From contig CAJFNZ010000035.1 of assembly GCA_904395905.1 (NCBI GenBank), positions 1 through 37,711 on the forward strand: DNA of 37,711 nucleotides, in the 5' to 3' direction. Below the pieces are notes generated by a model that was given only the letters and a program-made list of their open reading frames with translations, did no database searches and was not told the DNA's origin. Below, piece after piece: positions 1 to 37,711 of this stretch (its first letter is position 1; every line of letters begins with the position of its first letter). The position numbers and the translations under genes are program-made. This DNA is from an uncultured Oscillospiraceae bacterium (GTDB lineage: Bacteria > Bacillota > Clostridia > Oscillospirales > Oscillospiraceae).

Positions 1-28
1 CCCGCTTCTCTGCGCGCCGGGAAGGGTA

Positions 29-511
29 TCACACGAGGATTTCCACCTGGTCCTCCGGCGGGTAGTCCACCACGTGGCAGTCGTTGTGGTACGTCCGCTC
101 CGGCAGGACAATGAGCACATGGGCCTCCTCCCGGTGGAGCGGGATGGCCGACAGGTGCCACGTGCCGGCCCGGAGGCAGACCAGCGTCCCCTGGGGCACC
201 ACGAACGCCTCGGTCAGCTGGGGCACCGGCGCGGCCGAGGCCGGCGCCACGTGGAGCACCACATCGTCGTCCAGGCACAAAATGGCCTCGCCGGTGTAGT
301 CGTGGTACTCGGCGGAGGCGACAATCCTCCGCGCCGGCTTGCGGACCACCAGCGGCGAAAAGGCCACAGGCATCCGGCCCGACAGGGGCAGCAGCACCTG
401 GTCCCGGTAAAACCCGTTCAGGTCCATGCCGCTGGGATGGAGCAAATCGGTGTACGTGCCGTAGGGGGCGAAGGCCTCCACGGACAGGGGCTTGGCTTGA
501 ATGGTTCTCAT
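29..511 (-). CDS. Ureidoglycolate lyase-like (AllA-type cupin) protein
   Basis: ORF from MRTIQAKPLSVEAFAPYGTY...; the N-terminal 'FAPYG' and cupin-like 'GTWH' are typical of ureidoglycolate lyase; RBS GGAGGG upstream of the ATG at 511. Confidence 0.65.
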   Translation of the reverse strand: MRTIQAKPLSVEAFAPYGTYTDLLHPSGMDLNGFYRDQVLLPLSGRMPVAFSPLVVRKPARRIVASAEYHDYTGEAILCLDDDVVLHVAPASAAPVPQLTEAFVVPQGTLVCLRAGTWHLSAIPLHREEAHVLIVLPERTYHNDCHVVDYPPEDQVEILV

Positions 512-571
512 AGGAGTCCCTCCTTCATAACGCACGGGGCCGCCCGGCCGCGGGCGGCCCTCCCTGTCCCC

Positions 572-600
572 AGCATACCACGGTTCCCCGCCGGACGCAA
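572..600 (-). promoter_or_regulatory. Candidate SigA-type promoter for the AllA-like gene
   Basis: TTGCGT-N17-TATGCT on the - strand (-35 595-600, -10 572-577). Confidence 0.45.
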
Positions 601-606
601 GCCCGT

Positions 607-1071
607 CTACTCCGCCCAGTCCGCGGGCACCGTCAGCCACCAGCGCCCCTCCAGCTCCATGGGCTCGGCCTCCCGGGCCAGGGCCAGGCTCGGCAGGGGC
701 TGCCGCCGGTCAAAGGGCATGGCCAGCACCGCGCGGCCGTCCCGCGTGCCCCGGCGGCAGCCGGTCAGCGCCACGCCGCGGCACGTCCCCGACCAGGGCT
801 GCCATGGGTTCTCGTCCCCCACGGACACCGTCTCGAGCCCCCCGGCCGGCAGCCGGGACAGGGCCACCCGCCGCCGCAGGCGCAGCGCGCCGTCCTCGGG
901 CACCAGGACCCCCAGGGGGAGGCTCCTGCCGCCCCCGTGGCCGTAGGCCCGCAGCACCTCGTCGGACACCGGCTCACAGCGGCACTCCACCACGCAGTAG
1001 AGGCCCTCCCGGCGCATTGCCGCCGTGCCCACCTCCCGGCCCCGGTAGGTCATGGGTATCGTCTGGTCCAT
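607..1071 (-). CDS. Hypothetical protein
   Basis: Continuous ORF from MDQTIPMTYRGREVG...; RBS GGGAGGTG just upstream; no family recognised. Confidence 0.7.
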   Translation of the reverse strand: MDQTIPMTYRGREVGTAAMRREGLYCVVECRCEPVSDEVLRAYGHGGGRSLPLGVLVPEDGALRLRRRVALSRLPAGGLETVSVGDENPWQPWSGTCRGVALTGCRRGTRDGRAVLAMPFDRRQPLPSLALAREAEPMELEGRWWLTVPADWAE

Positions 1072-1075
1072 AACA

Positions 1076-1107
1076 ACACCTCCCACATCAGTGTATGCGG
1101 GAGGTGT
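1076..1107 (-). promoter_or_regulatory. Inverted repeat that would sequester the RBS of the 607-1071 gene
   Basis: Perfect 9-bp arms ACACCTCCC (1076-1084) and GGGAGGTGT (1099-1107); in the mRNA the 3' arm contains the GGGAGGTG ribosome-binding site. Confidence 0.6.
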
Positions 1108-1137
1108 CGGAGGCTTTCTGAAATTTTGTCCAATTCC

Positions 1138-1632
1138 TCAATTCCGGACCAGCAGCGACACGCTGCCGCCGGCGGTCACCACACAGTCGGCGGCGGCCAC
1201 GTACAGGTGGTTGGCCGTCAGGGCGCCGCCCACGGCGACCGCCGTGCCGGCGGTGGCGTCGGTCAGGCCCGTGCCGCCCACCGTGGCCGCGCCCGAGAGG
1301 AGCAGCACCTCGCCGCCGGCGGCCACGGAGACCGTCTGGCCGGCGGACAGCGCCACCGTCTCGTAGTCATTCTCCGCCGCCTGGGCCGGCTGGGCGTCCA
1401 GGGCCGCGGTCACGGCCGACACCTGCTCGGAAAAGGCCGCGGTCAGCGTCCGCCCCTGGGCGGCCACCGCCGTGTCCACGTCGGCCAGGAGATTGTCCCG
1501 GTACGTGCCGGTCAGGTAGCTGAGGCTCACCAGGGGGTCCTCCGCGGTGCCGGCCGCGCCGGCCAGGCCCGCCAGGGCCGTCAGGGCCAGGGCGGCCGCC
1601 AGAAGTTTTATCAGCAGAGCGTTGCGCTTCAT
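1138..1632 (-). CDS. Secreted hypothetical protein
   Basis: MKRNALLIKLLAAALALTALAGLAGA signal peptide followed by an 'SLSYLTGTY' segment and a Gly/Ala/Val-rich C-terminal half. Confidence 0.75.
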   Translation of the reverse strand: MKRNALLIKLLAAALALTALAGLAGAAGTAEDPLVSLSYLTGTYRDNLLADVDTAVAAQGRTLTAAFSEQVSAVTAALDAQPAQAAENDYETVALSAGQTVSVAAGGEVLLLSGAATVGGTGLTDATAGTAVAVGGALTANHLYVAAADCVVTAGGSVSLLVRN

Positions 1633-1688
1633 GGGCGTTCTCCATTTCCCCGGGCGGGCCTGCGGCCCCCCGGCAGCTTGTTGGAGAC

Positions 1689-1718
1689 AGTATACCACAT
1701 CGGCAGCCGCTCTGGCAA
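1689..1718 (-). promoter_or_regulatory. Candidate promoter of the secreted hypothetical protein
   Basis: TTGCCA-N18-TATACT on the - strand. Confidence 0.5.
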
Positions 1719-1725
1719 GTCCCGC

Positions 1726-2088
1726 TCAGGTGGCCTGGTTGTGGAGGCCAAAGCTGACGGCAATGGCCGAGTCCACCCGGTTCATCAGCTCGTCGTCCAG
1801 CCGCCCCATGTGTTCCCGGAGGCGGCGCTTATCGATGGTGCGGATCTGCTCCAGCAGCACCACGGAATCCTTGGACAGGCCCACGTCGTGCCCGGCCAGG
1901 TCGATGTGGGTCGGCAGCTTGGCCTTCCCGGTCTGACTGGTGATGGCCGCGGCGATGACCGTGGGCGAGTGGCGGTTGCCGGTGTCGTTCTGGACAATCA
2001 GAACCGGCCGGGTCCCCCCCTGCTCGCTGCCCACTACGGGGCTCAGGTCGGCATAGAAGATGTCGCCGCGTCGAACATTTGTATCCAT
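1726..2088 (-). CDS. mazF: MazF/PemK-family endoribonuclease toxin (NdoA-like)
   Basis: MDTNVRRGDIFYADLSPVVGSEQGGTRPVLIVQNDTGNRHSPTVIAAAIT... matches the MazF/EndoA signature. Confidence 0.92.
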   Translation of the reverse strand: MDTNVRRGDIFYADLSPVVGSEQGGTRPVLIVQNDTGNRHSPTVIAAAITSQTGKAKLPTHIDLAGHDVGLSKDSVVLLEQIRTIDKRRLREHMGRLDDELMNRVDSAIAVSFGLHNQAT

Positions 2089-2241
2089 AGGCTTCACACT
2101 CCGTGAAAAAATTGTTTCCATCGTCACATCTTCCCGGCGGAATATGTAACGAGGCAACCATATTCTCCCACGCAGTGACGGGATTTATACCGTCCGGTCG
2201 GCTCCCGGACTATTCTATGCCCATCTCGTCCCATGGGGAAC

Positions 2242-2814
2242 CTAGGCGGCGGAAAAGTCCGCCAGCTCCGCCGAGAGCGCCAGCACGCCGTCGGCGTAGA
2301 CCTCGGCCCGGAGGGGAACCATCCCCCCGTCAAAGGCGGTGAGGACCAGCAGCTCCTCGTCGTCGTAGCCGCTCCGGTAGGTGACGAGCCAGCCGTCGCC
2401 CTCCCGGGCCTGGGACTCCACGTAGCCGTAGGCCCAGGCCTCCCCCAGGACCTGGGGCAGCTCCAGCGGGGCCAGGCGGCCGCCGGCCAGGGTCCCCAGC
2501 TCCAGGGCCACACCGTCGAAGGCCACCGACGACGCCTCCCCGTCCACCGTCGCGGCGATGCCGGCAATGGCCTCGGGGGCCGTCACCGTCAGGGCCGCGC
2601 CGTTGGTCTCCGGGTCATAGCCGCAGTCCAGGGTGAACTCGTACACCCGCTCGCCCATGTCCGCCGTCACCTGGGCCGTGAAGGCGCAGGCGTCGGCCGA
2701 GAGCAGGGCCGTGCGGAACTCCAGGGCCTCCTGGACGGGTTCCGCGGCCTCCCCGCAGGCCGTCAGCAGCATCAGACCCGCCGCCAGGGGCAAGATCCGC
2801 CCAATTCCACGCAA
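2242..2814 (-). CDS. Putative lipoprotein
   Basis: N-terminal signal with lipobox LTAC (MRGIGRILPLAAGLMLLTACGEAAEP). Confidence 0.75.
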   Translation of the reverse strand: MRGIGRILPLAAGLMLLTACGEAAEPVQEALEFRTALLSADACAFTAQVTADMGERVYEFTLDCGYDPETNGAALTVTAPEAIAGIAATVDGEASSVAFDGVALELGTLAGGRLAPLELPQVLGEAWAYGYVESQAREGDGWLVTYRSGYDDEELLVLTAFDGGMVPLRAEVYADGVLALSAELADFSAA

Positions 2815-2828
2815 AGGCGCTCCCTCCG

Positions 2829-3680
2829 TTACTTCAGTTGTCGCGGAAGGGCCTCCACCATGTCCCCCGGGGTCATCCCGTACTGGCCCAGCCGGGCCGC
2901 ACAGTCATCCCCGGCGGCCCCGTGGACGTAGGCGGCCGCCGCGGCCGCCTCCAGAGGGGCCAGCCCCTGGCCCAGCAGGGACGTGAGGATCCCCGAGAGG
3001 ACGTCGCCGCTGCCGCCGGTGGCCATGCCGGGGTTGCCGGTGGGGTTGACGTAGGTCCGGCTGCCGTCGGTGACGACGGTCCCCCGGCCCTTGAGCAGCA
3101 CCACGGCCCCGGTGTCCCGGGCCATGGCCTCGGCCGCCGCCCGGCGTCCCGGGGACAGATCCCCGCCCAGCCGGGCAAACTCCCCCTCGTGGGGCGTCAG
3201 TACCACGGGACGGGCCGCTCCGCGCAGTACATCTATATGCCCGTCCAGGGCGTTTAGACCGTCGGCGTCCAGCACCACCGGGCAGGGGGACGCGGCCAGC
3301 ACCGCCCGGACAATCTCCAAAATCTCCGGCGAACGGCCCAGGCCCGGCCCCACCAGGCAGGCGTCGCAGTCCCGGAGCCGCCAGGCAATCTCCGCCGCCC
3401 CCAGGGCCGAGAGGCGGCCGCAGCCGTCGTCCGGCAGGGGGAAGACCATGGGCTCGTCCAGCTTGGCGGCCAGAATCGGATACACCCGCTCCGGCACGCC
3501 CACGAAGATGAGGCCGCTGCCGGTGCGCAGGGCGGCCCGGGCCGCCAGGGCCGCCGCCCCGGTGAAGCCGACGCTGCCGCACAGCAGCAGCACCCGGCCG
3601 AAATTCCCCTTGTGGGCCGCCGGATCCCGCTCCGGCAGCCGGGACTGCACCCAGTCCCGGGTGATGACCACGCTTTCCAT
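2829..3680 (-). CDS. nnrD: ADP-dependent (S)-NAD(P)H-hydrate dehydratase
   Basis: YjeF C-terminal domain motifs: KGNFGRVLLLCGSVGFTGAAALAARAALRTGSGL, VLTPHEGEFARL, NPTGNPGMATGGSGDVLSG. Confidence 0.93.
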   Translation of the reverse strand: MESVVITRDWVQSRLPERDPAAHKGNFGRVLLLCGSVGFTGAAALAARAALRTGSGLIFVGVPERVYPILAAKLDEPMVFPLPDDGCGRLSALGAAEIAWRLRDCDACLVGPGLGRSPEILEIVRAVLAASPCPVVLDADGLNALDGHIDVLRGAARPVVLTPHEGEFARLGGDLSPGRRAAAEAMARDTGAVVLLKGRGTVVTDGSRTYVNPTGNPGMATGGSGDVLSGILTSLLGQGLAPLEAAAAAAYVHGAAGDDCAARLGQYGMTPGDMVEALPRQLK

Positions 3681-3696
3681 CGGCGGGCCTCCACCG

Positions 3697-5136
3697 TCAG
3701 CGGCTGCGGCGCAGCACCTCCAGGAGGAAGCGCCACACCCGCTGGACCGAGGCCACGTGCATCCGCTCCCGGGGCGTGTGGATGTCCGTCAGGTCCGGGC
3801 CGATGGACACGGCGTCCAGGCCCGGCAGCTTGCCGGCAAAGAGGCCGCACTCCACGCCGGCGTGGATGGCCTCCACCTTCGGCTCCCGGCCGTACTGGTC
3901 GCGGAAGACCGCCACCATCCGCTCCCGCAGGGGGGAGTCGGGCCGGTACGCCCAGCCGGGGTAGTCGCCGCTGAAGGCCGTCCCGCCGCCCAGCCGGCCG
4001 GCCAGGCAGGCCAGGCGGTCCTTGAGCATCTCCTTCTGGGAGTCCAGGGCGCTGCGCAGACAGAAGGAGGCCGTCACCGCCCCCTCCCCGGTCTCCAGGA
4101 TGCCCAGGTTCAGCGAGGTCTGGACCAGGCCGGGGATGTCGAAGCTCATGGCCTGGACGCCGTTGGGGGCGCAGCCCAGGAGGCAGAGGACCCGCCCGGT
4201 GCTGTCGGCGTCCATGGGCGCATCGCCGCCGGCGGCCTCGGCCACGGTCAGCCGGATGCCGGGGTCCGTGACCCGGTATTCGGCCGCCAGGTCGGCGGCC
4301 AGGGCCTCCACCGCCCGGCGGAGGGCCGCCGGGTCGTCGGTGACAACCACCGCCGCGGCCGCCGTGGGGATGGCGTTGTCCTTCAGCCCGCCGCGGGCGG
4401 AGACCAGGCCGACCCGGGCGGCCTTGGCCGCGGCCAGCAGGGCCCGGCCCAGAACCATGCAGCCGTTGGCCCGGCCCCGATCAATCTCCACGCCCGAGTG
4501 GCCGCCCCGGAGGCCCGAGACCGCAATCTCCAGGGCCGTGCCCCAGGGGGCCTCCCGGGTGACTGGGACGGTGCAGCGGGCCATGCAGCCGCCGGCGCAG
4601 CTGACGGTGAAGACGCCCTCCTCCTCGGAGTCCAGGTTGATGAGGGTCCGCCCCCGCAGGGGCGACACGTCCAGGGCCATGGCGCCCACCATGCCGACCT
4701 CCTCGTCGGTGGTCAGCACCACCTCCAGCCGCGGGTGGGGGATGTCGTCGCTGTCCAGCAGGGCCAGGCCCATGGCCACGGCGATGCCGTCGTCGCCGCC
4801 CAGGGTGGTGCCCCGGGCGTAGACGCAGTCGCCGTCCACGGCCAAATCGAGGCCCTCGCGGGCCATGTCCTTTTCGCAGCCGGCCTCCTTCTCACAGACC
4901 ATGTCCAGGTGGCCCTGGAGGATGACGGCCGGCGCGTCCTCGTAGCCGGCCGTGGCCGGCTTGATGAGGATGACGTTGTCGTGGCCGTCCCGGTAGTGCT
5001 CCAGCCCCCGCTCCCGGGCGAAGGCCACGCACCAGTCGCCGATGGCCCGGGTGTTCCCGGAGCCGTGGGGGATGGCGCACAGCTGCTCAAAAAACCGGAA
5101 CACCCGGCGGGGTTCCAGCTGTCCCAATACTTCCAT
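3697..5136 (-). CDS. pepD: Aminoacyl-histidine dipeptidase (PepD, M20 family)
   Basis: RVFRFFEQLCAIPHGSGNTRAIGDW, LQGHLDMVCEKE, TLGGDDGIAVAMGLA, LTTDEEVGM. Confidence 0.93.
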   Translation of the reverse strand: MEVLGQLEPRRVFRFFEQLCAIPHGSGNTRAIGDWCVAFARERGLEHYRDGHDNVILIKPATAGYEDAPAVILQGHLDMVCEKEAGCEKDMAREGLDLAVDGDCVYARGTTLGGDDGIAVAMGLALLDSDDIPHPRLEVVLTTDEEVGMVGAMALDVSPLRGRTLINLDSEEEGVFTVSCAGGCMARCTVPVTREAPWGTALEIAVSGLRGGHSGVEIDRGRANGCMVLGRALLAAAKAARVGLVSARGGLKDNAIPTAAAAVVVTDDPAALRRAVEALAADLAAEYRVTDPGIRLTVAEAAGGDAPMDADSTGRVLCLLGCAPNGVQAMSFDIPGLVQTSLNLGILETGEGAVTASFCLRSALDSQKEMLKDRLACLAGRLGGGTAFSGDYPGWAYRPDSPLRERMVAVFRDQYGREPKVEAIHAGVECGLFAGKLPGLDAVSIGPDLTDIHTPRERMHVASVQRVWRFLLEVLRRSR

Positions 5137-5137
5137 G

Positions 5138-5593
5138 TCAACGCTTCTCCTTTCCGCTTCGCGTTTCTTTCAAAATGGCCTCCAGGGCCGCGACGAAGGC
5201 GGCGTCCTGGGCGGGCTTGCGCCGTTTGGGGCCCCGGATCCGGAACCGCCCCCGGCGGAGCCGCCCGGCCTGCTGCCGGGCCGCCAGGAGGCCGCCGATG
5301 TTCTCGTCAGTGTACTCCAGCCCGTCCTGGTGGAGCACCCGGGCGCCCCGGGCCAGGCACATGGCCGCCAGGCCGTAGTCCTGGGTGACCACCAGGTCCC
5401 CGGCCGTCACCCGGTTGACCAGGGCGAAGTCCACGCTGTCGGCCCCCTGGGAGACGGTGACGGTCTCCGCCCCCGCCCGCTCCAGCTGGTGGGCCGTGTC
5501 GCACAGCAGCACGCAGTCCACCCGGTAGCGCCGGGCCAGGCGGACCGTCTCCTCCACCACCGGGCAGCCGTCGGCATCTACAAAGATCCGCAC
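5138..5593 (-). CDS. YaiI/YqxD family protein (DUF188)
   Basis: MRIFVDADGCPVVEETVRLARRY... GADSVDFALVNRVTAGDLVVTQDYGLAAMCLARGA. Confidence 0.92.
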   Translation of the reverse strand: MRIFVDADGCPVVEETVRLARRYRVDCVLLCDTAHQLERAGAETVTVSQGADSVDFALVNRVTAGDLVVTQDYGLAAMCLARGARVLHQDGLEYTDENIGGLLAARQQAGRLRRGRFRIRGPKRRKPAQDAAFVAALEAILKETRSGKEKR

Positions 5594-5597
5594 GGCC

Positions 5598-6065
5598 TCA
5601 CCCCTTCCCGTGGCCGGCGAAGTACTGGGCCAGCAGCGCCAGGCTCTCCTCCCGCAGGACGCCGCCGGTGACCGCCGGCCGGTGGGCCGAGTGGGAGAAC
5701 ACCAGCCGGGCGCAGTCGCTGCCCGGCTCCCCCAGCAGCGCGCCCAGGTCGCGGTCGCTGGCCCCGTAGACCAGCCGGCCGAGGCGGCACCAGACCATGG
5801 CCCCGCAGCACATGAAGCACGGCTCGCAGCTGGAATACAGCGTGTAATCCCGCAGGTCGGTGATGCCCGTCTCGGCGCAGAAGCGCCGCAGCAGGCCGGC
5901 CTCGGCGTGGAAGGTGGGGTCGGAGGCGGTGTAAATCTGGTTCTCGTTGGTGTAGACCACCCGGCCGTCGCGGACGAGCAGCGCGCCGAAGGGCTCGTTG
6001 CCGTGTTCCACGGCCCGGGCGGCCAGGTCGATGGCCTGGGCCATCCAGTGGGCGTCTCGGTTCAT
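5598..6065 (-). CDS. Nucleoside deaminase (cytidine/guanine/tRNA-adenosine deaminase superfamily)
   Basis: Zn-deaminase motifs 'TFHAEAGLL' (HAE) and 'SSCEPCFMCCGA' (PCxxC). Confidence 0.88.
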   Translation of the reverse strand: MNRDAHWMAQAIDLAARAVEHGNEPFGALLVRDGRVVYTNENQIYTASDPTFHAEAGLLRRFCAETGITDLRDYTLYSSCEPCFMCCGAMVWCRLGRLVYGASDRDLGALLGEPGSDCARLVFSHSAHRPAVTGGVLREESLALLAQYFAGHGKG

Positions 6066-6112
6066 GGGTTCCTCCGTTTCTTCGGCGGCCGCGCACCGGC
6101 CGCTTCCCGTTT

Positions 6113-6141
6113 ATTGTACCCGGGATCCCGGCAAATGGCAA
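6113..6141 (-). promoter_or_regulatory. Candidate promoter for the deaminase operon
   Basis: TTGCCA-N17-TACAAT on the - strand; the spacer contains the palindrome CCGGGATCCCGG. Confidence 0.5.
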
Positions 6142-6205
6142 GGCGAATTTCCGGCCAGCCGGCGAAGAATGTTGTGAAATTGCCGTTAAAATTTCCCCAC
6201 ACCCG

Positions 6206-6234
6206 TTGCACATTTGTGGAATTTGTCCTATACT
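6206..6234 (+). promoter_or_regulatory. SigA-type promoter of the + strand small membrane protein cassette
   Basis: TTGCAC (6206-6211), 17-nt spacer, TATACT (6229-6234), 66 nt upstream of the first ATG. Confidence 0.65.
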
Positions 6235-6299
6235 GGATTTGTAAGAGAATCCGGACCTGTGGAAAGCAGCCGGTCACCCCCACAGAAAGGAGACGCGCC

Positions 6300-6626
6300 A
6301 TGAGACGACGAGAACGCGACAGCTACGACGTCACCGATTCCCCTGCCGCCGCCTTTTTCAAAAGAACCTTCACGCCGGGATTCTGCCTGACCCTGCTGAT
6401 TTCGACCGCCACTCTCCTGGCTGGCACATCCCGCGTACCGTTCGTCGATAGGAGCGGCCACAAGGCTTTCAAAGCGTACGAGAAAGAGTACAGGGTCCCT
6501 ATGTACCCCAACGGTCTGCCCAGGGTCACGCTTCGGATGCGTCTGTCCCAGATACTCGGCAAGCCGGTTCGGAGCAGCGTCTTTCCAACCGACGACTTCG
6601 AGCCCGACCGCCCGGGGTTTGACTGA
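6300..6626 (+). CDS. Small membrane protein 1 of tandem cassette, 108 aa, single predicted TM, C-terminal DDFEPDRPGFD
   Basis: MRRRERDSYDVTDSPAAAFFKRTFTPGFCLTLLISTATLLAG...FPTDDFEPDRPGFD; RBS AAAGGAG; paralogous to the next ORF. Confidence 0.8.
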   Translation: MRRRERDSYDVTDSPAAAFFKRTFTPGFCLTLLISTATLLAGTSRVPFVDRSGHKAFKAYEKEYRVPMYPNGLPRVTLRMRLSQILGKPVRSSVFPTDDFEPDRPGFD

Positions 6627-6628
6627 GC
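6590..6628 (+). repeat. 39-nt direct repeat, copy 1 (end of cassette gene 1 through stop)
   Basis: CGACGACTTCGAGCCCGACCGCCCGGGGTTTGACTGAGC; 38/39 identical to 6833-6871. Confidence 0.9.
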
Positions 6629-6641
6629 GGGAGGTGCTCTC

Positions 6642-6869
6642 ATGAAGCGGGATAGCTATCATGTGACGGATCCCCCCATCGTCTCTTTCTTTAAGCGGTG
6701 GATTACCCCCTCTTTCTTCCTTGGTCTGCTGCTGGCCCTCGCCGGCCTGCTGATTGGTTCCGGCCCCGAAGGGCTAGACCTCATCCAGCCCCGCGACGCC
6801 AAGCCGCCCAAGCTGCCTGGCCGGTTCCCGTCCGACGACTTCGAGCCCGACCGCCCGGGGTTCGACTGA
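6642..6869 (+). CDS. Small membrane protein 2 of tandem cassette, 75 aa, single predicted TM, C-terminal DDFEPDRPGFD
   Basis: MKRDSYHVTDPPIVSFFKRWITPSFFLGLLLALAGLLIGS...FPSDDFEPDRPGFD; RBS GGGAGGTG. Confidence 0.85.
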   Translation: MKRDSYHVTDPPIVSFFKRWITPSFFLGLLLALAGLLIGSGPEGLDLIQPRDAKPPKLPGRFPSDDFEPDRPGFD

Positions 6870-6871
6870 GC
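6833..6871 (+). repeat. 39-nt direct repeat, copy 2 (end of cassette gene 2 through stop)
   Basis: CGACGACTTCGAGCCCGACCGCCCGGGGTTCGACTGAGC; 38/39 identical to 6590-6628. Confidence 0.9.
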
Positions 6872-6885
6872 AAGGAGGTGCCCCC

Positions 6886-7410
6886 ATGAAGCGCGACAGC
6901 TACCAGGTCACCGACACGCCGCGGATGGCGTTCTGCAAGCGGTGGTTCTCCCCGCCCCAGTGCATCGCCATGGGGTATCTGCTGTACGCGGTCGTGATGA
7001 GCATCGCCTTCCGGCACGCCCGGGTGGACGCCGGCGGCTACCTGCCTGAGATTGTCCGGGCGGGGGTTCCCCAGTCGGGCATGACCACCGCCATGGGCAC
7101 GGTGGACTTCCTGGTGGGACTGACGATTGCGGTGGCCACGGCGCGGGTCTTTGAGAGCTGGGGGCCCTTCCGCGGGCTGAATCTGGGCTTCCTCGGCGGC
7201 ATCTGGAACCTCAAGCTGTCCCGGAAGATTGCCGTCGTGCTCGTCCTGCTCCTCTACTACGCCGTGGCCATCCTGATTACCGCCCTCCTGCGGCGGCTGG
7301 GCGATGTCCAGCCCTTCTTCTGCTGGTTCCTCCCCACGGCCCTGCCAACCCTCTTCTATCTGGCCATGGCGGCCATCACCAAACGCCCGCCCAGCCAGGC
7401 CGTCCGCTGA
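6886..7410 (+). CDS. Multi-TM membrane protein 3 of tandem cassette, 174 aa
   Basis: MKRDSYQVTDTPRMAFCKRWFSPPQCIAMGYLLYAVVMSIAF... shares the N-terminal motif and has about four hydrophobic segments; RBS AAGGAGGTG. Confidence 0.85.
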   Translation: MKRDSYQVTDTPRMAFCKRWFSPPQCIAMGYLLYAVVMSIAFRHARVDAGGYLPEIVRAGVPQSGMTTAMGTVDFLVGLTIAVATARVFESWGPFRGLNLGFLGGIWNLKLSRKIAVVLVLLLYYAVAILITALLRRLGDVQPFFCWFLPTALPTLFYLAMAAITKRPPSQAVR

Positions 7411-7431
7411 CGGCGGTTCCCCATGCGAAAA

Positions 7432-7466
7432 CCGGGGCGCAGTTCTGCGCCCCGGCGTTTTTCTTT
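7432..7466. terminator. Bidirectional intrinsic terminator between convergent units
   Basis: CCGGGGCGCAG (7432-7442) / CTGCGCCCCGG (7445-7455) followed by CGTTTTTCTTT on +; TTTTCGC follows on -. Confidence 0.9.
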
Positions 7467-7492
7467 CGGTCTTGGCCCGCCCGCGGGACAGG

Positions 7493-7882
7493 TCACGGCC
7501 GGCGGCGGCGTTTGGCGGCGGCGAAGTCGTAGGCGGCCTCCAGCCAGCCGTACAGCTCGCCGTCCAGGTCCGACGGCGCGATGACCGGGACGTGGTGCGT
7601 CCAGCGGCCGGGATACGGCTCCACGGCCTCGGCAATCCGCGGCAAGACGGCCCGCGCCCCCAGGCCGAAGGACACCAGCAGGCACGGCTCCGCCGGGAGG
7701 TTCCGCCGGCGGCCCGGCAGGGAGACCATCGCGTAAATCGGCCCGCGGCAGAAGGACAGCTGCGTCTTGCTGACCTTCACCGCCGTCTCCGGGCACCGGG
7801 CCAGCAGCCCCTCCCGCAAAGCCAGGTACAGCGGCAGCAGCGCCGGCCGGCGGCCGAAGAATTCCAGCTCCCCCGGCTCCAT
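7493..7882 (-). CDS. DUF5655-like protein
   Basis: ORF with 'VKVSKTQLSFCRGPIYAMVSLP...LLVSFGLG' resembling DUF5655; starts 2 nt from the stop of the upstream macro-domain gene. Confidence 0.65.
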   Translation of the reverse strand: MEPGELEFFGRRPALLPLYLALREGLLARCPETAVKVSKTQLSFCRGPIYAMVSLPGRRRNLPAEPCLLVSFGLGARAVLPRIAEAVEPYPGRWTHHVPVIAPSDLDGELYGWLEAAYDFAAAKRRRRP

Positions 7883-7883
7883 C

Positions 7884-8399
7884 TCAGCCGCCCCGGCGGA
7901 CGGCCCCCGGCAGCAGCCGGCAGGCCTGGCGGTAGGCGCTCTCGGTGTAGAGCACCAGGTAGACGTCCATCTCGTGGGTCTCCAGGAACTGCCCGATGAT
8001 GTCCCCGGCCACCCGGATGGCCCGGTCCCGGGGGTAGCCGTAGACGCCGGCGGAAATCAGCGGGAAGGCAATGGAACGGCACCCCCGCTCGGCGGCCAGC
8101 GCCAGGGCCGTCCGGTAGCAGGATTCCAGCTGCCGCCGCTCCCCCCGGATGCCCCCCAGCCACACGGGCCCCACGGCGTGGATGACGTACTGACAGGGCA
8201 GGTTGTAGCCGGCGGTCACCTTGGCGCTGCCGGTCTCGCAGCCGCCCAGGGTCCGGCACTCCTCCAGGAGCCCCGGCCCGGCGGCCCGGTGGATGCACCC
8301 ATCGACGCCTCCGCCCCCCAGCAGCGACGTGTTGGCGGCGTTGACCATGGCGTCGCAGGGGATGGTGGTGATGTCTCCCTCACGCAGAATCAGCGGCAT
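7884..8399 (-). CDS. Macro domain protein (O-acetyl-ADP-ribose deacetylase-like)
   Basis: GDITTIPCDAMVNAANTSLLGGGGVDGCIHRAAGPGLLEECR...GYNLPCQYVIHAVGPVW...IAFPLISAGVYGYP. Confidence 0.94.
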   Translation of the reverse strand: MPLILREGDITTIPCDAMVNAANTSLLGGGGVDGCIHRAAGPGLLEECRTLGGCETGSAKVTAGYNLPCQYVIHAVGPVWLGGIRGERRQLESCYRTALALAAERGCRSIAFPLISAGVYGYPRDRAIRVAGDIIGQFLETHEMDVYLVLYTESAYRQACRLLPGAVRRGG

Positions 8400-8424
8400 T
8401 GGACGCCCTCCTTTCGTTTCCTCC

Positions 8425-8453
8425 AGTATACCCGGTTTTCCCGCCGGACGCAA
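8425..8453 (-). promoter_or_regulatory. Candidate promoter for the macro-domain/DUF5655 pair
   Basis: TTGCGT-N17-TATACT on the - strand. Confidence 0.55.
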
Positions 8454-8609
8454 GGCAGAGAGCCGGACGGCCGCTATGCCGCCCGGCTCCGGAAGATTGG
8501 AAATGGGGTTAGGCAGCAGCGGGCGCCGGAAACGCCGTCCGCTGCGGAGCCATACCGTGCGCCGGAACGCGCGCTCCGTCACGCTCCGCGCACCCCCGGC
8601 GCGGCCGGG

Positions 8610-9947
8610 TCACTGGAACAGCTCGTTGAGGACGTAGTCCACATAGATCTGGCGGATGGAGAACCAGTCGTGGCCGCCGGTGACCACATGGCTGTGGTAA
8701 CCGGTGACGCCGCTTTCGGTCAGCACCTCGCTGGTCCGCTGGATGGCCAGCAGGCCGAACTCCTTGGAGCCGGCGGCCAGGTAGATGTGCGCGCCGTTCA
8801 GCGCCTCGGCGTCAAACGTCACGCCCTCGGCGGAGGCGTCGTCAAAGAAGCCGCCGCTGAACAGGCCGTACCACCGGAAGTCCTCGGGGTTGTTGAGCAT
8901 CTGGTCCTGGGCATAGCGGCCGCCGGCCGAGAAGCCGGCCACAGCCTTCCCCTCCGGATCCGTGCGGACATTGTACAGCTCCTCCACCAGCGGCACAATG
9001 TTGTTGACCAGGTTGTAGGCGTCAAAGCTCACGGCATAGTTGTTGACCAGGACGATGACAAAGGGCTCCACGCCGTAGTCGGCAAAGAGGTTGTCGGTGA
9101 TGTTGCCCACGGACCCCTTGTTCCACCAGGACATCTCCGACTCCACGCCGGCGCCGTGGCTCAGGTACAGGACGTTGTAGGGCTCCAGCCGGTTTGCGTC
9201 ATAGCCGTAGGGCGTGTAGACGGCGATGGCCGGGGTGTCCACCAGCTCGCCGCCGTAGCCCACGGCCTCATAGGTGTGGTACGTCAGGCTGCCCCGCTTG
9301 CCGTCGGTCCGGGGCAGCTGGATGGAGTTGTCCACCGACTGCTTGGCCGGGTCGAAGGGGACGCGGACCTGGCTGTTGTTCTGCTCGCCCGGCTCCCGCT
9401 CCAGCGGGCGGTTGTTGGGGTCGGTCTCCTGGAAGGCGTCGGTGTAGTCGGTCAGCGCCGCGCCCTCGACGCCGCCGACGATGAACCGGTAGCTCCACGT
9501 GCCGCTGGGCAGGGCGATGGTGTAGTGCCAGACGCCGGTCTCCCGGTTCAGCTCCATGTCAAAGGCGGGCCAATCGTTCTGGTCCACTTGCAGAGGAAAC
9601 ATACCGTCCTGGTACTGCTCGGGCATGATGTTGTCGCTCATGGGGTAGAAGCTGCCCCGGTCGGTGGCAAAGGACCACTCGCCGCGGATCCGCACCCGCT
9701 CGGCATCGGGCGCGTAATACCGGAAAGTCACGTAGTACCCCGTGGGGGAATCGCTGTCCCGGATGATGGTCGTCTCGGTCAGCGCCTCAAACTCGCGGGT
9801 GGACAGGTTCCGCACATAGTCGCCCTGGGCGGCAGATTGCTCCCGATACCAGTTTTCCGCCGCACTGGCGGGCTCCGAAGCCCCCGCCGGCACCGCAGCG
9901 GCCAGCAGCAGGACGGCGGCCAACGCGCCGCTCAACAGTCTTTTCAT
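8610..9947 (-). CDS. Secreted esterase (enterochelin-esterase-like alpha/beta hydrolase with N-terminal E-set/CBM48-like domain)
   Basis: Signal peptide MKRLLSGALAAVLLLAAAVPAGA; nucleophile GFSAGG; C-terminal 'VTGGHDWFSIRQI'; N-terminal 'VTFRYYAPDAERVRIRGEW'. Confidence 0.87.
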   Translation of the reverse strand: MKRLLSGALAAVLLLAAAVPAGASEPASAAENWYREQSAAQGDYVRNLSTREFEALTETTIIRDSDSPTGYYVTFRYYAPDAERVRIRGEWSFATDRGSFYPMSDNIMPEQYQDGMFPLQVDQNDWPAFDMELNRETGVWHYTIALPSGTWSYRFIVGGVEGAALTDYTDAFQETDPNNRPLEREPGEQNNSQVRVPFDPAKQSVDNSIQLPRTDGKRGSLTYHTYEAVGYGGELVDTPAIAVYTPYGYDANRLEPYNVLYLSHGAGVESEMSWWNKGSVGNITDNLFADYGVEPFVIVLVNNYAVSFDAYNLVNNIVPLVEELYNVRTDPEGKAVAGFSAGGRYAQDQMLNNPEDFRWYGLFSGGFFDDASAEGVTFDAEALNGAHIYLAAGSKEFGLLAIQRTSEVLTESGVTGYHSHVVTGGHDWFSIRQIYVDYVLNELFQ

Positions 9948-10042
9948 AGTCTCCTCCTTATCCGTTGGTGATTGTCACATTTTGGACCTCCATGGACAGT
10001 GCGCCGATATATCCGCCTCCTCTCCCGTCAACAATTTAAGAA

Positions 10043-10071
10043 AACATATCATAACATCTTCTCAATGTCAA
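10043..10071 (-). promoter_or_regulatory. Promoter of the esterase gene
   Basis: Consensus TTGACA, 17-nt spacer, TATGTT on the - strand. Confidence 0.7.
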
Positions 10072-10077
10072 ACTTCA

Positions 10078-10094
10078 TTGGTGAAACTAACCAA
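10078..10094. promoter_or_regulatory. Candidate operator upstream of the esterase -35 box
   Basis: Inverted repeat TTGGT-GAAACTA-ACCAA ending 6 bp from the -35 element. Confidence 0.35.
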
Positions 10095-10168
10095 CAAAAT
10101 TTCGCCATCCGTTCTTGTGAAACCTGCCCATACCCGCGCAATCCGGCCACGGAGAGCGGGGCCCGCCG

Positions 10169-10208
10169 AAAAGCAGCCGCCTCCCCATGCAGGGAGGCGG
10201 CTGTTTTT
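10169..10208. terminator. Intrinsic terminator downstream of the APC permease
   Basis: AGCCGCCTCCC (10175-10185) / GGGAGGCGGCT (10192-10202); TTTTC follows on -, GTTTTT on +. Confidence 0.8.
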
Positions 10209-10213
10209 CCGTT

Positions 10214-11590
10214 CTAGGCCCGCCGGCGGTAAAACACCATCCCGACGGCCATGATAACGGCGAACATGATGAGGTAGTACACGTTGCCCATGCCGTGGGC
10301 ATAAATCGAGGCGGCAATCATGAAGCAGCAGCCCAGGCAGGCCAGCAGCGGCACCACCCAGCGGCGCAAAATCCCCAGGTCCCGGGCCCGCACCATGAAC
10401 ATGATGAAAATCGGCAGATACAGGGCGTAGAGGGACACCACCGGCAGCTCGGAACTGTCGTACACCAGGAAGCCCAGCCACTGCTCCGGCCGGCCGCTCA
10501 GCTGGGAGAAGTAATAGTACAAAAACCAGAAGGCGCAGACCAGCAGGCCGATGACCGCCGAATTGGCCGGCACGTTCGTCTCCCGGTCCACCGAGGCGAA
10601 GCGCCTGGGCGAGGGCCCCTGCCCCCGGGCCGCCACGGCGTAGAGGCCCCGGACGCAGCCGAGCATCATGCCGTTGGTGGTGCCCAGGCAGGAGATGGCC
10701 ACGAAGAGGTTGAGGATGTTCCCGAAGAACCGGCCGAACACCGACGTGAACGCCACGGCCGCCCCCTGGTCAATCAGCTGTCGGGTGGGCGCGCCGCCGG
10801 CCACGCCGATGTAGTAGGCGATATAGACGGCCACCACAATCACCGCCCCGAGAATCAGCGCCCGGGGGAGGTTCTTCTTGCCGTCCTTCAGCTCGGCGTT
10901 GATGGAGGTGGTGACAATCCACCCCTCGTAGGCAAAGGCCGTGGAGACTACCGCCGCAAAGAGGGGCCGGTCCGACGACGGCGCAACGGCCGCCGCGGCA
11001 AAATTCTCCTGGAGGATCCCGTGGCGCAGGCCGTAGACCGTCCCCACCACGGCCAGAAGCCCCAGGGGAATCAGCTTGACGACCGTCGCGGACACCTGGA
11101 TCTTGCCGGCCAGCCGCGGCCCCAGGGCGTTGACGCCGTAGGCCAGGCACAGGTACACCAGCGTCAGAACCATGCACTCCGGGCCGGCCGTGGGATCCAC
11201 CTGCATGGCCGGATTCACCGAGGCGAGAAACACCAGCGTATACCGGGCCGACAGCCAGGCCAGCACCGACGTCAGCGTCGGCGCGTAGATGGTGGCGGAA
11301 AACCAGCCGACAAAATAGGCGTAACCGCCGCCCACCGTGGCCTCGGCGTAGTCCACCAGGCCGTTGATTTTCTCATACCGGGTGGCCATCGAGGCGAAGG
11401 CCAGGGAGCAGATGAGCATGATGGAGCCGCCCAGAGCCCAGGCGAGGATGCCCATGGGCAAATCGCCGCCGGTCAGGGCCAGGATGGTCTGGGCCTTGAA
11501 GAAGACCCCGGAGCCAATCACCGTGCCCACCACCATGCAGATGGCCGTCACCAGGCCGTATTTCCGTTGCAGTTCCAAAAGAGAGACCAC
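10214..11590 (-). CDS. APC superfamily amino acid permease
   Basis: MVSLLELQRKYGLVTAICMVVGTVIGSGVFFKAQTIL... with about 12 hydrophobic segments. Confidence 0.9.
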   Translation of the reverse strand: MVSLLELQRKYGLVTAICMVVGTVIGSGVFFKAQTILALTGGDLPMGILAWALGGSIMLICSLAFASMATRYEKINGLVDYAEATVGGGYAYFVGWFSATIYAPTLTSVLAWLSARYTLVFLASVNPAMQVDPTAGPECMVLTLVYLCLAYGVNALGPRLAGKIQVSATVVKLIPLGLLAVVGTVYGLRHGILQENFAAAAVAPSSDRPLFAAVVSTAFAYEGWIVTTSINAELKDGKKNLPRALILGAVIVVAVYIAYYIGVAGGAPTRQLIDQGAAVAFTSVFGRFFGNILNLFVAISCLGTTNGMMLGCVRGLYAVAARGQGPSPRRFASVDRETNVPANSAVIGLLVCAFWFLYYYFSQLSGRPEQWLGFLVYDSSELPVVSLYALYLPIFIMFMVRARDLGILRRWVVPLLACLGCCFMIAASIYAHGMGNVYYLIMFAVIMAVGMVFYRRRA

Positions 11591-11620
11591 CTCCGTCCCC
11601 GGCGGGCGTCCGCCCCGGGA

Positions 11621-12652
11621 CTATTCTTTCATCAGCTTCTTCCGCGCCAAATTGATTGTGCCCTCCTGCATGGAGTTTATCCACCGCAGGCTCTTGCCGC
11701 AGCCGTTGGCCACGCAGGAGTCGGCGTCGTCGGCCAGGGTGCAGGGGATGCCGGTCCGCTCGGCCAGCAGCTGGGGGAAGCCCCACAGCTGGCTGCCGCC
11801 GCCGGTCATGACGATGCCGTTCTGGGAGATGTCCGACACCAGCTCCGGGGACGTCTGCTCCAGCACCGCCAGGACCTCGTCCACAATCTGCCGGCTGGGC
11901 CGCTTGAACATCTCATAGAGCTCCGTGGAGCTGACGGGGACCTCCTTGGGCAGGCCCGTCTTCAGATCCCGGCCCTTGACCACCATGGAGATCTCCTGGC
12001 CCCGCTCGTAGACGCAGCCGACGGTGATTTTCGCCTCCTCGGCGGCGTTGGGGCCGATGAGGACGTTGTGCCGCCGGCGGATGTAGCGGACGACCGCGTC
12101 GTCAAAGGCCTCGCCGGCCACCTTCACCGACGAGGACACCGCCACGTCGTTCATCGTCACCACGGCGATGTCCGTGGTGCCGCCGCCGATGTCCACCACC
12201 AGGTGGCCGCCAGGGCCCTCCATGTCCATCTGGGCCCCCAGGGCCGCGGCGAAGGGCTCCTCAATCAGGTACACCCGCCGGGCGCCGGCCTCCATGGTGG
12301 CCTGGATGACGGCCCGCTCCTCCACCTCGGTGATGCCGCTGGGGACGCTGACCACCACCCGGGGCTTGATGAAGGCGAACCGGAGAATCTTTTTCATAAA
12401 CTGAGCCAGCATCTTCTCGGTCATCTCGTAGTCGGAGATGACCCCCTCCCGCAGGGGCCGCAGGGCCACCACGTTGCCCGGCGTCCGGCCGAGCATATTG
12501 TTGGCGGCGACCCCCACCTGGAGGACCTTGCCGGTGTTCTTGTCCACCGCCACCACCGAAGGCTCCCGCAGGACGATGCCGCGGCCCTCCTCATAGACCA
12601 GCACGTTGGCCGTGCCCAGGTCGATGCCCAAATCCCGTGATAATCTGAACAT
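11621..12652 (-). CDS. mreB: Rod shape-determining protein (MreB/Mbl family)
   Basis: MFRLSRDLGIDLGTANVLVYEEGRGIVLREPSVVAVD...VVDIGGGTTDIAVV; an in-frame alternative start is at 12664. Confidence 0.95.
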   Translation of the reverse strand: MFRLSRDLGIDLGTANVLVYEEGRGIVLREPSVVAVDKNTGKVLQVGVAANNMLGRTPGNVVALRPLREGVISDYEMTEKMLAQFMKKILRFAFIKPRVVVSVPSGITEVEERAVIQATMEAGARRVYLIEEPFAAALGAQMDMEGPGGHLVVDIGGGTTDIAVVTMNDVAVSSSVKVAGEAFDDAVVRYIRRRHNVLIGPNAAEEAKITVGCVYERGQEISMVVKGRDLKTGLPKEVPVSSTELYEMFKRPSRQIVDEVLAVLEQTSPELVSDISQNGIVMTGGGSQLWGFPQLLAERTGIPCTLADDADSCVANGCGKSLRWINSMQEGTINLARKKLMKE

Positions 12653-12664
12653 ATCCACACCCAT

Positions 12665-13342
12665 TCATCGGTTCTCGGTAAGTTCTCCCGCGGCCCGCTG
12701 TTCCCGGGCGGCCAGGGCCGCCCCGTAGACCGCCGCGGCGCCGGCCGTCAGCAGGGTCCGGGCCGCCTCGGAGAGGGTCGCGCCGGTGGTCACGATGTCG
12801 TCCACCAGCAGGTACCGCCCGCCGGCTACCCCGGGCAGCGCCCGGTACGCCCCCAGCACGTTGGCCCGCCGGGCCTCGGCCGTCTCCTGGGCCGACTGGG
12901 GCCGGTTGTGCCGCGCCTTGCGCAGCGTCGCCCGCAGCGGCTTGTCCAGCTGCCGGGCCACAGCCCGGGCCAGCAGCTGGGCCTGGTCGTACCCGCGGCT
13001 CCAGCGCCGCCGGCGGCTGACCGGCACCCAGGTGACGGCGTCAATCTCCGCCAGGGGCAGCCGCGCGCAGGCGGCGGCCAGCAGCGGGGCGTATCCGGCG
13101 GCGTACTGGGAGAGGCCGCCGAACTTGTAGCGCAGCAGCGACTCCCGCACGGCCCCCTCGTACCGGAGGGCAGCCACGGCGCCGCTGCAATACGGCCCCG
13201 GATGCAGCTGCTCGTCGAACACCGGCAGCGCCAGGCGGCAGGGGCCGCAGAGGTCCGCCTCGTCCCGCCCCAGCAGCCGCCGGCAGAGGATGCACTTGGG
13301 CGGGTAGAGCAGGTCCAGCAGCCGGCGGACCGGGGCAATCAC
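12665..13342 (-). CDS. comF: ComF family phosphoribosyltransferase-like protein
   Basis: LLDLLYPPKCILCRRLLGRDEADLCGPC zinc-finger-like N-terminus and PRPP loop YLLVDDIVTTGATL. Confidence 0.9.
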   Translation of the reverse strand: MIAPVRRLLDLLYPPKCILCRRLLGRDEADLCGPCRLALPVFDEQLHPGPYCSGAVAALRYEGAVRESLLRYKFGGLSQYAAGYAPLLAAACARLPLAEIDAVTWVPVSRRRRWSRGYDQAQLLARAVARQLDKPLRATLRKARHNRPQSAQETAEARRANVLGAYRALPGVAGGRYLLVDDIVTTGATLSEAARTLLTAGAAAVYGAALAAREQRAAGELTENR

Positions 13343-15531
13343 CGGCCGCCCTCCTGCTGGAGCCGCAGCTTGAGGCCGCTGTACCGCCGCTGCTGGCGGT
13401 CGTTGTGGACCATGGCGGCGATGACCTCCTCGTTGCCCACCGCCACCAGCAGCTGCCGGGCCCGGGTGATGGCCGTGTACAGCACGCCCCGGGTCAGCAG
13501 GTACGGCGAGCCCTGCCAGGCCGCCAGGACCACGGCCCGGTACTCGCTGCCCTGGCTCTTGTGGACCGTCATGGCGTAGGCCAGCTCCAGCTCCGAGAGC
13601 ATATCAAAGCCGTACTGGGCCACCTTGTCGTCGTCGAAGGCCACGGTCAGGGTCTCCTCGCTGTGGTCAATCTCCACCACCTGGCCCAAATCGCCGTTGA
13701 AGACCCCGACGCCGGTGAGGCCGGATTTCCTCCATAGTATATCATAGTTGTTGCGGATTTGCATCACCCGATCCCCCTCCCGGAACAAAAAATCCCCGTA
13801 GGGCTTCTCCCGCTTCGTGGGGCTGGGGGGATTCAGGGCCGCCTGGAGCCGCTGGTTCAGGCTCCGGGTGCCGGTCTCGGTCTTCCGGGTGGGGCTGAGG
13901 ACCTGGATTTCCCCGGCCGGGATGCCCAGGTTTTCCGGCAGCCGCCGGGCCACCAGGTCGCAGATGGTCTCGGCCACCGCCGCGGCCGTCCGGCGCTTGA
14001 GGAAGAAAAAGTCCCGGTCCTTGGCCGTCAGCACCGGCAGACGCCCCTCGTTGACGGCGTGGGCGTTGAGGACAATCAGGCTCTCCCGAGCCTGGCGGAA
14101 GATCTCGGTCAGGCGCACCGTGGGCGCCACGCCGCTCCGGAGCAGGTCCGAGAAGAGGTTCCCGGCCCCCACCGAGGGCAGCTGGTCCGGGTCCCCCACC
14201 AGCACCAGGCGGCACCGGGGCGGCAGGGCCCGGAGCAGGGACTGCATCAGCAGCAGGTCCACCATGCTCGTCTCGTCCACCACCATGGCCTCCACGTCCA
14301 GCGGGTCGTCCTCGTCGTGGAGGAAGACCATCGCGCCGCTCTCGGCGTCGAACTGCGCCTCCAGCAGCCGGTGGATGGTGGAGGCCTCCCGGCCTGTCAG
14401 CTCGCTCAGCCGCTTGGCCGCCCGGCCGGTGGGGGCGGCCAGCAGGGCCTTGCAGCCCATCTCGTCAAAGAGGTCCAGGATGCCGTCCAGAGTCGTGGTC
14501 TTGCCGGTGCCGGGGCCGCCGGTCAGGAGCATCACCCGCCGGGTCGCGGCGCAGGCCAGGGCGTCCCGCTGCTGCCGGGCGTAGGAGAGGTCCTTCCGGG
14601 CCTCCACCCGGTCCACCAGGGCCTCCAGGTCCCGCGGCGGCGCCGGGTCGTCGGCGGCCATGGCGCGGATCCGCTGGGCCACGTACGTCTCGGCCTCGTA
14701 GAAGACCGGCAGGTAGCACACATCCAGCCGGGCCAGGTGGTCCAGCTGGATCCGCCCCTGCTCCTGGAGGCGGCGCAGCGCGGCGTCCACCGGCTCCCGC
14801 TCCAGGCTCAGCAGGCCCATGGTGGCCGCGGCCAGCTTGTCCACCGGCAAAAAGGTGTGGCCGTTGGTCAGGTTGTGGGCCAGCTCGAAGAGAGCCCCGG
14901 CCTCCACCCGCCGCTCGTCGTCGCCGTCCACGCCCAGCTCGGCGGCAAAGGCGTCCACGGCCCCGAAGGGCGCGCCGAAGTAGCCGTCGGTCATCAGGTA
15001 GGGGTCATCCCGGATGGCGTCCACGGCCAGGTCCCCGTAGACCCGGTAGAGGCGCAGCGCCAGCTCCGCCGGCAGATGGTGGAGGGACAGGAACTCGATG
15101 AGCCGCCGGACCCCCACCTGGCGGCGGAAGCTCTCGCTCATCTCCCGGGCCTTCTTCTGGGAGATGCCCGGCAGGGCGGCCAGCCGCTCGGGGGACTGCT
15201 CCAGAACCTCCAGGGTCTCATCGCCGAAGGCCTCCACCAGCCGCCGGGCCGTGGCCGCGCCGATGCCCTTGACCGCCCGGGAGGAGAGATACGTCAGGAT
15301 GTCCGCCGCCCGCTCGGGCATCAGCCGCTCCAGGAACTCGGCCTCGAACTGCCGGCCGTAGGCGGGGTGGCGGCTCCAGCGGCCGGCCACCACCAGCCGC
15401 TCCCCGACGGTGGTCATGGGGATGGTGCCCACCACCGTGACGGTCTCGCCGCCCTCGGTCTGGAACCGGAGGACGGCGTAGCCGTTCTCCTCATTCTGAT
15501 AGACCACCGCCGTCACACTGCCGCGAATCAT
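13339..15531 (-). CDS. recD2: RecD2-type ATP-dependent DNA helicase (SF1B)
   Basis: MIRGSVTAVVYQNEENGYAVLRF; HhH region GISQKKAREMSESF; Walker A LLTGGPGTGKTTTL; VDETSMVD; AMTVHKSQGSEY. The track ORF starts at 15585; 15531 is preferred. Confidence 0.93.
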   Translation of the reverse strand: MIRGSVTAVVYQNEENGYAVLRFQTEGGETVTVVGTIPMTTVGERLVVAGRWSRHPAYGRQFEAEFLERLMPERAADILTYLSSRAVKGIGAATARRLVEAFGDETLEVLEQSPERLAALPGISQKKAREMSESFRRQVGVRRLIEFLSLHHLPAELALRLYRVYGDLAVDAIRDDPYLMTDGYFGAPFGAVDAFAAELGVDGDDERRVEAGALFELAHNLTNGHTFLPVDKLAAATMGLLSLEREPVDAALRRLQEQGRIQLDHLARLDVCYLPVFYEAETYVAQRIRAMAADDPAPPRDLEALVDRVEARKDLSYARQQRDALACAATRRVMLLTGGPGTGKTTTLDGILDLFDEMGCKALLAAPTGRAAKRLSELTGREASTIHRLLEAQFDAESGAMVFLHDEDDPLDVEAMVVDETSMVDLLLMQSLLRALPPRCRLVLVGDPDQLPSVGAGNLFSDLLRSGVAPTVRLTEIFRQARESLIVLNAHAVNEGRLPVLTAKDRDFFFLKRRTAAAVAETICDLVARRLPENLGIPAGEIQVLSPTRKTETGTRSLNQRLQAALNPPSPTKREKPYGDFLFREGDRVMQIRNNYDILWRKSGLTGVGVFNGDLGQVVEIDHSEETLTVAFDDDKVAQYGFDMLSELELAYAMTVHKSQGSEYRAVVLAAWQGSPYLLTRGVLYTAITRARQLLVAVGNEEVIAAMVHNDRQQRRYSGLKLRLQQEGGR

Positions 15532-15886
15532 CTCCTGGTCTTCCAACTGCCGCGTCCTCCTGCTCGTCCGTCGCCCCTTGGGCAATCAGTTGTATGTACG
15601 GGTGCTGCCTGGCCAGCCGCTCGGCCCGCCGCCGGGCCTGGGGCGTCATGCCGCAGTCGAGAATCTGGAGGGGCAGCTCCACCATCCCGGTGCCCCGCAG
15701 CCAGGCAAAGCTGCGGACTGTCTGCTCCAGCTCCGGCGCGTCGCCCTTCGCCCGGCAGACCATGGTCAGGTTCTCCCCGGCCACCGGCAGCAGAAAGGCC
15801 CCTGCCAGGCACCACAGAAACAGCATCAGGCCTGCCGCCGTCAGCACACAGGCCACCACCTGCCACACCATCGGACCACCTCCCAT
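15491..15886 (-). CDS. Small membrane-anchored hypothetical protein
   Basis: MGGGPMVWQVVACVLTAAGLMLFLWCLAGAFLLPV... one N-terminal TM; its 3' end overlaps the recD2 start. Confidence 0.6.
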   Translation of the reverse strand: MGGGPMVWQVVACVLTAAGLMLFLWCLAGAFLLPVAGENLTMVCRAKGDAPELEQTVRSFAWLRGTGMVELPLQILDCGMTPQARRRAERLARQHPYIQLIAQGATDEQEDAAVGRPGDDSRQCDGGGLSE

Positions 15887-15971
15887 GGGATCTCGGCACA
15901 GCCGTGCCTACTGCTATCCTATGAGGGACGGGTCCATGGTGTGCAGCCGGATTTCCCGCCGGCCCGGGCGG

Positions 15972-16850
15972 CTAGTCCAGGCTCTCCAGCAGCGCCCGGA
16001 TCTCCTCCGGCGGGAACACGTAGTCCGCGTCGCAGAACTGGCAGCCCACGTGGAGGTCCTCGCCGCCCTCGGCCAGTTCCCGGAGGTCCCGCTTTCCCAG
16101 GCTGACGAGGGTGGCGCGCACCCGCTCCCGGCTGCAATAACACCGGTATGCCACCGGCGTCTTCTCCAACATCTCCAGGTCGAAGCCGGACAGCACCGTG
16201 CGCAGCAGCGCCTCGGCGTCCAGCCCGCCGTCCAGCTGCCCGGTCACCGCGCCGGCCGCGGCGATGCCCGCCTCAATCCGGTCGATGACGGCGTCGGGCG
16301 CCCCGGGCAGCAGCTGAATCAGGTATCCGCCGGCAGCCCGGACCGTGTGGTCCACGTCCACCAGCACCCCCAGGGCGCAGGCCGTGGGCACCTGCTCGCT
16401 CTGGACGAAGTAGGCGGTGATGTCCTCGGCAATCTCCCCGGACACCAGCTCCACGCCGCCCACGTAGGGCTCCTTCATCCGCAAATCGCGGATGACCGTC
16501 AGCATCCCGCGGCCCACGGCCGCCCCCACGTCCAGCTTCCCCGGCCGCTTCTCCAGCAGCGGGGGCTGGGGGTTCGTCACGTAGCCCCGGACGTTCCCCA
16601 CGGCGTCGGACACCGCCAGAAGGGTGCCCAGGGGGCCGTCGCCCTTGATTTGCAGCGTCAGGGAGCCGTCGTCTATCTTCTGGAGGTTCCCCATCATCGA
16701 GGCCGCCGCCAGCACCCGGCCCAGCGCCGCCGTGGCCACCGGGGTCGTCCGGTGGATCTGCCGGGCCCGCTCCGTCAGGGCCGTGGAGGTGATGGCCGAG
16801 GCCTTGACAAACCCGTCCCGGCTCATGGCCCGTACAATCTCGTCTCTCAT
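15972..16850 (-). CDS. hslO: Redox-regulated chaperone Hsp33
   Basis: MRDEIVRAMSRDGFVKASAITST...; zinc/redox cysteines CYC and CQFC present. Confidence 0.95.
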   Translation of the reverse strand: MRDEIVRAMSRDGFVKASAITSTALTERARQIHRTTPVATAALGRVLAAASMMGNLQKIDDGSLTLQIKGDGPLGTLLAVSDAVGNVRGYVTNPQPPLLEKRPGKLDVGAAVGRGMLTVIRDLRMKEPYVGGVELVSGEIAEDITAYFVQSEQVPTACALGVLVDVDHTVRAAGGYLIQLLPGAPDAVIDRIEAGIAAAGAVTGQLDGGLDAEALLRTVLSGFDLEMLEKTPVAYRCYCSRERVRATLVSLGKRDLRELAEGGEDLHVGCQFCDADYVFPPEEIRALLESLD

Positions 16851-17596
16851 GTCCGCTCCTTTTCCGCCGCAAAGTACACCCGCTGCTCCCCCGCCGCCGG
16901 CGGCTCCAGCCGCCGGTCGCCGAAGAGGGCAATCCGCCCGAAGCCGGCCTCGGCCAGCCACGCCCGCAGCTCCTCCGGCTCGTAGGCGTACTCGGCGTGC
17001 TCCTCAAAGCTCCGCCGCCACAGCGCCCCCTGGCGCTGGAACAGGTCGATGCCGTAGTAGCAGATCCGCTCCGCCGGCGCGTACTCGGCCCGCCAGACGC
17101 AGTAGGCCTCCTCGTTCTCGTCCAGGAACACCTGGCCGTCCAGGCTCCGGAGCTTCTCGGGCGTGTTGATGTCAAAGAAAAAGACGCCGCCGGGCGTCAG
17201 GGCCTCCCAGACCCGCCGGAAGGTCTCCCGGCAGGCCGCCGGCTCGGTGACATAGTTCAGGCTGTCCAGACAGCAGACCACCAGCTCCACCGGCGCCGGC
17301 AGCGCCAGGGCCTCCATCCGCTGGCAGACCAGCACCGGCCGCGGCGCCGGCAGCGCCAGGACCTTGTCGCAGGCCGCCGTGAGCATCTCCGCCGAGGCGT
17401 CCACCCCGGTCACCGCCCAGCCCCGCCGGGCCAGGCGGACCGTCAGGGAGCCGGTGCCGCAGGCCAGGTCCACCGCCGACCGGGGCGCCTTGCCCCACCG
17501 GGCCAGCACCGCGTCGAGGAAGGCCGCCACGGCGTCGTAGTCCACGTCCCGGGTCAGGCCGTCGTAGGACTGGGCCAGGGCCTCGTAGGCGCTCAC
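16847..17596 (-). CDS. Class I SAM-dependent methyltransferase
   Basis: GTG start VSAYEALAQSYDGLTRDVDYD; SAM motif VDLACGTGSLTVRLARRGW; 4-bp overlaps with both neighbours. Confidence 0.88.
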   Translation of the reverse strand: MSAYEALAQSYDGLTRDVDYDAVAAFLDAVLARWGKAPRSAVDLACGTGSLTVRLARRGWAVTGVDASAEMLTAACDKVLALPAPRPVLVCQRMEALALPAPVELVVCCLDSLNYVTEPAACRETFRRVWEALTPGGVFFFDINTPEKLRSLDGQVFLDENEEAYCVWRAEYAPAERICYYGIDLFQRQGALWRRSFEEHAEYAYEPEELRAWLAEAGFGRIALFGDRRLEPPAAGEQRVYFAAEKERT

Positions 17597-17898
17597 GCCT
17601 CCTCCTCCTGCCCGTCCAGCCGGCCGAAGATCTCCCGATAGGCGTCGGTGCCGTAGTTCAAACACCGGTTGACCCGGCTGATGGTGGCGCTGCTGGCGCC
17701 GGTCTGCTCAAGGATGTCGTTGTAAATCATCCCCTGATTCAGCAGCCGCGCCACCTCGAACCGCTGCTCCATGGCCTTCAGCTCGGACACCGTGCACAGG
17801 TCCACGAAGAAGTTGTAGCACTCCTCCGGGGTCTTGAGCAGCAAAATGGCCCGGTACAGCTCGTTGTTGGGGTCGGAACGCTTGTTGCGGTTGTTCAC
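17593..17898 (-). CDS. yerC: YerC/YecD family TrpR-related transcriptional regulator
   Basis: LLKTPEECYNFFVDLCTVSELKAMEQRFEVARLLNQGMIYNDILEQTGASSATISRVNRCLNYG. Confidence 0.95.
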   Translation of the reverse strand: MNNRNKRSDPNNELYRAILLLKTPEECYNFFVDLCTVSELKAMEQRFEVARLLNQGMIYNDILEQTGASSATISRVNRCLNYGTDAYREIFGRLDGQEEEA

Positions 17899-17949
17899 GG
17901 TCGCACCTCCATGGACGGACCCGCCCGGCGGGCGGGTCTCTCAATTCGT

Positions 17950-17978
17950 ATTTTAACATTCTAAACGGTGAAAGTAAA
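17950..17978 (-). promoter_or_regulatory. Candidate promoter of the yerC-methyltransferase-hslO operon
   Basis: TTTACT-N17-TAAAAT on the - strand. Confidence 0.5.
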
Positions 17979-17990
17979 GGCCTCCCGGCG

Positions 17991-18024
17991 AAAAAGCGCC
18001 CGGGATGTCCCCATCCCGGGCGCT
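17991..18024 (-). terminator. Intrinsic terminator of ftsZ
   Basis: 13-bp perfect stem AGCGCCCGGGATG (17995-18007) / CATCCCGGGCGCT (18012-18024), with TTTTT on the - strand. Confidence 0.92.
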
Positions 18025-18046
18025 GTGAAGAGATTGCGTCTCTTGG

Positions 18047-19141
18047 TTATTTGTCAAAAATTTTCAGCAGGGCGTCGATGTCGTCGTCCTCCAGCTTATT
18101 GGGGGACGGCGCGGCCGACGGGGCGGCCTTGGCCTTCTCCCCGGCCACCGTGAACATCCCGGTCGCCTTGACCGGGCCCTTGCCCGCGGCGTCGTCAAAG
18201 CCCGTGGCGATGACGGTGACGCGCATCTCGTCGTCCAGGGAGTTGTCGAAGGCGGCGCCGAAGATGATGTTGGCGTCGGGGTTGGCGGCCTCCATGACGA
18301 TGTTGGCGGCCGTCTCCACGTCCTCCAGGGCCAGGTCGGCCGAGCCCGCCACGTTGATGAGGACGCCCATGGCGCCGTTGATGGACGTCTCCAGCAGGGG
18401 GCTGGCCACGGCGGCCATGGCGGCCTGTTCGGCCTTGTCCCGGCCCGAGGCGGTGCCGACACCCATGTGGGCCCGGCCGGCGTCCTTCATGATGGCCGAC
18501 ACGTCGGCGAAGTCCAGGTTGATGATGACCTCCTCCGAATAGCCCACCAGCTGGGAGATGGAGTTGACGGCCTGCTTAAGGACGTCGTCGGCGATGCCGA
18601 AGGCGTTGGCGAAGGTGATTTTCTGGTCGGTGACGTACTTGAGCCGGTCGTTGGGGATGATAATCAGGGCATCCACCTTCTCCGACAGCTCGGCGATGCC
18701 GGCCTCGGCCTGGCGCATCCGGTTGGCGCCCTCGAAGCGGAAGGGCTTCGTCACGACGCCCACCGTGAGGATCCCCGACTCGTGGGCCAGGTCGGCGATG
18801 ATGGGCGCCGCGCCGGTGCCGGTGCCGCCGCCCATGCCGGCGGTGATGAAGACCATGTCGGTGCCCTCCAGGGCCTTGGCAATCAGCGCACGGCTCTCCT
18901 CGGCCGACTTCTTGCCGATGTCGGGCTTGGAGCCGGCGCCCATGCCGCCGGTCAGCTTCTCGCCGATTTGAATCTTATTGGGACACTTGGACTTGTTCAA
19001 GTCCTGTTTATCGGTATTGACGGCGACGAACTCCACGCCCTGCATCCCGCTGGCAATCATGCGATTGACCACGTTGTTGCCGGCGCCGCCGACGCCGATG
19101 ACCTTTATTGATACGACCCGATCCTTATAAACCTCATCCAT
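18047..19141 (-). CDS. ftsZ: Cell division protein FtsZ
   Basis: [18 protein letters not shown]; tubulin signature [11 protein letters not shown]-terminal peptide [11 protein letters not shown]. Confidence 0.98.
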
Positions 19142-19217
19142 GTGGCTTTCCTCCTATGTAAGATACCGCAACACCTGGGGGTGTACAGAACGTTCCAGTT
19201 TAGATGATACCGATGAT

Positions 19218-19246
19218 ATTTTAGCGCGAAAATGCCGTAAGGTCAA
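19218..19246 (-). promoter_or_regulatory. Dedicated promoter of ftsZ
   Basis: TTGACC-N17-TAAAAT on the - strand, between ftsQ and ftsZ. Confidence 0.65.
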
Positions 19247-19253
19247 CAGAATT

Positions 19254-20198
19254 TCACGAAATCTCCGTGGAATTCTCTGCCGAAGGCTCCGTCTGGCCGA
19301 GCGCCTCGTTCCACGGCGTGTAGGTGGCGCCGTTCTCCCCGCTGAGGGACAAATCGATGACGCCACCCTCCGCCACCCGCTCGTCCGCCAGGATGGCCGT
19401 CAGGTACTGCATTTTATACTCCATTTGGTCTGTGCCGCCCAGATGAATTTCAAAGAGGGTCCCGTACCACAGGACGATGTCGTAGGGCCGCTCCACGTTG
19501 ATTTCCACAATTTGCGAAAGGAACTCGGTCTCCTCCAGCAGCGCCAGGACCGTCTCGGCGGCGGCCAGGTTCTCGGCCTGCTCCGAGGCCGCCTGGGCCC
19601 CCACCTCCGGCGCCTGGACCAGGAAGCCCACCAGCTGCGGATAGTCCGCGGCCGTGACGCCGGCCTCCTCCAGCAGCCGTCCGCCGCTGCTCATCAGCCA
19701 CTGGCTGCCGTCCTCGGCCTCGACCAGATAGGCCGCGTCGCTCTCGGTGACGGTGATGACCACCGTGGACGGCAGCACCCGCTCCATGTGGACCGCGGAC
19801 ACATAGGGCAGCGCCGCCATAATCCGGCCGCTGGCCGTCCGCTTCTGGATGGTCAGCAGGTTCTCCCCCACCGTCAGCCCCGAGGCCTCCACCACCTGCT
19901 CGGCGGTGTAGATCTGGTTGCCGGCCACCTGGATCTCGGTAATCCGGAAGAAAATGGCCATTCCCGCCAGGCACACCGCCGCCACCAGCACCGTGGCCAG
20001 CAGCCGCAGCAGCATACCGCTCCGCCGCCGGCGGGGCGGGCGCTCTCGCCGGGCCTGGGGCCGCCGGTCCCCCCGGTCCGGCGGCCGTTGGGCCGGGGGC
20101 CGCCTTCCGGCCTGCTGGCGCGGCGGCTGCCGGCGCTGGGGCGGCCGGCGGCCGTCCTCCCGGCGGCGTCCGGATCTTCCGTCTCTGGTGTTTGCCAT
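19254..20198 (-). CDS. ftsQ: FtsQ/DivIB-type POTRA cell division protein
   Basis: Arg/Pro-rich N-tail, single TM (LLRLLATVLVAAVCLAGMAIFF), then ITEIQVAGNQIYTAEQVVEASGL POTRA start. Confidence 0.88.
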   Translation of the reverse strand: MANTRDGRSGRRREDGRRPPQRRQPPRQQAGRRPPAQRPPDRGDRRPQARRERPPRRRRSGMLLRLLATVLVAAVCLAGMAIFFRITEIQVAGNQIYTAEQVVEASGLTVGENLLTIQKRTASGRIMAALPYVSAVHMERVLPSTVVITVTESDAAYLVEAEDGSQWLMSSGGRLLEEAGVTAADYPQLVGFLVQAPEVGAQAASEQAENLAAAETVLALLEETEFLSQIVEINVERPYDIVLWYGTLFEIHLGGTDQMEYKMQYLTAILADERVAEGGVIDLSLSGENGATYTPWNEALGQTEPSAENSTEIS

Positions 20199-20238
20199 GG
20201 GTCTTCTGTGCCTCCTGTGCCGGCCGGGCCGGCGATGG

Positions 20239-21492
20239 TCACGGGTTCCTTCGTACGTCTGCGCCGAGCTGCCGCAGCGTCTCGGGCAGGTCCTGGTAGC
20301 CCCGGCGGATGTGGTCCACGCCGGCGACGCGGCTCTCCCCCTCCGCCTGGAGGGCTCCGATAATCAGGGCCGCGCCGCAGCGGAGGTCCGTGGCGGCCAT
20401 ATCGGCCCCGTGGAGCCGCCGCACGCCCCGGACCACCGCCCGGCAGCCGTACTGGCGGATGTCCGCCCCCAGCCGCCGCAGCTGGTCCACGTGGCGCAGC
20501 CGGTCCTCAAAGATGGTCTCGGTGAAGCCGGTGGTCCCCGCCGCCCGGAGGACGGCCGCCATCAGCGGCGCCTGGGCGTCGGTGGGAAATCCCGGATACG
20601 GCCGGGTCACCAGGCTGCCCGGCGGCTCCAGCCGCTCCGGCGCCGCCAGGTGGAGGCCCTCCCCCGTCTGGCGGAGGCGGCAGCCGGCCCGCTCCAGGGC
20701 GTCGGTGACCTCCGGCAGGCAGTCGGCCCGGGCGCCCCGGAGGAACACCCGCCCGCCGCAGCCGGCCGCGGCGCAGAGATAGGTAGCGGCCTCCATCCGG
20801 TCGGCCATGACGGCATACGTCCCGCCGTGGAGCGGGAAGCCGCCCTCCACGGTCAGCCGCCCGGTGCCCTCGCCGGCCACATCCGCGCCCATGGCCCGGA
20901 GAAAGCGGACCAGGTCGGCAATCTCCGGCTCCCGGGCGGCGTTGTCGATGACCGTGGTGCCGGGGCAGCCCAGGGCCGCCAGCAGGGCGTTCTCCGTGGC
21001 CCCGACGCTGGGGCAGCGGAACGCCAGGTGCCGTCCGGCCGGGTTCTCGGCCTGACAGAGGAGCCGCTCCCCCTCGCACCACCACCGGGCGCCCAGCTGC
21101 TCCATGGCCCACAGGTGAAAATCGATGGGCCGGCAGCCCAGGGCGCAGCCGCCGGGGGCCGCCAGCTCCGCCCGGCCACACCGGGTCAGCAGGGCCCCCA
21201 GGAACAGCACCGAGGAGCGCATCCCGGCCATCAGGTCCGTGGGGACGTCGCAGCGGCAGAGGGCGGAGGCGTCCACCCGGACCCGGTCGCCCCGCCGCCA
21301 GACCCGGCAGCCCAGGTGGGCGAGGATTTCCAGGGCCGTGTCCACGTCGGCGATGGCCGGGCAGCGGGACAGCTCCACCGGGCCGCGGCAGCAGACGCAG
21401 GCCGCCAGGATGGGCAGGGCGCTGTTCTTGGCGCCGTGGATGGTGACCGCGCCGTTCAGGGGCCGGCCGCCGTTGATTGCATAGGTTTCCAT
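20239..21492 (-). CDS. murA: UDP-N-acetylglucosamine 1-carboxyvinyltransferase
   Basis: METYAINGGRPLNGAVTIHGAKNSALPILAA; catalytic-Cys motif PGGCALGCRPIDFH retained. Confidence 0.95.
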   Translation of the reverse strand: METYAINGGRPLNGAVTIHGAKNSALPILAACVCCRGPVELSRCPAIADVDTALEILAHLGCRVWRRGDRVRVDASALCRCDVPTDLMAGMRSSVLFLGALLTRCGRAELAAPGGCALGCRPIDFHLWAMEQLGARWWCEGERLLCQAENPAGRHLAFRCPSVGATENALLAALGCPGTTVIDNAAREPEIADLVRFLRAMGADVAGEGTGRLTVEGGFPLHGGTYAVMADRMEAATYLCAAAGCGGRVFLRGARADCLPEVTDALERAGCRLRQTGEGLHLAAPERLEPPGSLVTRPYPGFPTDAQAPLMAAVLRAAGTTGFTETIFEDRLRHVDQLRRLGADIRQYGCRAVVRGVRRLHGADMAATDLRCGAALIIGALQAEGESRVAGVDHIRRGYQDLPETLRQLGADVRRNP

Positions 21493-21552
21493 GGTTCCCT
21501 CCGCATCCGCAAGGCATCGCAGTTGATACCTCATCGTATGCGGAAGAATCCG

Positions 21553-22680
21553 TCAGCGTGTCTTGGCCAGTTCCAAAAGGACGCCGTAGATCTGCTCGGC
21601 GGAGTCCACCACGGCCAGCTCCCGGAGGGCGGTGCGCATGGCGGCCCGCCGCGCCGGGTCTCCCAGCAGCGCCCGGGCGGCCTCATAGAGGCTGCCGCCG
21701 TCGCACTGGCTCTCCCGGAGGACCAGGGCCGCGCCGCGGCCCTCGAGGATCCGGGCGTTCTTCTCCTGGTGGTTGCCCGTGGCGTTGGGCGACGGCACCA
21801 GGATGCACGGCGTCCCCGACGCGGCCACCTCGCTGATGGTGGACGCGCCGCTGCGGCAGATGACCAGATCCGCCGCGGCCATCAGGCAGGGCATATCGTA
21901 GATATATTCCCGCATGTCAATGGACGGGTGGGCCGCCAGGTCCAGCCCGGCCTTGGCCACGTACTCCGGCATCCACCGCCAGCCGAAGCTGCCGGTGGCG
22001 TGGACGTGGTGGAAGGGGTCGCCGTCGGCCGCCTCCCGCACCATGAACTCGGTGATTTTCTTGTTCATCTCCCGGGCCCCGAGGCTGCCCCAGTAGGACA
22101 CCACCAGCGGCCGCTCGTCCAGGCCCAGCTGCCGCCGCGCCTCGGCGCGGGACGTGTACAGGAACTCCTGGCGCACCGGCATCCCGGTGACGACCACCCG
22201 CTCGGGATTCTCGTACTGCTCGCGGCTCTCCTCGAAGTTGACGAGGATCCGCTCGGCGCCCTTGGCCACCATCCGGGTGGTGAGGCCCGGCACGGCGTTG
22301 GCCTCGTGGACGGCCGTGGGGACGTGCTTCCGGGCCCCCTCCCGGAGCATCGGGTAGCTGGCGTAGCCGCCGGTGCCCAGGATGACCCCCGGCTGGAAGT
22401 CCGCGAGGATCCGGTCGGCCTTCCGGAAGGCGCTGTGGAGGTTCCGCAGCGTCCGCACGTTGTGGAGGATCCCTCTGGGGGTCAGGCTCCGCTGGAAGTT
22501 GGACACAGTCAGCGTCTCCAGGCGGAAGCCCTCCCGCGGGACCAGGTCCCGCTCCATGCCGTCCTCGGCCCCCACAAAGAGGATCCCCCAGTCGGGACGC
22601 CGCTCCCGGACCAGCTTGGCGACGGCCAGGGCCGGGTTGATGTGGCCGCCGGTGCCGCCGCAGGTGAAAATGACGTTCAT
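21553..22680 (-). CDS. murG: UDP-N-acetylglucosamine--undecaprenyl-PP-MurNAc-pentapeptide GlcNAc transferase
   Basis: MNVIFTCGGTGGHINPALAVA; ADLVICRSGASTISEVAASGTPCILVPSPNATGNHQEKNA. Confidence 0.97.
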   Translation of the reverse strand: MNVIFTCGGTGGHINPALAVAKLVRERRPDWGILFVGAEDGMERDLVPREGFRLETLTVSNFQRSLTPRGILHNVRTLRNLHSAFRKADRILADFQPGVILGTGGYASYPMLREGARKHVPTAVHEANAVPGLTTRMVAKGAERILVNFEESREQYENPERVVVTGMPVRQEFLYTSRAEARRQLGLDERPLVVSYWGSLGAREMNKKITEFMVREAADGDPFHHVHATGSFGWRWMPEYVAKAGLDLAAHPSIDMREYIYDMPCLMAAADLVICRSGASTISEVAASGTPCILVPSPNATGNHQEKNARILEGRGAALVLRESQCDGGSLYEAARALLGDPARRAAMRTALRELAVVDSAEQIYGVLLELAKTR

Positions 22681-22690
22681 GGCCGCCCCC

Positions 22691-23839
22691 CTAGAGGAAA
22701 TTCCGCCGGTTGCTGCGGGAGATGTTCAGCACCAGGCCCATCTCAAAGAGCTGGAGCAGCAGCGCCGTGCCGCCGTAGGAGAAAAAGGGCAGGGAGATGC
22801 CCGTGGCCGGCAGGAAATTCGTGACGACGCCGATGTTGAAAAACACCTGGAGCATCAGCAGCGTCGTGAGCCCCGCGGCCACCAGGGAGCCGAACCGGTC
22901 CCGGGCGTGCATGGCAATCCAGTAGCCCCGGACGATGAGCATCACGAACAGGAGGATAATCAGCATGGCTCCGATGAAGCCCAGCTCCTCGCAGATGATG
23001 GGCAAAATGTAGTCGTTGTGCTCCTCGGGGAGGTACAGGTACTTCTGGCGGCTGCGGCCGAAGCCGAGGCCCATCAGCCCCCCGGAGCCGATGGCGTAGA
23101 GGGACTGGACAATCTGGTAGCCGTTGTCCGACGGGTCGGAGAAGGGGTCCCGCCAGGCGGTAATCCGGGCGTCGGCGTAGCTGAAGACCTGCAGGTACAA
23201 AAAGGCCGCCGCCGCCACCGCCACGATGCCCAGGGCGAACCAGCGGAGGCGGGTGCCGCCCAGGAACATCATCGCCGCGCCGGTGGCCAGGATGATGACC
23301 GTGGCCGACAGGTGCGGCTCCAGAGCCAGGAGGCCGGCAATGACCAGCAGGATGGCCGCAAAGGGCAGCACGCCGTACCGGAAGGTCTGCATCCGCTCCC
23401 GGAAGGAGGAAATCATCGCCGCAAACATCAGCACCACGCCCAGCTTGGCAATCTCCGAGGGCTGGAAGGTGGTGATGTTGAAAAAGTTAATCCACCGCGT
23501 GGCGCCGCCCTCCTCGATGCCGATGACCGGCACCAGCAGCAGCAGCCCGATGGAGCCGGCCAGGATGGGCACGGCCAGGGGACGCCAGACGTGGTAGTTG
23601 ATGCGGCTGACGACCCACATGATGAACAGCCCCGCCGTGGCGAACAGCCCCTGGCGGAAGAAGTAATACGTGGAGCTTCCTTCCTCCATATAGGCCCGGG
23701 CATAGCTGGCCGAGAACATCATGACGACGCCAATGAGAACCAGCAGCACCGTCAGAATCAAAAACGGCAGGTCCAGCAGACCCCGTTCATCCTCCAAAAC
23801 TTGCTTCTCTTTCGTCGGCAGTTGTTTGACAGCTTCCAT
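22691..23839 (-). CDS. ftsW: SEDS family cell division glycosyltransferase FtsW
   Basis: Polytopic; VFFNIGVVTNFLPATGISLPFFSYGGTALL SEDS signature. Confidence 0.95.
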   Translation of the reverse strand: MEAVKQLPTKEKQVLEDERGLLDLPFLILTVLLVLIGVVMMFSASYARAYMEEGSSTYYFFRQGLFATAGLFIMWVVSRINYHVWRPLAVPILAGSIGLLLLVPVIGIEEGGATRWINFFNITTFQPSEIAKLGVVLMFAAMISSFRERMQTFRYGVLPFAAILLVIAGLLALEPHLSATVIILATGAAMMFLGGTRLRWFALGIVAVAAAAFLYLQVFSYADARITAWRDPFSDPSDNGYQIVQSLYAIGSGGLMGLGFGRSRQKYLYLPEEHNDYILPIICEELGFIGAMLIILLFVMLIVRGYWIAMHARDRFGSLVAAGLTTLLMLQVFFNIGVVTNFLPATGISLPFFSYGGTALLLQLFEMGLVLNISRSNRRNFL

Positions 23840-23863
23840 GGGCCCTCCTTTGGGGTGCCCCGG

Positions 23864-24880
23864 TCACCAGCGGCCGATGACGCCGAAAAACGCCGCCACG
23901 CAGCAGACCAGGGTAATCAGGGTAAATACGGTGAAAATCTTGACCTCGCTCCAGCCGTTCATCTCGAAGTGATGGTGAATCGGGGCCATCTTGAACAGCC
24001 GCTTGCCGTGGGTCAGCTTGAAATAGCCCACCTGGAGAATCACCGACAGCGTCTCCACAATGTAAATCAGCCCGACCAGCAGCAGAATCAGCGGCATATC
24101 CAGGGCGAAGGCCAGGCCGCACACGGCCGCCCCCAGGAAGAGGGAGCCGGTGTCCCCCATGAACACCTTCGCCGGGTGGAAATTATAGGCCAGGAATCCG
24201 CCCAAACCGCCGAACAGCGCCGCCGGCACCAGGGCGATGGTGGTGCGCTCGAAGATGCTCCACACCGCGGCGATGACGGCGAAGAAGGCCATCACCGGCA
24301 TGGTCACCCCGGCGGCCAGGCCGTCGATGCCGTCGGTCAGGTTCACCGCGTTGACGCAGCCGACGATGACGAACATGGCGAACACCATATACACCACCCA
24401 GTTCACCGGGACCGTGACGTTGGCGAAGGGGATATACAAATCGTTCGTCAGGTGGCCGCTCCACCTCAGCAGGGCCAGGTAACAGGCCGCCGCCGCCAGC
24501 TGCAATGCAAACTTCTGCAGCGCCGTCAGGCCCAGGTTCCGCTTCTTCTTCACCTTCACATAGTCGTCCAGGAAGCCAATCACCCCGTAGACCAGGGAGA
24601 AGCCCAGGACGAACAGATGCTCCAGGTGCCCCTCGAGCATCTGGGGCCAGCCGGCCACGACCACCACGACGGCCGCCGCCCCGATAAAAATCACGCCGCC
24701 CATGGTGGGGGTGCCGGCCTTGGTGTTGTGCCAGCTGGGGCCATCCTCCCGAATGGCCTGGCCGGCCTTGAGCCGCCGAAGCAGGGGAATCAACAGCCGT
24801 CCCAACACCAGGGCCGCCACAAAGGCGCCCGCCGCCGCCAACAGCGGCAATCCCACCGTCTCCATTTGCGCCTGACTCAT
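23864..24880 (-). CDS. mraY: Phospho-N-acetylmuramoyl-pentapeptide-transferase
   Basis: Polytopic; GTPTMGGVIFI, NAVNLTDGIDGLAAG, FMGDTGSLFLG, APIHHHFEMNGW. Confidence 0.96.
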   Translation of the reverse strand: MSQAQMETVGLPLLAAAGAFVAALVLGRLLIPLLRRLKAGQAIREDGPSWHNTKAGTPTMGGVIFIGAAAVVVVVAGWPQMLEGHLEHLFVLGFSLVYGVIGFLDDYVKVKKKRNLGLTALQKFALQLAAAACYLALLRWSGHLTNDLYIPFANVTVPVNWVVYMVFAMFVIVGCVNAVNLTDGIDGLAAGVTMPVMAFFAVIAAVWSIFERTTIALVPAALFGGLGGFLAYNFHPAKVFMGDTGSLFLGAAVCGLAFALDMPLILLLVGLIYIVETLSVILQVGYFKLTHGKRLFKMAPIHHHFEMNGWSEVKIFTVFTLITLVCCVAAFFGVIGRW

Positions 24881-24947
24881 TCGCGCATCCTCCGTGTTTT
24901 TAATCAACAGTACACAACTGCTGGTGCTTGACTGGGTAGCCTCCACC

Positions 24948-25185
24948 GCCGTGCGCGCACGGCACGGCAGCACTCGGAAAAACGTACTCTTTTTCGCTCG
25001 CGGGACGGCGCAATCAGAAGTTTTCGTCCACCTTTTTCAAAAGGTGGCAGGGGGCCGGGGGACGGCGTCCCCCGGTCGCCCGCCGCAGCGGGCGAAATCC
25101 CCCCGCGCCCCACGGGCGCGGTCTGCTATGCCAAAGAAAAGCGCAGGAGGGGGTCCGGGGGAACCCTCGCCGGGGGTTCCCCCGG
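24948..25185. repeat. Hairpin-dense intergenic element inside the dcw operon (murF-mraY spacer)
   Basis: Palindrome GCCGTGCGCGCACGGC (24948-24963) and five perfect stem-loops at 25028-25047, 25055-25075, 25077-25094, 25103-25121 and 25155-25185. Confidence 0.8.
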
Positions 25186-25253
25186 GGGCGGCCGGTTTGC
25201 AGCCCGCCCCCCATCCCGCAGCCAGCCCGGGCGGATTCCGTCCCGCGCGGCGG

Positions 25254-26639
25254 TCAGTCTTCCTCGTCCTCGTTCTGGAGGAACAGATTCAGCACCCGCT
25301 CCATCTTCATGCCGCGGCTGCCTTTGAAGAGCAGCGTGTCCCCCGGCCTGGCCAGGGAGCGCAGCTCGTGTATCAGCTGGTCCTGGTCGTCGTAGTACAT
25401 GGCCCGGTTACTGGGCATCCCGCCGGAGATGGCCCCGGTGACCACCCGGGTGGCGTTGACGCCGAAGGCCAGGATGAAGTCCGCCTTGCCCACGGCCAGG
25501 CGGCCCACCCGGTAGTGCTCGGCCATGGCCAGGCTGCCCAGCTCCAGCATATCTCCGAGGATGGCGAACTTCCGCCCCTCGCACGCCCGCTCGCCCAGGA
25601 CCTCCAGGGCCGCGGCCATGCTCTCGGGGCCGGCGTTGTAGCAGTCCTCGATAATCGTATAGCCGTTTTTCTCGTAGATCCGCTGGCGCGCGCCGGTATT
25701 CTCAAAGGAGGCCAGCCCCGCGGCCATGCTCTCCGCCGTGGCCCCCGACAGCATCGCCGCCGTGATGGCCGCCAGGGCGTTGTAGACCGTGTGCTGGCCG
25801 TTGGCCGGCACGAAGACCTCGAACTCCTGCCCGAAGGCCAGGACCGTGAAGCGGACGCCGTCGTTGTCGCTGCGGATCTGGGCGGCCCGCACGTCGCAGG
25901 CCACGTTGTCGATGCCGAAGTAGTAGTGCTTGAACGCCATGGAGTCCCGCAGGTTCCACAGCAGCGGCTCGTCGCCGTTCATCACCACCACGCCGTCGCT
26001 GCCCATGCCCTCGAGAATCTCCATCTTCGCCCGGAGGATTCCCTCCCGGGAGCCCAGATTCTCGATGTGCATGGTGCCGATGTTCGTGAAAATCGCCATG
26101 TCCGGCCGGGCAATCTTCGTCAGGTACGACATCTCCCCGAAGTGGTTCATCCCCAGCTCCAGGACGGCAATCTCCGTGTCCTCCTCGATGTCCATCACCG
26201 ACATGGGCACGCCGAGGTTGTTGTTGTGGTTGCCCTCGGTGCGGACCGTCCGGAACTGGCGCTGGAGGATGGCCGCGAGCATCTCCTTCGTGGTGGTCTT
26301 GCCGACGCTGCCCGTGATGGCCAGAACCTTGGCCTGCATCGTCTGCCGGTAGCCGGCGGCGATGGAGCCAAAGGCCGTCAGCGTATCCGACACCTGAACA
26401 TAGGGCACCCCCGCCGGCCGCTTCTCCCGGGCGTTGAGGACGGCCACGGCGCCGTTTTCCACGGCCCGGTGGATGAAATTGTGGCCGTCCACCCGCGCCC
26501 CGGGCAGGGGCACAAACAGCTGCCCGGGCTTGACCTCCCGGGAGTCGGTGGAGACCCCCAGCACTTCCACGTTTCCGTCCTGGGGCTCCAGGGTCCCGTT
26601 GCACCAGCGGGCAATCTGCTTGAGTTTCGTCGGTTTCAT
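25254..26639 (-). CDS. murF: UDP-N-acetylmuramoyl-tripeptide--D-alanyl-D-alanine ligase
   Basis: MKPTKLKQIARWCNGTL; ITGSVGKTTTKEMLAAIL; EGNHNNNLGVP; EDCYNAGPESMAAAL. Confidence 0.96.
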   Translation of the reverse strand: MKPTKLKQIARWCNGTLEPQDGNVEVLGVSTDSREVKPGQLFVPLPGARVDGHNFIHRAVENGAVAVLNAREKRPAGVPYVQVSDTLTAFGSIAAGYRQTMQAKVLAITGSVGKTTTKEMLAAILQRQFRTVRTEGNHNNNLGVPMSVMDIEEDTEIAVLELGMNHFGEMSYLTKIARPDMAIFTNIGTMHIENLGSREGILRAKMEILEGMGSDGVVVMNGDEPLLWNLRDSMAFKHYYFGIDNVACDVRAAQIRSDNDGVRFTVLAFGQEFEVFVPANGQHTVYNALAAITAAMLSGATAESMAAGLASFENTGARQRIYEKNGYTIIEDCYNAGPESMAAALEVLGERACEGRKFAILGDMLELGSLAMAEHYRVGRLAVGKADFILAFGVNATRVVTGAISGGMPSNRAMYYDDQDQLIHELRSLARPGDTLLFKGSRGMKMERVLNLFLQNEDEED

Positions 26640-26664
26640 TCGCGTCGCTCCTATCTCTCTGTGG

Positions 26665-28113
26665 TCAGCGGCCGGCCAGGTGGGCGGCCACCTCTTCCCG
26701 CTCGTCCAGGTGGGTCTTCTCCGTGCCGAGGATCTGATACGTCTCGTGGCCCTTCCCGGCCAGGACGATGATGTCGTCCTTCCGGGCGTGGTCCATGGCC
26801 CAGCGGATGGCCTGGCGGCGGTTCTCGATGACGACGTAGGGCCTGTCGGTTCCCCGGAAGCCCGCCACAATCTGGTCAATGATGGCGTTGGGGTCCTCGG
26901 TCCGGGGGTTGTCGGAGGTGATGACCGCCAGGTCGGACAGCTCCACGCCGATGCGCCCCATAATCGGCCGCTTGATGGGGTCGCGGTCGCCGCCGCAGCC
27001 GAAGACGGCGATGACCCGCCCCTTGCAGAAGCCCCGGACGGCCCGCAGCACATTCTCCAGCCCGTCGGGGGTGTGGGCGTAGTCGATGAGGACGGTGTAG
27101 TCCTTCCCCGGGGTGGGCACCACCTCGACGCGGCCCTTGACCCCCTGGGCGGCGGCCAGGGCCCGGGCGGCGGCGTCCAGGGGCAGCCCCAGGGCCGTGG
27201 AGGCCCCCAGGACCGCCAGGGCGTTGTAGACGGTGAAGCCGCCGGGGATTCCCAGCCGCACCCCGCAGGCCGCATCCCCGGTCCGGGCGGTGAAGGCCAC
27301 GTGGTCGGCCCCCAGCTCCACGTCGGAGGCCGTCAGATCCGCCGGCCGGCCGGCGGCGGAATACGTCAGCCACGGGCAGGGCGCGTCGGCCATGATGGCC
27401 GCGGCCGCGCCGTCGTCCACGTTCATGACGCCCCGGCCGCAGCGCTGGAAGAGCAGCGTCTTGGCCCGGCGGTATTCCTCCATGGTCTTGTGGAAATCCA
27501 AATGGTCCTCGGTCAGGTTCGTGAAGACCCCCACGGCGAAGGGCACGCAGTCCACCCGGTGGAGCACCAGGGCGTGGGAGGAGACCTCCATGACCGCGTG
27601 GGTGCAGCCGGCCTCCACCATCCGGGCGAAGAGCCCCTGGAGCTCGAAGCTCTCGGGGGTGGTCCGCTCGGTCTCCAGCACCTGCGGGCCAACCATGTTC
27701 TGGATGGTGCCCACCAGGCCCACCGGCCGGCCCAGGCACTGCTCCAGGACGGTCTTGAGGAGGTAGGTGACGGTGGTCTTGCCGTTGGTGCCGGTGACGC
27801 CGACGATGGTCAGCTTCTCCGCCGGGCGGCCGTACCAGTTGGCGCCCACCCGGGCCAGAGCCTCCCGGGTGGAGGCCACCCGGACGTAGGGGACGGGCGT
27901 CTCCGGCGGCCGCTCGCAGAGGACGGCCGCCGCCCCCCGCTCCAGGGCCATGGGGATGAACCGGTGGCCGTCGGCCGCGTAGCCGGTGATGGCCACGAAC
28001 AGCTCCCCGGGCCCGGTGGTGCGGGAGTCGTAGCTGACGCCGGCCACCTCCAGCTCCCGGTCGGCCTGCCACTCCAGGATTTCCACCCCTTCGAGCAGCT
28101 GGGACAGTTTCAT
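26665..28113 (-). CDS. murE: UDP-N-acetylmuramoyl-L-alanyl-D-glutamate--2,6-diaminopimelate ligase
   Basis: GVTGTNGKTTVTYLL; meso-DAP specificity motif DNPR (ITSDNPRTEDP). Confidence 0.96.
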   Translation of the reverse strand: MKLSQLLEGVEILEWQADRELEVAGVSYDSRTTGPGELFVAITGYAADGHRFIPMALERGAAAVLCERPPETPVPYVRVASTREALARVGANWYGRPAEKLTIVGVTGTNGKTTVTYLLKTVLEQCLGRPVGLVGTIQNMVGPQVLETERTTPESFELQGLFARMVEAGCTHAVMEVSSHALVLHRVDCVPFAVGVFTNLTEDHLDFHKTMEEYRRAKTLLFQRCGRGVMNVDDGAAAAIMADAPCPWLTYSAAGRPADLTASDVELGADHVAFTARTGDAACGVRLGIPGGFTVYNALAVLGASTALGLPLDAAARALAAAQGVKGRVEVVPTPGKDYTVLIDYAHTPDGLENVLRAVRGFCKGRVIAVFGCGGDRDPIKRPIMGRIGVELSDLAVITSDNPRTEDPNAIIDQIVAGFRGTDRPYVVIENRRQAIRWAMDHARKDDIIVLAGKGHETYQILGTEKTHLDEREEVAAHLAGR

Positions 28114-28136
28114 GGAACAGCCTCCCTTCCCGCGCC

Positions 28137-30482
28137 CTAGTCCTGGGCGCTGTGGTCGGTGAACTCCAGGGTGATCATCGTACCCCGCTCCACCTGGGTC
28201 TCCGCTTCGATGTCCTGATACGTGACGCTGACGTCACTGGTGGCCCGGTCCGTGCCGCGGGCCAGAATATAGAGGCCGTTTTCCGCGGCAACCTGGTTGG
28301 CCTGGGCCACGCTCATGCCGGTAAAGTCCGGGACCGTGACCTGCTCGGTGGGCTTCTCCGCGCCCATGTAGAGGATAATCTCCGAGGTGCCCGGCACGTC
28401 GGCGCCGGCCGTGGGCGTCATGTCGGTGACCGTCGCGCCTTCGCCCTCCACCCGATAAGTCAGGCTCCGCTCGGCCAGGGCGGCGGCGGCTTCGGTCTCC
28501 GTCATGCCGACCACATTGGGGACGGTGACGCTGACCTTGTCGATGTCGTCGTCGCTGTAGTTGGGCTCCACGCCCAGGTACGGCAGGATGTCCGTGAACA
28601 CGTCCCGGACCGTGGGGGCGGCCATGATGCCGCCGGAGATGTAGATGCCCGTGGACGTGGACGGGGTGTCCAGGGCCACCAGGACCACGTACTGCGGGTC
28701 GTCGATGGGGGCCACGCCCACAAAGGAGACGATTTTGTCCTCCACCGGCTGGCCGTTCTCGTCGTACTCGTCAATCTTCTCGGAGGTGCCGGTCTTGCCG
28801 CCCACCCGGTAGCCGGCCACCTGGGCGTTCTGGGCCGTGCCGGTGGTGACGACGTTCTCCATCAGCTGGCGCATGGTGGCCGAGGTCTCCTCGCTGATGA
28901 CCTGGCGGATGACGGTCCGCTCGTTCTGATAGACCACGCTGCCCTCGTCGTCCACCACCTGGCCCACCACGTAGGGCTCCACCAGGTAGCCGCCGTTGAC
29001 CACCGCCGAGATGGCCCGGACCAGCTGGATGGGGGTAATCTTGAAGGTCTGGCCGAAGGCCGCGGAGATGGCGTTGCTGATGCCGCCGTCGGCGGTGGGC
29101 GACAGCGCCTCCTGGCTGTAAAAATAGCCCACGGCCTCGCCGGGCAGGTCGATGCCGGTCTTTTCCAGAAGGCCGAAATCTCGGACGTAATTATAAAGGG
29201 TTTCGCCGCCCAGCGCAAGGCCAATGTTGGCGAAGGCGATGTTGCAGGAGTTCTCCAGGGCCTTGCCGGTGGTCTGCATCCCGTGGCCCTCGGCCTTCCA
29301 GCAGTGGAGCGTCTGCTCGCGGCCGGTGAAATCGGCCTGGCCGCCGCAGTAGAAGGTGTCCTCCAGGTCCACGGCCCCCTCCTCCAGGGCCGAGGCCAGG
29401 GTGATGAGCTTGAAGGTGGAGCCGGGCTCATAGCCGTCGGACACCGCCCGGTTGCGCCACTGGGACAGCCGGGCCTCCACCACGGCGTCGTTGTAGGCGG
29501 CCATGGCCTCCTCATAGGCGGCGCTGCCCTGGGGATAGCCGAGGGCCTCCTGGTAGAGGAGCTCCAGCTCCTCGCTGGTTTCCGTGTCGTAGATTTCCAG
29601 ATAGTTGTTGGGGTCGTAGCTGCCCAGGGTGGCCATGGCCAGGATCTCGCCGGTGTTCACGTCGGCGACGATGCCGAAGGCGCCGTTGAGGACGTCGTAC
29701 TTCTCGATGGCCGTCTCCATGTTTTTCTCCAGGTAATACTGGACCGTGGCGTCGATGGTCAGCACGAGGCTGTCGCCGTCGGAGGCGTCGTAGTATTTTT
29801 CATACGTGTAGAGCATCTCCGAGCCGCGGTTGCCCTTGGTGGTGATAATCTCCCCGGCCGTGCCCTGGAGATAGGCGTCGTAGTAGGCCTCGATGCCCTC
29901 GGCGCCCACGTTGTCGCTGTTGGTGAAGCCCAGCACCTGGGCGCAGAGCGTGCCGTAGGGGTACGTCCGGCGGGTGTCCGGCTCCAGATAGACGCCGGAG
30001 ATCTCGTTTTCATTGATAAACTCCCGGACCTGCTGGGACAGCTCCCCGTCGATTTTCCGCCGGATGACCTTGTAGCGCATGGTCGTATCGGCGGCCTGCT
30101 CATAGATGAAGCTCTCCTCCACGCCGAGGATCTCCGAGAGGCCCGTGGCGATGAGGTTCAGGTTCTGCTCCTTCGTGGCAATCTCGTTGGGGTCGAGGAA
30201 GACGTTCTCCACCGAGACCGACGTGGCCAGGATGTTCATATTCCGGTCGTAGATGACGCCCCGGGCCGCGGACAGCGACGTGCTGCGGGTCTGGTTGTTG
30301 ATGGCCATCTCGGTGTACTGGTCGTGGTCCACAATCATCAGCTGGAACAGCGTCGCCACCAGGGGCACAAACAGCAGCACCGCCCCCACCATCAGAATCA
30401 CCGTCCTGGTGAGAATGGTGCGGTTGGCCGCCTCCCGGACATCGCCGGAAGGCTTTCGGGTTCCTTGGGGTTTTCTTGCCAT
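28137..30482 (-). CDS. Class B penicillin-binding protein with two PASTA domains (SpoVD/PBP2-like)
   Basis: Transpeptidase motifs STFK, SCN, KTGT; PASTA repeats VTVPNVVGMTETEAAAAL and VTVPDFTGMSVAQANQVA; start MARKPQGTRKP. Confidence 0.93.
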   Translation of the reverse strand: MARKPQGTRKPSGDVREAANRTILTRTVILMVGAVLLFVPLVATLFQLMIVDHDQYTEMAINNQTRSTSLSAARGVIYDRNMNILATSVSVENVFLDPNEIATKEQNLNLIATGLSEILGVEESFIYEQAADTTMRYKVIRRKIDGELSQQVREFINENEISGVYLEPDTRRTYPYGTLCAQVLGFTNSDNVGAEGIEAYYDAYLQGTAGEIITTKGNRGSEMLYTYEKYYDASDGDSLVLTIDATVQYYLEKNMETAIEKYDVLNGAFGIVADVNTGEILAMATLGSYDPNNYLEIYDTETSEELELLYQEALGYPQGSAAYEEAMAAYNDAVVEARLSQWRNRAVSDGYEPGSTFKLITLASALEEGAVDLEDTFYCGGQADFTGREQTLHCWKAEGHGMQTTGKALENSCNIAFANIGLALGGETLYNYVRDFGLLEKTGIDLPGEAVGYFYSQEALSPTADGGISNAISAAFGQTFKITPIQLVRAISAVVNGGYLVEPYVVGQVVDDEGSVVYQNERTVIRQVISEETSATMRQLMENVVTTGTAQNAQVAGYRVGGKTGTSEKIDEYDENGQPVEDKIVSFVGVAPIDDPQYVVLVALDTPSTSTGIYISGGIMAAPTVRDVFTDILPYLGVEPNYSDDDIDKVSVTVPNVVGMTETEAAAALAERSLTYRVEGEGATVTDMTPTAGADVPGTSEIILYMGAEKPTEQVTVPDFTGMSVAQANQVAAENGLYILARGTDRATSDVSVTYQDIEAETQVERGTMITLEFTDHSAQD

Positions 30483-30513
30483 ACTACCTCCTGCACATCC
30501 TGGGAAATCGGAA

Positions 30514-30625
30514 CATGGGCGGAAGGTGACCCTGCCGCCCATGCGTCTCCCCCGCTGCAATCCTGCCGTCCCCGGGATCCCGGGACGGCCGCCGCCGGGC
30601 GGGTGGTACCGAAAGGGAGTACCAC
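30514..30625. repeat. Cluster of three stem-loops between ftsL-like and the PASTA PBP gene
   Basis: CATGGGCGG/CCGCCCATG (30514-30543), GCCGTCCC/GGGACGGC (30565-30589), GTGGTAC/GTACCAC (30603-30625). Confidence 0.75.
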
Positions 30626-30655
30626 GCGTTCCTCGCCATTACTATATGTGGGCCG

Positions 30656-31186
30656 CTAGGACAGGTATGACACCAGGCTCTCCACGGCGCCCCGCAGGGC
30701 TTGGAAAACGGAGGCCAGGAAGCCCGGCGACTGCTCGCCCAGCACCTCGGCCCGGTCGGCGCTGGTCAGATTCAGGTACACCGTCTCGATGGACGTGGGC
30801 TGCACCATGCCCAGCTCCCGGGCGCGCGTTTCAATGGCCGCCAGGTCAATCTGCCCCTCGTACTGGGAGGTCAGGGCCTGCTGCTCCTCCTGGAGGGCGG
30901 CCAGCTCCTCCTGGAGCCGCCCCACCTCCGAGGTGGCCTCGTACAGCTGCACATAGCTGAAAATGACCATCACCAGCATCAGCGCCGCCGCCACCAGCCC
31001 GAGGGCCGCAAAGGGCGAGACGGCGGTCTTGGCCTTGACCCGCTGCCGCCGCACCGGGCGGGGCCGCTCCTCGGGGAGGCCGGGGCCCCGGGGCTTCGGG
31101 ACGGCGTTGCCGTAGGTCCGGATGTCGTAAGCCGCCGAGCCGTTGGAGCGGTATCGGCTGCCGCGCAGGTCTTGGGAAGCTGCCAT
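30656..31186 (-). CDS. ftsL: FtsL-like septum-formation bitopic protein
   Basis: Basic N-terminus, one TM, coiled-coil EVGRLQEELAALQEEQQALTSQYE, position between rsmH and PBP. Confidence 0.8.
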   Translation of the reverse strand: MAASQDLRGSRYRSNGSAAYDIRTYGNAVPKPRGPGLPEERPRPVRRQRVKAKTAVSPFAALGLVAAALMLVMVIFSYVQLYEATSEVGRLQEELAALQEEQQALTSQYEGQIDLAAIETRARELGMVQPTSIETVYLNLTSADRAEVLGEQSPGFLASVFQALRGAVESLVSYLS

Positions 31187-31231
31187 GGAAGATCCGCTCC
31201 TTTCCGGAAAGAATTGGCCCGGCGCCGGCCG

Positions 31232-32164
31232 TCACAGTTTTTCGGCCACCCGCAGCTTGGCGCTGCGGGCCCGCGGGTTGCGCTCCAGCTCCTCGGGGCC
31301 GGAGACGATGGGTTTTTTCGTGAGGATCCGCACCTGCGGCGTCCGGCCGCAGACGCACACCGGGAAGCTGGGCGGGCAGATGCAGCCCCGGGCCGCCTCC
31401 TGCATGGCGTTTTTCACCAGCCGGTCCTCCAGCGAGTGGAAGGTGATGACGGCCAGCCGGCCGCCGGTCCGCAGCCGGGGCACCGCCCGGCGGAGCATCT
31501 CGTCCACGGCCGCCAGCTCGTCGTTGACGGCGATGCGGATGGCCTGGAAGGTCCGCTTGGCCGGGTGCTGCTTCTCCCGCAGGGCCTGGGGCGGCATGGC
31601 CCCGCGGACGACGTCCACCAGCTCCAGGGTGGTGGCGATGGGCCGCTCCGCCCTGCGCCGGACGACGGCCGCGGCAATCTGCGGGGCGTAGCGCTCCTCG
31701 CCGTAGGCGTAGAGGATCCGCCGCAGCTCCTCCTGGGGCCACCGGTTGACCACCTCATAGGCCGTCAGCCCCTGCTCGCCGTCCATGCGCATATCCAGCG
31801 GCGCGTCGGCCATGTAGGAAAAGCCCCGGGCCGCGTCGTCCAGCTGGGGCGACGAGACGCCCAGGTCAAAGAGCATCCCGTCCACCTGGCCGACGCCCAG
31901 GTTGTCGAGGAGCTCGTCCAGCTGCCGGAAGTTCCCGCGGACCAGGGTCACCCGGTCCTGCCAGGGCCGGAGCCGCTCGGCCGCGGCCGCCAGGGCCGCC
32001 GGGTCCCGGTCCACGCCGATGAGGCGGCCGGTTGTCAGCTGCCGGGCAATCTCCCGGCTGTGGCCGGCGCCGCCGAGGGTGCCGTCCAGATAGACGCCGT
32101 CGGGCCGCACGGCCAGCGCCTCGAGGCACTCGCGCAGCAGCACCGACACGTGTTGAAATTCCAT
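31232..32164 (-). CDS. rsmH: 16S rRNA (cytosine1402-N4)-methyltransferase
   Basis: MEFQHVSVLLRECLEAL; DGTLGGAGHSREI; FDLGVSSPQLDDAARGFSYMADAPLDMRMD. Confidence 0.97.
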   Translation of the reverse strand: MEFQHVSVLLRECLEALAVRPDGVYLDGTLGGAGHSREIARQLTTGRLIGVDRDPAALAAAAERLRPWQDRVTLVRGNFRQLDELLDNLGVGQVDGMLFDLGVSSPQLDDAARGFSYMADAPLDMRMDGEQGLTAYEVVNRWPQEELRRILYAYGEERYAPQIAAAVVRRRAERPIATTLELVDVVRGAMPPQALREKQHPAKRTFQAIRIAVNDELAAVDEMLRRAVPRLRTGGRLAVITFHSLEDRLVKNAMQEAARGCICPPSFPVCVCGRTPQVRILTKKPIVSGPEELERNPRARSAKLRVAEKL

Positions 32165-32580
32165 CAGAAGCCCAGCTCCTCCATGGCCGCGGCCACGTTC
32201 TCCGGCGTCAGGGTCTCCTGCTCCAACGCCTCATAGGCCGCCGAATCCCAGATCTCCGCGTGGCCGCCCTGGCCGATGAAGGTGACCTCCTGGCCCAGGC
32301 CGGCGTACTGGCGCAGGTCGGCCGGTATCAGGAAGCGCCCCTGGCGGTCCGGCTCGCACTTGGCCGCGTTGGCGAAGAGGAAGCGCATCTTCCGGGACTG
32401 GGACATGGGCAGGTTGTTGTACCGCTCGAGGATCTTCGCCCACCCCTCCTCGGTGTAGACCGACAGGCAGTGGTCCAGGCCCAGCGTCACGTAGAACGCC
32501 TCGCCCAGCTCCTCGCGCAGCTTGGCCGGCACAAAGAGACGGCCCTTGGGGTCTACCGCATGTTTGTATTTCCCGTACAT
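32164..32580 (-). CDS. mraZ: Transcriptional regulator MraZ
   Basis: MYGKYKHAVDPKGRLFVPAKLREELG...DRQGRFLIPADLRQYAGL; ends on the rsmH start. Confidence 0.96.
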   Translation of the reverse strand: MYGKYKHAVDPKGRLFVPAKLREELGEAFYVTLGLDHCLSVYTEEGWAKILERYNNLPMSQSRKMRFLFANAAKCEPDRQGRFLIPADLRQYAGLGQEVTFIGQGGHAEIWDSAAYEALEQETLTPENVAAAMEELGF

Positions 32581-32606
32581 TCGGCCGACCCCCTTCCGTC
32601 CGCTTT

Positions 32607-32641
32607 CCACTGTGCGCCATTTTTTATCCCTTTCGCTCCAC
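32607..32641 (-). promoter_or_regulatory. Candidate MraZ-binding direct repeats
   Basis: Four TGG/GGG triplets on the - strand (CCA at 32638, CCC at 32628, CCA at 32617, CCA at 32607) spaced 10/11/10 bp, between the mraZ promoter and mraZ. Confidence 0.45.
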
Positions 32642-32649
32642 TTATCTAT

Positions 32650-32678
32650 ACTATACCGTGTTCGTTTCGAGATTGCAA
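32650..32678 (-). promoter_or_regulatory. Promoter of the dcw cluster (Pmra-like)
   Basis: TTGCAA-N17-TATAGT on the - strand upstream of mraZ. Confidence 0.65.
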
Positions 32679-32994
32679 TCCCCGCAGCGAATTTTCTGCG
32701 TGAAAATTTTGGCACATTTCTGGTGTTTCGTCCAGTTTTTCCGATTTTTGAACGTATGTTCGCAATCCCCGCCGGCCGGGCGGCGGCCCGCTGCCGCCCC
32801 ATGCCGCCGCCCGGTCCCGTGCCGGCTCCTCCCGCCTTTGGGCAACTTGTTGGCCGCAAAAACCGTCTAATTTCAATCCCCGTCCCGCCCCATCGCTTCC
32901 GCCGGCGATTCCCATGAAACCCCGCGATGGCGGCGCTTTCCCCTCCAACGGCCGGCGCCCGGCAACGCGCAAGAGGCGGCCCCGTTGGAAGCAA

Positions 32995-33024
32995 ACCGGC
33001 GGCCCGCCGCAGCGGACCGCCGGT
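32995..33024 (-). terminator. Intrinsic terminator of the clpC-like gene
   Basis: 13-bp stem with one G-U pair, ACCGGCGGTCCGC / GCGGGCCGCCGGT, TTTGCTT downstream on -. Confidence 0.65.
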
Positions 33025-33048
33025 CATTTTGCCGAACTGGTTTCGATT

Positions 33049-35385
<2,337 letters not shown>

Positions 35386-35403
35386 GGTTCCGCCTCCTTT
35401 GTC

Positions 35404-35424
35404 CGCTGAGAAGTTTTCCCAGCG
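35404..35424. promoter_or_regulatory. Candidate operator upstream of the clpC-like gene
   Basis: Imperfect palindrome CGCTGAGAAGTTTTCCCAGCG just downstream of a TATAAT box (35433-35438, - strand). Confidence 0.3.
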
Positions 35425-35478
35425 GCGGCGGAATTATACCCCTTCCCCGGGAATCTCCGGCGCGCCGCGCGGAAGAAA

Positions 35479-35509
35479 AAAAGGACGGCTCCGATGGAGC
35501 CGTCCTTTT
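35479..35509. terminator. Intrinsic terminator of rplS
   Basis: 14-bp stem AAAAGGACGGCTCC / GGAGCCGTCCTTTT, U-tract on -. Confidence 0.92.
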
Positions 35510-35517
35510 CGTCGGGA

Positions 35518-35859
35518 TTACACCTTTTCCTTGACCTTGGCAGCCTTGCCCAGGCGGTCGCGCAGGTAGTAGAGCTTGGCCCGGCGGACCTTGCCGTGGC
35601 GAACCACCTCAATCTTCTCCAGCAGCGGGGAGTGGAGCTGGAAGACCTTCTCACAGCCCACGCCGTAGCTGAGGCGGCGGACGGTGATGGACTCCTCGAG
35701 GCCGCCGTGCTTCTTGGCGATGACGGTGCCCTCGAACACCTGGACTCTCTCGCGGGAGCCTTCCTTAATCTTCACATGAACGCGGACCGTGTCGCCCACG
35801 CTGACCTGGGGCGCGTCCTCCTTCATGTACTGGCTGGCCAGTGCCTTCATCAGATCCAT
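35518..35859 (-). CDS. rplS: 50S ribosomal protein L19
   Basis: [53 protein letters not shown]...ERVFQLHSP-type conserved L19 sequence. Confidence 0.98.
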
Positions 35860-35864
35860 GTTTC

Positions 35865-35954
35865 TTGTCCTCCTTGCAGATTCGGACGTTCATGCCGCAG
35901 GGAACGCCGCAGCACCGCAGTGCCGGCAGCGGCAGAGGACCACCCGTAAAGACC
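35865..35954 (-). ncRNA. Candidate L19 (rplS) mRNA leader
   Basis: Structured, GC-rich 5' UTR between the promoter and RBS; terminal GCAGG...CTGC pairing and 'GCATGAACGTCCGAATCTGCAAGGAGG' next to the rplS start. Confidence 0.45.
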
Positions 35955-35959
35955 TGCTC

Positions 35960-35988
35960 ATTCTACCACGGATGTCCCGAAAAAGCAA
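35960..35988 (-). promoter_or_regulatory. Promoter of rplS
   Basis: TTGCTT-N17-TAGAAT on the - strand. Confidence 0.6.
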
Positions 35989-36016
35989 GGAGTTTTTCGG
36001 GGAATTTGCGGTGATT

Positions 36017-37207
36017 TCAGCCCATGACCGACCGGAGCGCCCCGCCCAGGAGCTTGACGCCCTCGACAATCCGGTCGTCCTCCATGGTGGAGTAGTTCAG
36101 GCGGAAGGCCGAGCACGGCGCGTCCATGTCCACCATGAAGGTGCTGCCGGGCACGAAGACCACCTTCTGGGCGATGCACGCCTTGGCCACCTCGCGGGTG
36201 TCGTAGCCGCCGTGCATATCGCACCAGACGAAGAGGCCCCCCTTGGGCACCGTGTGGGTCACGGCCTTGGGCAGGTACTCGTCGATGGCGTCGAGCATCA
36301 CCTGGCACTTGTGCCGGTAGAGGACGCGCATCTTGGCGATGCTCTCGTCGATGTCGTACCGCTTCAGGTACTCGTACGTCATCAGCTGGTTCAGGATGGG
36401 CGTGTGGACGTCGGCGTTCTGCTTGGAGTCCACCATCTTGACGACGACGTCCTTCTGGGCCACGGCGTAGCCCACGCGGAGGCCGGGCGAGAGGATCTTC
36501 GAGAAGGAGTTGCAGTAGATGACGATGCCCTCGGTGTCCATGGACTTGTACGTCGGCAGCTTCGTGCCGTCAAAGGTCAACTCGCCGTAGGGGTTGTCCT
36601 CGAGAATCATCACGCCGTGGCGGACGCAGGCGTCGTAGACGGCCCGGCGCTTCTCCAGGCTGGTGGTAATGCCAGTGGGGTTGTGGAAGCTGGGAATCGT
36701 GTAAAAGAGCTTGGCGTTCCGGTTCTCCTCCATCGCCCGCTCCAGCGCGGCCACGTCCACGCCGTCCTCCTCCAGCTTCACACCCACCAGGCGGGCCGCA
36801 AAGGCCCGGAAGGAGTTCAGCGCGCCCACGAAGCTGGGCTCCTCCACCAGCACCACGTCGCCCTCGTCGCAGAACACCTTCGCGGCCAGGTCCACCGCCT
36901 GGGTGCCGCCGGTGACGATGAACAGGTCGTCAAACTCCCGGCCGATGCCGTCGTGCGCCTTGAGCCGCTCCACCATCAGCTGGCGGAAGGGGGCATAGCC
37001 CCGGGGGGTGTTGTACTGGAGGGCCAGGGCGGGCTGCTCCAGCAGCAGCTCCCGGGCAATCTCCGCCAGGGCCACGTTGGGGAACGTCTCCGTGGCCGGA
37101 TTGCCGCCGGCCAGGGAGATGACCGACGGGTCGCCGGCAAAGCGGAGAATTTCTTCCACGGCCGAGCCGCTGATTTGATTGGCCTTGTTCGAGAATCGGT
37201 ACTGCAT
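36017..37207 (-). CDS. PLP-dependent aminotransferase (MocR/2-aminoadipate transaminase-like fold I)
   Basis: ISLAGGNPATETFP; IPSFHNPTGITTSLEKR; ILEDNPYGELTF; PLP lysine SFSKILSPGLRVGY. Confidence 0.92.
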   Translation of the reverse strand: MQYRFSNKANQISGSAVEEILRFAGDPSVISLAGGNPATETFPNVALAEIARELLLEQPALALQYNTPRGYAPFRQLMVERLKAHDGIGREFDDLFIVTGGTQAVDLAAKVFCDEGDVVLVEEPSFVGALNSFRAFAARLVGVKLEEDGVDVAALERAMEENRNAKLFYTIPSFHNPTGITTSLEKRRAVYDACVRHGVMILEDNPYGELTFDGTKLPTYKSMDTEGIVIYCNSFSKILSPGLRVGYAVAQKDVVVKMVDSKQNADVHTPILNQLMTYEYLKRYDIDESIAKMRVLYRHKCQVMLDAIDEYLPKAVTHTVPKGGLFVWCDMHGGYDTREVAKACIAQKVVFVPGSTFMVDMDAPCSAFRLNYSTMEDDRIVEGVKLLGGALRSVMG

Positions 37208-37243
37208 GGTCTGTCCCCTTTTCTTTGGTGATTTATCGCTTTA

Positions 37244-37272
37244 TTATACTGCATTTCCGCCGGCCCGTCAAC
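37244..37272 (-). promoter_or_regulatory. Promoter of the aminotransferase gene
   Basis: TTGACG-N17-TATAAT on the - strand. Confidence 0.75.
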
Positions 37273-37325
37273 CGGCGGGCCCGCAAAACGGCGAAGCGGG
37301 CCGCGTGATGCGGCCCGCCCGATTT

Positions 37326-37711
37326 TTATACATTCCGGCCTTTCGATTGGACTTCCTCGAGGATCCGATTGCAGAAGGCCTCCACGGACATCGCGCCCTC
37401 GTCGCCGCCGCGGCGGGTCCGGACGGCCACCTGGCCGTTCTCCCGCTCCTTGTCGCCGATGACCAGCATGAAGGGCACCTTCTCCATCTGGGCCTCGCGG
37501 ATCTTCTTGCCGATTTTCTCGTTGCGCAGATCCAGCGCCACCCGCAGCCCCTTGGCCTCCAGGGCCTGACGCACCTGGTCGGCGTAGTCGTCCACCCGGT
37601 CGGTGATGGTCAGCACCTTCACCTGGGTCGGATGCAGCCAGGTGGGGAACGCGCCGGCGAAGTGCTCGGTGATGACGCCGATGAACCGCTCGATGGAGCC
37701 CAGCAGCGCCC
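37326..37711 (-). CDS. thrS: Threonyl-tRNA synthetase, C-terminal part (truncated by the window edge)
   Basis: GSIERFIGVITEHFAGAFPTWLHPTQVKVLTITDRVDDYADQVRQALEAKGLRVALDLRNEKIGKKIREAQMEKVPFMLVIGDKE anticodon-binding domain. Confidence 0.95.
   Translation of the reverse strand, partial: ALLGSIERFIGVITEHFAGAFPTWLHPTQVKVLTITDRVDDYADQVRQALEAKGLRVALDLRNEKIGKKIREAQMEKVPFMLVIGDKERENGQVAVRTRRGGDEGAMSVEAFCNRILEEVQSKGRNV

Follow-up and report, generated by a model that had tools for sequence, protein, structure and literature searches.

Introduction

Clusters of peptide precursors carry conserved leaders in tandem small open reading frames (ORFs), and the three-gene cassette described here, located in a 37,711-nucleotide stretch of an uncultured Oscillospiraceae genome (the window), recalls such clusters. 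Clusters of RiPP or bacteriocin precursors combine tandem small ORFs with a conserved amino-terminus and a variable remainder, as does the cassette. In contrast to them, its leader runs directly into a transmembrane (TM) segment, its third member is a four-pass protein, and the neighbouring genes examined comprise none for processing or export.

A second likeness is to the taxonomically restricted genes of Bacillus, in which TM motifs are common and some of which lie in paralogous clusters (PMC10003748). Like these Bacillus orphans, which are short, confined to one lineage and in many cases endowed with TM segments, the genes reported here form a paralogous cluster, but what the three neighbouring genes have in common is limited to a leader, which is constrained at the protein level, and two of them share a tail. 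The sequences are new, whereas their kind, orphan membrane genes in paralogous clusters, is already known.

Results and discussion

Three adjacent genes share an amino-terminal leader

An earlier note on this DNA had placed a set of three genes on the plus strand, and ORFs were found at exactly the coordinates it gave:

6300–6626, plus strand: gene 1, 108 amino acids; leader, one hydrophobic segment (~24–42) and a long basic tail ending FPTDDFEPDRPGFD
6642–6869, plus strand: gene 2, 75 amino acids; leader, one hydrophobic segment (~21–39) and a short acidic tail ending FPSDDFEPDRPGFD
6886–7410, plus strand: gene 3, 174 amino acids; leader and about four hydrophobic segments (24–42, 66–84, 117–135, 146–164), without the conserved tail

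For gene 1 the ATG at 6300 (MRRRERDSY...) is the true start, and the beginning quoted previously (RERDSY...) corresponds to residue 4 onward. The amino-terminal signature that had been reported as common to the three proteins holds, and comprises 23 residues, RDSYxVTDxP(3)FxKR(3)P, with a hydrophobic helix after it. The alignment of the three leaders is gapless over these 23 residues with 12 of the 23 columns invariant (RDSY-VTD-P---F-KR---P), protein 1 carrying three additional residues at its amino-terminus compared with proteins 2 and 3. Protein 3, used as the sole query against its own genome, matched the amino-termini of proteins 1 and 2 at E ~3e-4 and yielded no further match at E ≤ 10, and the similarity of the leaders is therefore beyond chance.

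A hydrophobic segment follows the leader in all three proteins, as previously described; protein 3 differs from the other two in having about four TM segments, which had been missed. The proposed role of the basic FxKR motif before the TM segment as a topology anchor agrees with the positive-inside, N-in pattern of proteins 2 and 3, whereas in protein 1 the tail is basic too, which leaves its orientation ambiguous. Likewise missed before was a carboxy-terminal tail, FP[S/T]DDFEPDRPGFD, which is common to proteins 1 and 2 and absent from protein 3. AlphaFold modelled proteins 3 and 1 with low confidence (pLDDT 54), and a fold search of the PDB gave no match below E 8.

In all three proteins the leader immediately precedes the first TM segment and contains the basic FxKR motif, an arrangement that would also suit a targeting or insertion signal, directing three separately acting proteins to a membrane insertase, the cell pole or the septum. 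General insertion signals are, however, less sequence-specific than this leader, and a search of the same genome found it in no other protein; we consider such a signal unlikely.

The three frames are coding and the leader is constrained as protein

Codon usage was scored in all six frames of each gene, after training on 27 ORFs from the minus strand of the window. In genes 1, 2 and 3 alike, the named frame came out best (−0.15, 0.16 and 0.62, with next-best frames at −0.60, −0.42 and −0.17, respectively); long antisense ORFs across the cassette were rejected, as their frames scored worse. Genes 1 and 2 score lower than all training genes (range 0.38–0.83), in keeping with their low GC3 of 0.73 and 0.79 compared to 0.87–0.96 in the 27 window genes, where gene 3 is ordinary (0.91). 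The atypically low GC3 of genes 1 and 2 suggests recent acquisition.

We compared the copies pairwise over their first 23 codons. The differences at codon positions 1/2/3 numbered 9/4/18, 6/2/15 and 9/5/14, a third-position excess with binomial P of 0.004, 0.002 and 0.05, respectively. Between copies the leader dN was 0.22–0.30; synonymous sites were saturated, and dS was not computable over 23 codons. From the third-position bias it follows that the leader was kept as protein while synonymous sites drifted. Together with the frame scores, this bias between copies of one genome identifies the three ORFs as genuinely coding. The apparent protein-level constraint on the leader, as judged from this comparison within one genome, is the main evidence for function.

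Expression signals bracket the cassette

6206–6234, plus strand: putative sigma-70-like promoter, TTGCAC-N17-TATACT or TGCACA-N16-TATACT; 9/12 in the consensus scan, weak −35
7432–7463, plus strand: intrinsic terminator, a 10-pair stem with 9 G-C pairs, then CGTTTTTCTT

The promoter put forward in the earlier note, TTGCAC (6206–6211) and TATACT (6229–6234) separated by 17 nt, is present with a good −10 element, but its −35 element fits the consensus at only 3 of 6 positions. The promoter scanner instead favours TGCACA-N16-TATACT (9/12), with 2 sites on both strands compared to 0.2 in shuffles. A promoter-like site on the minus strand at 6141–6113 may, by its position, serve the divergent deaminase gene. 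The good ribosome-binding sites (RBSs) and the strong terminator claimed for the unit were both borne out: AAAGGAG, GGGAGGTG and AAGGAGGTG are read directly from the sequence, and the terminator stem spans 7432–7455. With intergenic gaps of 15 and 16 nt, the three genes are bracketed by one promoter and one terminator. An Rfam search returned two matches, both sub-threshold.

These signals bear on the proposal that the genes are young orphans, duplicated and recently recruited ORFs of weak or no function and without a defined role. Their occurrence in one genome only and the atypical GC3 of genes 1 and 2 would fit this proposal, as would the Bacillus parallel (PMC10003748). Orphans of such type often encode TM segments. 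Yet the leader is constrained as protein with saturated synonymous divergence, and the RBSs and the terminator are intact, and we regard this reading as rather improbable.

A tandem repeat spans both gene junctions

Paralogy of the three genes is also visible in the DNA, where the tandem duplication postulated in the earlier note corresponds to a repeat with a spacing of 243–244 nt across the junctions of gene 2 with genes 1 and 3:

6582–6709, plus strand: junction repeat copy A; gene 1 tail, RBS, gene 2 leader
6825–6953, plus strand: junction repeat copy B; gene 2 tail, RBS, gene 3 leader

Because the repeat spans both junctions, gene 2 is the visible unit of the tandem duplication. In genes 1 and 2, the DNA that encodes the tail (6582–6628 and 6825–6871) is 91% identical, whereas past the tail, through the stop codon, the RBS and the next leader (6630–6709 and 6874–6953), the repeat copies are 70% identical. 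The tails are hence far less diverged than the leaders, although both lie within one tandem repeat. This gap suggests later gene conversion or a constraint at the DNA/RNA level; a simple duplication without either fails to account for a near-identical tail next to a diverged leader.

The explanation that we favour, while giving it somewhat less than an even chance, is an orphan operon that arose by partial duplication and shuffling and whose common cytoplasmic leader docks the three proteins into a membrane complex. Partial tandem duplication and domain shuffling would have made a lineage-specific three-gene operon, in which the 23-residue leader became attached to a four-pass protein and to two single-pass proteins that share a tail. 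The leader would lie inside the cell and mediate binding of the three proteins to each other or to a single shared partner. The resulting small membrane complex would be built around the four-pass protein 3 as core, while the single-pass proteins 1 and 2, their tails exposed, would serve as accessory subunits. That the proteins represent a new family of membrane complexes, with RDSYxVTDxP(3)FxKR as a portable leader for docking in the cytoplasm that was grafted onto unrelated membrane bodies so as to assemble them, appears doubtful to us. If the leader is indeed a docking module, the cassette would represent a simple route from duplicated parts to a new bacterial membrane complex; if not, it joins the large number of lineage-specific membrane genes still uncharacterised.

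Searches for relatives

The earlier note recognised no known family, and searches of four profile libraries bore this out: none of the three proteins matched a family in Pfam, PHROGs or PADLOC at E ≤ 1 or in NCBIfam at E ≤ 5. The PDB contained no relative of the three proteins, and a literature search for the motifs returned nothing relevant. No relative of the cassette was found in 99 close genomes, at the family level in ~400 genomes (leader profile and protein 3 as queries), at the order level in ~394 and 275 genomes, or at the class level in 391 genomes; these samples overlap and amount to ~1,000 related genomes in all. Similarly, no relative emerged from an exact-peptide scan of ~85,000 GTDB species, from plasmids and phages, or from IMG/VR, and DNA patterns for both motifs were absent from the viral contigs. 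A distant relative can escape both an exact-peptide scan and a profile that rests on two or three sequences, and within this sensitivity the cassette consists of taxonomically restricted orphan genes with no homologue outside one lineage.

Five weak profile matches were inspected and rejected as antisense or incidental. The match in G430 lies antisense within an intact gene, those in G684, G738 and G529 are antisense to what reads as an FtsK-type translocase, and that in G1104 falls within an open frame of >1,000 residues with an amino-terminal signal-like segment. Other order- and class-level matches, at E 0.001–0.01 per genome over ~390 genomes and several of them with stops, are at chance level.

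Homology detection failure accounts for many orphan genes (PMC7660931), and with profiles of two or three sequences and large scans that require exact peptides, the cassette could in principle belong to a known membrane family, for example as mobile-element cargo or a defence or immunity protein, and have diverged beyond the reach of sequence searches. Against this stand the lack of any PADLOC, PHROGs or Pfam match and of any mobile-element gene among the neighbours examined, and we deem it very unlikely.

Genomic neighbourhood and a cassette-free congener site

The minus-strand neighbours of the cassette are an M20 peptidase family gene, DUF188 and the deaminase on one side and, past the cassette, DUF5655, a putative macrodomain protein, so assigned by reading its sequence, and an esterase-like protein.

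7493–7882, minus strand: DUF5655 (PF18899) neighbour gene, 1 nt after the macrodomain gene stop codon; absent from the congener's cassette-free site

The conserved tail on two short single-pass proteins, with a four-pass partner next to them, raises the question whether genes 1 and 2 encode pheromone- or bacteriocin-like precursors whose DDFEPDRPGFD end is released outside the cell as a secreted peptide, gene 3 being an export or immunity protein. An exporter or immunity protein would have no need of the leader that gene 3 also carries, and none of the neighbouring genes examined encodes a processing peptidase, a modification enzyme or an ABC exporter; in view also of the missing family match, we judge this quite unlikely and retain the docking leader as the preferred reading.

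Among the congeners, the closest one that has the flanking genes (G004) carries them joined without the cassette, such that window positions 6042 and 7893 meet at L029 6568 and 6618, which argues for a lineage-specific gain (or a loss in G004). There the macrodomain gene abuts the deaminase gene with a stop/start overlap, GTGA (L029:6540–6660), and DUF188 and the M20 peptidase gene come next, giving a compact macrodomain–deaminase–DUF188–M20 peptidase operon from which both DUF5655 and the cassette are missing. The cassette is absent from all six congeners searched; their genomes are 82–95% complete, so single absences are weak, whereas the G004 junction is direct. Absence from all six favours gain in the present genome (G000) over loss in G004, and acquisition or formation of the cassette probably postdates the separation of this species from its congeners. 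With a cassette-free site in a congener, the orphan cassette offers an example of a recent gain (or loss) of genes whose position on the tree can be assigned.

Relatives of DUF5655 occur at other places in G003 and G006. Near the cassette, a long run of minus-strand ORFs (11621–35385) reads as cell-wall and division genes, with names assigned by reading only: MreB-, FtsZ-, FtsQ-, MurA-, MurG-, FtsW-, MraY-, MurF-, MurE-, penicillin-binding-, RsmH- and MraZ-like.
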